Shown here: piece by piece, positions 1 to 64,000 of the stretch
Position numbering within the stretch: the first letter of the stretch is position 1
How the letters are laid out: each line of letters starts with the position of its first letter
DNA from: Collinsella stercoris DSM 13279
Lineage (GTDB): Bacteria > Actinomycetota > Coriobacteriia > Coriobacteriales > Coriobacteriaceae
NCBI RefSeq assembly: GCF_020735465.1
Contig: NZ_CP085935.1
Coordinates: 682,001 to 746,000, forward strand
Direction: 5' to 3'
DNA length: 64,000 bases
Program-made: the position numbers and the translations under genes
Notes under the pieces: generated by a model
Database searches by the model: none
The model's input: only the letters and a program-made list of their open reading frames with translations
What the model was told of the DNA's origin: nothing

Positions 1-428
1 GAGAGCTGGTTGGGCAGGCAGTGCTCGCGCCCGCTGAGGCCGAGCGCCTGCACGAGCGACGAGAGCCGCTGCTCGTTGACGGGCCGCCCGTCCATGAGCA
101 CGGGCAGCGTCATGTTCTCGACCACGTCGAGGACGGGGATGAGGTTGTAGAACTGGTAGATGAGGCCCACCTCGCGGCGGCGAAACACGGCGAGCTGCTC
201 GTCGCTGCGGGCGAAGATGTCCTGGCCCTGCAACTTGACGGTTCCGCTCGTAGGGCGGTCGACGCCGCCCATGAGATGCATGAGCGTCGACTTGCCCGAC
301 CCCGAGCTTCCGATGATCGCGATGAACTCGCCCGCCTCGACCGAGAAGCTCGCGTCGTTCAGGGCGGTGACCGCCGTGTCGCCCGTGCCGTACACGCGCG
401 TGAGGTGCTCAACGGTGAGGATGTTCAT
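1..428 (-). CDS. ABC transporter ATP-binding protein (MacB/LolD-like), 3' end outside window
   Basis: Reading from 428 downwards the protein starts MNILTVEHLTRVYG and has a Walker A motif (GSSGSGKST, about residues 41-49) and a Q-loop region (LIYQFYNLIPV). This is the LolD/MacB/BceA type of ATPase that pairs with FtsX-like permeases. The window edge cuts it after about 142 residues, before the signature and Walker B motifs. The start is supported by a GGAAGGA ribosome site five bases upstream. It lies on the same strand as the regulator-kinase pair at 1114-2970, an arrangement common for peptide-sensing or peptide-exporting systems, so control by that pair is inferred. Its substrate cannot be seen. 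Confidence 0.88.
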   Translation of the reverse strand, partial: MNILTVEHLTRVYGTGDTAVTALNDASFSVEAGEFIAIIGSSGSGKSTLMHLMGGVDRPTSGTVKLQGQDIFARSDEQLAVFRRREVGLIYQFYNLIPVLDVVENMTLPVLMDGRPVNEQRLSSLVQALGLSGREHCLPNQL

Positions 429-501
429 GGTGGTCCTTCCCTCGTGCAGATTGGTATCTACGATACTGGGCTTTCGTCCTTTCCGCACCATGACCCGCGT
501 G

Positions 502-515
502 TGACAGTTCTGTCA
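502..515. promoter_or_regulatory. Perfect palindrome TGACAG-TT-CTGTCA upstream of the ABC ATPase
   Basis: A perfect 6-2-6 inverted repeat lies 74 bases upstream of the ABC ATPase start. Its position suits an operator for a dimeric regulator, for example the response regulator encoded at 2281-2970. That pairing is inference; no second copy was found near the regulator gene. Confidence 0.4.
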
Positions 516-557
516 TGCGGGGGATGTCGGCCCTCAGCTGCCCTCGGCGGTTCCTGC

Positions 558-810
558 GCGCGAGGTATATCCCGGCGAGCAAGGTACGACCCACCGGGCG
601 AGGTGTGTCCGCTAACAAGGTACGACCCACCGGGCGAGGCGCGTCCCGCCGAGCAAGGTGTGCCCCGCCGGCAAAGTACATTCCGCAGAGCAAGGTGTGC
701 CCTGCCGGCAAGGTGCATCCCGCAGAGCAAGGTGTGCACTGCCGGCAAGGTGCATCCCGCAGAGCAAGGTGTGCACTGCCGGCAAGGTGCATCCCGCAGA
801 GCAAGGTATG
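558..810. repeat. 37-bp tandem repeat array (six units plus partial units)
   Basis: Six contiguous 37-base units start at 577, 614, 651, 688, 725 and 762, with partial units at 558-576 and 799-810. Units 4-6 are nearly identical; units 1-3 diverge. Each unit is itself two related halves of 19 and 18 bases, built on GAGCAAGGTGTGCACTGCC and GGCAAGGTGCATCCCGCA, so the array looks like twelve half-units. There are no spacers, so it is not a CRISPR array. It lies between the kinase gene and the ABC ATPase. Confidence 0.85.
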
Positions 811-815
811 TTTCA

Positions 816-875
816 TCGAGTGTGCACAAAACCAACGTTTGAGGGGCGTCAAACGTTGGTTTTGCACACACTCGA
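816..875. repeat. 27-bp inverted repeat (long hairpin)
   Basis: Arms 816-842 and 849-875 are complementary over 27 positions with two adjacent mismatches, around a six-base GGGGCG loop. The core of the arm is CAAAACCAACGTTTGA. There is no U-run on either side. It could be a terminator-like structure downstream of the kinase gene or a small palindromic repeat element. Confidence 0.7.
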
Positions 876-1113
876 CGCGCCGAGGGCACGTTGGTCGGTG
901 CGGGTACGCAGGCGGACGCGCGAACGCTCACTCGACGCGCGCGTGTGGGCGGGTCGGTACGGGATGGCGTACGAGCGCGTTCAGGTCGACACGGGTTGTC
1001 GTGCGGCCGCGGGTCGGAACGGGTCGGCGCGCGTGTGCGCGGGCGTTCAGGTCGGTACGGGCCGGCACGTGCCCGTGCGTGCGGCCTGACCCGTACCCGC
1101 GCGCACGTCGGCG

Positions 1114-2277
1114 CTAAACGATCGCCTTGAAGAACACGAGGGTGAAGACGGCCCCGGTGACGTCGCCGCTCGCATCCCGCGCGTTGTCGGCGGTGAGAGT
1201 GCCGCCCTGCGCGGCCACCAGGCTCTTGGCGAGCGAGAGGCCGATGCCCACGCCAACCGGGGCAACCTCGCTCGACTCGACCGCATCGGCGCGCTTGCCG
1301 CGGTAGAAGCGCTCGAAGATGTGGGGGAGGTCCGCCTCGTCGATGCCCGGCCCCGTGTCCTCGATGCGGATGCGGCAAGCGAGGATGTCCTCGGTCGCGC
1401 GCACGCGCACCGTCCCGCCGGCGGGCGTGTGCTCCATGCAGTTCTTGAGGATGTTCTCGAGCGCCTCGACGCTCCATGCGAGGTCGCCCTCGTACCCGGC
1501 GCCGGGCTGGATCGAGGTTTCGAAATCGACGCCGGCGATGTCGAACGCCACGGCGAGCGGCTCGAAGCTCTTGCGGACGAGCTCGCGCGCGTCGACGGGC
1601 GCCTTGACCAGCTTGATCACGCCCGCGTCGATGCGGGCGAGCTTGAGCAGGGCGGCAACGAGGTCCTCGACGCGGCCCTGCAGGCGCTGGACCAGGCGAA
1701 GCCGCTCCACGATCTCGGGCGCGTCCCCGCGCTCCGCCAGGCGGTCGCGTATGAGCTCGGTTGAGATGGCGATCGAGGTCAAGGGCGTCTTGAGCTGATG
1801 CGATATGTCCGTGAGCGCGTCGGAGAGGGCGAGTTTTTCGGCCTGGAGCTCATCGACGGTGAGGTTGAGCCGTGCGATGACCTTGTCGACCTCGCTTGCG
1901 AGGATGGCGAGCTCGCCTTCGCGCATGTCGCGCAGGCATATGTCGCGCTCGCCGGCGAGCACGCGGTCGAGGTTCGCCGCCATGTCGTTGAGCGCGCGGT
2001 AGCGGATCGCCGTGAGGGCCATGAAGACGCCCGTGACGATCAGGCCGGTCGCCAGGGCGCAGCACGCCGCGACGAGCGCGACGGTGCGCGGGGACGTCTG
2101 CAGGGAGATGACAGCCGTGTCCCGCGCCGCCCCGGCGGTCGTCGCGAGCATGAGGGACGTGCCGCCCGTCCCGTCGAGCAGCATTCCCGTCAGGCCGTAG
2201 GCGGCCGCGGCCCCGATCGCGCTCAGGATCGCGCCCGCCGCCACCGCGCAGCGCACCTCCCTGTTCTTGAGCACCAT
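1114..2277 (-). CDS. Two-component sensor histidine kinase
   Basis: 387 residues. There are two membrane segments (about 12-32 and 66-90) with only a short outside loop, then a HAMP-like linker. The dimerisation/phosphoacceptor motif DISHQLKTPLTS has its histidine at 160. A HATPase domain follows, with ENILKNCMEH (N box), DTGPGID (G1) and GVGIGLSLAK (G2). It starts 3 bases after the response regulator stop, so the two are co-transcribed. The short sensor loop is typical of kinases that sense through a partner ABC transporter (BceS/VanS-like), which fits the ABC ATPase downstream; the stimulus is unknown. Confidence 0.93.
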   Translation of the reverse strand: MVLKNREVRCAVAAGAILSAIGAAAAYGLTGMLLDGTGGTSLMLATTAGAARDTAVISLQTSPRTVALVAACCALATGLIVTGVFMALTAIRYRALNDMAANLDRVLAGERDICLRDMREGELAILASEVDKVIARLNLTVDELQAEKLALSDALTDISHQLKTPLTSIAISTELIRDRLAERGDAPEIVERLRLVQRLQGRVEDLVAALLKLARIDAGVIKLVKAPVDARELVRKSFEPLAVAFDIAGVDFETSIQPGAGYEGDLAWSVEALENILKNCMEHTPAGGTVRVRATEDILACRIRIEDTGPGIDEADLPHIFERFYRGKRADAVESSEVAPVGVGIGLSLAKSLVAAQGGTLTADNARDASGDVTGAVFTLVFFKAIV

Positions 2278-2280
2278 GCG

Positions 2281-2970
2281 CTAACCCCTCGCCTTGTAGC
2301 CCAAGCCGCGCACGGTCTGGATGAGCTCCGGGCGGCTGGGGTCGCCCTCGATCTTGTCGCGCAGCCGCTTGATGTACACGGACAGCGTGTTCTCCTCGAT
2401 GTAGGTGCCCGCGCTGTCCCACAGCGCATCGCGGATCTTGTCGCGCGTGATGAGCTTGCCGGGGTTGGTCGCAAAGAGCAGCAGCAGGCGGTATTCCAGG
2501 GCGGAGAGGGTGAGTTCAGCGCCCTCCCGCTCGACATAGGCGCGGTCGGTGTCGATGCGGATGGGGCCGAGCGACACCACGCGCCTGCTCGGCTGGGAGC
2601 GCCGGATGGTCGCGGCGATGCGGGCGAGCAGCTCGCGCGGGCGGAAGGGCTTGGCCACGTAGTCGTCGGCGCCCATGGTGAGGCCGGTGACGGTGTTGAA
2701 CTCATCGTCGGAGGCGGTGAGGAAGATCACCGGGACGTCCGGCGTCGCCTCCTTCACGGCGGCGCACACGGCGAAACCGTTGCCCTGCCTGAGGGTGACG
2801 TCGAGCAAGATGAGCTGGTAGGGATGGGCCCCGCCCGAGTCGACGGCGAGCTCGATAGCCCGTTGCTGCGTGTCGGCCGTGTCCACGCTGTAGCCGGATC
2901 CGGCGAGCAGCTCGGTGAGGGAGTCGACGATGAGGGGGTCGTCCTCTACAAGGAGAATGCGGGTGGGCAT
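2281..2970 (-). CDS. OmpR/PhoB-family response regulator
   Basis: 229 residues. The receiver domain has the acidic pair D10-D11, phosphoacceptor D57 (LILLDVTL), a conserved T in FLTAS and the KPFRP lysine. The C-terminal winged helix (about 130-229) carries LSALEYRLLLLF and the ENTLSVYIKRLRDKI recognition helix. An open frame continues upstream to 3138, but the ATG at 2970 is preceded by GGAGG at seven bases and begins the canonical MPTRILLVEDD, so it is chosen. It is the first gene of the regulator-kinase pair, and probably controls the ABC genes at the left edge and itself. Confidence 0.93.
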   Translation of the reverse strand: MPTRILLVEDDPLIVDSLTELLAGSGYSVDTADTQQRAIELAVDSGGAHPYQLILLDVTLRQGNGFAVCAAVKEATPDVPVIFLTASDDEFNTVTGLTMGADDYVAKPFRPRELLARIAATIRRSQPSRRVVSLGPIRIDTDRAYVEREGAELTLSALEYRLLLLFATNPGKLITRDKIRDALWDSAGTYIEENTLSVYIKRLRDKIEGDPSRPELIQTVRGLGYKARG

Positions 2971-3067
2971 GGCATCGCCTCCGGGCGCGGGTTCGTACGG
3001 GTGTGGTCGGCTTTGGGCTCCGCGTTCACCCACGGGGGTTACGTGCGGCGCGCTCGACGCAAGAGTT

Positions 3068-3092
3068 ATTGTAGGCGGGCGTTCGAAACGCC
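3068..3092 (-). promoter_or_regulatory. Candidate -10 and operator of the two-component operon
   Basis: On the minus strand TACAAT (3073-3068) is a good -10 about 98 bases upstream of the regulator start. Just upstream of it is a 15-base inverted repeat GGCGTT-TCG-AACGCC (3078-3092), placed where a regulator could block or recruit polymerase. No convincing -35 was seen. Autoregulation is inferred. Confidence 0.35.
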
Positions 3093-3193
3093 GTGCGTGA
3101 CGTTTCTGTAAGAGGTCGATGAGCTGGGAGATCGCCATAAGATTACCAACGTGTGAGCTGCGCTCGGATGGGGGACGCGTGCGCTTGCTGAGC

Positions 3194-3199
3194 TATAAT
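3194..3199 (+). promoter_or_regulatory. TATAAT -10 box for the L,D-transpeptidase gene
   Basis: A perfect TATAAT lies 42 bases upstream of the L,D-transpeptidase ATG. The -35 position is GC-rich and unlike TTGACA, so only the -10 is supported by sequence. Confidence 0.45.
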
Positions 3200-3240
3200 G
3201 TGTCCGTTTTTATGTTCATTCTCGGAGAGCGGGATAGCAG

Positions 3241-4968
3241 ATGAAAACGCCTCGCGACAACACGGACCGGCACGTGCAAGATCGGACGACGGTCATGCCA
3301 CCTCTTTCTCCCGCATATGGATCGGGGTCGGGTGCCCATGGGGACGATACCGGTCGTTTGACCGGCAATTCGCACCACGGCGCCAACTTGGGCGGCTCGC
3401 GTTTCGCCCAAGGGGATGAACGCCAGGCGGTCGGCTCCGCCGCGTACGCGCCGTCGCATCGCGCGGCCGCGTCGAAACCTGAAAGGCGGCGCGGCCGCGG
3501 GCCCCTCATCGCGCTCGGCGTGCTCCTCCTCGTAGTCGCCGTGGCGTACGGGGCGGGCGTCGTGCTGTTCAGCAACGCCTGCTACCCCAACACCGTCATC
3601 GCCGACGTCGACGTGTCCCTGATGATGCGCGATACGGCCGTCTCGCGCGTGAAGACCTCGGCCGAAGGGTATCGCCTCACCATCGAGGGCGATGGCTTCA
3701 CGTGGCAGTTCGACCCCGAGTCCGCCAGCGAGGTCATCGACGCGGGCGCCGCGGTCGCGGCCGTCATCGATGGCAACGAGCCCTTCATCTGGCCCGCGCG
3801 CCTTGTTCAGGCCCTGCAGAGCGAGCCCGCCGAGGGGGCCGTGAAGTCGACTGAGGACGGCGAGGAGGACGTCGAGCTCGACGACATCGCGCTGCCCGAC
3901 TCCTTTGACCGCGATGCCTTCCTCGAGGAGCTGGGCGCCGCGCTTGACGCCTACAACGCCACGCGCACGGGGACGTTCGACGCCGCCGGCGCCTACGATG
4001 CCGAGGCGGGCATGTTCACGTTGTCCAAGGCGCGCTCCAACCAAAAGCTGGACGCCGCCTCCATCGAGCGCGCCGCCCTGATGGCGATCTCGACGCTCGA
4101 CGACACGGTAACACTTGATGAGCAGAGTTTCGTGCCGCTCGCCAACGGCGCATCCGAGGAGCAGGTCCAGGCCGCCATCGATGCGGCCAACGAGCTCATC
4201 GGCACCGATGTGGACCTCAAGATGGGCGGCAACGTGGTGGCGACGCTCGACGGCTCGACCTTTGTGCAGTGGATGACCTTCGACGAGAACCTCACGCCCA
4301 CGCTCACGACCGAGCCCCTCACCGCGTGGGTGCACGAGCTCGCCGTGAGCAAGCTCGACACCATCGGCTGCGAGCGCACCTACACGCGACCCGACGGCAA
4401 GTCCGTCACGGTGAGCGGCGGCACGTACGGCTGGAACAGCAACGAGGCGGAGCTCGTCAAGCTGCTGCAGGATGCCGTGGCCAACAAGCAGGTCGGGGAG
4501 GTCGACGTTCCCACCTTGCAAAACGCCGCAACGTGGACGGCCAAGGGCGAGCGCGACTGGGGGGCGTACTGCGACATCGACCTGACCGAGCAGCATGTGC
4601 GCTACTACGATGCCGCCGGTACGCTCGTGTGGGAGAGCGGTTGCGTGACGGGCAACCCCAATGAGGGCGACGCCACGCCGACGGGCGTGTACATCCTCAA
4701 CGCCAAGCGCCAAAACGAGACGCTCATCGGCTTTGACGAGGACAAGGACGGCGAGCCCGACTACAAGTCGCCCGTGGCGTACTGGATGCCCTTTGTGGGC
4801 AACGCGATCGGCCTGCACGACGCGACGTGGCAACCCGCGGCCTACTTCTCCAATCCGCAGGCGTATACCTGGGCGGGAAGCCACGGCTGCGTCAACCTGC
4901 CCCTGGACAAGGCGGCGGAGCTCTACAACCTGATCCAGGTGGGCGACTGTGTGATCGTGCACCCATAG
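3241..4968 (+). CDS. L,D-transpeptidase (YkuD family) with PG-binding domains
   Basis: 575 residues. A polar 85-residue cytoplasmic N-terminus is followed by one membrane anchor (about 88-110). Next come two peptidoglycan-binding-4-type regions (about 115-400, with VSGGTYGWNSNEAEL), then a C-terminal YkuD catalytic domain. The active-site motif is SHGCVNLP with the nucleophile at Cys550; the upstream HDATW segment supplies the conserved histidine. The enzyme makes 3-3 cross-links in peptidoglycan or attaches proteins to it, outside the membrane. It has its own promoter-like -10 and is followed by a strong hairpin, so it is probably monocistronic. Confidence 0.93.
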   Translation: MKTPRDNTDRHVQDRTTVMPPLSPAYGSGSGAHGDDTGRLTGNSHHGANLGGSRFAQGDERQAVGSAAYAPSHRAAASKPERRRGRGPLIALGVLLLVVAVAYGAGVVLFSNACYPNTVIADVDVSLMMRDTAVSRVKTSAEGYRLTIEGDGFTWQFDPESASEVIDAGAAVAAVIDGNEPFIWPARLVQALQSEPAEGAVKSTEDGEEDVELDDIALPDSFDRDAFLEELGAALDAYNATRTGTFDAAGAYDAEAGMFTLSKARSNQKLDAASIERAALMAISTLDDTVTLDEQSFVPLANGASEEQVQAAIDAANELIGTDVDLKMGGNVVATLDGSTFVQWMTFDENLTPTLTTEPLTAWVHELAVSKLDTIGCERTYTRPDGKSVTVSGGTYGWNSNEAELVKLLQDAVANKQVGEVDVPTLQNAATWTAKGERDWGAYCDIDLTEQHVRYYDAAGTLVWESGCVTGNPNEGDATPTGVYILNAKRQNETLIGFDEDKDGEPDYKSPVAYWMPFVGNAIGLHDATWQPAAYFSNPQAYTWAGSHGCVNLPLDKAAELYNLIQVGDCVIVHP

Positions 4969-5013
4969 GGGAGTGCTGGCGCGCGAACGCGGATGTGTAT
5001 CGGATACGTATAA

Positions 5014-5050
5014 GGGTGGGCGCCGTCAGATCTCTCTGCGGCGCCCACCC
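5014..5050. terminator. Bidirectional terminator hairpin
   Basis: Perfect 12-bp arms GGGTGGGCGCCG / CGGCGCCCACCC around a 13-base loop, between the convergent L,D-transpeptidase and L-serine dehydratase genes. There is no U-run, so termination may need other factors. Confidence 0.7.
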
Positions 5051-5151
5051 GTATGCAGCGGTGCGTCGTTTGGCCGGCATTTTACGCGAGTCTTCCGTTT
5101 GATCGGGGAGGCGTCTCGGTTTCGCTTGACGATTCGCTCGACGACAACCCC

Positions 5152-6756
5152 TTACGAGCACATACCGCAACGGGCGCAGGCGCTCTGGGCGCTCGGCGCG
5201 ACGGCGATGCCTCCCTGCGCGGTCTCGCGCAGGGTCGCGGGAAGCGCGTGCCCCACGGCGAGCATCGTCGCCGCCATCTCGTCGAACGGCACGAGAGAGC
5301 GGACGCCCGAGAGGGCGAGCTGCGCTCCGGTGAACGCCGCGGCCACGCCGATGGCGTTGCGGTTTTGACAGGGCACCTCCACCAGACCGCCGACCGGGTC
5401 GCACACGAGGCCCAGCAGATTGGCGATGGTGATCGACGCGGCATCGAGCGCCTGATCGGGCGTGCCCCCGTGCAGCTGGACGAGGGCCGCGGACGCCATG
5501 GCTGCGGCGGAGCCGACCTCGGCCTGGCACCCGCCCTCGGCACCGGCGACGCAGGCGGAGGTCGACAGGATGAGCCCCACCGCCGCGGCGGCGTACAGCG
5601 CGTCGGAGATCTCGTCGTCGGTCGCGTCGAGGGCCTCCGCGCAGGCGAGCACGCATCCGGGCACCACGCCGGCGGAGCCCGCCGTGGGCGCGGCGACGAT
5701 GACGCCCATGGAGGCGGAGCGTTCGAGCACCGCCATGGCGCGGGCAACAGCCGACGCCTGCGTGGTGCCGAGCAGCGTTTCGTCGAGTCGTGCACCGCCC
5801 TGCGCGACGAGCCTCGCCTCGCCGCCGATAAAGCCGCCGAGCGAGCGTTGCGGGCGCGCGATGGGCGCCGTGGTCTCGTTGCGCATCACCTCGAGCACGC
5901 GCGCCATGGTGCTCCGCGCGCGCCGCTCGCCGGACATGAGCTCTTCTCGCGCGCGCATGACCTCGCCGATCGTGAGCCCTTTCTCATGGCAGGCGGTGAG
6001 GAGCTGCGCGGCGTCGTCGAACAGGTCGGGTACGGAGACGCCCGGCGCCAAGGAGGACGCGGCGCCCGGCATCTCGATGAAGGTCGCGTAGTCGACCAGG
6101 TCTAGGGCGCGCACCGCGTCGAGGACGCCCGTCGCGGGGGCGCCGTCGGTCTCGAAGACGGAGTAGGCGCGGCCCCCCGCCTCGGTGCGGTAGGTACGGC
6201 AAAAGGCGATGTTCATGCTCGCGTGCGCGAGGGCCCCCGTGAGGGCGGCGAGCGCGCCGGGTGCGTCTTGGTGAGCGACGAACAGGGTGGTGTACAGGCC
6301 CGAGATCTCGACGTGCACGCCGTTGATGGCGCTGATGCGCATCCGACCGCCGCCAAGGCTCTCGCCGCGCACGTCCGCTTGGGCCCCCGTGTCGCTCACC
6401 AGGTGGATGTCGACCGTGTTGGGGTGGATCGAGGGGTCGTCTCCGGCGATGTCGAACTCATAGGCGAGCCCCGCGGCGTCCGCGAGCGCGAAGGCGTCGG
6501 GGATGCGCTCGTCGTCGGTGTCGAGCCCGAGCGTTCCGGCCACGAGCGCCCGGTCCGTACCGTGTCCGCGGTAGGTGTGGGCAAAGCTGTTCCAGAGCGT
6601 GAAGCGCACCGCCTTGATGGAGCCTTCGATAAGGGTCGCCGCCACGCGCGCGCAGCGGAGCGCTCCCGCCGTATGCGACGAAGAGGGCCCGACCATGACG
6701 GGCCCCAGTATCTCAAACGCCGAGGTCGTGGCAAACGATTGGGGCTTCGAACCCAT
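5152..6756 (-). CDS. sdaA: L-serine dehydratase, single-chain iron-sulfur type
   Basis: 534 residues. It deaminates L-serine to pyruvate and ammonia in the cytoplasm. The N-terminal beta part (about 1-225) starts with FEILGPVMVGPSSSHTAGA and contains an ACT-like segment (LFVAHQDAPGALAALTG). The C-terminal alpha part carries the cysteines expected to hold the [4Fe-4S] cluster, within SACVAGAEGGCQAE and LVCDPVGGLVEVPC. Firmicutes usually split these into two genes (sdaAB and sdaAA); here they are fused, as in E. coli SdaA. The ATG at 6756 is chosen over an upstream one because of the AGGAGG site just before it. The extreme C-terminus (CARCGMCS) is cysteine-rich. Confidence 0.95.
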   Translation of the reverse strand: MGSKPQSFATTSAFEILGPVMVGPSSSHTAGALRCARVAATLIEGSIKAVRFTLWNSFAHTYRGHGTDRALVAGTLGLDTDDERIPDAFALADAAGLAYEFDIAGDDPSIHPNTVDIHLVSDTGAQADVRGESLGGGRMRISAINGVHVEISGLYTTLFVAHQDAPGALAALTGALAHASMNIAFCRTYRTEAGGRAYSVFETDGAPATGVLDAVRALDLVDYATFIEMPGAASSLAPGVSVPDLFDDAAQLLTACHEKGLTIGEVMRAREELMSGERRARSTMARVLEVMRNETTAPIARPQRSLGGFIGGEARLVAQGGARLDETLLGTTQASAVARAMAVLERSASMGVIVAAPTAGSAGVVPGCVLACAEALDATDDEISDALYAAAAVGLILSTSACVAGAEGGCQAEVGSAAAMASAALVQLHGGTPDQALDAASITIANLLGLVCDPVGGLVEVPCQNRNAIGVAAAFTGAQLALSGVRSLVPFDEMAATMLAVGHALPATLRETAQGGIAVAPSAQSACARCGMCS

Positions 6757-6773
6757 GGCTCCTCCTACTGGAC

Positions 6774-6852
6774 GGGCTTGCGCGGGGTGCATCCCCCGCG
6801 CTCAGCTTCACTTCGCTCAGAATCGCGCGAGGGATGCACCCCGCGCAAGCCC
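6774..6852. repeat. Palindromic element copy 1 (22-bp arms, conserved loop)
   Basis: Perfect 22-bp arms at 6774-6795 and 6831-6852 enclose a 35-base loop. Read on the minus strand the loop contains GCGATTCTGAGCG and GAAGCTGAGCG, shared with the elements at 7017-7093 and 11688-11774. It lies upstream of the L-serine dehydratase start. Confidence 0.8.
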
Positions 6853-7016
6853 TCCCCGAAAGGAGTCGAACAGCTTCTTCATACACGTAGAAATGGCTGG
6901 TACGGTAACGGATAAAGCGAGGTGTCCGTGCACCCAACGTCTTGCGTAGGCGAATGGTCGGGGCGGTCTGCACCGCATCGACCTCGTTCGTCTGATGGCG
7001 AGCGTACATACACGTT

Positions 7017-7093
7017 GGCCGCGCCCCCTTTTATCCCTGAGCGATTTCTGAGCCCAAGCGAAGCTGAGCGAAGGGATAAAAGGGGGCGCGGCC
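7017..7093. repeat. Palindromic element copy 2 (22-bp arms, conserved loop)
   Basis: Perfect 22-bp arms (7017-7038 and 7072-7093) enclose a 33-base loop containing GCGATTTCTGAGC and GAAGCTGAGCG on the plus strand. The arms differ from those of copy 1 while the loop is conserved. It sits 12 bases beyond the gltX stop codon and could act as its transcription end. Confidence 0.8.
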
Positions 7094-7104
7094 GGTCGGG
7101 CGGA

Positions 7105-8580
7105 TTACCCCGCCATCGGGCGGGCGCGATCGATGCGGGCGAGGCAGTCGTCGCGGCCGATGAGCGCCATGGTCTCACCCAGCGGCGGGCTCACCATGTT
7201 GCCGCATACCGCCACGCGCACGGCACCAAAGACCAGGCGCTTCTTGACGTCGAGCACCTCGGGCAGAGGCTCGAGCGCGGCGTCGATGTTCTCAGCCGTC
7301 CAATCGGTCACGTCCTCAAGTGCGGTCCGCGCTGCGTCGAGTACAGCACCCATGCCCTCTTTGGCGAGGCCCTTGGCCACGGACTTCTCGTCGTACTCGA
7401 GCGTCTCGGCGGTCTTGAAGACGGGGGTGGCGACCACGGCGGCGTCGGCCGGCATCTTGGTGCGCGGGCGGACGATGGCGGCAAGGGCGTCGACCCATGC
7501 CTCGTCGGCCTCGAAGCCCTCATCGATCAAGCCGGCGCGCAGCAGCTCAGGAAGCATGATCTGGTCGGCGAAGTCGGCATCGGACATGGCGTTGATGTAC
7601 TCGGCGTTCATCCAGTCGAGCTTCTTGGGGTCGAAGGTCGCCGGGTTCTTGGAGATGCGCTCGAGGCTGAACTGGCTTGCGAGCACGTCGCGCGGGATGA
7701 CCGTGGTCTCGCCGTCGAGCGACCAGCCGAGCAGCGCCAGGTAGTTCACGAAGGCGTCGGACAGGTAGCCGGCGTCGCGGTACTCCTCCACGGAGGTGGC
7801 GCCGTGGCGCTTGGAGAGCTTCTTGCCGTCGGCGCCCAAGATCATGGAGATGTGCGCGAAGGTGGGTACCGGGGCGCCGAGGGCCTCATAGACCATGACC
7901 TGACGTGGGGTGTTGGAGAGGTGGTCGTCGCCGCGGATGACGTGGGTGATGCCCATGGCGGCGTCGTCCACCACGGTGGCGAAGTTGTAGGTGGGCGTGC
8001 CGTCGGAGCGGAAGATCACGAAGTCGTCGAGCTCCTTGGCGTCGAACGTGACCTTGCCGTGGACGGCGTCGTTGATCACGACGTTGCCGCGATCCTCGGG
8101 CACCTTGATGCGCAGCGTGTAGGGCTCGCCGGCCTCCATGCGTGAGCGCGCCTCGTCGGCGGGGATGTCGCGGCAGCGGCGCTGGTAGCCCTGGAAGGGG
8201 TCCTTGCGCGCCGCGGCGGCCTCGCGGTCGGCGGCGAGCTGCTCGGGCGTGCAGAAGCAGGGGTACGCCTTGCCTTCGGCGAGCAGGCGCTCGGCGGCCT
8301 CGCGGTAGATGTCAAGGCGCTCGGTCTGGGAATACGGGCCGAAGTCGCCGCCGACCTCGGGGCCCTCGTCCCAGTCAAGGCCCAGCCAGCGCATGGCGCG
8401 CAGGATGACCTGCGTGTTCTCCTCGGTTGAGCGGGCCGGGTCGGTGTCGTCGATGCGCAGGATGAACGCCCCGCCGCATGAGCGGGCGAACGCCCAGTTG
8501 TAGATGGCGGTGCGGGCGCCGCCGATGTGCAGCTTGCCGGTGGGCGACGGCGCGAAGCGGACGCGGACGGGAGAGGTCAT
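7105..8580 (-). CDS. gltX: Glutamyl-tRNA synthetase
   Basis: 491 residues, the usual length. It charges tRNA-Glu in the cytoplasm. The class I signatures are HIGG at residues 18-21 (within PSPTGKLHIGGARTAIYN) and KLSKRHGA as the KMSKS loop. The C-terminal half is the helical anticodon-binding region. The open frame runs further upstream, but the ATG at 8580 has a GAGGAG site and the conserved VRVRFAPSPTG start, so the extension is rejected. Downstream is palindromic element copy 2. Confidence 0.97.
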   Translation of the reverse strand: MTSPVRVRFAPSPTGKLHIGGARTAIYNWAFARSCGGAFILRIDDTDPARSTEENTQVILRAMRWLGLDWDEGPEVGGDFGPYSQTERLDIYREAAERLLAEGKAYPCFCTPEQLAADREAAAARKDPFQGYQRRCRDIPADEARSRMEAGEPYTLRIKVPEDRGNVVINDAVHGKVTFDAKELDDFVIFRSDGTPTYNFATVVDDAAMGITHVIRGDDHLSNTPRQVMVYEALGAPVPTFAHISMILGADGKKLSKRHGATSVEEYRDAGYLSDAFVNYLALLGWSLDGETTVIPRDVLASQFSLERISKNPATFDPKKLDWMNAEYINAMSDADFADQIMLPELLRAGLIDEGFEADEAWVDALAAIVRPRTKMPADAAVVATPVFKTAETLEYDEKSVAKGLAKEGMGAVLDAARTALEDVTDWTAENIDAALEPLPEVLDVKKRLVFGAVRVAVCGNMVSPPLGETMALIGRDDCLARIDRARPMAG

Positions 8581-8622
8581 GTACGGCTCCTCTGCAATAC
8601 GGATACCAGTTGAACGACCTGC

Positions 8623-8628
8623 ATTATA
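8623..8628 (-). promoter_or_regulatory. TATAAT -10 box for gltX
   Basis: On the minus strand TATAAT lies 43 bases upstream of the gltX ATG, within TGCATGTATAATGC. No good -35 was seen. Confidence 0.45.
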
Positions 8629-8752
8629 CATGCATCCCGCCGCCGCATGCCCCGCTGCGGGCGCACCTGCTGGGATGGACACACAAGTTCGACTTCGCGC
8701 CGCCGCGGCGCGAGCGGGCGTCGCGGGGCGACGCATGAGAGGGGAGAGCGAC

Positions 8753-9013
8753 ATGAGGCTTGCGGTGTTCGACGTCGGGGGCACGGCCATCAAGTATGCG
8801 GCGATGACGGACGGAGAGATGGACGGCAAGGGCGAGGTCCCCACGCCGGCCACGTGCTCGGGTGATTTCCTGGCCGCCATCGAGGGCGTGCTCGACGCCC
8901 TGCGTGCGGGGATGGCGCGCCTGCATGAGACCGACTTGTGCTACCGTTTTCCGCCATCGATTGCGCGCGGGCCACAGCCCCACCTCTCAATTTGGTGCCC
9001 GCCCTCTTTTTGA
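8753..9013 (+). pseudogene. 5' fragment of a ROK-family sugar kinase
   Basis: The start has a GGGGAGAG ribosome site and reads MRLAVFDVGGTAIKYAAM, the phosphate-binding DxGGT signature of ROK kinases and repressors such as glucokinase. Similarity fades near residue 60, and the frame then runs through unrelated residues to a stop at 9011-9013. A ROK kinase has about 300 residues, so most of the gene is missing. The 3' junction lies close to the thiamin operon terminator, so a deletion between the two is likely. The truncated product would lack the catalytic and zinc motifs. Confidence 0.75.
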
Positions 9014-9020
9014 GGGCGGG
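8998..9020. terminator. Terminator hairpin of the thiamin operon
   Basis: Perfect 9-bp arms CCCGCCCTC / GAGGGCGGG with a five-base loop, four bases past the thiED stop on the minus strand. No strong U-run follows. Confidence 0.6.
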
Positions 9021-9024
9021 GTGC

Positions 9025-10566
9025 CTAAACGGGCACCTTCTGGTGCGGGCGGTAGGCCCACATGTGGTCGATGGGGCCGGAGCCGGCGCCCAGGTTGAGC
9101 CCGGCCTCGAGCGCGCCCATGAGGTATGACTTCGCTGCCGCCACCGATTCTTCAAGCCCGAGACCTCTGGCGAGACCGCAGGCAATGGCCGACGAGAGCG
9201 TGCAGCCGGTGCCGTGGGTGTTTTCGGTATCGACGCGGGGGCTGCGAAGCCACGTCGTGCGAACGCCCGCACCGACGTCTGCGGTTTCAGTCGGTGGCAG
9301 GGCCAGCACGTCGTTGGCATCGTGGACGCCGTGCCCCCCTTTGACGAGCACGGCGCAGCCGAAGCGGTCGGCCAGCGCGACGGCCGCCCGCTCCTGGTCC
9401 TTCTCGTCGCGCACCTCGAAGCCTGCGAGGACCTCGGCTTCCGGCATGTTGGGCGTGATGAGGCGCGCGAGCGGTATGAGTCGATCTTCGAGTGCATGGA
9501 CCGCGTCCTCGGCGATGAGGCGGGCGCCGGATGTGGCGACCATCACGGGATCCAGCACGATGTTGGTGGCGCTCCAGCGCGTGAGCGCGTCGGCGACGGC
9601 TTCGATGACGGGCGCCGACGGGCACATGCCGATCTTTATCGCCGCGGGCGGGATGTCCTCGAATATCGCATCAATCTGTTCGGCTATGAACGTCGGCGTC
9701 GCCTCGAGCACGTTGCGGACGCCCATGGTGTTCTGCGCGGTGAGCGCGGTCACGGCCGTCTCGGCGAACAGCCCGTGGGCCGCGACGGTCTTGATATCCG
9801 CCTGGATGCCCGCGCCGCCGCTCGAGTCGGAGCCGGCGATGGCGAGTACGGCGGGCAGTGCGGCGCATGCCGGGGGCAACGCCGGAAAGGCGGATTCGCC
9901 GCCGCCGAGCATCTCGTCCAGACGGGCGCGCAGGCTTCGCGCGGCAGCTTGGGCGTCATCGGCCGCGAAGAGGGCCGAGACCACGGCCGCGCCGTCTACA
10001 CCTGAGTTCGCGAGCACGTCGAGCGTCTCGACGCGCAGCCCGCCGATGCCCACCACGGGGATGTCCACCGCTCGGCAGATGCGCGCGAGCTCTTCGGAGG
10101 TGACATCGACGGCATCGGGCTTGGTGGGGGTGGGGATAAGCGCGCCCACGCCCAGGTAGTCGGCTCCCGCCGCCTGGGCAGCGCGCGCCTCCTCGACGGT
10201 CTGGACCGAGACGCCGATGATGGCGCCGTCACCCAGCAGCCGACGCGCATCGGCGCAGGCGGTATCGCTTTGGCCCACGTGGACGCCGTCGGCACCCACC
10301 TCGCGTGCGATCTCGACCTCGTCGTCGATCACGAAGGGCACGCCTGCGGCATGGCAGATGGGCATGAGCTCGCGAGCGAGCGCTACGATCTCATCGTGCG
10401 TGGCGTGCTTCTCGCGCAGCTGGATGAAGGTGGCGCCGCCGGCTATAGCGTCGGCTACGAGCTCGGGCAGGGTGCGTCCGTTGAGCCAGGCCCGATCGGT
10501 CACGGCATATAGGCGCATATGCGTACGGATGTCCTGGGCGCTCCAGCGCCCGCGGCGAGGTGCCAT
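9025..10566 (-). CDS. thiED: Bifunctional thiamin-phosphate synthase / HMP(-P) kinase
   Basis: 513 residues, a fusion of two pathway enzymes. The N-terminal ThiE barrel (about 17-220) has QLREKHAT, IDDEVEIA, GVHVGQSD and GVGALIPTPTK and joins HMP-PP to thiazole phosphate. The C-terminal ThiD ribokinase-like domain (about 235-513) has AIAGSDSSGGAGIQADIK, LDPVMVATSG and the anion-hole motif GTGCTLSSAIA, and phosphorylates HMP and HMP-P. The start is supported by GAGGAG eight bases upstream. It is last in the thiC-thiM-thiED operon, with a hairpin right after its stop. The fusion makes both products of the HMP branch in one polypeptide. Confidence 0.94.
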   Translation of the reverse strand: MAPRRGRWSAQDIRTHMRLYAVTDRAWLNGRTLPELVADAIAGGATFIQLREKHATHDEIVALARELMPICHAAGVPFVIDDEVEIAREVGADGVHVGQSDTACADARRLLGDGAIIGVSVQTVEEARAAQAAGADYLGVGALIPTPTKPDAVDVTSEELARICRAVDIPVVGIGGLRVETLDVLANSGVDGAAVVSALFAADDAQAAARSLRARLDEMLGGGESAFPALPPACAALPAVLAIAGSDSSGGAGIQADIKTVAAHGLFAETAVTALTAQNTMGVRNVLEATPTFIAEQIDAIFEDIPPAAIKIGMCPSAPVIEAVADALTRWSATNIVLDPVMVATSGARLIAEDAVHALEDRLIPLARLITPNMPEAEVLAGFEVRDEKDQERAAVALADRFGCAVLVKGGHGVHDANDVLALPPTETADVGAGVRTTWLRSPRVDTENTHGTGCTLSSAIACGLARGLGLEESVAAAKSYLMGALEAGLNLGAGSGPIDHMWAYRPHQKVPV

Positions 10567-10714
10567 GTACGAATCTCCTCTCGATTGCGATGCCCTCCGC
10601 GTCGGAGGGCTGCCCGAAGGGCCGTGTGGCGAGGGGGCACTGGCACTGCCCTTCGGGGACGGCAGGGCGGGCGGGTGCGTGCCCGCCCTGCCTCGGCTGC
10701 AAGGGCGCGGCCCC

Positions 10715-11554
10715 CTAGAGCTCCTCCACGAGCGCTCCGGCAGCGAGCTGCTCGGCGGTCATGTTGCAGATAGCGTCGAGCAGGTAGGTGCGGAAGCTGC
10801 CGTTTCCATCGAGCTCGCCCATGCGCGAGGCCGCGATCTGGCCGGCCAGGCCCTCGCCTGCGATGGCGGCGACGACGGCCTCGAGCCTGGAGGCGGGGTT
10901 GGCCGTCACGTAGGCGCCCACGAGGCACGAGAGCACGCAGCCGGCGCCCGTCATCTTGCCCATGAGGGCAACGCCGTTGCGGATGGCAACGGCGCGATCG
11001 GCGCTCGCCACGATGTCGATGGCGCCGGTGATGGCCACGATGGCATCGAGCTTTGCCGCGAGCTCGCGTGCGAAGGCGGCGCTCTCGGCGAGATTCTCGT
11101 CGGTCACCACGTCGTCGGGGTTCACGTCGACGCCGCGCGTGGAGGAGGCGGCACCCGCGACGGCCTTGACCTCGCTCATGTTGCCGCGGATGACGGTGAT
11201 GGGCAGGGTGTCGATGAGCTCGGAGGCGGTGGCGGTGCGCAGCGCCGAGGCGCCGGCGCCCACCGGGTCGAGCACGATGGCGTGCTCGAGCTCGGCCGCG
11301 CGCTTGCCGGCCACGCGCATGCCCTCGATGGAGTGCTGGTTGAGCGTGCCGATGTTGAGCACGAGACCGCCGCAGATGCTCGTGATGTCGGCCACGTCCT
11401 CGGGCTCGTCGCTCATGATGGGCGAGCCGCCGCACGCCAGCAGCGCGTTGGCGCAATCGTTGACCGTCACATAGTTGGTGATGCAATGCACCAGCGGCAC
11501 CGTCTCGCGAACAGCAGTGAGGGCGTCCTTAAGATCAGCGGCGGAAATAGTCAT
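10715..11554 (-). CDS. thiM: Hydroxyethylthiazole kinase
   Basis: 279 residues. It phosphorylates the salvaged thiazole alcohol for the ThiE reaction. Family features include LVHCITNYVTVNDCANALLA at the N-terminus, GGLVLNIGTL, VLDPVGAGAS and the C-terminal MTGAGCVLSCLVGAY, which holds the catalytic cysteine/anion hole. The frame is open further upstream, but the ATG at 11554 has GGAAGGA and starts the conserved region. With no thiG or thiS in view, this gene points to thiazole salvage rather than synthesis here. A TGAAACGCTTC word about 20 bases upstream resembles the sites at adhE. Confidence 0.95.
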   Translation of the reverse strand: MTISAADLKDALTAVRETVPLVHCITNYVTVNDCANALLACGGSPIMSDEPEDVADITSICGGLVLNIGTLNQHSIEGMRVAGKRAAELEHAIVLDPVGAGASALRTATASELIDTLPITVIRGNMSEVKAVAGAASSTRGVDVNPDDVVTDENLAESAAFARELAAKLDAIVAITGAIDIVASADRAVAIRNGVALMGKMTGAGCVLSCLVGAYVTANPASRLEAVVAAIAGEGLAGQIAASRMGELDGNGSFRTYLLDAICNMTAEQLAAGALVEEL

Positions 11555-11687
11555 AGTAAGCAATCCTTCCATAACGAATGAAACGCTTCTGCCAGGGCGG
11601 ATGCAATGCCAAGGCAGAGCATCAAGCAAGTTTTTTCTTTTAGGAACGTGGTGGCGCGTAGCCAGCCACCTCAGCCGTGGCAACGCA

Positions 11688-11774
11688 GGGTCGGGGGGCG
11701 GGGTGAACCCCTCGCGCGATTTCTGAGGCAAAGCCGAAGCTGAACGTGAGAGGTTCACCCCGTCCCCCCGACCC
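11688..11774. repeat. Palindromic element copy 3 (conserved loop)
   Basis: Arms 11688-11709 and 11752-11774 pair over 22 bases with one bulged T. The loop contains GCGCGATTTCTGAGG and CCGAAGCTGAACG. The arm/loop junction (GCGGGGTG...CCC then TCGCGCGATT) matches copy 1. It lies 31 bases past the thiC stop, between thiC and thiM, where it could set the thiC:thiM ratio. Confidence 0.78.
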
Positions 11775-11804
11775 GGCCATTATCCTCAGCCACGTCGCCC
11801 GAGC

Positions 11805-13154
11805 CTAGTGCTCCGAGTCCAGATCGATCGTCGTCCCCTCGAGCACCTTGTTGACCGTGCGCACCGCACACATCTTGCCGCACATCGTGCAGGTGCCCTT
11901 GGTGGCCGCCGGCGATGCCTCGTAGCGCTCGCGAGCCGTCTGGGGATCGAGGGCGTACTTCCACATCTCTTCCCAGTCGAGCTTGCGCCGGGCCTGCGCC
12001 ATGCGGTTATCCGCGTCGCGCGCGCCGGGGACGCCCTTGGCGATGTCGGCCGCGTGGGCCGCGATCTTGGTCGCCATGAGGCCTTCGAGCACGTCGTGGG
12101 CGTCGGGCAGGCACAGGTGCTCGGCGGGGGTCACGTAGCATAGGAAGTCCGCGCCGGCCGAGGCCGAGATGGCGCCGCCGATGGCCGCGGTGATGTGGTC
12201 GTAGCCCACGCCGATGTCGGTCACGAGCGGCCCCAGCACGTAGAAGGGGGCGTTGTGGCACAACCGCTTTTGCAGCTTGATGTTCGCCGCGATCTCGTCG
12301 ATCGCCATGTGCCCGGGGCCCTCGACCATGACCTGCACGCCGGCGTCCCAGGCGCGTTTGGTGAGCTTGCCCAGCTCGATCATCTCGGCGGTCTCCATGG
12401 CGTCGTTGGCGTCGTAGAGGCAACCCGGGCGGCAGGAGTCGCCGAGCGAGATGGTCACGTCGTACTCGTGGCAGATTTTGAGGACCTCATCGTAGAACTC
12501 GTAGAAGGGGTTCTCGTTGCCGGTGACCTCCATCCAGCCAAAGAGCAGGCTGCCGCCGCGGCTCACGATGTTCATGAGGCGGCCGGTCTCCTTGAAGGTC
12601 TTCACCACCGAGCGGTTGATGCCCGCGTGCACGGTGACGAAGTCCACGCCGTCCTCGGCATGCACGCGCAGGACCTCGAGCAGGTCCTCGGCGGTGAGTT
12701 CGACCAGCGGTTTCTCCATGTAGCCGATGGCGTCGTACATGGGCACGGTACCCACCATGAGCGGACACTCGTCGATCACCTGTTGGCGGAAGGCACGGGT
12801 CTTGCCGGAGTTGGAGAGGTCCATGATGGCATCGGCGCCGCGGTTGACGGCGATGCCGACCTTCTTCCACTCCTCGGCTGCGTCGGCCTTGTCGCCCGAG
12901 ATGCCGAGGTTCACGTTGACCTTGGTGGAGAGGCCCTCGCCCACGCCGCGCGGGGTGAGGCCGCGCTCGATATGGCGGATGTTGGCCGGGATGGCGATCG
13001 AGCCGCGCGCCACGCGCTCGCGGATGTACCCGGGGTCGCGCCCCTCGTGCTCGGCCACGGTGCGCATCTGCGGGGTGATCTTGCCCGCGCGGGCGAAGTC
13101 CATCTGCGTGATGGGCTCGTTCGGCGGATTGCCGGCGGTGTTGATGGTGCTCAT
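11805..13154 (-). CDS. thiC: Phosphomethylpyrimidine synthase ThiC (short form)
   Basis: 449 residues. It rearranges aminoimidazole ribotide to HMP-phosphate, a radical-SAM reaction. The core motifs are present (NLGISGDKADAAEEWKK, EGPGHMAIDEI, VGYDHITAAIGGA). The C-terminal cluster motif reads CTMCGKMC, that is CX2CX3C, one residue tighter than the CX2CX4C of E. coli ThiC. I believe this occurs in the short ThiC clade that lacks the N-terminal domain, but could not check. The ATG at 13154 follows GGGAG by seven bases, and that GGGAG is part of the upstream TPP riboswitch. First gene of the thiamin operon. Confidence 0.95.
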   Translation of the reverse strand: MSTINTAGNPPNEPITQMDFARAGKITPQMRTVAEHEGRDPGYIRERVARGSIAIPANIRHIERGLTPRGVGEGLSTKVNVNLGISGDKADAAEEWKKVGIAVNRGADAIMDLSNSGKTRAFRQQVIDECPLMVGTVPMYDAIGYMEKPLVELTAEDLLEVLRVHAEDGVDFVTVHAGINRSVVKTFKETGRLMNIVSRGGSLLFGWMEVTGNENPFYEFYDEVLKICHEYDVTISLGDSCRPGCLYDANDAMETAEMIELGKLTKRAWDAGVQVMVEGPGHMAIDEIAANIKLQKRLCHNAPFYVLGPLVTDIGVGYDHITAAIGGAISASAGADFLCYVTPAEHLCLPDAHDVLEGLMATKIAAHAADIAKGVPGARDADNRMAQARRKLDWEEMWKYALDPQTARERYEASPAATKGTCTMCGKMCAVRTVNKVLEGTTIDLDSEH

Positions 13155-13161
13155 GCACTCG

Positions 13162-13252
13162 CTCCCTTCGTTGGCATTATCCATATCAGGTTCTTCGGGT
13201 CGGGGCGGGCGCCGCCCCCTCTCAGCTTGCCGTCTCGTCCTGCAGGCTCCCC
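13162..13252 (-). ncRNA. TPP riboswitch (THI element)
   Basis: Read on the minus strand the region gives GGGGAGCCTGCAGG, then the conserved CTGAGAG, a GC-rich P3-like stem, ACCCGAAGAACCTGAT and GGATAATGCCAACGAAGGGA, the standard order of TPP-binding elements. The 3' strand of P1 ends in GGGAG, which is also the thiC ribosome site seven bases before the ATG. Ligand binding should therefore hide the ribosome site and repress translation. No separate terminator hairpin fits between it and the ATG. Confidence 0.95.
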
Positions 13253-13275
13253 GTGATATGCAGTTGTCGGTTCCG

Positions 13276-13281
13276 ATTGTA
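13276..13281 (-). promoter_or_regulatory. TACAAT -10 box upstream of the TPP riboswitch
   Basis: TACAAT on the minus strand lies 24 bases before the first riboswitch base, a sensible place for transcription to begin. The -35 region (13299-13304) does not match consensus. Confidence 0.4.
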
Positions 13282-13323
13282 AGCCCTATCCGCGCACACG
13301 GCGCCGTCTTTCGCGCCTTTTAC

Positions 13324-13632
13324 CTAGCGTTTATTGAAGACGAAGGTCTGACGCGGTCCGCTCCCGTTCGAAAGCTCGGGCGCGAAGCGGAACCCCATAT
13401 CGAAGCGTTTGAGGTCGTCGGGGCCCTCGGCTCCCATCTCGAGTCGATAGGGCTGCACGGCGTCGAAGGGACGCGCGCAGCCGTAGAGCTCGGACAGGAT
13501 CCAGAGGTGCTCCTGCAGCCAGGCGAGCGCGCACTCGTCCAGGATCCCGGGGGCCATGTTCTGATACTGGATTCCCACGTAGGAGAAGATCGCGGGCGCA
13601 ACGAGGCGGGCGAGGGCGGGATCGTCGAGGCC
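13324..13632 (-). pseudogene. yaaA (DUF328, peroxide-stress) remnant
   Basis: The recognisable part runs LDDPALARLVAPAIFSYVG, GIQYQNMAPGILDE, LQEHLWILSELYG and DAVQPYRLEMG, matching the centre of YaaA proteins (GIQY and QPYRLEMG motifs). The N-terminal third is missing, and the usual C-terminus after RLEMG is replaced by a short tail ending in FVFNKR. The upstream side abuts a transposase fragment in another frame. The gene is broken at both ends and should not be functional. Confidence 0.75.
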
Positions 13633-13639
13633 TGCCCCT

Positions 13640-14215
13640 CCGTGAGGTCCTCGGGGTTCTCGGGCAGCGGGAACCTGAGGCCCCTCACCCGCCCGGCCGG
13701 GTCGGGAGGGGCGGGCTCACCCTTGCGCGGGCGTCCGCGGCGCCGTCTCGGCGCGGGCGCCGACCCGGTCTCCCTCCACGCGCGGCGCCCCGGCTCGTCG
13801 AGGGCGCCGGTCGCCCACGAGACGGCGTGGAAGGGGTCGACGGCGAGCTCGGCGCCGGGGGCCCTCTCCGCGACGACGTCGGCGATCCGGCGCGCGCCGC
13901 CGGCGGTGACGACCTCGATGCCGGCGCGCTGCCCCTCCGTGAGCGGGTCGAGGAAGGCGTTGAGCTGGCGCCTGCCGTGGCCGGCGCAGGCCCACACGAC
14001 CCTTCCCCGGTCGTGGTCGACCACCACGGTCATGTACTTGCGGCCCTTCTCGTAGCCGGTCTCGTCGACGCCGATCGAGCGCAGACCGTCGAGGCGGCCC
14101 CGCCCGTCGGCCTCCTCGAGCGATGCCCCCACGCGGGCGCATATCCCGTCCACGGGACCGCCTGCGCCTTGACGCCGCGCTCGGGGCACTCCACGCGGCG
14201 CGGGGTGCGCCGCTG
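13640..14215 (-). mobile_element. ISL3-family transposase remnant
   Basis: A decayed transposase reads in pieces: RRVECPERGVKAQAVPW (zinc-finger end), then in another frame SIGVDETGYEKGRKYMTVVV, AELAVDPFHAVSWATGALDE and PENPEDLTEGQ, the order seen in ISL3-family enzymes. A frameshift separates the first two pieces. Both protein ends are missing: the finger lacks its first half, and the sequence stops at DLTEGQ, where about 150 residues should follow. No terminal inverted repeats were identified. It marks the left border of the surface-structure operon. Confidence 0.75.
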
Positions 14216-14309
14216 CCGTTAGATGTCGGTTTTCACCGTCCGCTCAACCCACACAAATCCCCGAAGAATCCTTAAAAATGTCAAGTAATGAGGGAAATCA
14301 TCAAAAGCG

Positions 14310-14337
14310 TTGCAAAATGGTAGATGTGTCGTATACT
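14310..14337 (+). promoter_or_regulatory. Promoter of the surface-structure operon
   Basis: TTGCAA (14310-14315), a 16-base spacer and TATACT (14332-14337) form the best sigma-70-like promoter in the region. It lies in AT-richer sequence and predicts a start near 14344, 37 bases before the GTG at 14381. Confidence 0.6.
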
Positions 14338-14380
14338 GGTCATCAAATTTAAATACCTTATCCCCCTAGGAAGCTCGCCA

Positions 14381-14916
14381 GTGCTCAAGAAGTTATTACA
14401 TACTCTAATATGTGTTGGGGGGGGGTCGCTCTTTCGCTCCTCATTGCATTTGTAGGTGTTCGTCTTCTAGGATTGACCCCTTATGCAGTTCTGAGTGGCA
14501 GTATGGAGCCCGAGTACCCCGTGGGCTCCCTCATCTACGTTGCCTCCGTGGAGCCGGAAGAGGTCTCGATCGGTGATGCGATCACCTTCGAGCTGGGGTC
14601 GGGCACGCTGGTGACCCATCAGGTCTACGAGGTGGACCAAGCCAATCGACAATTCAATACGCAGGGCATCGCCAACAAGACGGGCGACGGCGAGATCGTG
14701 CATGACGCGCAGCCGGTGCCGTACGAGCGCTTGGTTGGCAAGCCCGTGCTGTGCATTCCCTTCCTTGGTTATCTCAACAGCCTGCTCACGGGGCGGGCTG
14801 GCCTCTTCATCATCGCGGCTGCCCTCCTGCTGATGCTCGCCGCGGCGATCGGCATCGAGCTCATCGAGCGCTCCGAGGCCGATCACACCCCGATCGGGTC
14901 GCACATGCGCAGATAG
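14381..14916 (+). CDS. sipW: SipW-type signal peptidase I, frame broken at a G9 tract
   Basis: The protein has one N-terminal membrane segment, the catalytic serine box YAVLSGSMEPEYPVGSL, VTHQV with histidine in place of the usual lysine (the ER/archaeal type), GDGEIV, and a C-terminal membrane segment. The GTG at 14381 has AGGAAG seven bases upstream and gives VLKKLLHTLICVG, a normal SipW start. A run of nine G (14417-14425) then puts it out of frame with the rest. Ten or seven G would restore a 178- or 177-residue protein. In the present sequence only an ATG at 14410 without a ribosome site is in frame, giving 168 residues. The expected clients are the SipW-cognate precursors downstream. 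Confidence 0.85.
14417..14425 (+). repeat. Poly-G tract (G9) in the 5' end of sipW
   Basis: Nine consecutive G between TGTGTT and TCGCTC, 36 bases inside the gene from the GTG start. Tracts of this kind change length by slipped-strand mispairing and give ON/OFF switching in known phase-variable genes. Here the reading is OFF for the GTG start. Confidence 0.85.
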
Positions 14917-14965
14917 AGCGCATGTCGCCATAGGTAACCAGCGCGCGAGCGCAAGGAAGGAGAAC

Positions 14966-15676
14966 ATGATGGAACAGCAGAAGAAGAAAAGGACCGGCCT
15001 GGTGATCGCCCTCGTGGCCTGTCTCGCCCTCGTCGGCGTCGCCGGCGTCATGGCGTGGTATTCGTCCACGAGCGAGATCACGAACAACTTCGTCGACGGC
15101 GGAATCACCGAACCCGGCACCGACCCGACCGACCCCAACAAGCCGCTTAAGCCCGATGTTACCCCCGACCCCGAGCACAACGGACATCATGGCCAGGTCA
15201 ACGGCAACATCGTCGAGAATCAGTGGATCGCGAACTCCAAGGTGACCCCTGGCTCCTCCATCCCCAAGAACCCCAACGTGGGCATCGGCAAGAACTCCGA
15301 TAGCTGCTATGTCTTCGTGAACGTCAAGAACAACTTCACGAGCGGCGCCCACTTCACGCTGAACAATGGCTGGAAGGCCGTCCAGGCGACCCAGTACAAT
15401 AGCCAGGCAAACGAGTACACGGGCGGCCTCTTCGTGTACGTGGGCAAGGACGTCGCTGTCAACGCCGGTGACGCCGCCATCCTCACGGCCAACCCCACCG
15501 CCGACAGCTGGACCGGCGAGGTCTTCAGCAAGGTCAAGTTCGATGCGGACGCCGTCCTGGGGAACAGCAAGTCCATCAAGGTGAGCGCCTACCTGGTCGC
15601 AGCTTCCAACAAGACCGAGCAGATCGACGTCGCCGAGATCACCGACGCCGCCAAGGCCTGGGCTAACAAGCAGTAG
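14966..15676 (+). CDS. SipW-cognate secreted protein, TasA-like, fibre subunit candidate
   Basis: 236 residues (or 235 from the ATG at 14969; both follow an AAGGAAGGAG site). A lysine-rich start and a hydrophobic segment (about 11-31) end in VMAWYSSTSEITNNF, the signal-peptide class processed by SipW in TasA/CalY-type proteins. Then comes a Pro/Asp linker (EPGTDPTDPNKP) and an Asn-rich, beta-rich body with one Cys. There is no sorting motif or C-terminal membrane segment, so it is released or assembled. It follows sipW by 49 bases, and a long hairpin after it suggests it is the most abundant product of the operon. Fibre formation is inferred from the TasA analogy. Confidence 0.82.
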   Translation: MMEQQKKKRTGLVIALVACLALVGVAGVMAWYSSTSEITNNFVDGGITEPGTDPTDPNKPLKPDVTPDPEHNGHHGQVNGNIVENQWIANSKVTPGSSIPKNPNVGIGKNSDSCYVFVNVKNNFTSGAHFTLNNGWKAVQATQYNSQANEYTGGLFVYVGKDVAVNAGDAAILTANPTADSWTGEVFSKVKFDADAVLGNSKSIKVSAYLVAASNKTEQIDVAEITDAAKAWANKQ

Positions 15677-15694
15677 CAAGCACGTACCTCGCAT

Positions 15695-15729
15695 GATGCA
15701 CCCGGGCGATTCGCTCGCCCGGGTGCATC
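15695..15729 (+). terminator. Long hairpin after the first TasA-like gene
   Basis: Perfect 15-bp arms (15695-15709 and 15715-15729, core GCACCCGGGCGA) with a five-base loop. Outer CTCGCA/TGCGAG (15688-15693 and 15732-15737) extend it past a small bulge. There is no U-run, and the next gene starts 27 bases later on the same strand. It probably acts as a partial terminator or 3' stabiliser rather than the end of the operon. Confidence 0.65.
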
Positions 15730-15763
15730 CCTGCGAGATGCAACGGAGGGAGTCTGCGGAGCC

Positions 15764-16477
15764 ATGAGCGATGCAGTCGAAGACAAGGAAGCAACGACCC
15801 GGGCAGCTGGTTCGAATAGCGCCGTGAGAGAGGATGCGAGGCGGGATGGGCCAACGGTGTCCGAGGACGCGCCGCGCCGCCAGCCTGCTCGACGCGCCTG
15901 CATCGCGGCGCTCGGGTGCGTGCTGCTTCTCGCCCTGCTGGCGGCTGGCGCCGCGCAGCAGACCCTCTCCGCTGGATCTCGTAGCGCCATCGCGCAGAAT
16001 CGCGCGACCTTCGGCGGCGTGTCCGTCCGCGTGATCGAGAGCATGCCCGGGCCCTCCGGCGCGGAGGTCCCCGCCGAGACGGTCGATATACCCGTGGGCG
16101 ATTACGGCAAGGTCGATCGCATGGTGCGCGTGGAGAACGCCGGCTCGCACCCCGCCTATATCCGCGTCCGCCTGGACTTTGTAGGGGAGACCCCGGAAGG
16201 GGAGCATATCCCGCTCAACGATTGCATCACCTACCAGTTGGCCGCCCAGGGTTGGACCGAGCATGATGGCTGGTACTACTGCGACACCGCCCTCGAGGGC
16301 GGCGAGCGCACGACCGAGCTCATAACCGGCATGGTGGTCGACGCCGCATCCGCGCGCGCCGCAGCGCCCGGAGCGGAGCTCAAGCTCCATGTCGTGGGCC
16401 AGGGCGTCCAGGTCGAGAACAACGCCGCCGCGGCGATTGACGCCGAGGGCTGGCCGGAGGAAGGGGGCGAGCGCTGA
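15764..16477 (+). CDS. Membrane-anchored surface-operon protein (SipW-substrate-like)
   Basis: 237 residues, no confident family name. A 44-residue charged N-terminus precedes one hydrophobic segment (about 45-63, IAALGCVLLLALLAAGAA), then an outside domain of about 170 residues with VDIPVGDYGKVDRMVRVENAG and DGWYYCDTALEGGE. The latter resembles WVEGADGFYYWCSPLEPG in the protein at 21855, so the two outside domains are probably homologous. The stop overlaps the start of the next gene by one base (TGATG), implying translational coupling with the giant adhesin. It may be a minor subunit or base; this is inference. Confidence 0.75.
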   Translation: MSDAVEDKEATTRAAGSNSAVREDARRDGPTVSEDAPRRQPARRACIAALGCVLLLALLAAGAAQQTLSAGSRSAIAQNRATFGGVSVRVIESMPGPSGAEVPAETVDIPVGDYGKVDRMVRVENAGSHPAYIRVRLDFVGETPEGEHIPLNDCITYQLAAQGWTEHDGWYYCDTALEGGERTTELITGMVVDAASARAAAPGAELKLHVVGQGVQVENNAAAAIDAEGWPEEGGER

Positions 16478-19400
16478 TGGCGAACATTCGAGGTAAGGTG
16501 CTCTCCATATGCGTCGCGCTGCTGCTGGCTGGATCGTTCCTGATGGTTCCCGCGCCCGCTGCGGCCCAGCAACAGGTCACCACCATCAAGAACTTCGCGG
16601 ATCTGCTCTCGGCGTGCCTGAGCTCGAGGAACATGGATACGAGCAACGTCCATTACGTCCTCGACCTGCACGACGCCAAGGACAAGACGCTCGACTTGTC
16701 GAGCGATCAGGTCGATAGCATCGTCCAACAGATCGGTTCGCTCACCTTCGGCAGCAAGGACAACCCCTTCAAGGGCACCTTCGACGGCCAGGGCTACACC
16801 ATCAAAGGCCTTAACTACGAGCGGAAACTCTTCGTCCCCGCCCCCGACACGGGCCTGTTCGCCTGGACGGACGGCGCCACCATCAAGAACATCAACTTCG
16901 AGGACGCCTACATCGGCGCGGACTATCGTGGTGGCGTGATCGTGGGCTACGCCAAGAACAGCAACTTCGAGCACATCAAGCTCACCAACTGCACGTCGTC
17001 GGTCACCCCGGCCAACAACGCCGTCTCGCTGGTTACCAACGCCGGCCTGGCCGGAGGCATGGTCGCGGGCGAGGCTGAGGGCTGCACGTTCTACGACATC
17101 GAGGTCGAGGGCGGCAGTGTCATCAACAACTCCACGATCGCGGTGTCCGGCCTCGGCGGCGAGGGTCTGTATCTGGGGGCCATCGCGGGCATCGCGGAAG
17201 GCTCTACCATCGAGTACTGCCGCACCCTGCCCATCCGTTCGCTCGGCGCAGACGGCAAGGTCGCCTACACCTATCCGCGCGTGCACAACAAGTACGACGT
17301 CGCGGTTGGCGCCGTCGCCGGTCAGGCGGTGTACGCGGGCGGTATAGCGGGGGCCATCGGCAAGGGCACGCGCGTCATCGACAGCTTCTCGACCGCGGAC
17401 TGCTACACCTACGCCGCGACTTACGTCAGCGTGGGCGCGGGCAACGTCGGGTACGTCGGCGGCATCGCCGCGCGCTCCGACAACGGCTCCCAGATCACCC
17501 GTTGCCACTACGCCGGCAACCTGCACTCCAATCTGTACAACGCGCTGCTGGTGATCCCCATCATCCAGAAGAACCTCTACCTGGGCGGAATCGTCCAGCA
17601 GGACAACGACGCCGACTGCGCGATCCGCGATACCTACTTCAAGCCGAGCGTGAGCAGCGTGCTCGACCCGGGCACCAACAAGGACCTGCCCTCGATCAAC
17701 GACCGCAGGAACAAGAAGGTGTACTCGGGCTCCTCGTTCGGTCCCCAGGACGACAAGACCTATGCCGACCGCTCGTTCTGGGAGTCGGCGGACTTCGACT
17801 TCGAGGGCGGCATCCAGCGCACGACCGACTGCCTGGGCGGCAAACCCCATATCAACAAGTGGATCATGGATTACGACCTGGGGATTCCCGTGCACGGCTC
17901 CTCCGTCAAGGCCACAATCGACTTCCCCGGAGCGGGCACGGCGACCATCGGTCCCAACTCGCTCATCGCGACCAACGCGCCTCAGACCACCTCCGATCCC
18001 TACACCTTCGCCGTCCAGGGCTACCTGCCGAGCGATTTCGACATGGAGCTCGAGGCCAAGACGACCGCTTTGGACGAGATCGCCGATTCCGAGCTGAGCG
18101 ATCCCAAGAACCAGGGCTTCGTCTTCCGCGAGTGGTATCGTGCGCGCGATGTCGACGAGAACCGCATCGACCCCGATCCCTCCCTGATCGCCGGATTGAT
18201 CACGGCGGGGGAGACGGTGTCGGCAAATGCCGTCACCAAGGTGAAGAACACCGGACCCGGAGACGACTCCGGCTTCCGCGACAACGACCTCTTCATCGCC
18301 CACAGCCAGGCGATGGTGCTGTTCCACGACGTCAAGGGCGACGTGGTCGACCCGATGACCGGTGAGCCGCGTGGCGTCTCCGAGGCGGATTGGTACGATT
18401 GTGCCGCTCCGCTACCCAACGCCGTCGAGCCCAAGGTCGACCGCGCGCAGGGCGGCTCCGTGAGCGACACCGCGGTCTTCCAGGGATGGACGAGCAGGAA
18501 GAACACCGAGGGTCCCGATGCCGGCTATGCCGCCGTCACTTCGACCCAGCTCGCCGCCATGAAGCGCGACGGCGTCTTCTACGCCGCGGGAGACCCCGTG
18601 ATGCGCCCGCTCGACCTGTATCCCGTCTACTCGGATTACTCGTCCAACATCAAGACGGTGTTCGAGGGCCATAAGTACGATGTCGCCGGCGCTCCCGTCG
18701 TCGACGACAAGCCCTTCATGCGCAAGGGCGTCGGCGAGACCAGCATCGCTACGCGCGAGGTCGACGGAGTGAAGCGCTACGAGCTGTCGGTCAAGAAGGT
18801 CGGCGGCGCCGCCGCGTGGCCGGACGGCTACCGCTTCCGCGGCTGGTACTTCAACCTCGACGACGGCACCGAGGTGCGCCTGTCCGATAAGGAGACCTTT
18901 CTGCTGCCGCTCGATACCGACTTGACGCGTGAGACCACCTATACCGCGCGCTTCGAGTACCGCGTCGACTACTATGCGAAGTCCTTCAACGACCCGGACC
19001 TGTTCCCCGCGAAGCTCGTCATCTCCAAGTGGGAGCGCTACGAGAGCGTGCCCGCGCAGATTGAGGGCCCGATCTTCGACGCCGAGAGCGTGCTTCACTG
19101 GGGCGCCGATTACGCGCGCCACGGCAGGCGGGACGAGCCATGCAACGGAATCTATGCACAAAATATCGTCGCGCCGGTCAAGCTCTACTCCCATAATCTC
19201 GTTGAGGAAAACAACTACCACCTTATGGTCGATACCGACTTTCCTGATTCAGGCGCCGTCGACTTGAAGTGGATCGGCGACACGCGCGGTTTCGAGATGA
19301 GGTTCACCCCTGACATCGAGGCATCGGATGCGTCCGCTCCCGGCTATCGCTTCCTGTTCTGGTCCCTGCAGAATAGGCAATCCGACGGCCTTGGCAATCG

Positions 19401-21858
19401 ATGGAGCTATGTTAAGAATCCGACTCGAACTGGAAGGCTCGGAAGCACCGCTGCATACAAGTACCGTGGCCGCGCCTTCGTGGTGGCCGAGGCGCGGTTC
19501 CATAAGGTGGACGAGCAGCAGACGGTGGAGGTCTGCCGTCGCTACGACGAGCCGGTCCTACTGCCCGCCGACGTGCATCATGACTACAAGTGGCCCTTCG
19601 CGCTCGACGGCGTGTCCTTCGACGGTCTCGTGAACGAGACCGGGCCGGAGGATGGCACCCTTGCCGATATCCGCGCCGCCAACGTCGACTCCGGCGCCTC
19701 GCCGTCCGCCGCCGAGATGGCGCGCGAGGGCTACTACTTCATCGGATGGATCGACGGATCCAAGGGTTCGGAGACCGAGAAGGGCGGCAAGGTCTGGAAC
19801 GCCCTCTACGACGGCACCGACGCGTACTGCACCACCGATATCAGCCATGCCCTGTCCTACATCGTGCTCGAGTCCGACCGCGTGAGCGCTCCGATGGACC
19901 TCTATCCCATCTATTCCAAGTACGACTACGCCGCGACGACCAACATCAAGCGCGCGGGCGTCGTGGACGGAGCCGGCATCAACGTGCCCAAGGACCCGAC
20001 GGCGCTCCTCGCCAAGGATCTCGGCGACGGTCGGATCAGGGTCGATTTCTCCGCCGACACCCATACGCGCATCACCGATGGCGGGGACCTCTATAAGCTC
20101 GTGTCGTGGACCGTCGAGCGCAACGGAGCGCCTATCGCGACCATCTCGGCAACGGCGCCCGACGGGTCTCCCGCGCCCGAGGTCGGCAAGCCGGTCGGCA
20201 ACGATAACGCCAAGCTTTCGTATACCTTCCCGGCCGGTCCGTCCTACACCTTCGTGGCGAACTACGAGCCCCTTGCCGTCGTCTACCACACCAACGTCGA
20301 CGCCGTGCAGGTCGTGACCCGCAACAAGGGCGACCGTTTGGGCGACGCGCCAGAGGGTGCGCCTGCGTTCGCACTCGAGGATGTCGATAAGGTCGCGGGC
20401 CAGCGCGTCGTGTTCACGGGTTGGACTGAGGTTCGGCCCGAGGGGGACGCTCAGTACGTTATCGACCACGACGGCACCACGCCTCTCGTCAACAAGTCCA
20501 CGCGCGTCAACCGCAGCATGGAGCTCTTCGCCGTCTACCGCGTGAGCGGGGTCACGGTCGATTCCAACATCGATGACGTGCTGCTCGGACTCGGATTCAC
20601 GGACCTCTCGAAGGTGCGCACCGTCGTCCGCGGCGACTTCGGCCGGCTGTCGCTGGCGGCGGAGCCCGTTCCCGGCTACGAGTTCCAGGGTTGGTACCGG
20701 GATTACGACCATGCCGCCGGCACGGGAACGCTGGTGACCGAGTCCGATGCCCATCCACTCGGCTCGGCCGTGTTCGATAAGGCGTGCTACACCGCCGTGT
20801 ACAAGGCGGTCCACGAGGTCCGCTACCACGGCGTCGACGGCGGCGTCATCTACACGGCCTACGTGCACGAGGACGACCCGCGCTCCTTCATCGAGATGGT
20901 CGACAAGATCGGTCCCGACGGCAAGCCGACGGGCGAGACCGTGCCGAGCTTCATCGATGCCGAGGCGCTGCTGAAGATCAACGCGCAGCTCGATGCCGCG
21001 GCGCAGGTTGCGGGCGCCACGGAGCGCGAGCTGTTCGATAACTGGGCCCGCAAGGTCGATGGGCGCCTGGTGCCGTGCGAGGATGCGTTCTACGAGGCGC
21101 AGATCAATCGCGACCTCGACCTGTATCCGGTCGCCTGGCGCGTGTCCGCCTCTGATTCGGCCGGTAAGCCCTTCATGCCCGAGATGCTGTGGGCGCTCGA
21201 CATGAAGGCGGCCAACGACGGGGATTCCTCGACCGCTCCGGTCAAGGGCTACTTCAAGAACCCTTACGCCCAGCCCGAGCTGAGCGTGACCGTGCAAAAG
21301 GTCGGCTACGGGGCGCAGGGTGAGCCTCCGACGGTCGCGCCCCAGCCCGATGTCGACGTCGCCGTCTACGCGGCGCCGATGTTCGATGCGGAGCTCGTAG
21401 GCAACGAGATGACCGACGACCAGGGCATCGCGCGATTCAAGTTCAACGGATCCATCGTCATCACCAAGGAGGTGGCGGATGCGGCGGCAGATGGGCGCTC
21501 GTTCAGCTTCGTCGTGACCGACACCAAGACGGGGGATTCCAGAACGGTCCTCGTTCCCGTGGCCCTGGCCCAGGGCGGAGCGAGCTGCTCCGGCTCAAAG
21601 ACGCTCGTGCTCCCGTTTGGCACGTACCGCGTCGCTGAGGACGGTGCCTGGGCCTGGCGCTACGCGGGCGCGCTGAGCGTCGGCGGCAAGCCCTCCGCGA
21701 GCCCCGCCACGTTCGACGTCGACACGACCAAGCCCCTGCGCGTGGCGTGCGCCAACGAGCGCGTGAGCGACCTCTGGCTCGACGGCCAGGGGGATGCCCA
21801 TAACGTGTTCGAAGCACCTGCAAGCACCGTCGCTCCGAAGGGACGTGATCGCCTGTGA
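16477..21858 (+). CDS. Giant secreted adhesin with GLUG-like and InlB B-type repeats
   Basis: 1793 residues. A Sec signal peptide (about 1-30, ending PAPAAA) leads into a Gly-rich region (about 85-420) with recurrent GGIAG/GAVAG turns, the GLUG/beta-helix style of adhesins. Then come repeated modules with an aromatic-Gly-Trp core (YRFRGWYF, YYFIGWID, RVVFTGWTE, YEFQGWYRD) each followed by LYPVYS-like ends, as in Listeria-Bacteroides (InlB B) repeats. Near 1590-1760 is a SpaA/Cna-B-like fold region (DDQGIARFKFNGS, LPFGTYRVAEDG). There is no LPxTG or C-terminal membrane helix, so it must be held by a partner, plausibly the LAQTG protein or the fibre. Both ends overlap the neighbouring genes. 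Confidence 0.85.
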   Translation: MANIRGKVLSICVALLLAGSFLMVPAPAAAQQQVTTIKNFADLLSACLSSRNMDTSNVHYVLDLHDAKDKTLDLSSDQVDSIVQQIGSLTFGSKDNPFKGTFDGQGYTIKGLNYERKLFVPAPDTGLFAWTDGATIKNINFEDAYIGADYRGGVIVGYAKNSNFEHIKLTNCTSSVTPANNAVSLVTNAGLAGGMVAGEAEGCTFYDIEVEGGSVINNSTIAVSGLGGEGLYLGAIAGIAEGSTIEYCRTLPIRSLGADGKVAYTYPRVHNKYDVAVGAVAGQAVYAGGIAGAIGKGTRVIDSFSTADCYTYAATYVSVGAGNVGYVGGIAARSDNGSQITRCHYAGNLHSNLYNALLVIPIIQKNLYLGGIVQQDNDADCAIRDTYFKPSVSSVLDPGTNKDLPSINDRRNKKVYSGSSFGPQDDKTYADRSFWESADFDFEGGIQRTTDCLGGKPHINKWIMDYDLGIPVHGSSVKATIDFPGAGTATIGPNSLIATNAPQTTSDPYTFAVQGYLPSDFDMELEAKTTALDEIADSELSDPKNQGFVFREWYRARDVDENRIDPDPSLIAGLITAGETVSANAVTKVKNTGPGDDSGFRDNDLFIAHSQAMVLFHDVKGDVVDPMTGEPRGVSEADWYDCAAPLPNAVEPKVDRAQGGSVSDTAVFQGWTSRKNTEGPDAGYAAVTSTQLAAMKRDGVFYAAGDPVMRPLDLYPVYSDYSSNIKTVFEGHKYDVAGAPVVDDKPFMRKGVGETSIATREVDGVKRYELSVKKVGGAAAWPDGYRFRGWYFNLDDGTEVRLSDKETFLLPLDTDLTRETTYTARFEYRVDYYAKSFNDPDLFPAKLVISKWERYESVPAQIEGPIFDAESVLHWGADYARHGRRDEPCNGIYAQNIVAPVKLYSHNLVEENNYHLMVDTDFPDSGAVDLKWIGDTRGFEMRFTPDIEASDASAPGYRFLFWSLQNRQSDGLGNRWSYVKNPTRTGRLGSTAAYKYRGRAFVVAEARFHKVDEQQTVEVCRRYDEPVLLPADVHHDYKWPFALDGVSFDGLVNETGPEDGTLADIRAANVDSGASPSAAEMAREGYYFIGWIDGSKGSETEKGGKVWNALYDGTDAYCTTDISHALSYIVLESDRVSAPMDLYPIYSKYDYAATTNIKRAGVVDGAGINVPKDPTALLAKDLGDGRIRVDFSADTHTRITDGGDLYKLVSWTVERNGAPIATISATAPDGSPAPEVGKPVGNDNAKLSYTFPAGPSYTFVANYEPLAVVYHTNVDAVQVVTRNKGDRLGDAPEGAPAFALEDVDKVAGQRVVFTGWTEVRPEGDAQYVIDHDGTTPLVNKSTRVNRSMELFAVYRVSGVTVDSNIDDVLLGLGFTDLSKVRTVVRGDFGRLSLAAEPVPGYEFQGWYRDYDHAAGTGTLVTESDAHPLGSAVFDKACYTAVYKAVHEVRYHGVDGGVIYTAYVHEDDPRSFIEMVDKIGPDGKPTGETVPSFIDAEALLKINAQLDAAAQVAGATERELFDNWARKVDGRLVPCEDAFYEAQINRDLDLYPVAWRVSASDSAGKPFMPEMLWALDMKAANDGDSSTAPVKGYFKNPYAQPELSVTVQKVGYGAQGEPPTVAPQPDVDVAVYAAPMFDAELVGNEMTDDQGIARFKFNGSIVITKEVADAAADGRSFSFVVTDTKTGDSRTVLVPVALAQGGASCSGSKTLVLPFGTYRVAEDGAWAWRYAGALSVGGKPSASPATFDVDTTKPLRVACANERVSDLWLDGQGDAHNVFEAPASTVAPKGRDRL

Positions 21859-22526
21859 GCGCTAAGCACTTCAAGCAGCCGCCTGCCCCGAAGCATGGCC
21901 GCACCCCGCGTCGCGCGACGGTCGCCGTTGCTGCCGTCGCCGCGCTGGCGCTACTCGGCGCCGCCGCTACGTTCGCGTACTACACCGCTACGTCCGGAAT
22001 CACCAACATGTTCACTTCGGCCCACGTCGCGCCCCAGGTGAGCGAGGAATTCAAGCCCGATGCCGGTATCAAGGAGAACGTCGGGGCGATGCTGCCCGAC
22101 GATGGGAAGAACATCGCCTCCTACGTGCGCATGGGCTTCTCCATCTATTGGCAGGATAAGGACGGCGCCCAGCTCTGGGAGGAGCCGCTCTCATCGGAGT
22201 CCGGCCTGCCCACGGGGATCCTTCCCGATTACACCATCGTCATGGGGGACGCTCTTAAGGCAAATCCGCAGCCGGGATCTTGGGTCGAGGGCGCCGACGG
22301 CTTCTACTACTGGTGCTCGCCGCTCGAGCCGGGCGCCGCGACCGACGCGCTCATCAAGAAGGTCACGTGGGACCTTGGCCATCCCGACGGGCGCAAGCTC
22401 GTGGTCGACGTCTCGGTCCAGGGTATCCAGGTCGATCCCCATCGCGCGTTCAACGAGGCTTGGGGCGCCTCCTCGGGCCTCACGCCCGGCGCTGATGGCG
22501 TTCTCGTTCGGAAGGGAGGCAACTGA
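21855..22526 (+). CDS. Second SipW-cognate (TasA-like) secreted protein
   Basis: 223 residues, starting at a GTG that overlaps the adhesin stop (GTGA). A basic N-terminus (RTPRR) is followed by a hydrophobic segment (about 22-42) ending FAYYTATSGITNMFTSA, very close to the TSEITNNF junction of the first TasA-like protein. This marks it as a SipW substrate. The mature part has IASYVRMGFSIYWQD and VEGADGFYYWCSPLEPG, shared in style with the protein at 15764. There is no anchor motif. Its coupling to the adhesin and the anchor gene suggests a minor or adaptor subunit. Confidence 0.8.
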   Translation: MSAKHFKQPPAPKHGRTPRRATVAVAAVAALALLGAAATFAYYTATSGITNMFTSAHVAPQVSEEFKPDAGIKENVGAMLPDDGKNIASYVRMGFSIYWQDKDGAQLWEEPLSSESGLPTGILPDYTIVMGDALKANPQPGSWVEGADGFYYWCSPLEPGAATDALIKKVTWDLGHPDGRKLVVDVSVQGIQVDPHRAFNEAWGASSGLTPGADGVLVRKGGN

Positions 22527-23170
22527 TGCAGCGAGGAGGAATCCGGCGCGGTATGCGCGCCTGCCTGCTCACGGCACTGGTATCGCTCGTCTTGCTGATG
22601 GCGTCGGCGCCTACCGCCTGGGGCCAGGGCGTTCCGACGGTTGTCTACGACGGCGCGAGCGAGCAGATCGTCTTCGAGGGGGCCGACGGCACCGATTTGC
22701 TTTTGGGCGCGAAGGATCTCATGCCCGGAGACGCGATCGAGCAGAGCGTGCGCGTCGAGGCTCGCAACCTCAGGCGTCCTGTCGAGCTGTTCGTCGAGGC
22801 CGTCTTCGAGGGACCGGTGCCCGGTCTTGAGAACGTCGAGGTCGCCGTCCTGCTTGATGGACGCGAAATCGCACGCGGACCGCTTGCTACCCAGCACGGC
22901 ATGGCCGAGCCCGTCTCACTGGGCACGCTGGATGCGGATGGCTCGCGCGAGCTCCTTGTTTGCTTGAACGTGCCCGTGGAGGTCGGCAACGAGACTATGG
23001 AGGCCGTTCAGGCGCTCGACTGGCGCTTCGTCGCGGAGGATCGAGCGGTGGGAGGCGCCGACGGCAACCTCGCCCAGACAGGGGATGGCACGTGGCTGGT
23101 CCTCGCGCCCTTCGTGCTCGCTGGCACCGTCCTGGTCACGTGCGGCCTTCGTTCCAGGGCGCGCGGCTAG
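22526..23170 (+). CDS. LAQTG-type cell-wall-anchored surface protein
   Basis: 214 residues, starting one base inside the previous stop (TGATG). A Sec signal (about 1-34, ending PTAWGQG) precedes a compact beta-rich domain with paired acidic strands. The C-terminus is a sortase signal: LAQTG at 182-186, a hydrophobic stretch (about 190-206), then RSRARG. LxxTG variants are usual in Coriobacteriia. It is the only operon member with a covalent wall anchor, so it could hold the fibre or the adhesin on the cell. No sortase gene is in the window; a housekeeping sortase elsewhere is assumed. Confidence 0.82.
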   Translation: MQRGGIRRGMRACLLTALVSLVLLMASAPTAWGQGVPTVVYDGASEQIVFEGADGTDLLLGAKDLMPGDAIEQSVRVEARNLRRPVELFVEAVFEGPVPGLENVEVAVLLDGREIARGPLATQHGMAEPVSLGTLDADGSRELLVCLNVPVEVGNETMEAVQALDWRFVAEDRAVGGADGNLAQTGDGTWLVLAPFVLAGTVLVTCGLRSRARG

Positions 23171-23304
23171 CTGTTGTGTGCCAATAGGTTGTTTACACCC
23201 ACGATGCGCGACATGGGAGGGAGGCCCCCGCACGCGCTGTGCGGACGGGACCAATTGTAGTGCTCGATGAAGGCCGGGAGGGCGTCCGGTGTCGCGCACC
23301 GTCC
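23167..23304 (-). mobile_element. IS481/IS3-type transposase C-terminal remnant
   Basis: The minus strand reads PAFIEHYNWSRPHSACGG, LPPMSRIVGVNNLLAHNS and a stop, the end of an rve-type integrase core (YNxxRPHxALGG followed by NNLLAHNS). The rest of the enzyme is absent. Its stop codon overlaps the last bases of the LAQTG gene on the other strand. It marks the right border of the surface operon. Confidence 0.75.
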
Positions 23305-23354
23305 GGGCGCACACCGCATGCGTCCTCGTCTCGCCCCACCCGGGCGCGCCTATC

Positions 23355-24374
23355 TCACAGCCATTTCTTCCACTTGAAGAACGCCAGCTCGGCCGCGATG
23401 ATGACGAGGCTCAGCGCGATGACCGTGGCGTACCCGTACTCCCAGCTCAGCTCGGGCATGTTCGAGAAGTTCATGCCGTACCACCCCGTGATGGTGGTGA
23501 TGGGCACGAAGATGGACGCCACGACGGTGAGGTAGAGATTCGTGGCGTCGCGGCGGGCGTCGGCCCGCGCGTCCTTGAGCTCGATGAGCTGCACGCAGTA
23601 TTCGCGCAGGTACTGGGCTTTCGCGGACAGGCGCTGCGCCTGCTGGGACAGCGTGTTGAACAGCCGCCGATCGGTGCGGGGGAGCAGCCCGTCGTCGTCC
23701 TGCGCGATGGTGCTGGCAAGCTCGTCGAGCTGCTGGTAGGCGCCGTTCAGGCGCATGAGCTCCCTGCGGCGGCGCAGGATGCGGCCGTCCTCGCCGCGCA
23801 GGCGGCTCGGCGCGGCGATGATGCGCTCCTCGATGTCGGACAGCTCGCCCTCGACGTCGACGAGGCGCAGGAAGTCCTCGCGGATGAGATGGCGCAGCAG
23901 CTCGTAGAGGGCGCGCGGGGCCGACGGGTACGACGAGAGGTCGTCGGTGAGGGCGCCCTCGGCCGTGCCGGAGTACGCGCCGTCGATGTTGAGCAGCGCG
24001 AGGCGGGCGTCGTCGAGGAAAAAGCCGAAGTGCACGCGCTTGCGCGTGGCGCCCGGGGCCTCGGGCAGGTAGACGGAGCCGGCGAAGCACCCCGCGTACG
24101 CCTCGGCGAACGTCGAGTGGCTCGTGGCGAGCTCGCGCAGGGTGCGCAGGACGTCCTTGTCCTCGATGCCGAGGCCGTCGACCTCGCCCAAGTCGATGAC
24201 CTCGATGCGCGCCGCGGCGGCCTCGCGTCCGCTTCTGCGTCCGCCCTTGCGCCCGCTTTCGTCCTCGGAGCCGCCGCCCTTCGCGGCCCGCCGCCCGCGC
24301 GGTGCCTCGTCCGCATGCAGCATCGCGTCGATGCGCTCGATGTCCCGCTCGAGGTCGCGGTGCGTCGTGTCCAT
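23355..24374 (-). CDS. CorA-family divalent cation transporter
   Basis: 339 residues. A charged N-terminus (about 1-55, Arg/Gly-rich) and an alpha/beta cytoplasmic domain lead into a long helical region (about 165-275, LRRRRELMRLNGAYQQLDEL). Two C-terminal membrane segments have the signature GWYGMNF between them. GMN is the selectivity motif of CorA Mg2+/Co2+ channels. The C-terminus ends in basic KWKKWL, as usual for CorA. The start has GGGAGG ten bases upstream. The gene is single, with an IS remnant downstream and metK divergent upstream. Confidence 0.9.
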   Translation of the reverse strand: MDTTHRDLERDIERIDAMLHADEAPRGRRAAKGGGSEDESGRKGGRRSGREAAAARIEVIDLGEVDGLGIEDKDVLRTLRELATSHSTFAEAYAGCFAGSVYLPEAPGATRKRVHFGFFLDDARLALLNIDGAYSGTAEGALTDDLSSYPSAPRALYELLRHLIREDFLRLVDVEGELSDIEERIIAAPSRLRGEDGRILRRRRELMRLNGAYQQLDELASTIAQDDDGLLPRTDRRLFNTLSQQAQRLSAKAQYLREYCVQLIELKDARADARRDATNLYLTVVASIFVPITTITGWYGMNFSNMPELSWEYGYATVIALSLVIIAAELAFFKWKKWL

Positions 24375-24498
24375 GCCCTGCCGTCCTCCCTGTCGTCCTG
24401 TGACGCTTGTACCCGTTTTTGCCGCGCGCGTCCCATCGGTGCATGTGCAGCTTTGGCAGAGCCTGCGCGCACGCCCGCCCCGGCACCGCGCCGGGCGC

Positions 24499-24545
24499 TA
24501 CAATTACCCAGCGCACCCGGCGGAATGGTAACGGTCGCCGGGTGC
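24499..24545 (+). promoter_or_regulatory. metK -10 box and leader hairpin
   Basis: TACAAT (24499-24504) is a good -10. Right after it lies a perfect 10-bp hairpin GCACCCGGCG / CGCCGGGTGC (24513-24522 and 24536-24545) with a 13-base loop. It would sit at the very 5' end of the mRNA, 19 bases before the metK ATG. It does not match the SAM riboswitch classes I know, so its role (stability or control) is open. Confidence 0.5.
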
Positions 24546-24564
24546 AACACGGAAAGGGGCTTAT

Positions 24565-25872
<1,308 letters not shown>

Positions 25873-25911
25873 CGCGCGGGGGACATACCGGGCTGTAGAG
25901 CCGTTTGCACG

Positions 25912-25936
25912 AGAGGGGCCATGCGCTGGCCCCTCT
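25912..25936 (+). terminator. metK terminator hairpin
   Basis: Arms AGAGGGGCCA / TGGCCCCTCT with a five-base loop, followed by TGCCTTGA, about 40 bases past the metK stop. Confidence 0.75.
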
Positions 25937-26053
25937 TGCCTTGACGCGCCTGCCTGCACTCGACATGCCCCCATGTGCGCCAGCGCCCGTGCGTTGCGCA
26001 TCGAGGCGCGTGCGATGTCGCCGTATGCACGCTCTCTGGGCTACACTTGAGCC

Positions 26054-28579
26054 ATGAGACATCTGGATGAACAACAACTGAGTTTGCTGGACGGGCTCGC
26101 GGAGCGCGACGACGTGAGGGGAGGCGCCCCTGACGAGGCGGACGAGGCGCATCGAGCCGCCCCGTGCGCCGCGTCGCCCGCATGCGCATCGCGTGACGGC
26201 GCGCAGGCAGTCGCATACGTATCGGTCGTCATCGATATTCCGGCGCGCGCGCTGTCCGAGCCCTTTGCCTACGCCGTCGAGCCCGAGCACGAGGAGTCCT
26301 GTCAAGTCGGCGTCACGGTCCTCGTGCCGTTCGGGCGCCGCGTCGAGGCGGGGTACGTGGTCGCGCGCGCTCGCTCTTTGGACGAGCTCCCCGGCGCGCG
26401 GGGCGTCGATCCGAGCCGCGTGAAGCGCATCCGCGACGTCGCCGCCGCCCCGGCGTTCTCCTCGGCCTCCGCGCGCCTCGCCTTTTGGATGAGCCGTCAG
26501 TACGTGGCCCCGCTTTCCGAATGCCTCCGTTTGCTGCTGCCTCCCGGCGGCGCGGGGAAGGTCGTGCGCGGCGAGGACGGCTCCTATGCGTACGAGCCGC
26601 CCACTGTGTCGCCCGTCACGGCTCGCTGGGTGAGCCTGACCGATGAGGGGCGCTCGTTTGAGCCCGCCGAGCGCGCGGTGCGCCAGCGCCAGCTCATCGA
26701 GGCCCTGTCGTGTGGGCCCGTGACCACCCGCGAGCTCAACCTCATGCAGGGCGACCTGTCCGCCACGGTGCGTGCGCTGGAGAAGCGCGGCGTCGTCGCG
26801 GTGGAGGAGCGGCGCAGCTGGCGCGGATGCGACGGGGCGACCACCCTCTCGTCCGCCTGCGGCGCGGCGCCCGACCGGTTGACGGCGGGCCAGCGCGCGG
26901 CCCTCGAGGCGATCGCGCGCGCGGCGGATGCGGCGGCGGGCGACGTGGTGCTCATCGACGGCGTGACGGGATCGGGCAAGACCGAGGTCTACCTGTCGGC
27001 CATCGAGCGCACGCTCGATGCGGGCCGCACGGCGTGCGTCCTGGTGCCCGAGATCTCGCTCACCGCGCAGACGGTGGGCCGCTTCCGCTCGCGTTTCGGC
27101 GACGCGGTCGCGGTGTTCCATTCGCGCCTCTCGGCGGGCGAGCGCCTCGATCAGTGGGACATGGTCCGCTCCGGCGCGGCCCGCGTGGTGGTCGGCGCCC
27201 GTTCGGCCCTCTTCTGCCCGCTCGCCAACTTGGGGCTCATCGTGATAGATGAGGAGCACGAGGCGAGCTACAAGCAGGGGAGCAGCCCGCGCTACCATGC
27301 CCGCGAGGTCGCCGCCGAGCTCGCGCGCCTCAATGGCTGCCCGCTCGTCCTGGGCTCCGCCACGCCCTCCGCGGAGGCCCTGGCGCGCTGCGAGGCGGGC
27401 GGTCATGCCGGTGTGCGCTGGACGCGGGTGGAGATGCCCGAGCGCCCCGGAGGCTCCCGCCTGCCCGAGGTCGTCGTCGCGGACCTGCGGCGCGAGTTCG
27501 CGTCCGGTAGCCGCTCGATCTTTTCCAAGCCCCTGCTCGACGCGCTGGACGAGGTGGGCGCCAAGCGCCAAAAGGCGGTGCTGCTGCACAACCGACGGGG
27601 GTTCGCGAGCTTTCTCATGTGCCGCGAGTGCGGCTGCGTGCCCACATGCAGGCACTGCTCCACCGCGCTCACGTATCACGAGCGCTCGCACACGCTCGAA
27701 TGCCACACCTGCGGCGCGTCGTATCGCGTGCGGCCATACCCCGAGTACGGCAGCGCCTGTCCCAAGTGCGGCAGCCGCTATCTTGCCAAGATGGGCCTGG
27801 GGACGCAGCAGGTCGAAGACGCCTTGCGGGAGCTGCTGCCGCCCGACGTCGAAGTGATCCGCATGGACGCCGACTCGACGCGGGCCAAGGGCTCGCACCA
27901 AAAGCTGCTCGAGCAGTTCGACGCCGCCGAGTGCGCGGTGCTGCTGGGCACGCAGATGATCGCCAAGGGGCTCGACTTTCCCGAGGTCACGCTCGTGGGC
28001 GTCATCAATGCGGACTACGCGCTCAAGATGCCCGACTTCCGCGCCGGCGAGCGCGCCTTCGACCTGCTCGAGCAGGTGGCGGGGCGCGCCGGTCGCGGGC
28101 GGGACCCGGGGCGCGTGATCATCCAGACCTACGTGCCCGACGAGCCGGTCATCCGCGCGGTCAAGGCGCATGAGCGCGGCATCTTCACCGCCCACGACCT
28201 CGCGATGCGCCGCGATGCCCTGTACCCGCCCTATGTCCTCTTGGCGAACATCCTGGTGTGGGGCCGCGAGGAGCGCGCCGCGCGCTCGATGGTCGAGCGC
28301 ATCGCCGGGGAGCTGCGCTCCCAGATGGGCCTCGACGCGTCGCTCGGGCTGCACCCGTTGGGGGGCGCGGCGCGCCGTCCCGGTTTGGACGCGCCCCAGG
28401 TCCTCGGGCCCACGCCCTGCGTGATCGAGCGCGCCAAGGACCGCTACCGGTTTCACATCATCGTCAAGGCGCCGCTCGACTACGACCTCTCCGGCGCGCT
28501 CTCGGCCGCCGTCTCGCGCGCCGGGACGCGGCCCGGCGTGAGCATCGCGGTCGACGTGGACGCCTACGATCTCATGTGA
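26054..28579 (+). CDS. priA: Primosomal protein N' (PriA helicase)
   Basis: 841 residues, about 100 longer than E. coli PriA. It reloads the replisome at stalled forks. The 3'-end-binding domain (SVVIDIPARALSEPFAYAVE) begins near residue 57. The helicase has Walker A VTGSGKTEVYL, the DEEH box (IDEEHEASYKQ) and motif V/VI regions (GTQMIAKGLDFP, QVAGRAGRG). Eight zinc-site cysteines are in CRECGCVPTCRHC and CHTCG...CPKCG. The chosen ATG has no ribosome site, but TACACT at 26042-26047 sits seven bases before it, so the mRNA may be leaderless. The real start could also be further inside. Confidence 0.94.
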   Translation: MRHLDEQQLSLLDGLAERDDVRGGAPDEADEAHRAAPCAASPACASRDGAQAVAYVSVVIDIPARALSEPFAYAVEPEHEESCQVGVTVLVPFGRRVEAGYVVARARSLDELPGARGVDPSRVKRIRDVAAAPAFSSASARLAFWMSRQYVAPLSECLRLLLPPGGAGKVVRGEDGSYAYEPPTVSPVTARWVSLTDEGRSFEPAERAVRQRQLIEALSCGPVTTRELNLMQGDLSATVRALEKRGVVAVEERRSWRGCDGATTLSSACGAAPDRLTAGQRAALEAIARAADAAAGDVVLIDGVTGSGKTEVYLSAIERTLDAGRTACVLVPEISLTAQTVGRFRSRFGDAVAVFHSRLSAGERLDQWDMVRSGAARVVVGARSALFCPLANLGLIVIDEEHEASYKQGSSPRYHAREVAAELARLNGCPLVLGSATPSAEALARCEAGGHAGVRWTRVEMPERPGGSRLPEVVVADLRREFASGSRSIFSKPLLDALDEVGAKRQKAVLLHNRRGFASFLMCRECGCVPTCRHCSTALTYHERSHTLECHTCGASYRVRPYPEYGSACPKCGSRYLAKMGLGTQQVEDALRELLPPDVEVIRMDADSTRAKGSHQKLLEQFDAAECAVLLGTQMIAKGLDFPEVTLVGVINADYALKMPDFRAGERAFDLLEQVAGRAGRGRDPGRVIIQTYVPDEPVIRAVKAHERGIFTAHDLAMRRDALYPPYVLLANILVWGREERAARSMVERIAGELRSQMGLDASLGLHPLGGAARRPGLDAPQVLGPTPCVIERAKDRYRFHIIVKAPLDYDLSGALSAAVSRAGTRPGVSIAVDVDAYDLM

Positions 28580-28878
28580 CCGCCCGCTCCCGCAGGGGCA
28601 CACACGCCCTCCCGCATACGAGGTCGCCCGTGCGGTTCCCGTGTTTGAAGAGGTGCGCGACGGCCCCGATGCGCACCGCGCGCCGCAAGATCATGATCTC
28701 GACGGCGGCTGAATGCGGGTAGTATAGAGGGCATGACGATTGGACGGACGCGCAGCGGATGCCCACCGTGCCCGTAGGCCAGCGGTCCTGTGTGGGGGCC
28801 GACCGTACGGTCGAGGCGCGCGTCGGCCGCGTTCGCTTGGGTACATGAAGGGGCCTTGAGCCCCGTGAAAGGAAGAAC
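28580..28878. other. Leader region upstream of def
   Basis: About 300 bases without a credible gene. It contains a possible -10 (TAGTAT, 28720-28725), a perfect 12-bp palindrome GACCGTACGGTC (28801-28812) and a small GGGGC/GCCCC hairpin (28850-28864) just before the def ribosome site (AAAGGAAG). A long 5' untranslated leader for def-fmt-rsmB is likely. Confidence 0.4.
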
Positions 28879-29415
28879 ATGGAAGTCAACGGAATCGTGC
28901 TTTCGCCGGATCCGCGCCTTCGCCAGGAGTGCGCCGAGGTGGAGGAGATCAACGGCGAGCTCATCGAGCTCGTCGAGCGCATGAAGGACCAGATGTTCGA
29001 GAACGGCGGCTGCGGCCTGGCGGCCCCGCAGGTGGGCCAGACCATCCAGCTCGCCATCATCGACACCGAGTATTCCTCCAAGAAGGATTACGACCCCTAC
29101 GTCCTCATCAACCCGGTGATCGTCGAGCAGTCCGACAACCTCGTGCCGTCCAGCGAGGGCTGCTTGTCCATCCCGGGCATCAACTGCGAGATCCTTCGAC
29201 CCGACCATGTGGTGGTCGAGGCCTACAACCTCGACGGCGATTGCATCCGCTACGAGGCGGCGGGCGATTTGTTCTGCGTGTGCCTGCAGCACGAGATCGA
29301 CCATCTGCACGGCAAGACGATGTTCGATCGCCTGACGCCGCAGCAGCGCGTGCACGCCATGAAGCAGTACCAGGAGGCGCTGGCCCGCGGGGCCAGGCCG
29401 GGGGAGACGGAGTAG
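28879..29415 (+). CDS. def: Peptide deformylase
   Basis: 178 residues. It removes the N-formyl group from new proteins. All three motifs are present: GCGLAAPQVG, EGCLSIPG (metal-binding Cys) and QHEIDHLHG (metal histidines and catalytic Glu). A ribosome site AAAGGAAG precedes the ATG. It ends two bases before fmt, the enzyme that adds the formyl group to initiator tRNA, the classical pairing. Confidence 0.97.
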   Translation: MEVNGIVLSPDPRLRQECAEVEEINGELIELVERMKDQMFENGGCGLAAPQVGQTIQLAIIDTEYSSKKDYDPYVLINPVIVEQSDNLVPSSEGCLSIPGINCEILRPDHVVVEAYNLDGDCIRYEAAGDLFCVCLQHEIDHLHGKTMFDRLTPQQRVHAMKQYQEALARGARPGETE

Positions 29416-29417
29416 CC

Positions 29418-30341
29418 ATGCGCGTGGTCTTTATGGGCACGCCGTCGTTCGCCGTGCCGTCGCTTCGCAAACTCGCCGCCGTCCACGACGTCGCGCTCGT
29501 CCTCACGCGCCCCGACGCCGTGCGCTCGCGCGGAAAGAAGCTGGAGCCCTCGCCCGTCAAGGAGGCGGCGCTCGATCTGGGGCTCGAGGTGCTCGAGGCG
29601 AACCGCATGACGCCCGAGGTGCTCGACGCCCTCCGCGCCGCCCATGCCGACGTGTTCTGCGTCGCCGCCTATGGCTGCATCCTGCCCGACGAGGTCCTCA
29701 CCATGGCTCCCTTGGGCTGCGTGAACGTCCATGCCTCCCTGTTGCCCCGCTGGCGCGGCGCCGCCCCCATCCAGCGCTCCATCTTGGAGGGCGATGCGCG
29801 GACCGGCGTGTCCATCATGCGCATCGGGCACGGTGTCGACACGGGCGCCTACTGCGCCCAGGCCTCGTGCGGCGTGGGCGGCAAGACCGCGGATGAGCTG
29901 ACGGCCGAGCTCGCCGAGCTCGGCGGCGACCTGCTCGTCGAGGCGCTGCCCTCGCTCATGGACGGCACGGCCATCTGGACGGAGCAGGACGAGTCGCTGG
30001 TGACGCATGCCGCTAAGGTCTCCAAGGCGGACATGCGCCTGGACCCCGCGGACGCCGCGCTCGCGTCCGAGCGCAAGGTCCTCGCCTCGTCCGACGCCGC
30101 GCCGGCCCGGTGCGCGCTTTCGGGCAAGCCGGCTCGCGTCATGCGCGCCGTGCGCGCTGCGCCCGGTGCGCCGACGGTGGCGCAAGGCGAGCTGCGCATC
30201 GAGGGGGGCCGCGTGTTTCTCGGCTGCGGTGACGGCGTGCTTGAGGTGCTCTCCATCAAGCCGGACGGCAAACGCAAGATGGACGCGGCCGCATGGGCTG
30301 CCGGCCAGCGCGCATCGCGCGGGACTTGGGAGCGCCTGTAG
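29418..30341 (+). CDS. fmt: Methionyl-tRNA formyltransferase
   Basis: 307 residues. It formylates Met-tRNA(fMet) using 10-formyl-THF. The start MRVVFMGTPSFAVPSL is canonical. Further on are CVNVHASLLPRWRGAAPIQRS (folate and catalytic His/Asn region) and GVSIMRIGHGVDTG. The C-terminal tRNA-binding domain is shorter and alanine-rich. A frame open far upstream overlaps def and is rejected because this ATG directly follows the def stop. Confidence 0.96.
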   Translation: MRVVFMGTPSFAVPSLRKLAAVHDVALVLTRPDAVRSRGKKLEPSPVKEAALDLGLEVLEANRMTPEVLDALRAAHADVFCVAAYGCILPDEVLTMAPLGCVNVHASLLPRWRGAAPIQRSILEGDARTGVSIMRIGHGVDTGAYCAQASCGVGGKTADELTAELAELGGDLLVEALPSLMDGTAIWTEQDESLVTHAAKVSKADMRLDPADAALASERKVLASSDAAPARCALSGKPARVMRAVRAAPGAPTVAQGELRIEGGRVFLGCGDGVLEVLSIKPDGKRKMDAAAWAAGQRASRGTWERL

Positions 30342-30468
30342 GCCGTATCGCCTGGCATCTCCGCTGCCGCGCGCAATCGCGCGTCCGCGTGGGCGATGAC
30401 CGATGCGTATGATTGACGCTATGAGCGCCGCGGGCGATGACTGCGCGGCCGTGAGGAGGATCTCATCT

Positions 30469-31890
30469 ATGGCAGGCTTGACGCCCGCACGTCGCGCCAC
30501 GCTCGATGCGCTCATGCAGGCGCAGGAGAGCGGTCGGTACGTGCGCGACATCTTCGCGCACGGGGATCAGTTGGGGCGCCTGAGTTCCCGGGACGCCGCA
30601 TTCGCCCTGCGCCTCGCCTTGGGCGTCACCGCTACGGAGGGGTGCCTCGACGACGCGCTCAACTCGCACCTTGCCAAGCCGGGAAAGGTCTCGGCGCGCG
30701 TGCGCTGCTGCCTGCGCATCTCCGCGTACGAGGCGCTGTATCTGGACACGCCGGCCGACGTGGTGGTGAGTCAGGGCGTCGAGCTCGTGCGCTCATGCGC
30801 CAAGAGCGCCTCGGGCCTCGCCAACGCCGTGTTGCGGCGCGTGTGCGAGAACCGCACGCAGTTCCTGAGCGCCGAGGACGCCGTTGATGAGCAGCGACCC
30901 ATCGTGTCCGCGGCGCGGCGCTCCGGGTTGCCGGTGTGGCTCGTGCGGGCAATCACCCGGGCGCACCCGCTGGAGTCCTCGCGCGTGCTTGCGGCCCAGA
31001 CGCGCCCGGCTCCGACGGCGGTCCATCTCAATGCGCGCCTCGACGGGTCGAAACCCTCGTGGCTCGATCAGGCGCAGCCCGCATTGCTCGGTCTTGCCGG
31101 GGCCTATCGCGTGGCGCACGTGGGCGCGGTCGCGCACGCCGGCGCGTTCGACCGGGCAGATGCCGTCGCCTCGGATTTCTCCGCGCAGCTCATCGCGACC
31201 GCGGCCGTCGCCGCGGGATCCTGCCTGGAGATCGGCGCGGGCCGCGGCACCAAGACCTTCGTCATGCAGTCCCAGGCCATCCGCGCGGGCCTTACGCGCA
31301 CGCATGTCGCCCTCGACCTGTACGAGGGCAAGTGCGCGGCAAATGCGCGCCGCATCGAGCTGGCGGAGTACCCGCGCGTCAAGACGGCGTTCGGTGACGC
31401 CCGCGACCTCGATGCGGTGCTTGGGGCCCTCGATCGCGAGGCGGCCCGTCGCATGGAGTTCGACACGGTCCTCGTCGACGCCCCGTGCTCCGGCACCGGC
31501 ACCATGCGCCGTCATGGCGAGATCCCGTGGCGGCTCGCGCGCACCGACGTGACGCGCGATTTGCCCGAGCTGCAACTCGCGCTCCTGAGCGCTGCCGCCG
31601 CGCGCGTCGCGGTGGGAGGGCAGCTCCTGTATGCGACCTGCTCCATCATGCCCGAGGAGAATGAGGGCGTCCTCGAGCGTTTTGCGCGTAGCGAGATGGG
31701 GTCGGCGTTTCGCGTCGAGCCGCTTTCCCAGGCGCCCGCGTTTTGCCTGGAGCCGTTTCGCCATGCGGCCGATGTCATCCGCGGGCACGAGGACGAGCGG
31801 GGGCTGTTCCACACGTATCCTGCGCCCGACGAGTTCGATGGGCATTTTTGCGCGCGTATGGTCCGGCGCTCGCAGGCGTCGGCGGTGTGA
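30469..31890 (+). CDS. rsmB: 16S rRNA (cytosine-967-C5)-methyltransferase
   Basis: 473 residues. An N-terminal NusB-like RNA-binding domain (about 1-135, LTPARRATLDALMQAQESG) is joined to a Rossmann methyltransferase with the SAM motif CLEIGAGRGTKT. The two catalytic cysteines are in VDAPCSGTGTM and LLYATCSIMPEENE. The open frame starts at 30403, but ATG 30469 is preceded by GAGGAGG at nine bases and starts the NusB homology, so it is preferred. It follows def-fmt, as in many bacteria, and ends before a strong bidirectional hairpin. Confidence 0.94.
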   Translation: MAGLTPARRATLDALMQAQESGRYVRDIFAHGDQLGRLSSRDAAFALRLALGVTATEGCLDDALNSHLAKPGKVSARVRCCLRISAYEALYLDTPADVVVSQGVELVRSCAKSASGLANAVLRRVCENRTQFLSAEDAVDEQRPIVSAARRSGLPVWLVRAITRAHPLESSRVLAAQTRPAPTAVHLNARLDGSKPSWLDQAQPALLGLAGAYRVAHVGAVAHAGAFDRADAVASDFSAQLIATAAVAAGSCLEIGAGRGTKTFVMQSQAIRAGLTRTHVALDLYEGKCAANARRIELAEYPRVKTAFGDARDLDAVLGALDREAARRMEFDTVLVDAPCSGTGTMRRHGEIPWRLARTDVTRDLPELQLALLSAAAARVAVGGQLLYATCSIMPEENEGVLERFARSEMGSAFRVEPLSQAPAFCLEPFRHAADVIRGHEDERGLFHTYPAPDEFDGHFCARMVRRSQASAV

Positions 31891-31956
31891 TGGGTCGCGC
31901 TCGCTCGGCGCTCGCGCGCGGGCGGGCCGCGTCTTGGCTACACGAACCTTGCTGCA

Positions 31957-31997
31957 CATGAGACGACCCTCGGGCGGAACCCGAGGGTCGTCTCATG
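31957..31997. terminator. Bidirectional terminator, 18-bp perfect stem
   Basis: Arms CATGAGACGACCCTCGGG / CCCGAGGGTCGTCTCATG with loop CGGAA, between the convergent rsmB and the zinc-ribbon gene. No U-run is present. Confidence 0.8.
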
Positions 31998-32062
31998 CAC
32001 GTGGCCTGCGGTGCTGGGGCGTGACGCCGGTTCGGCCACGATGCCACCGACGATTCGGCACC

Positions 32063-32305
32063 CTAGTTGTTGTGCGGGCAGGACTCGCAGCCGCACGAGG
32101 AGCCGCCCGCCGGTGACGCGCCGCCCCCGTCGCGCTGATCGGTGTTGTAGAAGCCGGACCCCTCGAACTTGATGCCGCTGGCGCTGAAGACCTTCTCCGC
32201 GCTGCCCCCACAGGAGGGGCAAAGAACCTCCGGCCGCTCGGTCATGCCGTGCTCGACCTCGAACACCGAGCCGCACGCCGTGCAGCGATAATCGTATCGT
32301 GCCAT
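32063..32305 (-). CDS. FmdB-family zinc-ribbon protein
   Basis: 80 residues. MARYDYRCTACGSVFEVEH and VLCPSCGG give a CxxC pair at 8/11 and another at 29/32, a small zinc ribbon of the FmdB family. This is followed by a Phe-Tyr-x-Thr segment (GSGFYNTDQRD) and a Gly/Ser tail ending CGCESCPHNN with three more cysteines. The function of the family is not settled; regulation of amide metabolism was proposed for the first member. ATG 32305, not the upstream one, has GAGGAAG in place. Confidence 0.88.
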   Translation of the reverse strand: MARYDYRCTACGSVFEVEHGMTERPEVLCPSCGGSAEKVFSASGIKFEGSGFYNTDQRDGGGASPAGGSSCGCESCPHNN

Positions 32306-32484
32306 ACGTCTTCCTCTCATCGATGCGCCTGTCGCCCGCGCCCAAAGCGGCGGCCACCGCGACCGCCGTCAAGCTGGATGCGAGATGGCGCTCACGATGG
32401 CCGCCCGTCCTGTGCCTGCGAGCGCCCCGCGAATGTGTACGGGGGTTACTGTACCCCAAAACCGCACGTCGCGATGTGGCGGGT

Positions 32485-35400
32485 TTATGCCGTCTGGACG
32501 TCGGTCGGCTCCACGCGGCGATGGGTCTCGGCGAGGACGCCCGCGATCTTGCGCTCGTACTCGCAGATCAGATCATCGCTTGCTTGCCAGCTCCAATTGC
32601 CCTCGGCCACGCCCGGCACGTTCATGCGCGCCTCGTCGCCCAGCCGCAGCAGGTCCTGCAGCTGCATCATCACCACGTCGGCGCGGCTCTCGAGCGCATG
32701 GCGCATGATCTCGCCCGCGAGATACGCCGCGCCCTGCTCGTCGGCGTCGGAGCAAAAGGAGCGCTGGCAGAATCCGATGAGCGTCGAGGTGTCGTGGGTC
32801 GAGGTGTAGAGCACCTTCTCCTTGTGCGGGCAGATCTGCTGGCGCACATCGTAGTCGGCGAACTCGAGGACGTCCATGCCGGGAAAGCCGCAGCTCGCCA
32901 GCAGCGCGCGCACGCCGGGGGTCAACAGGCCCAGGTCCTCGGCGATGAGCGGCAGCGGGCCGAGCTGCTCATATGCCTTCTCGAACAGCTCGATGCCCGG
33001 GCCCGGCATCCACGTGCCGTCCGCGCCGGTCCCGCCCGCGGGTATAGCGAAGTAGTTGTGGAAGCCCAGGAAGTGATCGAGGCGCACGCGGTCGTAGAGC
33101 TTGAGCGAGCGGCGCAGGCGCGCGAGCCACCATACGTAGCCGTCCTGCCGCATCGCGTCCCAGCGATAGGTGGGGTTGCCCCACACCTGCCCGGTGGCGG
33201 AGAAGCGATCCGGGGGGACGCCCGCGATCTCGTAGGGAATGCCGTCCTTGCCGAGCGAGAACATCTCGGGCTCGCTCCAGGCGTCCGCGGAGTCGTCCGA
33301 GACGTACATGGGGATATCGCCGATGAGCTCGATGCCGTGCGCGTGCGCGTAGGCGAGCATCTCGGCCCATTCGGTCTCAAAGCGGTATTGCACGAAGGCG
33401 TGGAAGCGCGCCCGGTCGGAAAAGCGGGCGTCGGCGAAGATGCCGACATGGTAGCGGCGCAGCTCGGCAGGCCAGCTATGGCGCGAGGTGCCGTTCATCG
33501 CGTCCTTGACCGCCATGAAGGCGCAGTAGGGATCGAGCCAGCTCTCGTTTTCGAGGGCGAAGTCGAAGAACGCCTCGCTGTTGAAGCCGCCCGTCGCCTT
33601 GAACCGCTCGAACGCGCGCTTGAGCACGGCCGGCGTTTCCTCGAGCAGGTTCATATTGCCGGCGAACGCGGAGGGGCCGGCGTAGGGCGAGCCAAAGGAG
33701 TCGCACGGGTTGACGGGCAGCACCTGCCAATAGCGGATCCCCATGGTCGCCAGGTGGTCGATGAAGCGCCGCGCGGGGGCGCCGAGCGTGCCGGCGCGAC
33801 CCGCGTTGGGGATCGAGGTGATGTGCGCGACCACGCCCGCCCCGCGTGCGAGGGGCTTTTGCAGGCGCTCGCTGCGGCTCGAGTAGATCGCCGCTGAGCC
33901 CAACGGCCACAGGCGCACCTCGGCGCACCCGTCGGCCCCGCGCTCCAAGTCGGCGCCGGAGATGACGTCGACGCCGAAGTCGCCGTCGATGGGCACGCGC
34001 ACGGAGCGCGTGTTGCTAAGGCTGTGGTTGATGAGGATGCTCGCCGCCTGGCCGTCGGAGCCGCGGCGGCGGTAGCACAGGACGTCCTCGTTGCAGGCGT
34101 AGGATTCCAGCGTGCCGTTGACGAGGAACGGCAGCGCGCGGCGCAGCATCGCGGTGTTGCGGACCATGGTGAGCATGTCACGGTCGTGGACCTGGTCGGG
34201 CGTGGGCAGGGTGCGGCGGTTGCCGGGGTCGGAGAGCCCCTCGAGGGCGTATTCATCGCCGTAGTAGATGGAGGGCACGCCAGGTAGCGTCATCTGCATA
34301 AGGGTCGCGAGCCAAAAGCGTCCCTTGGCGAGTCCCATGGAGTGCTCGTCCAGGCGGAACTTGCCGCGCTCCTCCTCGGGCAGGGTGCTTTCGTCAGGGC
34401 CGCCTCCCAGCACCGAGGCGATGCGCGGCTTGTCGTGGCTCCCCAGCAGGTTGAGGCAGCACGCCAGGGCCTCGGGCGGATAGTTCTCGCGGAGCGTCTC
34501 GATGCGCTCGGCGCATTGGTACGCGCTCTCTCCGTACACCAAAAAGCCGAGGATCGCGTCGCGCAGGGGGTAGTTCATGGCGGAGTCGAGCTCGTCGCCC
34601 AACAGGTAGGAGCGGAGCTTGCCGTAGGCGAGCTTGTTCGAGGCGTCCTCCCAGACCTCGCCGAGCAGCAGGCCGTCGGGGCACTCCTCCAGGACGGCCG
34701 TCTTGATGTCGGCGATGAGCTCGTCGGAGAGCTCGTCGGCCACATCGAGGCGCCAGCCGCGCGCGCCCGCGCGCAGCCAGGTGCGCACCACGCCGTGGTC
34801 GCCCAGCAAAAGCTCCCGCACGCGCTTGGATTTCTCGTTGAGGTCGGGCATGTTCTCGATGCCCCACCAGGAGCTGTACGTGCCGTCCTCGTTCCAGCAA
34901 TACGCGTCGCGCCAGGGCGAGTCCTCGCTTTGCCAGGCGCCCGTGCCGGGGTAGTTGCCAAACCGGTTGAAGTAGAGCGAGTCGTCGCCCGTATGGTTGA
35001 ACACGCCGTCGAGTATGAGCGAGATGCCGAGTTCGCGCGCGCTCGCGGCGAGGCGTCGGAAGTCCTCCTCGGTGCCGAGCATGGGGTCGATGTGCAGGTA
35101 ATCGCCTGTGTCATAGCGGTGGTTGCTCTGCGCCTCGAAGATGGGGTTGAGGTAGATGGCCGTGACGCCCATGGCGTGCAGGCGGGGCAGGTCCTCGCGG
35201 ATGCCCTCGAGCGAGCCGCCGTAAAAATCCCAGCTGCGGATGGATTTGTCGTCATTGCGGTCGTAGACGGGCGGCTTGTCCCAGTCCATGACGAGGTGCT
35301 TGCCGGGGCCCTTGCGGGGCGCGTCGACCACGGGCCGCGCGCGCTCGAGCCACGCCTCATCGCGGCGATAGCGGTCGGGGAATATCTGATAGACGATGCC

Positions 35401-35799
35401 GTTCTCGTACCATGCCGGGCGCGTCTGACGGTGCCGGTACACGGTGATTTGGAACGAGGGCACGTCCTCGCGGTCGGTGTAGGTGACGGCCTCGCCTCCC
35501 GTCGCCCCCTCGCGCGCGCCCACGCGCACCTGCGAGCCGTCGGTGCAGGTCACGAGGAAGCTGTACCACAGGATGCAGGGGCTTGGGCAGGGGAGGTCGG
35601 CGACGAGGGTGTTGTCGGGCCCGAGGTGCATGGGAACGAGTTCCTCGCCGCGGTCATCGACCCACGTGCGGACCTCGCCGGTGAGGAACTCCGCGCTCGC
35701 GTCCTCGACGCGAAGCGTGAGGTGGACGGTGGTGCCGGCCACGACGGCCCCAAAGGGGACGCGATATTCTGACCTGCGGGAGTGGTGAATGAGCTTCAT
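32485..35799 (-). CDS. Fusion of GH13 alpha-amylase (neopullulanase type) and GH77 4-alpha-glucanotransferase
   Basis: 1104 residues. The N-terminal beta-domain (about 1-110) and GH13 barrel carry AIYLNPIFEAQSNHRYDTGD, LDGVFNHTGDDS, GWRLDVADEL (nucleophile Asp), LLGEVWED (acid/base Glu) and NLLGSHDKPRI. From about residue 620 a complete MalQ-type GH77 domain follows: PVNPCDSFGSPYAGPSAFAG, RVRLDHFLGFHNYF, IAEDLGLLTPGVR and STHDTSTLIG, all catalytic positions kept. One polypeptide would cut alpha-glucans and then rearrange the resulting maltodextrins for GlgP. There is no signal peptide, so it acts inside the cell. The start at 35799 has only a weak ribosome site. Last gene of the glycogen cluster. 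Confidence 0.93.
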   Translation of the reverse strand: MKLIHHSRRSEYRVPFGAVVAGTTVHLTLRVEDASAEFLTGEVRTWVDDRGEELVPMHLGPDNTLVADLPCPSPCILWYSFLVTCTDGSQVRVGAREGATGGEAVTYTDREDVPSFQITVYRHRQTRPAWYENGIVYQIFPDRYRRDEAWLERARPVVDAPRKGPGKHLVMDWDKPPVYDRNDDKSIRSWDFYGGSLEGIREDLPRLHAMGVTAIYLNPIFEAQSNHRYDTGDYLHIDPMLGTEEDFRRLAASARELGISLILDGVFNHTGDDSLYFNRFGNYPGTGAWQSEDSPWRDAYCWNEDGTYSSWWGIENMPDLNEKSKRVRELLLGDHGVVRTWLRAGARGWRLDVADELSDELIADIKTAVLEECPDGLLLGEVWEDASNKLAYGKLRSYLLGDELDSAMNYPLRDAILGFLVYGESAYQCAERIETLRENYPPEALACCLNLLGSHDKPRIASVLGGGPDESTLPEEERGKFRLDEHSMGLAKGRFWLATLMQMTLPGVPSIYYGDEYALEGLSDPGNRRTLPTPDQVHDRDMLTMVRNTAMLRRALPFLVNGTLESYACNEDVLCYRRRGSDGQAASILINHSLSNTRSVRVPIDGDFGVDVISGADLERGADGCAEVRLWPLGSAAIYSSRSERLQKPLARGAGVVAHITSIPNAGRAGTLGAPARRFIDHLATMGIRYWQVLPVNPCDSFGSPYAGPSAFAGNMNLLEETPAVLKRAFERFKATGGFNSEAFFDFALENESWLDPYCAFMAVKDAMNGTSRHSWPAELRRYHVGIFADARFSDRARFHAFVQYRFETEWAEMLAYAHAHGIELIGDIPMYVSDDSADAWSEPEMFSLGKDGIPYEIAGVPPDRFSATGQVWGNPTYRWDAMRQDGYVWWLARLRRSLKLYDRVRLDHFLGFHNYFAIPAGGTGADGTWMPGPGIELFEKAYEQLGPLPLIAEDLGLLTPGVRALLASCGFPGMDVLEFADYDVRQQICPHKEKVLYTSTHDTSTLIGFCQRSFCSDADEQGAAYLAGEIMRHALESRADVVMMQLQDLLRLGDEARMNVPGVAEGNWSWQASDDLICEYERKIAGVLAETHRRVEPTDVQTA

Positions 35800-35864
35800 G
35801 GTTGCGCTATCTCGACGAACGGACAATTTCTGTTCGATTATACAGGGTGGAGGGTCAAGGAACA

Positions 35865-35912
35865 CACCTCCCGCCCCATCGTGCGCGCGGTGCGTCGCGG
35901 GGGCGGGAGGTG
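35865..35912 (-). terminator. Hairpin between glgA and the amylase-amylomaltase gene
   Basis: Perfect 13-bp arms CACCTCCCGCCCC / GGGGCGGGAGGTG, loop of 22 bases, 40 bases past the glgA stop. Probably ends or attenuates the glgA transcript. Confidence 0.65.
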
Positions 35913-35951
35913 CTGTTCATGGGGCCGCGGTCCGTATGGCTGCGGCGATGG

Positions 35952-38504
35952 CTACTTGCGCTTGCCCTTTCGCGTCGCCTTGGGAACGACCTTGGTGACA
36001 GGTGCCGCTTTGGGCTTGGCGTGCGCCGGCGTGTACGCCGCTTCAGCCGCCGTAGGGGTCTTCTCCGTGGGTGCCGTGGGCGCCTGGGGAGCAGGCGTGA
36101 CGGTGGGAACGATGGCGTCGAGGTCGAGCGCCGGCTGCTCGGGCTTCGCGACGGTCGCCTTCTGAGCGGCGGTCTTGCGGGTGGGCTTGGCAGCGTCGCC
36201 CGCCTCAGAGGCTGCGTCCTTCTTGGGCGCGGCGGCCTTCACCGTGGCAGCCTTCACCGTGGCAGGGGCGGGTGTCGCAGATGCGTGCTTCGGCTCATCG
36301 TCGGCTTCCTTGGCCTTCTTGGCTCGAGAGGAGGACGAGGTGGCCTTTTTGGCAGCGGTGGCCTTTTTGGTCGTGACGGCCTTCTTGGCCGTGGCGCCCG
36401 TCGGGGCGTCCGTTGCGGCCTCGCCTTCCGCGTCCACGGGCTTAGCGGCCGACGTCGTCGCTTTCGCGGTGCGCGGCTTGGTCGCCTTGGGCTCGGAGGC
36501 TGCGGCCTTGGCGGTTGAGGTCTTGGACGACGTCGTCTTTTTGGCAGCCGGCTTCTTGGCGCTGGCCTTCGCGGTTGCCGCGGGCTGGGCCTTCGCGTCG
36601 GCCTGCTCGGCAGGGGCGGGTTCAGCCTTCGCGGTGGTCTTCGCGGCGACCGCGGGCTCCTTGGCGGCTGTGGCGGCCTTCGCGGTCTTGGCCTTGGGCT
36701 TGGCCGCGGTGGCCTTCGCGGCCCCCTCCGTCTTCTTTGCGGTGCTTGCCCTAGGTGCGCTCGCCTTGCGCGTGGTCGCCTTGCGCGCCGGGGTCTTCTT
36801 CACCGGCTCGGCGCCCGTCTCGCCGGCGGCCTGCGCGACCTGAGCCGCGAGGGGCTCATCTTTTGCCTGCGGGTCTCCGCTGCCCTCCTGGGGCTGCTTT
36901 TCCGGCGCGTCCTCGGCGGCCTGAGGCTGGGCGGGAGCCTCCTCGGCGCGCTCATCCTCGGCCTGCTCGGCCTTGACGGGCTCCTCCTCGTGCGGCGCGG
37001 GCTCCGACTCGGGCTGGGGCAGCGGGATCTCGGGGTGCAGGTTGTGGTACAGGGCGATGTAGGCCTCGGCGGAGCGCTTCCAGCTGAAGTCCGCCTTCAT
37101 GGCGTTCTGAACCAGCCCGTCGAAGGCGGGGCGGTTGTCCCAGAAGAGGCGCGCCGCACGGAAGACGGCGTCGGCCATCTCGTCGCCGTTGAAGTGCGCG
37201 AACGAGAAGCCCGTTCCCTCGCCGGTGTACTGGTTGTACGGGATGACGGTGTCCTTGAGTCCGCCGGTCTCGCGCACGATGGGCAGGGTGCCGTAGCGCA
37301 TGGCGATCATCTGCGACAGGCCGCAGGGCTCGAAGAGCGAGGGCATGAGGAACAGGTCGGCGCCCGCGTACATGCGCTGGGACAGCGCGGGGTCGAACTG
37401 GATGCGCGCCGCCATGGTCCCGGGGTACTTGCCCTCGAAGTAGCGCAGGGCGTTCTCGTACTCGGAGTCGCCGGTGCCCAGCACCGCCACCTGCACGCCG
37501 CCGGACAGGATGCGGTCGAGCGCGTAGGTGACCAGGTCCATGCCCTTTTGGCGCGTGAGGCGCGTCACCATGACCATGAGCGGCCGGTCATCGCGGACCT
37601 CCAGCCCGAGCTCCTCCTGCAGGCGCGCCTTGCACACCGCCTTGCCGGAGCGGTCCTCGACCGTGAAGTTCTGCGCGATGCGCGGGTCGGTGGCGGGGTC
37701 GAAGCCGTCGGTGTCGATGCCGTTCACGATGCCCTGCAGGATCGGGGCACGGCGGCGCAGGATGCCGTCGAGGTGCTCGCCGAACTCGGCCGTCTTGATC
37801 TCCTCGGCGTAGGTGGGGGAGACGGTGGTGATGGCATCGGTGTAATTGAGCGCGCCCTGCATGTAGTTGACGGCGTCTGGGCCGCAGGTGAGCTGGAACG
37901 CGGCGGCGGGGACGTGCGCCAGGCCCAGGATGTCGTTCAGCACCTTGGCACTGTACTGGCCCTGGAAGGCGATGTTGTGGATGGAAAAGACGGTCTTGAC
38001 GTTTTGGTACAGCGGCAGCGCCTGGTAGAACTCGCGCAAAAAGACCGGCGCCATGGCGGTGTGCCAGTCGTTGCAGTGCAGGACGTCGCAGGTGAAGTCG
38101 TCGAGGGCGTAGGGGAGGTACTGCAGCGCCTCGACCACGGCCTTGGAGAAGAACGCGAAGCGCTCGCCGTCGTCGAAGAACCCGTAGGGGTAGCCGCGGC
38201 TGAAGTAGTGCTCGTTGTCCACGAACAGGTAGTCGACGCCCTTGTGGTTGAGGCGCTCCAGGCCGCAGTACTCGTTGCGCCAACCCAGGGGAACGTAGAA
38301 GTCGCACAGGTGGTCCATCTGGTCCTTGTACTTCTGCGCGATGGTGTCGTAGTTGGGCACGAACACCACCACGTCGGCCCCGGCCGCCTTGAGCGCCTGG
38401 GGCAGGGATCCCGCCACGTCTCCCAGGCCGCCCGTCTTGACGAAGGGCGCGGCCTCGGCGCTGGCAAAGGCCACATGGAGTTTGCTCGGGGTGTTGTCTG
38501 GCAT
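35952..38504 (-). CDS. glgA: Glycogen synthase with long histone-H1-like C-terminal tail
   Basis: 850 residues. The first 485 are an ordinary bacterial GT5 glycogen synthase: KTGGLGDV at 23-30 (ADP-glucose), HCNDWHTAM, GIVNGIDTDGFDP, VTRLTRQKGMDLV and PSLFEPCGLSQ (catalytic Glu). About 360 more residues follow: first an acidic Pro/Glu stretch (EPAPHEEEPVKAEQ), then a Lys/Ala/Thr/Pro-rich run with many AKK, KKA and TAK repeats ending KATRKGKRK. This resembles histone H1 or AlgP-type tails, not any glycogen enzyme domain I know. The tail is in frame with no internal stop and keeps the local codon use, so it is real. It could bind polyanions or the glycogen granule. Confidence 0.95.
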   Translation of the reverse strand: MPDNTPSKLHVAFASAEAAPFVKTGGLGDVAGSLPQALKAAGADVVVFVPNYDTIAQKYKDQMDHLCDFYVPLGWRNEYCGLERLNHKGVDYLFVDNEHYFSRGYPYGFFDDGERFAFFSKAVVEALQYLPYALDDFTCDVLHCNDWHTAMAPVFLREFYQALPLYQNVKTVFSIHNIAFQGQYSAKVLNDILGLAHVPAAAFQLTCGPDAVNYMQGALNYTDAITTVSPTYAEEIKTAEFGEHLDGILRRRAPILQGIVNGIDTDGFDPATDPRIAQNFTVEDRSGKAVCKARLQEELGLEVRDDRPLMVMVTRLTRQKGMDLVTYALDRILSGGVQVAVLGTGDSEYENALRYFEGKYPGTMAARIQFDPALSQRMYAGADLFLMPSLFEPCGLSQMIAMRYGTLPIVRETGGLKDTVIPYNQYTGEGTGFSFAHFNGDEMADAVFRAARLFWDNRPAFDGLVQNAMKADFSWKRSAEAYIALYHNLHPEIPLPQPESEPAPHEEEPVKAEQAEDERAEEAPAQPQAAEDAPEKQPQEGSGDPQAKDEPLAAQVAQAAGETGAEPVKKTPARKATTRKASAPRASTAKKTEGAAKATAAKPKAKTAKAATAAKEPAVAAKTTAKAEPAPAEQADAKAQPAATAKASAKKPAAKKTTSSKTSTAKAAASEPKATKPRTAKATTSAAKPVDAEGEAATDAPTGATAKKAVTTKKATAAKKATSSSSRAKKAKEADDEPKHASATPAPATVKAATVKAAAPKKDAASEAGDAAKPTRKTAAQKATVAKPEQPALDLDAIVPTVTPAPQAPTAPTEKTPTAAEAAYTPAHAKPKAAPVTKVVPKATRKGKRK

Positions 38505-38555
38505 TTGGTACAGCTCTCTTTCGGTATGCGCGCGTGATGCGCGGGGTGTCTGTGA

Positions 38556-38594
38556 GGATACGCCGCCCAGAGCTTCTGCTCGGACGGCGTATCC
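38556..38594 (-). terminator. Hairpin between glgD and glgA
   Basis: Perfect 10-bp arms GGATACGCCG / CGGCGTATCC with further partial pairing inside, located 52 bases before the glgA start and 50 bases after the glgD stop. Confidence 0.55.
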
Positions 38595-38643
38595 ATGGTA
38601 ACGCTCTTTTGTGTCGAACGCGTATCCCGTGCGGGCGGGTTCG

Positions 38644-39753
38644 TTAATTAGCGATCGGGACCTTCGGCACCACGAGCACGTTGTCGGGCGTGCCGGTTAT
38701 GATGGTACCCGCCTCGATGACGTTGTTCTTGTCCACAATCGCGTTCTCCACGCGGGCACCGCGTTTGATGACGCAACCCTGCATGATGATGGAGTTCGCC
38801 ACGTACGCGCCGCTCTCGACGACGACATCGCGCGAGAGGGTGGAGCCGCGCACGGTGCCGTCGATGCGGCACCCGGCGGAGATGAAGGAGTTCGTGGCAT
38901 TGGAGCCGGAGCTGTACTTCGCGGGCGGCGTGTCGTGGGCCTTGGTCATGACCGGGCGGCTGTGGGTGAACAGCTGGTGCATGACGTCGGGGTTGAGCAT
39001 CTCCATGCTGCGGCGGTAGTAGCTCTCCTCGTTGAACATGCCGACGGCGAGGCCCTTGAACTCATAAGTGCACACGTCGATGCGGCAGAAGTCCGGGCGG
39101 ATGGCTTCGAACAGGTCGAGGTAGTCGAGCGTCTCGTACTCCTCGCAGATCTGCAGCAGCAGGTCTCGGTTGATGATGAAGCAGTCGAGGAATTCGTTAT
39201 CGCCGTAGGAGCAGCCGTCGGCGAGGTTGGTCACGCGGCCGTTGCCGTCGATGTCCAGGCGGGTCACGTCGTCGAGCTGGCGGTCGGCCTTCTTGTAGAT
39301 CATGGTGACGCCGGATCCGCTGCGCTCATGGGCGTCGATGACGTCGGAGAGGTTCATGTTGAACGCGATGTTCGTGGCGCTCATGACCACGTAGGGCTCG
39401 GTGGCGCGCTGGAACAGCATCTTGTTCATGTTGATGTCGCGCAACAGGAAGCGGATGCCCTTCTTGGCGGTGCCGTAGGCGCTGCCCTGCAGCAGGAACA
39501 GGCCGCCCTTCTTGCGGTCGAGCTCCCACTCGCGGCCGCTTCCGAGATGGTCGACGAGAGAGCGGTAGTTACCGGGAAGCACGACGCCCACGGTGCGGAT
39601 GCCCGCGTTCATCATGTTGGAGAGCGGGAAGTCGATCAGGCGGTAGCGACCCATGAAGGGCACGGACGCGAGCGGGCGGCTCTCGAGCAACGGGCTGCGC
39701 TCCTTGCTCGTGTAGTTGGCAGTGATGTAGCCGATGGCCTTGCGGTTGATCAT
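38644..39753 (-). CDS. glgD: Glucose-1-phosphate adenylyltransferase, GlgD subunit
   Basis: 369 residues. It is related to GlgC, but the N-terminus reads MINRKAIGYITANY in place of the [10 protein letters not shown] nucleotide loop. It keeps PFMGRYRLIDFPLSN and a C-terminal left-handed beta-helix. In B. subtilis and relatives GlgD has little activity alone and raises GlgC activity in a heteromer; the same is expected here. The start lies four bases after the glgC stop, consistent with tight coupling and equal supply. Confidence 0.95.
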   Translation of the reverse strand: MINRKAIGYITANYTSKERSPLLESRPLASVPFMGRYRLIDFPLSNMMNAGIRTVGVVLPGNYRSLVDHLGSGREWELDRKKGGLFLLQGSAYGTAKKGIRFLLRDINMNKMLFQRATEPYVVMSATNIAFNMNLSDVIDAHERSGSGVTMIYKKADRQLDDVTRLDIDGNGRVTNLADGCSYGDNEFLDCFIINRDLLLQICEEYETLDYLDLFEAIRPDFCRIDVCTYEFKGLAVGMFNEESYYRRSMEMLNPDVMHQLFTHSRPVMTKAHDTPPAKYSSGSNATNSFISAGCRIDGTVRGSTLSRDVVVESGAYVANSIIMQGCVIKRGARVENAIVDKNNVIEAGTIITGTPDNVLVVPKVPIAN

Positions 39754-39757
39754 CGGA

Positions 39758-40906
39758 TCATTCCCCCTTCCCGATGACGACGTCGTTTCCGACGACGGCG
39801 GTGTCCTTCGTCATATCGACGCTTCCGAGCTTGACGCCCTCCTCGATGACGGCGTTCTCGCCGAGGATGGCGCGCGCGACGTGGGCCCCGTCCTTCACGA
39901 CGGCGCCAGGCAGCAGCACGGAGTCCTCGACGATGGCGCGCTCGCCCACGTAGCAGTCGGTGGACAGGATGGAGTGGCGGGCGGTGCCGTAGACGCGGCA
40001 GCCGTTGGAGACCAGGCAGTCGTCCACGCGTCCGTCGGGACCGATGAAGTGCGGCGGGCGGGTGGAGTCGTTGCTCATGACGGGGAAGGACTTGTCGAAG
40101 AGGTCGAACTCGGGGTTGTCGCCCAGCAGATCCATCGAGGTCTCGTGGAAGCTGGCGATGGTGCCGACGTCCTTCCAGAAGCCGTGGAACTCGTAGGTGT
40201 ACAGGCGCTTGCCCTCGCCCAGGAGCTTGGGGATGATGTCGTTGCCGAAGTCATGGCTGCTGCGCTGGTCGACGGCGTCCTCCTCGAGGGCCTTGACGAG
40301 CACGTCGGTCGAGAAGATGTAGATGCCCATGGACGCCAAGTTGGAATCCGGTTTCTCCGGCTTCTCGGTGAACTTCTCGATGCGACCGTCCTCGGGGTTG
40401 GCCGTGATGATGCCGAAGCGGCTGGCCTCCTCCCACGGCACGGGCATGACCGAGACCGTGAGGTCGGCGTCGTGCTCGATGTGGCTCTCGAGCATCTTGC
40501 GGTAGTCCATGCGGTACAGGTGGTCGCCCGACAGGATCAAGACGTACTTGGGGTCATGGCTCTTGATGTAGTCGAGGTTCTGCGTGATGGCGTCGGCCGT
40601 GCCGGCGTACCAGGCGCCGCCATCCTGGGTGGCGTAGGGCGGCAGGATGGAGACGCCCGCGCCGTGCTCGGACAGGTCCCACGCGCGGCCGGAGCCCACG
40701 TACTCGTGCAGCTGGTAGGGGCGGTACTGCGTGAGCACGCCCACGGTGTCGATGCCGGAGTTCGCGCAGTTCGACAACGAGAAGTCGATGATGCGGAACT
40801 TGCCGCCAAAGCTCACGGCGGGCTTGGCGATCTTGGATGTGAGCGCCATCAACCTGCTGCCCTGTCCTCCAGCGAGGAGCATCGCGATGCATTCTTTGGT
40901 TGCCAT
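39758..40906 (-). CDS. glgC: Glucose-1-phosphate adenylyltransferase, catalytic subunit
   Basis: 382 residues. It makes ADP-glucose, the committed step of glycogen synthesis. The N-terminus [19 protein letters not shown] is the nucleotide loop, followed by [28 protein letters not shown] and a C-terminal beta-helix. ATG 40906 is chosen over a TTG one codon upstream; GGGAG sits six bases before it. Allosteric control by glycolytic intermediates is usual for the family but cannot be read here. Confidence 0.96.
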
Positions 40907-40964
40907 CAATCTCTCCCTTGAATCCGATTGAGCTTTGCAGATGCAAAAAGCGGGGTCCCGTGAC

Positions 40965-40996
40965 CGGTGGCGGCGTTCCCGCGCATGCCGCCACCG
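40965..40996 (-). terminator. Hairpin between glgP and glgC
   Basis: Perfect 10-bp arms CGGTGGCGGC / GCCGCCACCG, loop of 12 bases, 46 bases past the glgP stop. Confidence 0.55.
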
Positions 40997-41041
40997 TTGC
41001 AGAACAGATTTCCGGCTGCGCCCCGGTGCGACCTACCTCCT

Positions 41042-43468
41042 CTAAGCGTGCCAGATCTCGTCGCGGTACTCACGAATGGTGCGGTCGGACGAGAACCAGC
41101 CGGACATCGCCGTGTTGTGCAGCGCCCTGCGGTTCCAATCCTGCGCATCGGGATACGTCGAGGTGAGGGACTCCCAGGCGTCCACGTAGGAGTGGAAGTC
41201 CTTGAGCACCAAGTCGTAGTCGTTGTTGAACATGAGCTCGTGGTGGATGCTCTCGAAGTTGCCCGAGAGGCCCGCGAAGGTGCCGTCGACGAACTGGTCG
41301 ATGATGCGGCCCAGGCGGGCGCGATCGGAGTTGACGATGTCCCAAGCGAAGTACTGGCCGGAGGCGCGCAGCGCTTCCACCTCGGGCGTGGTGAGGCCGA
41401 AGATCGCCTCGTTCTCGCGGCCGGCGAGGTCGACAATCTCGATGTTCGCGCCGTCCATGGTGCCGAGGGTGATGGCGCCGTTCATCATGAGCTTCATGTT
41501 CGAGGTGCCGGAGGCCTCCTTGCCGGCCGTGGAGATCTGTTCGGAGATCTCGGCGGCGGGGTAGATGAGCTGGGCGTTGGAGACGCGGAAATTGGGGATG
41601 AAGCAGACCTTCATGATGTCGTTGACGCGCGGGTCGTTGTTGACGACCTCGGCCACCCCGTTGATGAGGCGGATGACCTCCTTGGCAAAGGTGTAGCTCG
41701 AGGCGGCCTTGCCCGAGAAGATGAAGGTTGTGGGCTGGATCTTGAAGTTGGGGTCGGCGAGGCGACGGTTGTAGAGGTCCATCACCTTCATGATGTTGAG
41801 CAGCTGGCGCTTATAGGCGTGGAAGCGCTTGACCTGGACGTCGAAGATGCTGTTGGGGTCGATGACCAGACTGCACTCGCGCTTGACGTACTCGGCCAGG
41901 CGCAGCTTGTTGGCGCGCTTGGAGGCGCCCACACGCTCGAGGAAGGAGGCATCGCCTTCGAAGGCGGTGAGCTTCTCGAGCTCGGAGGCATCGTCCAGCC
42001 AGCCGTCGCCGATGACCTCGGTCACCAGCTTGGCGTAGGTGGGGTTTGCCTCGGCGAAGAAGCGGCGGTGGCAGATACCATTCGTCTTGTTGTTGAACAT
42101 CTCGGGCCTCAGCGCGGCGAAATCCTTGAGGGTGCTCGCCTTGAGGATGTCGGAGTGGATCTTGGCCACGCCGTTGACCGAGTGGCTGCAGATCACGGAG
42201 AGGTTGGCCATGCGGACTTCTCCGTCCCACAGGACGGCCGTGGCGCGCAGGCGCTCGGCGCTCTCGGGCTGGCTCATGTCGAAGCCCTCGCGCCACCGGC
42301 GGTTGATCTCGTCGATGATCTGGTAGATGCGCGGCAGCAGCGAGGAGAACGTGGAGATGGGCCACTTCTCGAGCGCCTCGGGCAGGATGGTGTGGTTGGT
42401 GTAGGACACGGTGCGCGTCACGATGTCCCACGCCTCGTCCCACGGCAGGCCCTTCTCGTCCATGAGGATGCGCATGAGCTCGGGGCCGCACATTGCGGGG
42501 TGCGTGTCGTTGGTGTGGATGGCGACGTAGTCGGGCAGCTCACCCCAGGCCTTGCCGTGCTCGCGCTCGAACGTGTCGAGCAGCGTGCGGATACCCGCGG
42601 CCACGAACAGGTACTCCTGCTTGAGGCGCAGGAGGCGCCCATGCTCGCCGGCGTCGTTGGGGTACAGAATCGCCGAGATGGCCTCAGCGTTCGCGCGGTC
42701 GCGGTCGGCGCCGGTGTAGTCGCCGGCGTTGAAGGCGTCGAGGTCGAAGTGCTCGTCGATGGGCTCAGCGCTCCAGCAACGGAGCTTATTTACGGTTTTG
42801 CCGCCATATCCCACAATTGGGATGTCGTAGGGGACGGCTAGGACGTCCTGCGTTCCCTCGACGGAGAAGATGGTGCGGTCACCCTCCTGGCGCGAGACCA
42901 CGTGGCCGCCAAAGCCGATGCGGACGGCCTTGTCGGGGCGCTTGACCTCCCACGGGTAGCCCTTGGAGAGCCATTCGTCCGCGACCTCGACCTGGCGCCC
43001 GTCGACGATCTCCTGCTTGAAGAGACCGTAACGGTAGCGCATGCCGTTGCCGTAGCCGGCGATGCCCTCATGCGCCATCGAGTCGAGGAAGCATGCGGCC
43101 AGACGGCCCAAGCCGCCGTTGCCGAGCGCCGGGTCGGGCTCCTGGCGCTCGATCACATCCAGGTCGCCGCCCATGTCAGCGATCGCCTCGGCGACGAGGT
43201 CGCGGATGCCAAGGTTGAGCAGGTAGTTGTCGAGAAGGCGGCCGATGAGGAACTCGATCGAGAAATAATAGACGCGCTTCTTTCCCTCTACGCGATTGCG
43301 CTCGTCGGTCTGGGCGGCAATGACGCGCGAATCGCCCGCGATCATCTTGGCGAGAGCGGTGAACCGGTCGATATCGCTCGTGTCCTCAAATTCCTTGCCA
43401 GAAAGAGCGCGCACATGCTGGCGATACTGCTCAGCGAACTCTTCTTTGCTTTGGTAGATCTTATCCAT
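41042..43468 (-). CDS. glgP: Glycogen phosphorylase
   Basis: 808 residues, the normal length of GT35 phosphorylases. It releases glucose-1-phosphate from alpha-glucan chains using PLP. The PLP/active-site block EASGTSNMKLMMNGAITLGT and GTMDGANIEI is intact, as are NGGLGRLAACFLDS near the N-terminus and NDTHPAMCGPELMR. The ATG at 43468 has AAGGAAA close by and begins MDKIYQSKEEF; the 25 residues upstream in frame have no support. It sits between glgB and glgC, so breakdown and synthesis genes are expressed from the same strand. Confidence 0.96.
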   Translation of the reverse strand: MDKIYQSKEEFAEQYRQHVRALSGKEFEDTSDIDRFTALAKMIAGDSRVIAAQTDERNRVEGKKRVYYFSIEFLIGRLLDNYLLNLGIRDLVAEAIADMGGDLDVIERQEPDPALGNGGLGRLAACFLDSMAHEGIAGYGNGMRYRYGLFKQEIVDGRQVEVADEWLSKGYPWEVKRPDKAVRIGFGGHVVSRQEGDRTIFSVEGTQDVLAVPYDIPIVGYGGKTVNKLRCWSAEPIDEHFDLDAFNAGDYTGADRDRANAEAISAILYPNDAGEHGRLLRLKQEYLFVAAGIRTLLDTFEREHGKAWGELPDYVAIHTNDTHPAMCGPELMRILMDEKGLPWDEAWDIVTRTVSYTNHTILPEALEKWPISTFSSLLPRIYQIIDEINRRWREGFDMSQPESAERLRATAVLWDGEVRMANLSVICSHSVNGVAKIHSDILKASTLKDFAALRPEMFNNKTNGICHRRFFAEANPTYAKLVTEVIGDGWLDDASELEKLTAFEGDASFLERVGASKRANKLRLAEYVKRECSLVIDPNSIFDVQVKRFHAYKRQLLNIMKVMDLYNRRLADPNFKIQPTTFIFSGKAASSYTFAKEVIRLINGVAEVVNNDPRVNDIMKVCFIPNFRVSNAQLIYPAAEISEQISTAGKEASGTSNMKLMMNGAITLGTMDGANIEIVDLAGRENEAIFGLTTPEVEALRASGQYFAWDIVNSDRARLGRIIDQFVDGTFAGLSGNFESIHHELMFNNDYDLVLKDFHSYVDAWESLTSTYPDAQDWNRRALHNTAMSGWFSSDRTIREYRDEIWHA

Positions 43469-43560
43469 GGTTTCCTTTCGGGGTCGGGTTGGGTTCAGGT
43501 ATCCATTCTGCGCGGTCGACCCGGCGCGTGGAAGGCTATTCACGCGGGCTTCTAGTCGGG

Positions 43561-45699
43561 TTATTTGCTGGTCTTCGCACGCGATGACGCCGGCTTTTTA
43601 GTTCCACGTGTTTGTTTCTTTGTAGTTTTGGGCGTAGCCTTTAGCGGTTTTGGCGGCTTGTAGGAGGACGCGCGGCGACGGCGGTACACCAGGCCGGCAA
43701 GACCGGGAACGGAGATCTCGATCGAGTTCTCGCGTCCGTTCCACGGCTCGGGCTTGGAGGATGCCATCTCGACCTTGGGATATCCCGAGCCTCCAAAGGA
43801 CGGGTCGTCGCTCGTGAACACGAGCTCCCAATCGCCCTCGCGCGGGACGCCCACGCGGTAGGTCTCGTAGGAGGCGGGGTCGAAGTTGATGAGGATGAGC
43901 AGGTCGTCGGCGGGCTTGTCCCCGTGGCGCACGAAGCTCACGATGGACTGCTCGGCGTTGTCCGCGTCGATCCACTCGAATCCCTGCTCCGTGTAGGCGT
44001 TCTGCCACAGGGCGCGCTGCGCGGTGTACAGGTGGTTCAGGGCCTCGATGAAGCGCTGCTGCGCGCCGTGCGTGGCGTCGAAGTCGTGGGCGAGGAACCA
44101 CTCGATGGACTCGTAGTAGCGCCACTCGATCTGCTGGCCAATCTCGTCGCCCATGAAGGAGAGTTTGGCGCCGGGGTGCGTCATCTGGTAGAAGAACAGC
44201 GTGCGCAGGCCCGCGAAGCGGCGCCAGTCGTCACCGGGCATGCGTCCGATGAGGGAGCACTTGCCGTTCACGACCTCGTCGTGGCTGAGCGGCAGCACGA
44301 AGTTCTCCGAGAACGCGTACATGATCGAGAAGGTGAGCAGTCTGTGGTTGCCCGGGCGCCACGGGAAGTCGCACTGCATGTAGTGCAGGGTGTCGTTCAT
44401 CCAGCCCATGTCCCACTTGAGGTGGAACCCCAGGCCGCCGTCCTCGGCGGGGTAGGTCACGAGCGGCCATGCGGTGGATTCCTCGGCGATCATCATGACG
44501 TCGGGGAACTCGCGCCCCACGGCGCAGTTGACCTGGCGGATGAACGCGGAGGCGTCCAGGTCCTCCTCCGTGCCGTACTTGTTGAACTTCTTGTCGGCGG
44601 GGTTGTCGACGCCGAAGTTGAGGTAGAGCATGCTCGAGACGCCGTCCATGCGGATGCCGTCCACGTGGAACAGCTCGATCCAGAACAAGACGTTGGACAC
44701 CAGGAAGCTGCGGACTTCGGGACGCGCGAAGTCGAACTTGTGGGTTCCCCAGTTGGGATGGATCTCGCGCTCGAAGAGCATGTGGCCGTTGAAGGTGGCG
44801 AGGCCCTCGGCGTTGGCGCAAAAGCCGCCGGGCACCCAGTCGAGGATGACGCCTATGCCCGCCTTGTGGCAGCTGTCGACGAAATGCATGAGCTGCTGCG
44901 GGGTCCCGTAGCGGGAGGTGGCGGCAAAGTAGCCGGTCGCCTGATAGCCCCAGGAGCCGTCGAAGGGGTGCTCCATGAGCGGCATGACCTCGATGTGTGT
45001 GTAGCCCATCTTCTTGACATAGGCCACGAGCTCGTCGGATAGGTCGTCATAGGTGTAATAGGTGCCGCGTTGCGCGGGGAACGGGTCGCCGGGGCCCGGC
45101 CAGGTGCCGTCCTCGCGCGGCTCCCCCTGCGGCTCGTCGCCATGGCGCTTCCAGCTGCCCAGATGCACCTCGTAGATGTTCAGGGGGCTTTTCATGATGT
45201 CGCGCTCGGCGCGCTTTTTGAGCCAGGTGGCGTCTTTCCACGCATAGCCGGCGATGTCCCAGAGTTTGGAGGCGGTTCCCGGGCACGTCTCGGCAAAGAA
45301 GCCGAACGGGTCCGCCTTCCAGAGCAGCTCGCCCGCATAAGTCTCGATGACATATTTATAGAGGGATCCCGCCGCAAGGCCCGGGACGAAGCCTTCCCAG
45401 ATGTCGCTTTCGGCCGCTTTGGCGAGCGGCGTCGCCTTGGGGTCCCATGCGTTGAAATCGCCCGCCACGTGGACGCTTTGGACATCCGGGGCCCACACGC
45501 GGAAGAGCCATCCGTCCGCGCCGTCCTGGACGTCCGGGTGCGCGCCCATCTTTTCCCAGGCGCGCTGCCACATGCCGTGGGAGAACAGATGGATGTCGTC
45601 GTGCGTGAGCATCAGGCTGGCGGGCGCGGGCTTCGCGGCGGGCGACGCCGCGCCGGGGGCGTTCTTTTTGGTTTTCGCGGGCTTCGATGATGCAGCCAT
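43561..45699 (-). CDS. glgB: 1,4-alpha-glucan branching enzyme with basic tails
   Basis: 712 residues. It adds alpha-1,6 branches. A CBM48 domain (GWLFRVWAPDVQSVHVAGDF) precedes the GH13 barrel with GSWGYQATGYFA, DGIRMDGVSSMLYL (nucleophile Asp), MMIAEESTAW (Glu) and LPLSHDEVV (Asp). Two extras are notable: an N-terminal AASSKPAKTKKNAPGAASP leader and a C-terminal 40-residue Lys/Thr/Pro tail (KATPKTTKKQTRGTKKPASS). Both resemble the tail of GlgA in the same cluster. ATG 45699 has GGAGAGG five bases upstream. It is the first gene of the cluster. Confidence 0.96.
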   Translation of the reverse strand: MAASSKPAKTKKNAPGAASPAAKPAPASLMLTHDDIHLFSHGMWQRAWEKMGAHPDVQDGADGWLFRVWAPDVQSVHVAGDFNAWDPKATPLAKAAESDIWEGFVPGLAAGSLYKYVIETYAGELLWKADPFGFFAETCPGTASKLWDIAGYAWKDATWLKKRAERDIMKSPLNIYEVHLGSWKRHGDEPQGEPREDGTWPGPGDPFPAQRGTYYTYDDLSDELVAYVKKMGYTHIEVMPLMEHPFDGSWGYQATGYFAATSRYGTPQQLMHFVDSCHKAGIGVILDWVPGGFCANAEGLATFNGHMLFEREIHPNWGTHKFDFARPEVRSFLVSNVLFWIELFHVDGIRMDGVSSMLYLNFGVDNPADKKFNKYGTEEDLDASAFIRQVNCAVGREFPDVMMIAEESTAWPLVTYPAEDGGLGFHLKWDMGWMNDTLHYMQCDFPWRPGNHRLLTFSIMYAFSENFVLPLSHDEVVNGKCSLIGRMPGDDWRRFAGLRTLFFYQMTHPGAKLSFMGDEIGQQIEWRYYESIEWFLAHDFDATHGAQQRFIEALNHLYTAQRALWQNAYTEQGFEWIDADNAEQSIVSFVRHGDKPADDLLILINFDPASYETYRVGVPREGDWELVFTSDDPSFGGSGYPKVEMASSKPEPWNGRENSIEISVPGLAGLVYRRRRASSYKPPKPLKATPKTTKKQTRGTKKPASSRAKTSK

Positions 45700-46026
45700 C
45701 TGAACCTCTCCATCGTTTGTATGGCGTTCTGCCATGGACCAACGAAAACGTCTCGGGCTCTCGGCATACGCAAATCGATAAGTGGGGACGCAGTGGCTGC
45801 TGCGTTCGTTCCACACGCTGGGGCGTATGTGGAACCGCTGACGGCAAATACCGTATCACTTGTTCATCACAGAACGGACAAGAATACCGCCGCCGGTATG
45901 ATTCTTTCCTTGGATGAAACAAGTACAATCATCCTTGACATAGCCGCGATAACCGCTTTTGCATGCTGGGTCACATAATGGTCCCATACGGTTAGACGCC
46001 CGTCTTTGGGCCGTAAGGAGTTGGTC
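45700..46026. other. Divergent promoter region between glgB and thiN
   Basis: About 325 bases, AT-richer than the neighbouring genes, which must drive the glycogen cluster (minus) and thiN (plus). Seen: a hairpin GTTCCACACGC / GCGTATGTGGAAC (45808-45835, one two-base bulge), TACAAT (45924-45929), a perfect TTGACA (45935-45940) and CATAAT (45974-45979) on the plus strand. These do not combine into one well-spaced promoter, so starts cannot be assigned. The hairpin would lie in the glgB leader and might carry control of the cluster. Confidence 0.45.
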
Positions 46027-46728
46027 ATGGGAGTGCGCTTTGCGCCGCAGGTCGAGGGCGATGACGCCCCGTACACGCTCGTCGTGGGAGGTTCCCCCGT
46101 GGTACTCGACGCCGCCGCGCTCGCGCTGCTCGCGCGGGGCTGCCCGCGCGTCGTGGCGGTCGATCGTGGCCTGGACGCCTTGATCGACGCCGGGGTGACC
46201 TGCGACCTCTTCTGCGGCGACGCCGACTCGGTGGGCGCGCGGGGGCAATCGCTGGTCGACCGCGCGCTCACGGGCGATTCTGGGTTCATACGAGACGTCG
46301 AGCGCTATGACCCGCGCAAGGACTTCACCGATTTGGCGCTCGCCCTGCGCGCCGTGCGCGAGCGCTGGGGGGATGTGCCGCTGCTCTGCACGTCTCTTTC
46401 CGGGGGCAGGACCGATCACGAACTGGCGGCGCTCGGGTGCCTGCTGTCGTGGCGGGGGCGCATCGCCTGGGAGGAGCCGTCGTTTTCCGGGCGGCTGTTG
46501 CGCTCCGGCGATGCATGGGATTTGACCGGGTTGGCGGGTTCCACCTTCTCCTTTGTCTGCCTGAGCCCCGAGGCGTCGTTGTCGGAGCGCGGGATGGCCT
46601 GGCCGCTCGATCATCGCCGCGTGCGCCTTCTCGAGGACCTGGGGATCTCAAATGTCTTGCGCGATGACGCCGTCATCGCATGCCACGAGGGCTCCGTCAT
46701 GGCCTTTTGCCTGCATTCGGCGGAATAA
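46027..46728 (+). CDS. thiN: Thiamin diphosphokinase
   Basis: 233 residues. It converts thiamin to thiamin diphosphate. The family motifs VVAVDRGLDALIDAGV, DLFCGDADS (metal-binding Asp residues) and SLSGGRTDHELAAL are clear. AAGGAG lies six bases before the ATG. The gene stands alone between the glycogen cluster and a bidirectional terminator. It completes salvage with the thiM/thiED genes 35 kb away. Confidence 0.92.
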   Translation: MGVRFAPQVEGDDAPYTLVVGGSPVVLDAAALALLARGCPRVVAVDRGLDALIDAGVTCDLFCGDADSVGARGQSLVDRALTGDSGFIRDVERYDPRKDFTDLALALRAVRERWGDVPLLCTSLSGGRTDHELAALGCLLSWRGRIAWEEPSFSGRLLRSGDAWDLTGLAGSTFSFVCLSPEASLSERGMAWPLDHRRVRLLEDLGISNVLRDDAVIACHEGSVMAFCLHSAE

Positions 46729-46735
46729 CATGCAA

Positions 46736-46767
46736 AAAGAGGGCCTTCCGTTGGGAAGGCCCTCTTT
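46736..46767. terminator. Bidirectional intrinsic terminator
   Basis: Perfect 14-bp arms AAAGAGGGCCTTCC / GGAAGGCCCTCTTT with loop GTTG. The A-run/T-run flanks make it a good terminator in both directions, serving thiN and the convergent kinase gene. Confidence 0.9.
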
Positions 46768-46806
46768 GGTGACGGCTGCGATGCCGTCGAGGTGGTGCCG
46801 GGGCGA

Positions 46807-47574
46807 TTAGCCCATGTAGTCCACGACGTCGATCCAGCTCATGAGGAACTCGTCGTTGACGTCGGTGCGCTTACGGGAGAGCTCGGCGGCGGCGACGATG
46901 GACATCCACTGGCGCACGACCTGCATGGGCACGTCGGCGCGATCGCAGTAGAGCTCGAGGTACGCGTCGGCCTGCTGCTTGTCGTTGAGCGCGAACAGCA
47001 GGTAGGTCATGGCGGCGTCGGCGGCAGGGGAGCCCTGCGTGGCGTGCGCCCAGTCGCAGACGTAGAGCTGGCCGTCCTCGGCCACGATCACGTTGGACGG
47101 GTTGAAGTCGCCGTGGCAGATCTGGAACTCCTTCTTCATGCCGTCGAGGCGCTCAAGCAGGTTGTAGCGCGTGGTGGCGTTGATGTGGGGAAGCTCGTTG
47201 ATCATGCGGGCGTACTTGTCGCGCTGACGGTTGAGCAGCGGGGAGCGGTTACCGTGGATCTCGACCTGAAGGTCCACGAACTGCTCCAGGTGCTCGTAGA
47301 ACTTGGAGGGCTCGGCGGACATCCTATCGGCCAGGGTGACACCGGGGACCTTCTCGGTGAGGAGCGCCCAGCCCTCGCCCTCGACGGCGGAAACCTCGAG
47401 CGGCTTGGGCGTGCGGATGCCGGACTCGGCCACGCGGGCGAGGTTCAGGGCCTCGTTGAAGACGTCGGAAGCGGGCTTGTTGGCGTTGAACACCTTGGCG
47501 ATCTTGTCGCCGAGGTCATAGACCTTCTTGTTGGAGTGCTCAACCAGCACGGTCTTGGAATCGGGAAGAAGCAT
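46807..47574 (-). CDS. APH/choline-kinase-like phosphotransferase, substrate unknown
   Basis: 255 residues. The kinase fold has the catalytic loop ICHGDFNPSNVIV and the metal motif LYVCDWAHA, as in aminoglycoside, choline and homoserine phosphotransferases. A central coiled region (LLNRQRDKYARMINEL) is present. The substrate cannot be told; a sugar or small alcohol is as likely as an antibiotic, and nothing nearby suggests resistance. ATG 47574 follows AGGACGG, and upstream in-frame residues have no support. It lies 108 bases past the adhE stop on the same strand and may be read from the adhE promoter. Confidence 0.85.
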   Translation of the reverse strand: MLLPDSKTVLVEHSNKKVYDLGDKIAKVFNANKPASDVFNEALNLARVAESGIRTPKPLEVSAVEGEGWALLTEKVPGVTLADRMSAEPSKFYEHLEQFVDLQVEIHGNRSPLLNRQRDKYARMINELPHINATTRYNLLERLDGMKKEFQICHGDFNPSNVIVAEDGQLYVCDWAHATQGSPAADAAMTYLLFALNDKQQADAYLELYCDRADVPMQVVRQWMSIVAAAELSRKRTDVNDEFLMSWIDVVDYMG

Positions 47575-47682
47575 GGTGCTACCGTCCTTTCTCAATGGGT
47601 CTTGCACCATCGTAGGGCGTCCGGTCGCGCCGCCGCCGCGCAAATGGGCGAGCGGCACGAATCGGACGGGAAATGGCGAAGC

Positions 47683-50331
47683 TTACAGAACGGCGTAGTC
47701 CTGGGGCTCGCGGCCGTAGAACGCGTCGAGGTAGAGCTCCTTGATCTCGCTCATGAGCGGGTAGCGCGGGTTGGCGCCGGTGCACTGGTCGTTGAAGGCC
47801 TGCTCGGTCATCTCATCGAGGGTCTCGAGGAAGTAGGCCTCGTCCACGCCGTAGTCTGCGATGGTCTTCTTGACACCGATGAAGTCCTTGAGCTCCTCAA
47901 GCTTCGTGATGAAGTTCTCGAAGACCTCCTTGTCGTCCTTGCCCTCGATGCCGCAGTACTTGGCCATCTCGGCGTAGTTGTGCAGCGCGTTGGGGTAAGG
48001 ATACTGGGAGAAGGTGCCCATCTTGACGGGAGCCTCGGCGGCGTTGTAGCGCATGACGCGGGTCAGGATGACGGCGTTGGCGATGCCATGGGGCAGGTGG
48101 TGGAAGGCGCCGAGCTTGTGGGCCATGGAGTGGTTGAGGCCCAGGAAGGCGTTGGCGAAGGCCATGCCGGCCATGCAGGAGGCGTTGTGCATCTCCTCGC
48201 GGGCGTGCGGGTCCTTGGCGCCGTTCTCATACGAGCTGGGGAGGTTCTCGAAGACCAGCTTGGCGGCCTTCATGGACAGGCCCTTGGTGTAGTCGGAGGC
48301 CATGATGGAGACGTAGGACTCGATGGCGTGGGTCATGACGTCGATGCCGGAGGCGGCGGTGAGGCCCTTGGGGGCGGTCATCGCGTTGTCGACGTCGACG
48401 ATGGCCATGTTCGGCAGCAGCGCGTAGTCGGCGAGCGGCCACTTGATGCCGGTGTCCTTGTCGGTGATGATGGCGAACGGGGTGCACTCGGAGCCGGTAC
48501 CCGAGGAGGTCGGGATGGCAACGAAGTATGCCTTCTCACCCATCTTGGGGAAGGTGAAGACGCGCTTGCGGATATCCATGAAGTCCATGGCCATGTCTTC
48601 GAAGTTGCACTCGGGGTGCTCGTACATCATCCACATGATCTTGCCGGCGTCCATGGCGGAGCCGCCGCCGACGGCGATGATGACGTCCGGCTCGAAGAGG
48701 GCCATCTGGGCGGCACCACGGCGCGCGCACTGCAGGGACGGGTCGGGCTCGACGTCGTAGAAGCAGTCGTGGGCGATGCCCATCTCGTCGAGCTTGGCCT
48801 CGATGGCGCGGGTGTTGCCGTTCTTGAAGAGGAACTGGTCGGTGACGATGAAGGCGCGCTTCTTGCCCATCACGGTGCCGAGCTCGTCGAGCGCGACCGG
48901 CGTGGAGCCCTTCTTGAAGTATACCTTCTCGGGAGCACGGAACCACAGCATGTTCTCGCGGCGCTCTGCCACGGTCTTGACGTTCAGCAAGTGCTTCACC
49001 CCAACATTCTCGGAGACGGAGTTGCCACCCCAGGAGCCGCAGCCCAGCGTGAGGGACGGCTTCATGCCGAAGTTGTACAGGTCACCGATGCCACCCTGGG
49101 AGGACGGGGTGTTGATGACGATGCGGCAGGCCTTCATGGTGTCCTCGAACAGGGCGATCTTCTCGGCCTGCGCAGGGTGCACGTAGAGGGAGGCTGTGTG
49201 GCCGGGACCACCGGCAAGCACGAGGTGCTCGGCCTTGTCGACGGCCTCCTGGAAGGACTTGGCCTTGTACATGGCGAGGACGGGGGAGAGCTTCTCGTGG
49301 GAGAACTCCTCCTTCTCGGGGTCGGTGGAGGTGACCTCGGCGATCAGAATCTTGGTCTTGGCGGGAACCTCGATGCCGGCGAGCTCGGCGATCTTGGCGG
49401 CGGGCATGCCGGGGATGCGGTGGTCGAGCGCGCCGTTCTTGAACATGGCGCCACGCAGGGCCTCCATCTCGGCGCCCTTCTTGACGAAGTAGCAGCCGCG
49501 ACGGGCAAACTCGTCCTTGACCTCCTTGTAGATGGACTCAAGAACGGTCACGGACTGCTCGGAAGCACAGATCATGCCGTTGTCGAAGGTCTTGGAGTGA
49601 ATGATGGAGTTGACGGCGAGCTTGATGTCGGCAGTGTCGTCGATGATGACAGGGGTGTTGCCGGCGCCGACGCCGAGGGCGGGCTTGCCGGAGGAGTACG
49701 CGGCCTTGACCATACCAGGGCCGCCGGTAGCCAGGATGATGTCGACGTCTGCCATGACCTTATTGGTAAGGTCGATGGAGGGGACGTCGACCCAGCCGAT
49801 GATACCCTCGGGCGCGCCAGCCTTGACTGCGGCCTCCAAGACGAGCTTGGCTGCGGCAATGGTGCACTTGGCGGCCGCCGGGTGCGGGGAGATGATGATG
49901 GCGTTGCGGGTCTTCAGGCAGATAAGGCACTTGAAGATCGCGGTGGAGGTGGGGTTGGTGGTCGGGATGACCGCGCCCACGATGCCGATGGGCTCGGCGA
50001 TCTTAGTGATGCCGTAAGCATCGTCGCGCTCGATGACACCGCACGTCTTGGTGTTCTTGTACGCGTTGTAGATGTACTCGGCGGCGTAGTGGTTCTTAAT
50101 GACCTTGTCCTCGAGGACACCGCGGCCAGTCTCCTCGACTGCCATCTTGGCCAGCGGGATGCGGGCCTTGTTGGCTGCCATCGCGGCCTCGTAGAAGATC
50201 TTGTCTACCTGCTCCTGGGAGTAGGTAGCAAAAATCCCCTGGGCCTCGCGCATAAGCTCGAGCTTGGCCTCAAGGGATTCGATCGAATCTACGACTTCGG
50301 GGGCGGCGGCAACGGTAGGTTTCTTCGCCAT
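47683..50331 (-). CDS. adhE: Bifunctional acetaldehyde-CoA / alcohol dehydrogenase
   Basis: 882 residues. It reduces acetyl-CoA to acetaldehyde and then ethanol, regenerating NAD+ in fermentation. The N-terminal aldehyde dehydrogenase (about 1-440) has the catalytic Cys in NGMICASEQS. The C-terminal iron alcohol dehydrogenase (about 455-882) has VGGGSAMDAGK, SSGTGSECTPFAI and the metal histidines in MTHAIESY and HSMAHKLGAFHHLPHG. ATG 50331 has AAGGAG eight bases upstream. In this family the protein forms spirosomes. An array of palindromic sites upstream suggests strong control. Confidence 0.97.
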   Translation of the reverse strand: MAKKPTVAAAPEVVDSIESLEAKLELMREAQGIFATYSQEQVDKIFYEAAMAANKARIPLAKMAVEETGRGVLEDKVIKNHYAAEYIYNAYKNTKTCGVIERDDAYGITKIAEPIGIVGAVIPTTNPTSTAIFKCLICLKTRNAIIISPHPAAAKCTIAAAKLVLEAAVKAGAPEGIIGWVDVPSIDLTNKVMADVDIILATGGPGMVKAAYSSGKPALGVGAGNTPVIIDDTADIKLAVNSIIHSKTFDNGMICASEQSVTVLESIYKEVKDEFARRGCYFVKKGAEMEALRGAMFKNGALDHRIPGMPAAKIAELAGIEVPAKTKILIAEVTSTDPEKEEFSHEKLSPVLAMYKAKSFQEAVDKAEHLVLAGGPGHTASLYVHPAQAEKIALFEDTMKACRIVINTPSSQGGIGDLYNFGMKPSLTLGCGSWGGNSVSENVGVKHLLNVKTVAERRENMLWFRAPEKVYFKKGSTPVALDELGTVMGKKRAFIVTDQFLFKNGNTRAIEAKLDEMGIAHDCFYDVEPDPSLQCARRGAAQMALFEPDVIIAVGGGSAMDAGKIMWMMYEHPECNFEDMAMDFMDIRKRVFTFPKMGEKAYFVAIPTSSGTGSECTPFAIITDKDTGIKWPLADYALLPNMAIVDVDNAMTAPKGLTAASGIDVMTHAIESYVSIMASDYTKGLSMKAAKLVFENLPSSYENGAKDPHAREEMHNASCMAGMAFANAFLGLNHSMAHKLGAFHHLPHGIANAVILTRVMRYNAAEAPVKMGTFSQYPYPNALHNYAEMAKYCGIEGKDDKEVFENFITKLEELKDFIGVKKTIADYGVDEAYFLETLDEMTEQAFNDQCTGANPRYPLMSEIKELYLDAFYGREPQDYAVL

Positions 50332-50363
50332 ACTGCTCTCTCCTTTACGAGAAGCGGGTTTAC

Positions 50364-50514
50364 CCAACGTTTCGTACTGTAGCGCAATGAAACGCTTCAC
50401 TGCCGTGAATGGTAGGCTAAGAGCCGCGAACGGTAGAATGGAGCGCTTCAATTGCGTATTCCTTCTCGAAATATGGTGAGAGCGTGTCAAAATTGTGATG
50501 AGTGGAACGTTTCA
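50364..50514. promoter_or_regulatory. Array of TGRARCGYTTCA operator-like sites upstream of adhE
   Basis: Three 12-base sites, TGAAACGCTTCA (50388-50399), TGGAGCGCTTCA (50439-50450) and TGGAACGTTTCA (50503-50514), share the palindromic core GAACGTTC-like GARCGYTTC. A weaker CCAACGTTTCG lies at 50365-50374. They span 33-183 bases upstream of the adhE ATG. The form resembles LacI/GalR-family half-site symmetry; Rex sites look different. Confidence 0.6.
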
Positions 50515-50750
50515 AATATGCGACTCATGCATTCATACTTGCATGTGCGCACGTTACGGAGGACGCTTCTGGACCCTCCGCTTCGGTACGCATCGCGGTG
50601 CGGATTACGTGCCCTGCCTGATCGAGCGCCGCGTCTATGCAGCCTGCTCGACCAATGAACGCGTCTCAGCCGCGATCGCCCTGCGCGCACGATCGTCTTC
50701 ACGTTCTTGATCGCGTCGCATCTCCCATCGAGCCGTCTTCCCGACTGGAT

Positions 50751-50806
50751 GTGCGAAAACGCACGTTTGAAAGGCCCTGGTATATTTCAAAGGTGCGTTT
50801 ACGCAC
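50751..50806. promoter_or_regulatory. Pair of GTGCG-N4-CGCAC palindromes
   Basis: GTGCGAAAACGCAC (50751-50764) and GTGCGTTTACGCAC (50793-50806) are perfect 5-4-5 inverted repeats whose starts are 42 bases apart, four helical turns. The paired, phased layout suggests binding of a dimer at two sites. The controlled gene is unclear; adhE is 420 bases away. Confidence 0.5.
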
Positions 50807-50853
50807 AAAAATGCGTTGAAAACGTGCCAAATCGATGGTTTGAAATCGACGTC

Positions 50854-50909
50854 CGCATACAAGAAAACGACGAACGCATACAAGAAAACGACGTCGCATA
50901 CAAGAAACG
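50854..50909. repeat. Short tandem repeat, period 20-21
   Basis: Units start at 50854, 50875 and 50895 with core CGCATACAAGAAAACGACG, the third shortened to CGCATACAAGAAACG and running into the rpmB terminator stem. Confidence 0.75.
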
Positions 50910-50931
50910 CCCCGGAAGTCCCGGGGCGTTT
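50905..50931 (-). terminator. rpmB intrinsic terminator
   Basis: Arms AAACGCCCCGG / CCGGGGCGTTT with a five-base loop, 40 bases past the rpmB stop. On the minus strand it ends in CGTTTCTTGT, a short U-rich tail. Confidence 0.85.
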
Positions 50932-50970
50932 GATGCGTGCAAGCAAACGTTTGTCCAAAGAGGGGAGTGC

Positions 50971-51159
50971 TTAGGAGCGAGCCACCTTCTGGGCCTTGAG
51001 GCAGCTGGTGCACACGTTCATCTTGCGGCGCACACCGTTCACGACGACGTACACGCGCTGGATGTTCGGACGGAACTTACGGTTGGAGACGCGGTGGGAG
51101 TGGCTGATGGAGCGACCAGCAACGGGGTGCTTACCGCAGATTTCGCAAACTTTGGACAT
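50971..51159 (-). CDS. rpmB: 50S ribosomal protein L28 (zinc-binding form)
   Basis: 62 residues. MSKVCEICGKHPVAG and NVCTSCLKAQK provide two CxxC pairs (the zinc-containing form), with the conserved SHSHRVSNRKFRPN between them. It is divergent from the genes to the right. In many Gram-positive genomes rpmB is next to and divergent from asp23/yloU; here the ABC exporter pair lies in between. Confidence 0.97.
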   Translation of the reverse strand: MSKVCEICGKHPVAGRSISHSHRVSNRKFRPNIQRVYVVVNGVRRKMNVCTSCLKAQKVARS

Positions 51160-51541
51160 GTCAGTGACCCTTCTTAGGCGACCGGATTCGAGGTCGCGTG
51201 AACAAACAGCAATGAACTATACCATAGACGCCGCTTCATGTGGGAAATCTTCACATTGCGCGGCAAAACTCGCACCGAGGCGTGGGATGCGGTGCGCGAC
51301 GGTACCTAGTATATATATGAGTGGATGAAATGAAATGCAGGGAATATGACGGCGTGGCGCCTGTTCTCAGGGCGAGGCTGCTTGGCCACGCCTGCGCCGC
51401 CCTGCGATCGCGGTGGGTCGCCGCTTTGACGGAAATATCATGAGGTACCTAAAGTGCGAGCTTTTATGGAGATGGGAGCCATTTGTTTTGATGGGGTCGG
51501 TCTGGAAAAAATACGTTCGAAAAATGGGGCGAGGGGGTTAG
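51160..51541. other. Divergent promoter region between rpmB and the ABC exporter
   Basis: About 380 bases, no credible gene. AT-rich words TAGTATATATATGAG (near 51307) and TTGACG (51427-51432) lie here, and GGTACCTA occurs twice (51301 and 51444). No promoter pair is convincing. The exporter start has a GAGGGGG ribosome site four bases before its ATG. Confidence 0.4.
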
Positions 51542-53890
51542 ATGAAGACATTTAGCTTTTTGAGGCATCACAAGGCGAACCTGCTGCTCGCGCTCGTGCT
51601 CCTCATGATCCAGGCGTACAGCGAGCTCACGCTGCCGTCGATCATGAGCGGCATCGTCGACACCGGCATCAGCCGCGGCGGCATCGAGAGCGTGGTGCCC
51701 GATGAGATCACCGTCGACGACCTGTCCGACCTCGAGCTGTTCTTGACGCCCGATGAGGTCTCGCAGGTCTCGAGCGCATATGGCGCCGCCGACGGCGCGG
51801 GCGTGCGCTCGTTTATCGGCTCTGAGGACGACCGTCGCGCGCTCGAGGGCTTTCTCGGTCAGGCCGAGATGCTCGTCTTCCAGCTCGACAAGGGTGTTCC
51901 GTCCGACCAGCTGCTCGAATCGATGGGCACGGACGCCGCCACGGCGCTCGGGGCGCGCCCGCTGGCGGAGGGAGGCGCTCCATTCGGCTTGGACGATCCG
52001 TCGTCCGGCGCGCCCGGCGCGCAAGCCGCTGCGGGGCGGCTGCCGTCCGTGATGGGAGAGACCATCGACATGGAGGATATCCGCACGCTCGTGCAGGCCG
52101 GCGTGATGTCCGCCGACGAGCTGGTCGCGGCGCGCGGCTCCCTGATGGACGCGCTGGGCGACTCCGGGGAGACGATCGTCACCTCGCAGGCCATCGAGTT
52201 CGTCAAGCGCGCCTATGGGAACGCCGGCATCGACCTGGGCGCCGTCCAGACCGACTACCTCATTCGCGAGGGCGCCATCATGCTCGGTTACGCGCTGGTC
52301 GCTGCGCTTTGCGCCATCGCCGCCGCCTACAATGCGTCGCGCACGGCGGCCAAGGTCGCGCGTGACCTGCGCCACGATGTGTATGAGCGCGTCCTGTCGT
52401 TCTCCCCGGCGGAGATGGGCGCGTTTTCCGAGGCCTCCCTCATCACCCGCGCGACGAACGACATCCAGCAGATCCAGATGGTGCTCGTGATGTGCATGCG
52501 CATGGTGCTCTTCGCCCCCTGCATGGGCGTGGGCGCGGTCGCCAAGGTGGTCGGCTTCGGCTCCACGGGGCTGCAGTGGATCATCGTGGTCGGACTCGTG
52601 GTCATCTCGGTGGTCATCGGCCTGCTCATGTCACTCACCATGCCCAAGTTCCGCCGCATGCAGGACCTCGTCGACCGCAATAACCTCGTGGCGCGCGAGA
52701 TCATCACGGGCATCATGCCCATCCGCGCGTTCGGTCGCTCCGCCAGCGAGGAGGAGCGCTACGACGAGGCGAACCGCGCACTCACCGGAACGTATATCTT
52801 CACCAACCGCGCCATGAGCTTCATGATGCCCGTCATGATGATGATCATGAACGTGATATCCATCGCCATCGTGTGGTTTGGCGGGCACGGCGTCGACGCC
52901 GGCACGATGCAGGTGGGCGACCTCATGGCGTACATGAATTACACGATGCAGGTGATCATGAGCTTCATGATCATCACCATGGTCGCGGTCATGCTGCCGC
53001 GCGCCGACATAGCCTCGGAGCGCGTCCAGGCGGTGCTGGCCACCACGTCGAGCGTGGCCGACCCGGCGTCGAGCATGACGGGCGCCCAGCGTCACATGAC
53101 CGCGGATGGCGAGGAGCTCCCCTGGACGGGCGTGCTCTCCTTCGACGACGTGTCGTTCGCCTATCCCGGTGCCGAGGAGCCCACGATCGAGCACGTCTCG
53201 TTCACCGTCCGACCCGGTCAGACGCTCGGCGTCATCGGGTCGACCGGCGTGGGCAAGTCGACGCTCGTGCAGCTCATCCCGCGCCTTTACGATGCGACTG
53301 AGGGCAGCGTCACGGTCGATGGCGTCGACGTGAGGCGCATGGACCTCAAGGAGCTCCGCTCCCTCATCGGCTATGTGCCGCAAAAGGGCATGCTGTTCTC
53401 CGGCGACATCGCGAGCAACATCGCCTATGGCGATCCGGACCTGCCGGACGAGCGCATCGAGCGCGCCGCGCGCATCGCGCAGGCGGCTGATTTCATCGAG
53501 GAGAAGCCCGAGGGCTACGAAAGCCCGATCTCGCAGGGCGGCACGAACGTCTCGGGTGGGCAGCGCCAGCGCCTGGCGATCGCGCGCGCCCTGGCGATCG
53601 ACCCCAAGATCCTGGTGTTCGACGACAGCTTCTCGGCGCTCGACTACAAGACCGACTCCGAGCTCCGCGCCGCCCTGGCGCGCGAGGCGCGCGGCAGCGC
53701 CGTCGTGATCGTGGCGCAGCGCGTGGCGACCATCATGCATGCCGACCAAATCATCGTGCTGGACGACGGCCGCGTGGTGGGGCAGGGCACGCACGATGAG
53801 CTCCTGCGCACCTGCGACGCGTATCGGGAAATCGCGATGAGCCAGCTCAGCTCCGCCGAGCTCGGACTCGATGAAGGGGAGGTGCGCTAA
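51542..53890 (+). CDS. ABC exporter subunit A, degenerate nucleotide site
   Basis: 782 residues. The membrane domain starts with one segment (about 14-32), followed by an unusual outside insertion of about 190 residues (about 35-235, acidic, Ala/Gly-rich) before the second segment; most exporters have a short loop there. The ATPase domain has GSTGVGKSTLVQL (Walker A), NVSGGQRQRLAIARAL (signature) and KILVFDDSFSALD. In the last, Asp replaces the catalytic Glu after Walker B, so this site should bind but hardly hydrolyse ATP. That is typical of one half of a heterodimer. The stop is one base before the start of subunit B. The substrate is unknown (drug, lipid or peptide). Confidence 0.92.
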   Translation: MKTFSFLRHHKANLLLALVLLMIQAYSELTLPSIMSGIVDTGISRGGIESVVPDEITVDDLSDLELFLTPDEVSQVSSAYGAADGAGVRSFIGSEDDRRALEGFLGQAEMLVFQLDKGVPSDQLLESMGTDAATALGARPLAEGGAPFGLDDPSSGAPGAQAAAGRLPSVMGETIDMEDIRTLVQAGVMSADELVAARGSLMDALGDSGETIVTSQAIEFVKRAYGNAGIDLGAVQTDYLIREGAIMLGYALVAALCAIAAAYNASRTAAKVARDLRHDVYERVLSFSPAEMGAFSEASLITRATNDIQQIQMVLVMCMRMVLFAPCMGVGAVAKVVGFGSTGLQWIIVVGLVVISVVIGLLMSLTMPKFRRMQDLVDRNNLVAREIITGIMPIRAFGRSASEEERYDEANRALTGTYIFTNRAMSFMMPVMMMIMNVISIAIVWFGGHGVDAGTMQVGDLMAYMNYTMQVIMSFMIITMVAVMLPRADIASERVQAVLATTSSVADPASSMTGAQRHMTADGEELPWTGVLSFDDVSFAYPGAEEPTIEHVSFTVRPGQTLGVIGSTGVGKSTLVQLIPRLYDATEGSVTVDGVDVRRMDLKELRSLIGYVPQKGMLFSGDIASNIAYGDPDLPDERIERAARIAQAADFIEEKPEGYESPISQGGTNVSGGQRQRLAIARALAIDPKILVFDDSFSALDYKTDSELRAALAREARGSAVVIVAQRVATIMHADQIIVLDDGRVVGQGTHDELLRTCDAYREIAMSQLSSAELGLDEGEVR

Positions 53891-53891
53891 C

Positions 53892-55709
53892 GTGCCGGGA
53901 CCTATGGGACACGGTCGCGGACCGGCGACCGAAAAGGCCAAGGACCTCAAGGGCGCCCTGCTCGGGCTCGTGCGCTACCTCGCGCACGATTGGCCCATCG
54001 TGCTGATCTCACTGGCGTGCGCCGTGGGCTCGGTCGCGTTCAACGTGACGGGCCCGCGCGTGCTGGGCGAGGCCACCACGACGCTGTTCGAGGGCATCGC
54101 GGCCAAGGTTGGCGGCACCGGCGGCGTCGATTTCGATGCTGTGGGCCGAATCCTCGCCACGGCCCTGTGCATCTACCTCACGTCGGCCGCCCTGAACCTG
54201 GTGCAGGGCTGGCTCATGACGGGTATCACCCAGCGCGTGTGCTACCGCATGCGCCGCGAGATCATCGAGAAGATCGACCGCATGCCGCTGTCGTACTTCG
54301 AGCGCGTGAGCACGGGCGACGTGATGAGCCGCGTCACCAACGACGTCGACACGCTCGGGCAGTCGCTCAACCAGAGCGTGACGCAGCTCGTGACGTCGAT
54401 CGCCCAGCTCGTGGGCGTCAGCATCCAGATGCTCTCCCTCTCCGTGGCGCTCGCGGGGGTCACGTTCCTCACCGTGCCGCTCTCGCTGCTGGGCGTGATC
54501 TTGGTGGTGCGCGCCTCGCAGCGCCACTTCCGCCGCCAGCAGGCCTTCCTGGGGCAGGCCAACGGCATCATCGAGGAGAGCTTCGCCGGGCAGAACATCA
54601 TCCAGGCGTTCAACCGCGGCGAGCGCGCGGTCGCCGATTTCGACGAGGTGAACGAGAAGCTCTACGAGTCCGGGTGGCTCGCGCAGTTCCTCTCGGGCAT
54701 CATGCAGCCCATCATGGGGTTCGTGGGCAACTTGGGCTACGTCGCGGTCGTGGTGGTGGGCGCGTTCCTCGCCGTGGGCGGCTCCATCACCATCGGCGAC
54801 GTGCAGGCGTTCATGCAGTACGTGCGCAACTTCACGCAGCCCATCACGCAGCTCTCTCAGGTGTCCAACATGCTCCAGATGCTCGCCGCCGCCGCGGAGC
54901 GCATCTTCGAGTTCCTCGCCGAGCCCGAGGAGGCCGACGACGCGGTCACGCCCGGGCTCGCACGCGCGGACGGCGCGGTGAGCTTTGAACACGTGCGGTT
55001 CGGCTACGTGCCCGACAAGATCGTGATCAACGACTTCACCTGCGACGTCGAGGCGGGCCAGACCGTCGCCATCGTGGGCCCCACCGGGGCGGGCAAGACG
55101 ACGCTCATGAAGCTCCTCATGAGGTTCTATGACGTGAACGGTGGCTCGGTGCGCGTCAACGGCGTGGACGTGCGCGAGTACGCCCGCGAGGACCTGCGCG
55201 CGAACTTCGCCATGGTGCTGCAGGACACGTGGCTGTTCAAGGGCAGCGTGCGCGAGAACATCCGCTACGGCAACATCGACGCCGATGACGCGATGGTCGA
55301 GGCTGCCGCCCGCGCGGCGCTCGCCGACCACTTCATCCGCACCCTTCCCGGAGGCTACGACTTCGAGCTGAACGAGGACGCGTCCAACGTGAGCCAGGGG
55401 CAAAAGCAGCTGCTCACCATCGCGCGCGCCCTGCTCGCCGACCGCCCCATCCTCATCCTGGACGAGGCGACCTCCAACGTGGACACGCGCACCGAGCAGC
55501 GCATCCAGCAGGCCATGGACATCCTCATGCATGGGCGCACGAGCTTTGTGATCGCGCACCGGCTCTCCACGATCCGCTCCGCCGACAAGATCTTGGTGCT
55601 CCGCGATGGCGACATCGTGGAGTCCGGCACACACGACGAGCTGCTCGCGAAAGGCGGGTTCTACGCCGAGCTCTACAACAGCCAGTTCGAGGACGGCGGC
55701 CGGGACTGA
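53892..55709 (+). CDS. ABC exporter subunit B, catalytic nucleotide site
   Basis: 605 residues. Six membrane segments (about 30-310) are followed by an ATPase domain with GPTGAGKTTLMKL, ILILDEATSNVD (canonical catalytic Glu) and VSQGQKQLLTIARAL, whose signature deviates from LSGGQ. Together with subunit A this gives one consensus and one degenerate ATP site, the arrangement of heterodimeric exporters such as TM287/288 and LmrCD. The GTG at 53892 is preceded by GGGGAGG at nine bases; the frame is open to 53871 and an ATG exists at 53904. The two genes form an operon. Confidence 0.93.
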   Translation: MPGPMGHGRGPATEKAKDLKGALLGLVRYLAHDWPIVLISLACAVGSVAFNVTGPRVLGEATTTLFEGIAAKVGGTGGVDFDAVGRILATALCIYLTSAALNLVQGWLMTGITQRVCYRMRREIIEKIDRMPLSYFERVSTGDVMSRVTNDVDTLGQSLNQSVTQLVTSIAQLVGVSIQMLSLSVALAGVTFLTVPLSLLGVILVVRASQRHFRRQQAFLGQANGIIEESFAGQNIIQAFNRGERAVADFDEVNEKLYESGWLAQFLSGIMQPIMGFVGNLGYVAVVVVGAFLAVGGSITIGDVQAFMQYVRNFTQPITQLSQVSNMLQMLAAAAERIFEFLAEPEEADDAVTPGLARADGAVSFEHVRFGYVPDKIVINDFTCDVEAGQTVAIVGPTGAGKTTLMKLLMRFYDVNGGSVRVNGVDVREYAREDLRANFAMVLQDTWLFKGSVRENIRYGNIDADDAMVEAAARAALADHFIRTLPGGYDFELNEDASNVSQGQKQLLTIARALLADRPILILDEATSNVDTRTEQRIQQAMDILMHGRTSFVIAHRLSTIRSADKILVLRDGDIVESGTHDELLAKGGFYAELYNSQFEDGGRD

Positions 55710-55791
55710 CGCGCGCTCAGGGAGCGCGGCCGTGCGACCGCGCGCTCATGTGGACCGTCTGGTTTTGGCGACCCGCCTCGCCCGGGCGTTG

Positions 55792-55797
55792 TAGAAT
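55792..55797 (+). promoter_or_regulatory. TAGAAT -10 box for the asp23-fakA-recG run
   Basis: TAGAAT lies 56 bases upstream of the Asp23-family ATG, at the beginning of the conserved gene run. No -35 match. Confidence 0.4.
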
Positions 55798-55853
55798 AGA
55801 CGACATGAATGCTCAGACCACCTCTCCTGGAGTGCGTGCGGAAGGAGAATCCC

Positions 55854-56207
55854 ATGACTGAACCGATCGCCGGGACCCTCAACGTCTCGAACGACGTCAT
55901 CGCCGATATCGCCGGATACGCCGCCATGTCATGCTATGGCGTGGTGGGCATGGCCGAGCAGCTGCAGGGCGCCGAGAGCGTGCGCCTGCTCCCCGGTCAG
56001 CGGCTGCGCAAGGGCGTGCTCGTCACGGCCGGGGAGGACGGCCTCACCGTCGACCTGCACGTGGTCATCGAGGCGGGCGTGAACATGCGCTCCGTGAGCG
56101 AGAACCTCGCGAGCTCCGTGTCCTTCACGCTGTCCGAGATCGCCCAGATCGACCCGGCGCAGCTCAAGATCGCCATTCACATCGACGGGATGAAGTCCCG
56201 CCTCTAA
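55854..56207 (+). CDS. Asp23/Gls24-family envelope stress protein
   Basis: 117 residues. MTEPIAGTLNVSNDVIADIA, AAMSCYGVVGMA and LHVVIEAGVNMRSVSENL match the YloU/Asp23 family, small cytoplasmic proteins often attached near the membrane and linked to cell-wall stress. AAGGAG lies six bases before the ATG. It directly precedes fakA, as in B. subtilis (yloU-yloV), which supports the family call. The exact role is not known. Confidence 0.9.
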   Translation: MTEPIAGTLNVSNDVIADIAGYAAMSCYGVVGMAEQLQGAESVRLLPGQRLRKGVLVTAGEDGLTVDLHVVIEAGVNMRSVSENLASSVSFTLSEIAQIDPAQLKIAIHIDGMKSRL

Positions 56208-56234
56208 CGGAGCCCGCCGTTCGCATAGCCCTGC

Positions 56235-57926
56235 ATGCTCGAGATGAAAGTGCCAGTACTGATGATTGCAAAGACCATTCGCACCTGCTTCCCCATCGCG
56301 GTGTCGGCCGTGGCCGATAAGGCCGAGGAGATCAACAAGCTCAACGTTTTTCCCGTGCCGGACGGAGACACGGGCACCAACATGTCCCTCACCCTTCAGT
56401 CCGTGGTGAAGGAACTCGCCGCGCTGCCGGTGGACGCCGACATGGACGCGATCGCCGGGGCCATCACCCACGGCTCGCTCATGGGTGCGCGCGGCAACTC
56501 CGGCGTCATCACGAGCCAGATCCTGCGCGGCGTGGCCGAGGGCCTGCGCGATGCGGGCGAGCCCGTCGACGCCTCCGACGTCGCCGCCGCGTTCCGTCGC
56601 GCCGTCAAGGTCGCCTTCCAGGCGGTCCGCAAGCCCATCGAGGGCACCATCCTGACGGTTCTGCGCGATGTCTCCACCAAGGCCGACGAGTGCGAGAAGA
56701 AGCGCCTCACGGTCGAGGAGACCCTCGACGCCCTCGTGGTCGAGGCGTATCAGTCCGTCGCCCGCACGCCCGACCTCCTGCCCGTCCTCAAGGAGAACGG
56801 CGTGGTCGACTCCGGGGCCTTCGGGTTCGCCATCTTCCTCGAGAACTTCGTGGCGGCCGCGCTGGGCCGCACCTCCAAGATCGAGGACTTCTCCGCGACG
56901 TTCGACGCGGACGCCACCTCCGCCAAGGCCGGCGCCCTCGACCGCGTCAAGATCGAGGCGAACGACGACTGGGAGGGCTCGGAGTTCCGCTACTGCAACG
57001 AGTTCCTCTTCAAGGCCGAGAGGCCCTTCGATGAGGACGAGGTCCTCAAGTTCCTCGGCTCCATGGGCGATTGCGAGCTGCTGGTGGGCGCCTATCCCGA
57101 CTACAAGGTGCACGTGCACTCCAACACGCCGAACCTCGTGCTCGAGCATATGCTGCAGTTCGGCCAGGTGTACGAGGTCTTTATCCACAACATGGACCTC
57201 GAGGTCGCCGAGCGCACCGCCAAGATCCATGCCGACCAGGACGCGGCCGTCGAGCCCGCCAAGGCCCTCGGCTTCGTCGCCGTGGCCGCCGGCTCCGGCG
57301 AGGCGGAGATCCTTAAGTCCCTCGGCGTCGACGTGGTCGTCTCCGGCGGGCAGACCATGAACCCCTCCACCGCCGACCTGCTGGAGGCGGTCGCCCGCGT
57401 GAACGCCGACTCCGTCATCATCCTGCCCAACAACGGCAACATCCGCATGGCCGCCGAGGCCGCCGCGAGCGCCTGCGAGGACAAGCGCGTCTTCGTCGTT
57501 CCCACCAAGACCGTGCCGCAGGCTTTCTCCGCGCTGTTCGCCGTCATGCCCGACAGCCCCGTCGAGGACGTGGTCGAGGCCATGACCGAGGCCAAGGCCG
57601 AGGTCCGCGATGGCGAGGTCACCCGCGCCGTCCGCGACAGCCAGGCCTCCGACGGCACGCCCATCCACGACGGCGACGTCATGGGCATCATCTGCGATTC
57701 CATCGACATCGTCGGCTCCGACGTCAAGCAGGTCACGCTCGACTGCATCAACCGCATGATGGACGAGGAGGAGGGCGACGCCCTCACCATCTTGGCGGGC
57801 GAGGAGCTCGATGACGACGCGTTCCAGGAGATCATCGACGCCATCGAGGAGGCGCAGCCCGATCTCGAGATCGACGCGCACCGCGGCGAGCAGCCCCTCT
57901 ATCCGGTCATCTTCTCGATCGAGTAG
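56235..57926 (+). CDS. fakA: Fatty acid kinase subunit FakA (DAK2/YloV family)
   Basis: 563 residues. The N-terminal DAK2-type kinase domain (about 1-210) has LNVFPVPDGDTGTNMSLTL (ATP/metal Asp residues) and GARGNSGVITSQILRG. The middle and C-terminal DegV-like part ends in QPLYPVIFSIE. FakA phosphorylates fatty acids held by a FakB protein, and the acyl-phosphate feeds PlsX/PlsY; plsX is 5 kb downstream in the same run. No FakB is in the window. The start is uncertain: ATG at 56235, 56244 and 56262 are all in frame, and none has a good ribosome site. Confidence 0.92.
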   Translation: MLEMKVPVLMIAKTIRTCFPIAVSAVADKAEEINKLNVFPVPDGDTGTNMSLTLQSVVKELAALPVDADMDAIAGAITHGSLMGARGNSGVITSQILRGVAEGLRDAGEPVDASDVAAAFRRAVKVAFQAVRKPIEGTILTVLRDVSTKADECEKKRLTVEETLDALVVEAYQSVARTPDLLPVLKENGVVDSGAFGFAIFLENFVAAALGRTSKIEDFSATFDADATSAKAGALDRVKIEANDDWEGSEFRYCNEFLFKAERPFDEDEVLKFLGSMGDCELLVGAYPDYKVHVHSNTPNLVLEHMLQFGQVYEVFIHNMDLEVAERTAKIHADQDAAVEPAKALGFVAVAAGSGEAEILKSLGVDVVVSGGQTMNPSTADLLEAVARVNADSVIILPNNGNIRMAAEAAASACEDKRVFVVPTKTVPQAFSALFAVMPDSPVEDVVEAMTEAKAEVRDGEVTRAVRDSQASDGTPIHDGDVMGIICDSIDIVGSDVKQVTLDCINRMMDEEEGDALTILAGEELDDDAFQEIIDAIEEAQPDLEIDAHRGEQPLYPVIFSIE

Positions 57927-57938
57927 GCGCTATCCGGG

Positions 57939-60122
57939 ATGACGGACGCCTGCATCGCTCCGCGCGCAGCGGGCCGCCTCGCGCGCACGTGCTCCCTTGC
58001 GGAGGACGTCTCGCGCCTCAAATACGTTTCCGGAACGAGGGAGGAGGCCCTCCGCAGGCTCGGGATCGAGCGTGTGGGGGACCTTCTCCTTCACGTTCCC
58101 GCGCGCTACCTCGACTTCTCCCGCGCCTATAGCGTCGAGTCCGCGCCGCTCGGCGAGGTGTGCACGATCGTGGGCACCATCGACAGGGTGTCCAATCGCC
58201 CCACGTCGAAGCGGGGCATGACCGTCACCGAGGTGTTCCTGGTCGATGCGACGGGCGTGCTCAAGATCGCGTTCTTCAAGCAGCCGTGGATCGCCCGCGA
58301 ACTCGCCGTCGGCGAGCGGCTCGCCGTGATCGGCAAGGTCGAATTCGCGTACGGGTTCAAGCAGATGGCCGCCCCCCATTACGAGCGGCTCGAGGGCGAC
58401 GGCGCGTCGGGCACGATCCTGCCCGTCCACCCGGTGCGCGATGGCGTGTCCCAGGCGTGGATGCGCCGCCTCGTCTCGGTCGCGCTCGAGGGGGCGGGGT
58501 CCTTCTGCGACCCCGTCCCCGCGCCGCTGCGGTCGCGCCGCAAGCTCATGAGCCTCTCTCGCGCCGTCCGCGCCGTGCAGTTCCCCCGCCTCATGCCGGA
58601 GGTCGCATTCGCTCGCAAGCGGCTCGCCTATGACGAGCTGCTGTACCTGCAGCTCGCGCTTCGCCTGCGCAACGACGTCAACCTGCTGGGCGTCACGCCC
58701 GTGCGGCACGCGCCGGGCGCGCGCGTCGAGGCCTTGCGCGCGGCGCTTCCCTTCGCGCTCTCGGCGGAGCAGGAGGCCGCCGTCCGCGAGATCTTGGGGG
58801 ACATGGCGCGCGGCGACCGCGTGATGAATCGCCTGCTCCTCGGAGACGTGGGCACGGGAAAGACCGCGGTCGCATGCTTTGCGTTGGCGGCCGTGGCCGA
58901 TTCGGGCATGCAGGCGTGCGTGATGGCGCCCACCGGCGTCCTCGCGCAGCAGTACGCGGTCAAGTCCGGGCCCCTGCTGGAGGCCGCCGGCGTCTCGTGG
59001 GCCCTGCTGACGGGCGCCACCCCCCATGCGGAGCGCGCCATGCTGCTCGAGCGCCTGGCGAGCGGGGAGATCAGCGTGCTGTTCGGCACGCACGCGGTGC
59101 TGGGCGACGACGTCGCGTTCGAGCATCTGAGCCTCGTGGTGATCGACGAGCAGCATCGATTTGGCGTTGGGCAGCGCAACGCCTTGCGCTCAAAGGGCCC
59201 GGGGGCCGACCTTTTGGTCATGACGGCCACGCCCATCCCGCGGACGCTCGCGCTGTCCGTGTACGGCGATCTGGACACGAGCGTCATCCGCCATCGCCCC
59301 ATCGCGGGCGCGGGCGTGACCACGCGCGTGCTCGAGGGGCCCAACCGCGACATCGCGTACGGGGCCGTTCGCGAGGCGCTGGCGCAGGGCCGGCAGGCAT
59401 ATGTGATATGCCCCATGGTGTCGCCGCAGGAGGGCGCCGAGTCCCTGGAGGACGTTCCCGGCCTCGATGTGGACGAGAACGGGCGGGCCCATCAGGCCGT
59501 CACGCTGCACGACGTCCAAACGGAGGTCGAGGAGCTCCGCCGCGTCTTTTCCCCGGCGCGCGTCGAGATGCTGCACGGCAAGATGTCGGCCCGGGCCAAA
59601 GACGAGGTCATCGACGAATTCCGCGCCGGCCGCATCGATGTGCTCGTGGCGACCACCGTGGTCGAGGTGGGCGTCGACGTCCCCAACGCGACCGTCATGC
59701 TCATCGAGAACGGGGAGCGCTTCGGGCTCGCCACGCTTCACCAGCTGCGCGGGCGTGTCGGGCGCGGGTCGCTGCCGGGGACGTGCTTTGTGATCACCGA
59801 GGTGCGCTCGAGGCGGGGCAAGCGCACGCCCGCCCTCGAGCGCCTCGAGGCCCTCGCAAAGACCGATGACGGCTTCGAGCTCGCCGAGATGGATTTGAGG
59901 TTGCGCCACGAGGGGGAGATCCTCGGGTTGAGGCAGCACGGCGGCGTATCGCTGCGGTTCGTCGACCTCGACGCGGACGTCGATGTGATCGAGCACGCGC
60001 ATGAGGACGCCGATGAGCTTTTGCGGTACTCACATGATCTGGGCGCCGTGGCGACCCTGCCGTTGCGGCATGAGGTCGTGTCCCGCTACGGCGATGTGTT
60101 CAAGGAGGTTAGCGGAGGATGA
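57939..60122 (+). CDS. recG: ATP-dependent DNA helicase RecG
   Basis: 727 residues. An N-terminal wedge domain with OB fold (about 20-210; LGEVCTIVGTIDRVSNRP) is followed by the helicase with LLLGDVGTGKTAVA (Walker A), VVIDEQHRFGVGQRN (DEQH box), TATPIPRTLA and the C-terminal QLRGRVGRG. It reverses stalled forks and processes recombination intermediates. The stop overlaps rsmD by four bases (ATGA), so the two are coupled. Confidence 0.97.
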   Translation: MTDACIAPRAAGRLARTCSLAEDVSRLKYVSGTREEALRRLGIERVGDLLLHVPARYLDFSRAYSVESAPLGEVCTIVGTIDRVSNRPTSKRGMTVTEVFLVDATGVLKIAFFKQPWIARELAVGERLAVIGKVEFAYGFKQMAAPHYERLEGDGASGTILPVHPVRDGVSQAWMRRLVSVALEGAGSFCDPVPAPLRSRRKLMSLSRAVRAVQFPRLMPEVAFARKRLAYDELLYLQLALRLRNDVNLLGVTPVRHAPGARVEALRAALPFALSAEQEAAVREILGDMARGDRVMNRLLLGDVGTGKTAVACFALAAVADSGMQACVMAPTGVLAQQYAVKSGPLLEAAGVSWALLTGATPHAERAMLLERLASGEISVLFGTHAVLGDDVAFEHLSLVVIDEQHRFGVGQRNALRSKGPGADLLVMTATPIPRTLALSVYGDLDTSVIRHRPIAGAGVTTRVLEGPNRDIAYGAVREALAQGRQAYVICPMVSPQEGAESLEDVPGLDVDENGRAHQAVTLHDVQTEVEELRRVFSPARVEMLHGKMSARAKDEVIDEFRAGRIDVLVATTVVEVGVDVPNATVMLIENGERFGLATLHQLRGRVGRGSLPGTCFVITEVRSRRGKRTPALERLEALAKTDDGFELAEMDLRLRHEGEILGLRQHGGVSLRFVDLDADVDVIEHAHEDADELLRYSHDLGAVATLPLRHEVVSRYGDVFKEVSGG

Positions 60123-60703
60123 GAATCGTTGGAGGCGAATGGCGCGGTCGCCCGATCGAGTCCCCTCACGGTCGCGAGGTGAGCAGGCCGACGACTGATC
60201 GGGTCCGTGAGGCGATCGCGTCGATGCTGGAGAGCGCCCTTGCCGAGGGCATCGAGGGCGCGCGCGTGCTCGACGCGTTCGCCGGGTCGGGGGCGCTCGG
60301 CCTGGAGATGCTGTCGCGCGGCGCGGGGCATGCGACCTTTTTCGACGCCGACCGCGGCGCGTCCGCCCTCGTGAAGCGCAACCTGTCCAAGGTGGGCTGC
60401 GCGCCCGAGCGCTTTGCCGTGGCGTGTGCGGACGTGCTGCTCGCCGCCCGGCGGGGCCGCGTGCCGGGAGGGCCGTTCGACGCGGTCCTCATCGACCCGC
60501 CCTACGCCTGGGGGACGCGCCCCGCGATCGAGCTCGCCGCGAGCCTGATGGAGCGCCGGCTGCTCGCACCCGGCTCCATCATCCTGTTCGAGCGCACCGC
60601 CGCCACGCCCGCCCTCGTTCTCGAGGGGTTTGAGAGCCTCAAGGAAAAACGGTATGGGCAGACGTGCATCGACGTGCTGAGATACACAGTGAGGAACGTA
60701 TGA
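60119..60703 (+). CDS. rsmD: 16S rRNA (guanine-966-N2)-methyltransferase
   Basis: 194 residues. MRIVGGEWRGRPIESP and RPTTDRVREAIASML are typical N-terminal motifs. VLDAFAGSGALGLEML is the SAM loop and LIDPPYAWG the DPPY catalytic motif for exocyclic amine methylation. It is linked to recG upstream and coaD downstream by four-base ATGA overlaps, the usual rsmD-coaD pairing. Confidence 0.96.
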   Translation: MRIVGGEWRGRPIESPHGREVSRPTTDRVREAIASMLESALAEGIEGARVLDAFAGSGALGLEMLSRGAGHATFFDADRGASALVKRNLSKVGCAPERFAVACADVLLAARRGRVPGGPFDAVLIDPPYAWGTRPAIELAASLMERRLLAPGSIILFERTAATPALVLEGFESLKEKRYGQTCIDVLRYTVRNV

Positions 60704-61197
60704 TTGACGACATTCGCCACGTGTTGGTGCCGGGAACGTTCGACCCCATCACGTACGGCCACATCGACGTGGTGCGGCGCGCGCTGAGGATCTGCCCCAA
60801 GGTCACGGTGGCCGTTGCCGAGAGCCTGGGGAAAAACGGCGTGGGCACCACGTTCACCCTCGACGAGCGCGTCGACCTCGCGAGGGAGGCGCTCGCCGGA
60901 CTCGAGGGGGTCGACGTCAGGCCGTTCACGGGCCTTCTGGTCGATTTCGCCGCCCAGGTGGGCGCCGGCGCCGTCGTCAAGGGGCTGCGCGCGATGACCG
61001 ACTTTGAGTACGAGCTGCAGCAGGCGGACCTCAACTACCGTCTCGACTCCGGGCTCGAGTCGATTTTTGTCATGAGCTCCCCCGAATACGGGTACCTCTC
61101 CAGCTCGGTCGTGCGTCAGATCGCCTCGTTCGGCGGGGACGTGAGCGGCTTCGTTCCCGCGTGCGTCGACCGTGCGCTCAAGGGACGTTTTGCGTAG
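60700..61197 (+). CDS. coaD: Phosphopantetheine adenylyltransferase
   Basis: 165 residues. It makes dephospho-CoA from phosphopantetheine and ATP. VPGTFDPITYGHIDVVRRA holds the (T/H)xGH-type nucleotide motif, and EYGYLSSSVVRQIASFGGD is the C-terminal SSxxR motif. The ATG overlaps the rsmD stop; an in-frame upstream start inside rsmD is rejected. It supplies CoA for the lipid genes that follow. Confidence 0.97.
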   Translation: MIDDIRHVLVPGTFDPITYGHIDVVRRALRICPKVTVAVAESLGKNGVGTTFTLDERVDLAREALAGLEGVDVRPFTGLLVDFAAQVGAGAVVKGLRAMTDFEYELQQADLNYRLDSGLESIFVMSSPEYGYLSSSVVRQIASFGGDVSGFVPACVDRALKGRFA

Positions 61198-61274
61198 GCT
61201 ACCTGCCGCAATCGCTCAAAGATACGTTGTGGTACCATAATCCGTTAGAGTGAAACAGCAGAAAGGAGACCCTC

Positions 61275-61775
61275 ATGCCGGTCGATAACCTCCCGGGTGA
61301 GCGCATCGAGAGCCTTGTCGATGAGCTCGAGGGCATCATCGAGGAGGCGCGCCCTCCGTTTGGCAAGAGCGCGCAGCAGAAGATCATCGAGACCGACGTC
61401 TTCTTCAACATCCTCGACGAGATTCGCATGAGCTATCCCGAGGAATGGCAGAAGTCCCGCCGCATCCTCAAGGAGCGCGAGGAGCTTCTCGCCAGCGCCG
61501 CCGCCCAGGCGGACTCCATCATCGCCGACGCGCAGCAGCAGGCGCTCACCATCGCGTCCGAGCAGGAGATCGTCCGCCTCGCCCAGCAGCAGGCCGACGA
61601 TATCCGCGACCGCGCCAATCAGTACGAGCGCGAGACCCGGTACGCCGCCGAGGATTACGCCGAGCAGGTCTTCACGCATCTCGAGGAGAACCTCAAGTCG
61701 CTCACCGGCACGGTGGCCCGCTGCCGCCAGCAGCTCAACGACAGCGCCGCCCAGAACCAGAATCAGGGCTGGTAA
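61275..61775 (+). CDS. Coiled-coil protein of unknown function
   Basis: 166 residues. After a 55-residue N-terminal part with SAQQKIIETDVFFNILDEIR, residues 58-160 are almost entirely predicted coiled coil (Glu/Ala/Gln/Arg heptads). There is no membrane segment. It resembles the DivIVA-like or ATPase-subunit-like coiled-coil proteins often found at this spot in actinobacteria, but I do not recognise a specific family. AGAAAGGAG precedes the ATG. It ends one base before the DUF177 gene, so the two are coupled. Confidence 0.75.
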   Translation: MPVDNLPGERIESLVDELEGIIEEARPPFGKSAQQKIIETDVFFNILDEIRMSYPEEWQKSRRILKEREELLASAAAQADSIIADAQQQALTIASEQEIVRLAQQQADDIRDRANQYERETRYAAEDYAEQVFTHLEENLKSLTGTVARCRQQLNDSAAQNQNQGW

Positions 61776-61776
61776 G

Positions 61777-62328
61777 ATGAGCTGCCTTGGTTCGGTCGCG
61801 GTCGACTTGTCCGACAAGCTCGAGAATCCCGGCGAGTCGTATCAGCTGAGCGGTCACATCGACGTCGATGGATACGCGGTGGGCGAGAAGGAGCTCACGC
61901 TGCCCGAGGGCGCATCCTACGACGTGGTGTTCACGAACGCGGGCGACGGCATCCTGGTCACCGGCATCGTGCGCGCGAGCGTGACGGGGGAGTGCGACCG
62001 CTGCCTTGAGCCCGCGGCCTTCGAGGTCGCCGGCGAGATCGAGGAGTACTACCTGTTCGAGGAGCCCGAGGACCCCGAGAGCTACGAGGACGGGTTCGAG
62101 CTCATCGGCCCCGATCGCGTGATCGACTTGGGCGACGCGATCTCGGATGCCGTCGTGATGGACACGCCGTTCGTGGTGTTGTGTCAGCCCGACTGCAAGG
62201 GCCTGTGCCCTACGTGCGGGGCAAACCTCAACGAGGGCGATTGCGGGTGCGCCGAGGCGGCCGAGCAGGCGTGGGTCGACTCCGACGAGAACCCCTTTGC
62301 GGCGCTCAAGGGCCTTAAGCTCGACTGA
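61777..62328 (+). CDS. yceD: YceD-family (DUF177) protein
   Basis: 183 residues. VRASVTGECDRCLEPAAFEV is the family core. The C-terminal part has a cysteine cluster CQPDCKGLCPTCGANL and CGC, likely metal-binding, which occurs in the Gram-positive branch. The family is linked to ribosomal RNA accumulation and almost always precedes rpmF, as here. Confidence 0.9.
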   Translation: MSCLGSVAVDLSDKLENPGESYQLSGHIDVDGYAVGEKELTLPEGASYDVVFTNAGDGILVTGIVRASVTGECDRCLEPAAFEVAGEIEEYYLFEEPEDPESYEDGFELIGPDRVIDLGDAISDAVVMDTPFVVLCQPDCKGLCPTCGANLNEGDCGCAEAAEQAWVDSDENPFAALKGLKLD

Positions 62329-62352
62329 TTCCCCTGTCCGTTTTTTAATGTT

Positions 62353-62381
62353 TTGTGTATGCGGGTGATTTCTGCTACTAT
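62353..62381 (+). promoter_or_regulatory. rpmF promoter
   Basis: TTGTGT (62353-62358), a 17-base spacer and TACTAT (62376-62381), just after the DUF177 gene and about 50 bases before the L32 start. This gives L32 and the lipid genes their own start site. Confidence 0.5.
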
Positions 62382-62431
62382 CGTTGCTTGCGCGTAATCG
62401 CCGCCAGTTATGAGTTGTAAGGAAGGTCAAC

Positions 62432-62611
62432 ATGCCAGTACCTAAGCAAAAAAAGGGTCGCGCCAAGACGCACTCTCGTCGTTCGACGAACATGAAGATC
62501 AACGCTGCTTCCCAGTCCACCTGCCCTCGCTGCGGTGCCGTGAAGCTCCCGCACCACGTGTGCGGCAACTGCGGTTTCTACAAGGACCGCGAGGTCATCG
62601 TCGTCGAGTAG
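62432..62611 (+). CDS. rpmF: 50S ribosomal protein L32 (zinc-binding form)
   Basis: 59 residues. MPVPKQKKGRAKTHSRRS is the canonical start. CPRCGAVKLPHHVCGNCG has the four zinc cysteines, and the protein ends YKDREVIVVE. AAGGAAGG lies seven bases before the ATG. The yceD-rpmF-plsX-acpP order is widely conserved and ties ribosome output to membrane lipid synthesis. Confidence 0.97.
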   Translation: MPVPKQKKGRAKTHSRRSTNMKINAASQSTCPRCGAVKLPHHVCGNCGFYKDREVIVVE

Positions 62612-62686
62612 ACTCGACTGGCGGTTACGTTGAGTTCAGTATGGCCGGCTCGGTGAGTCGGCCATTTCTCTATCGAGGGGGTTTAC

Positions 62687-63703
62687 ATGGATAAGGTGCG
62701 CGTGTGCGTCGACGCGGTTGGCGGCGACGAGCCGGCGGAGGTCGTGCTTGCGGGCATCGAGGCCGCACTCGAGGCCGATGCGGACCTCGAGGTCCTCGTC
62801 GCGGGTCCCGAGGAGGTCATCGCCGAGTTCTGCGCGACGCACGAGCGCGCCGAGGCGCTGGTTGCCCCCGAGATCATCACCATGGAGGACGACCCCATCA
62901 CGGCGGTCATGACGCGGCGCAAGTCCTCGATCGTCCTCGGTTGCCGTGCGGTCAAGAAGGGGCAGGCCGGCGGGTTTTTCTCCGCGGGGTCGACCGGCGC
63001 CGTCACCGCGGCCGGCACCGCCTACGTGACCCCGTTCAAGGCCGCCCTCGAAGACAGGCGCACGGCGATCCGTCCCTGCCTGACCAATGCGCTGCCCAAT
63101 CGCGCGGGAGGGCTGACCGTGCTGTGCGACATGGGCGCCAACCCCGACGTCGAGCCCCTGGATGTGGTGCGTTTCGCGCAGATGGGCGCGGCGTACGCGT
63201 CGTGCGTCCTGGGCATCGACCATCCGCGCGTCGGCCTGCTGTCAAACGGCACCGAGGAGCATAAGGGCAGCGCGTTCACCCATGCGTGCTTTCCGCTCAT
63301 GAGCCAGCTCGTCCCGGGTTTTGCCGGCAACTGCGAGGGCACGGACCTCACGAGCGGGAACTTCGACGTCGTGGTGTGCGACGGTTTCGCCGGCAACATC
63401 GCCCTCAAATCCATCGAGGGCGCGGCCAAGCTCATGATGGAGGAGCTCAAGCGCGGGCTGACCTCATCGCTTGCGGGCAAGGTCTCCGCGGTGCTCATGA
63501 AGCCGATGCTCCGCCAGCTCAAGCGCAAGCTGTCCGGCGACGCCAAGGGCGGCGCGGTGCTGCTGGGCTTGCGCGGCGTGGTGATGATCGGCCATGGGGC
63601 AACGAGCGTCGAGGCCGTGAAGAACGGCACCTTGGCCTGCGCGCAGTGCGTGCGCGAGGGGCTCGTCGATCGCGTGGCCGACGCCATGGGGCTCGACGCG
63701 TAG
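62687..63703 (+). CDS. plsX: Phosphate acyltransferase PlsX
   Basis: 338 residues. It converts acyl-ACP to acyl-phosphate for phosphatidic acid synthesis. VDAVGGDEPAEVVLAGIEAAL (usual start: DAMGGDxAP), GFFSAGSTGAVTAAGT, NPDVEPLDVVRFAQMG, and VCDGFAGNIALKSIEGAAK are the family motifs. The usual DAMGGD reads DAVGGD here, a mild change. It sits between rpmF and acpP. Confidence 0.96.
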   Translation: MDKVRVCVDAVGGDEPAEVVLAGIEAALEADADLEVLVAGPEEVIAEFCATHERAEALVAPEIITMEDDPITAVMTRRKSSIVLGCRAVKKGQAGGFFSAGSTGAVTAAGTAYVTPFKAALEDRRTAIRPCLTNALPNRAGGLTVLCDMGANPDVEPLDVVRFAQMGAAYASCVLGIDHPRVGLLSNGTEEHKGSAFTHACFPLMSQLVPGFAGNCEGTDLTSGNFDVVVCDGFAGNIALKSIEGAAKLMMEELKRGLTSSLAGKVSAVLMKPMLRQLKRKLSGDAKGGAVLLGLRGVVMIGHGATSVEAVKNGTLACAQCVREGLVDRVADAMGLDA

Positions 63704-63855
63704 CGCGGGCGTTGCCATCGCCTGCGGGGCGCCCGACGTCCATCGGGGCTTTCCAGCCTGTGCGCACGCGTTCACGACGCGCCGACGCCGCGTGGGCGTT
63801 GGCTGAGCGCGCACGCGCGGTGGCGGTCGCCCGCGTAGGCATCGCGCGCTTGGGG

Positions 63856-63861
63856 TAGAAT
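63856..63861 (+). promoter_or_regulatory. TAGAAT -10 box for acpP
   Basis: TAGAAT lies 60 bases upstream of the acyl carrier protein ATG, within the 217-base gap after plsX. The -35 position does not match. Confidence 0.4.
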
Positions 63862-63920
63862 GACCAACATGTGTGAATGGCCGGCGCGCGTGCGACGGCC
63901 CTGTTGAAGGGAGTATCCCC

Positions 63921-64000
63921 ATGACGCTCGATCGCACGGAGATTTTCGACAAGGTCTGCGACATCGCCGCGGATGTGCTCGGCGTGGAGCCCGACGGTCT
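63921..64000 (+). CDS. acpP: Acyl carrier protein, 5' part (runs off the window)
   Basis: The visible 26 residues MTLDRTEIFDKVCDIAADVL then GVEPDG match the first helix and loop of acyl carrier proteins; the DSL phosphopantetheine site would follow just beyond the window. GAAGGGAG lies eight bases before the ATG. Its place after plsX fits. Confidence 0.8.
   Translation, partial: MTLDRTEIFDKVCDIAADVLGVEPDG

Follow-up and report, generated by a model that had tools for sequence, protein, structure and literature searches.

Why should a gene with an intact body be recorded out of frame with the only start codon equipped for translation? The question is raised by a sipW-like signal peptidase gene in a 64,000-nucleotide stretch of the genome of Collinsella stercoris DSM 13279 (contig NZ_CP085935.1, positions 682,001 to 746,000), referred to below as the window, whose numbering and forward strand are used unless indicated otherwise. 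The gene is preceded by a sigma-70-like promoter (TTGCAA and TATACT separated by 16 nt; 14310-14337), the one match detected before sipW by a consensus scan (vs 0.4 in shuffled sequences), and by a ribosome site, AGGAAG (14368-14373), placed 7 bases 5' of a GTG codon (14381-14383). The frame opened by this GTG (14381-14455; VLKKLLHTLICVGGGSLFRSSLHL) encodes the basic N-terminus and the first hydrophobic residues of SipW, and includes, as codons 13-15 counted from the GTG, an uninterrupted run of nine G (14417-14425). From this sole start with a ribosome site, the nine G end translation after 24 codons, at a TAG (14453-14455), while the sipW body is intact elsewhere. The frame holding the motif YAVLSGSMEP is open from a TAA at 14350 to position 14916 and lies one frame off from that of the GTG. 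Its sole ATG, GTG or TTG start is the ATG at 14410, 5' of which there are no SD-like bases. No leader RNA was found at sipW with Rfam. The first-pass annotation had described the start with its promoter and ribosome site, the frame break at the nine G and the poorly equipped ATG, and the sequence, the consensus scan and the frame analysis bear out each of these points.

Comparison with relatives indicates which of the two starts is used. In most of them 37-38 codons separate the sipW start from SGSMEP and an SD sequence is often present; in a clade of six species the start lies 41-43 codons before this motif, without a clear SD. If the tract in the window is counted one G longer, GTG 14381 lies 38 codons from SGSMEP; the claim that one extra G restores the register thus agrees with the gene structure of the relatives. 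In an alignment the first residues encoded from this GTG (LKKLL) resemble the basic starts of the relatives (LRRVF, ISRIW). Since GTG 14381 fits both the conserved start-to-SGSMEP distance and the basic N-terminus, it is very likely, judging from these comparisons, the true start of sipW.

The open frame of the sipW body (14410-14916, 168 aa) encodes an ER-type signal peptidase I: it scores 78.5 bits with TIGR02228 (curated cut-off 51.85), and its relatives in PDB are SEC11A/C. The Ser of SGSMEP and the His of VTHQV, which we take to be the catalytic residues of SipW, are invariant across the SipW alignment. With NF046067, the equivalog model for SipW of Bacillus, the score is 67.8 bits, below the cut-off of 190; the window protein is SipW-like and other than the Bacillus equivalog. 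It is the only sipW match in the whole genome.

Downstream of sipW, five open genes are closely spaced on the same strand, and the junctions of this putative operon show neither a clear promoter nor a clear terminator. The first (14966-15676) encodes a TasA-like candidate substrate with a SipW-type signal peptide (TIGR04088, 20.2 bits; cut-off 19). The next gene (15764-16477) gave no family match in profile searches and is followed by one for a 1793-aa protein with repeats of the Listeria-Bacteroides/InlB type (16477-21858; PF09479, 36.7 bits), whose N-terminus, read by eye, is of the Sec type. A second candidate substrate (21855-22526), weakly BsaA-like, carries another SipW-type signal (TIGR04088, 25.7 bits; cut-off 19), and its score with TIGR04090 (25.9 bits) is under the cut-off of 60. 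The last gene of the putative operon (22526-23170) again has no family match in profile searches. A SipW-type signal above the curated TIGR04088 cut-off is therefore present in two of the operon proteins only; in relatives, the gene after sipW usually begins with a similar signal (read by eye). The role of SipW in Bacillus is the basis of the substrate analogy, by which the operon proteins would need SipW for their export. The earlier proposal that one switch would control all SipW-dependent subunits at once goes beyond these two signals, and its extension to all subunits is what we infer.

The length of the tract says little by itself. The genome (a single contig of 2,460,750 bases) has a GC content of 66.6%, and G/C runs of at least 9 number 1 in the window, vs 0.76 expected from composition, and about 18 genome-wide, vs 29 expected from order-1 composition. 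Two observations point in the opposite direction. Somewhat shorter runs are depleted in the window: 12 of at least 6 are seen vs 40 expected, and 1 of at least 7 vs 10.7 expected, lengths 7 and 8 being absent. Moreover, within the 270 AT-rich bases that surround the tract about 0.001 runs would be expected. As composition accounts for it, we dropped tract length on its own as evidence. In Campylobacter, putative phase-variable tracts peak at 9 and 10 G, and a minimum of 7 G or C, located in the 5' portion of an open frame, serves as the cut-off for translational phase variation (PMC6321876). The G9 of sipW lies above this cut-off, and, by frame calculation, a change in its length toggles between a long and a truncated SipW product.

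The case for a switch is carried by comparison with relatives rather than by tract length. In 12 of 21 other sipW loci of Coriobacteriales (13 of 22 with the window), loci that are not independent of each other, the 600 bases that precede the SGSMEP codons include an uninterrupted run of 9-13 G, against a background of 0.016 per locus. These tracts occupy five or six different sites. In the window, and in a genome of another genus (G341), the run is inside the sipW coding region; in G018 and in G340/G249 it is in the promoter spacer; in six congeners it lies at about -435, and in G199/G419 at -253/-267, where the sequence gave no clear promoter reading. The run of G341 is 3' of an AGGAGG-GTG start and likewise puts the gene out of frame; an initial promoter-type reading of this tract was replaced by the coding-type one given that start. 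The coding position is limited to the window and G341, there being no G tract inside sipW of the congeners.

In G018, G340 and G249 nine G lie between the -35 and -10 boxes, directly after the -35, in spacers of 16-17 nt. The spacer is 16 in G018; in G340 and G249 the run comes right after TTGAC, with TATCCT or TATTCT 17 bases past TTGACG. Three further genomes (G128, G054 and G062) retain TTGACGGGGG, with a run that is shorter or interrupted. In the window, the promoter spacer is AATGGTAGATGTGTCG and has no G tract, which sets this promoter apart from the spacer type. The homologous upstream tract of the six congeners measures 9, 9, 9, 10, 11 and 13 G between conserved flanks; its length, a point raised in the first-pass annotation, varies between relatives at that upstream site, and the coding tract of the window has no counterpart in the congeners. 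A TACGAT right 3' of this -435 tract is a possible -10 box, for which no good -35 was seen (by eye). The sipW run is the sole run of at least 10 G in the genome of G037, and one of two in G002.

Several observations accompany this comparison. The flank of one genome, G075 (family f3), is identical to Paraeggerthella hongkongensis contig L049, which makes the order of the window that of Paraeggerthella. The sipW locus of G002 (L033) has a second run, of 8 G, at about -376 relative to the SGSMEP codons; the aligned position holds 3-5 G in five congeners. Four genomes (G033, G034, G035 and G008) each show between tens and hundreds of G10 matches, arranged in long runs. This excess probably consists of poly-G read artefacts; poly-G counts are inflated in these assemblies, and a tract from them was considered only if its flanks were conserved. 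A search of IMG/VR recovered no copy of the window tract from the same species.

Poly-G tracts that break genes are not restricted to sipW. Two sugar regulators of the PRD/PTS-EIIA (BglG/MtlR) type in this genome (G000; loci L106/L090) are broken on the minus strand by 12 G (G000:C1:902331-902342) and 13 G (G000:C1:1608591-1608603), and the congener homologues of both are without the tract. Two plus-strand genes are out of frame at the signal peptide, one for a GH20 hexosaminidase (G11; G000:C1:2393525-2393535, L103) and one for a secreted protein with an F5/8 domain (G9; G000:C1:2242897-2242905, L099). In G031 the corresponding position of the latter gene carries 13 G, whereas G018, G027 and G040 lack a run there. 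Other congeners have runs of at least 10 in coding or start regions, with different lengths at homologous loci (e.g. 10/13, 10/12). A gene start of the form GAGCCGCATATGCATGCAGCGGCAAT...C, ten G and T(C/A)(G/T)CTCCT recurs in several congeners, up to three times per genome (loci L235, L239-L241, L256 and L266 of G001, G003, G007 and G013). We also noted, at G000:C1:77638-77646 (plus strand; L001), a TTGACC followed by G9 with TTCAAT 17 bases on, possibly a second poly-G promoter of the spacer type in G000.

MutS was found in none of 21 genomes of the genus by searches that were positive in 11 of 14 controls. NucS was not found in this genome, and most of the 21 genus genomes yielded no convincing NucS. 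By these searches, the genus may have neither of the two known mismatch repair systems. A host where MutS was not found is one that would permit slippage, a property we regard as supportive of switching rather than defining. Indels are in any case not corrected by NucS (PMC8228993), and in meningococci the loss of mismatch repair raises switching at mononucleotide tracts 100- to 1000-fold (PMC3639595).

The reading frames, the start comparison, the recurrent and variable tracts of relatives, the other broken genes and the negative searches for MutS and NucS together support the interpretation put forward in the first-pass annotation. We consider it probable that the nine G form a slipped-strand contingency tract among the first codons of sipW, recorded in the OFF state, at the head of a six-gene fibre operon. 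Replication slippage would add or remove single Gs, more often than usual given that searches turned up no MutS in the genus and no NucS in this genome. Roughly one tract length in three would restore the frame (ON), and the cell line that was assembled would be OFF. In OFF cells SipW would be absent, or weakly made from ATG 14410, the SipW-type precursors of the operon would stay unmatured and the fibre would remain undisplayed. A single tract would in this way switch an export step, and not a single antigen. In other Coriobacteriales the poly-G tracts of sipW lie in the promoter spacer or elsewhere upstream, and in one other genus within the gene. We further lean towards the view that poly-G switching has recurrently targeted sipW across Coriobacteriales, in the promoter spacer or upstream in some lineages and in the coding region in others, as part of a wider poly-G repertoire of gut bacteria for which MutS searches were negative, by which cells switch a whole export pathway and not single antigens.

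The strongest alternative is a miscount during sequencing or assembly, in which case the real tract would have another length and sipW would be in frame, with or without switching. Some read types miscount homopolymers of at least 9 G more often than anything else, GTG 14381 fits the family only in another register, and each of the five coding G tracts looked at in this genome lies out of frame, possibly through a length bias of the assembly. A codon-frame scan, run on the window together with 20 further stretches of this genome, recovered as a control the G12 break of one regulator and missed the G13 break of the other. Its three candidates in the window are antisense shadows or a transposase remnant. 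Because it revealed no other break linked to a long homopolymer there, the assembly is not generally poor; the shorter G/C runs of the window, moreover, are located within open genes. Were the count off by one, the tract would still be of switching length, and nothing would change for the tracts of relatives. On this evidence we hold a miscount to be unlikely.

A second alternative is that sipW is expressed anyway, from ATG 14410 or through -1 recoding, with the run setting a level of expression and not acting as a switch. The ATG heads an open frame of 168 aa, GGG codons pair again once a -1 slip has occurred (whether by the ribosome or by transcript slippage at the G run), and the RNA just 3' of the tract folds somewhat better than shuffled sequences (z -2.06). 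The ATG, however, is without a ribosome site, and its product would lack the basic N-terminus and have 28 residues before SGSMEP instead of 37-38. Recoding, for its part, cannot act on the tracts of relatives that are sited in or near promoters, and we regard this explanation as improbable. That the gene has been lost for good through a plain frameshift, with sipW heading towards a pseudogene, is more doubtful still: a remnant of an ISL3-type transposase lies directly upstream and sipW is broken in G062, but the body has no stops and keeps all conserved residues, the five downstream genes are open and no kind of change reverts more readily than one in a homopolymer.

Most of what is known of slipped-strand phase variation comes from pathogens of mucosal surfaces, among them Neisseria, Helicobacter and Campylobacter. 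A contingency tract in sipW would resemble lgtG of Neisseria and the poly-G genes of Campylobacter jejuni (PMC3639595, PMC6321876), in which poly-G in the 5' part of the frame likewise shifts the frame with its length. The window differs from these loci in that the gene encodes a dedicated signal peptidase of a gut actinobacterium, and not a glycosyltransferase or an antigen, and in that switching is proposed from sequence. The promoter type has a counterpart in porA of Neisseria meningitidis, which has 9-11 G between the -35 and -10 boxes (PMC3639595); G018, G340 and G249, with 9 G in the sipW promoter spacer, are alike, whereas the tract of the window is in a coding region. The operon shares with tapA-sipW-tasA of Bacillus subtilis an ER-type signal peptidase adjoining proteins with SipW-type signals, and differs from it in having the 1793-aa repeat protein and a sipW below the NF046067 cut-off. 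No report of phase variation of the Bacillus subtilis operon was present in the papers found. Within the same order, a surface feature of Eggerthella lenta, the capsule, also varies in phase, through large DNA inversions; homopolymers and poly-G are unmentioned in that work (PMC13174815). Our literature search, which left subscription journals mostly outside, returned no published description of sipW phase variation or of a poly-G repertoire in Coriobacteriales.

Several signs suggest slipped-strand phase variation in gut actinobacteria for which searches for MutS were negative. If the proposed switch is true, a single tract at a processing enzyme could switch the maturation of several exported proteins together, and this would account for mixed surface phenotypes of these commensals.

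Two further features were observed upstream of sipW on the opposite strand. The frameshifted remnant of the ISL3-type-like transposase (13320-14189, minus strand) lies directly upstream of the sipW promoter and may have introduced the promoter region or displaced it. Beyond it, a TPP riboswitch (13145-13263, minus strand; Rfam, 57.3 bits) precedes thiC.
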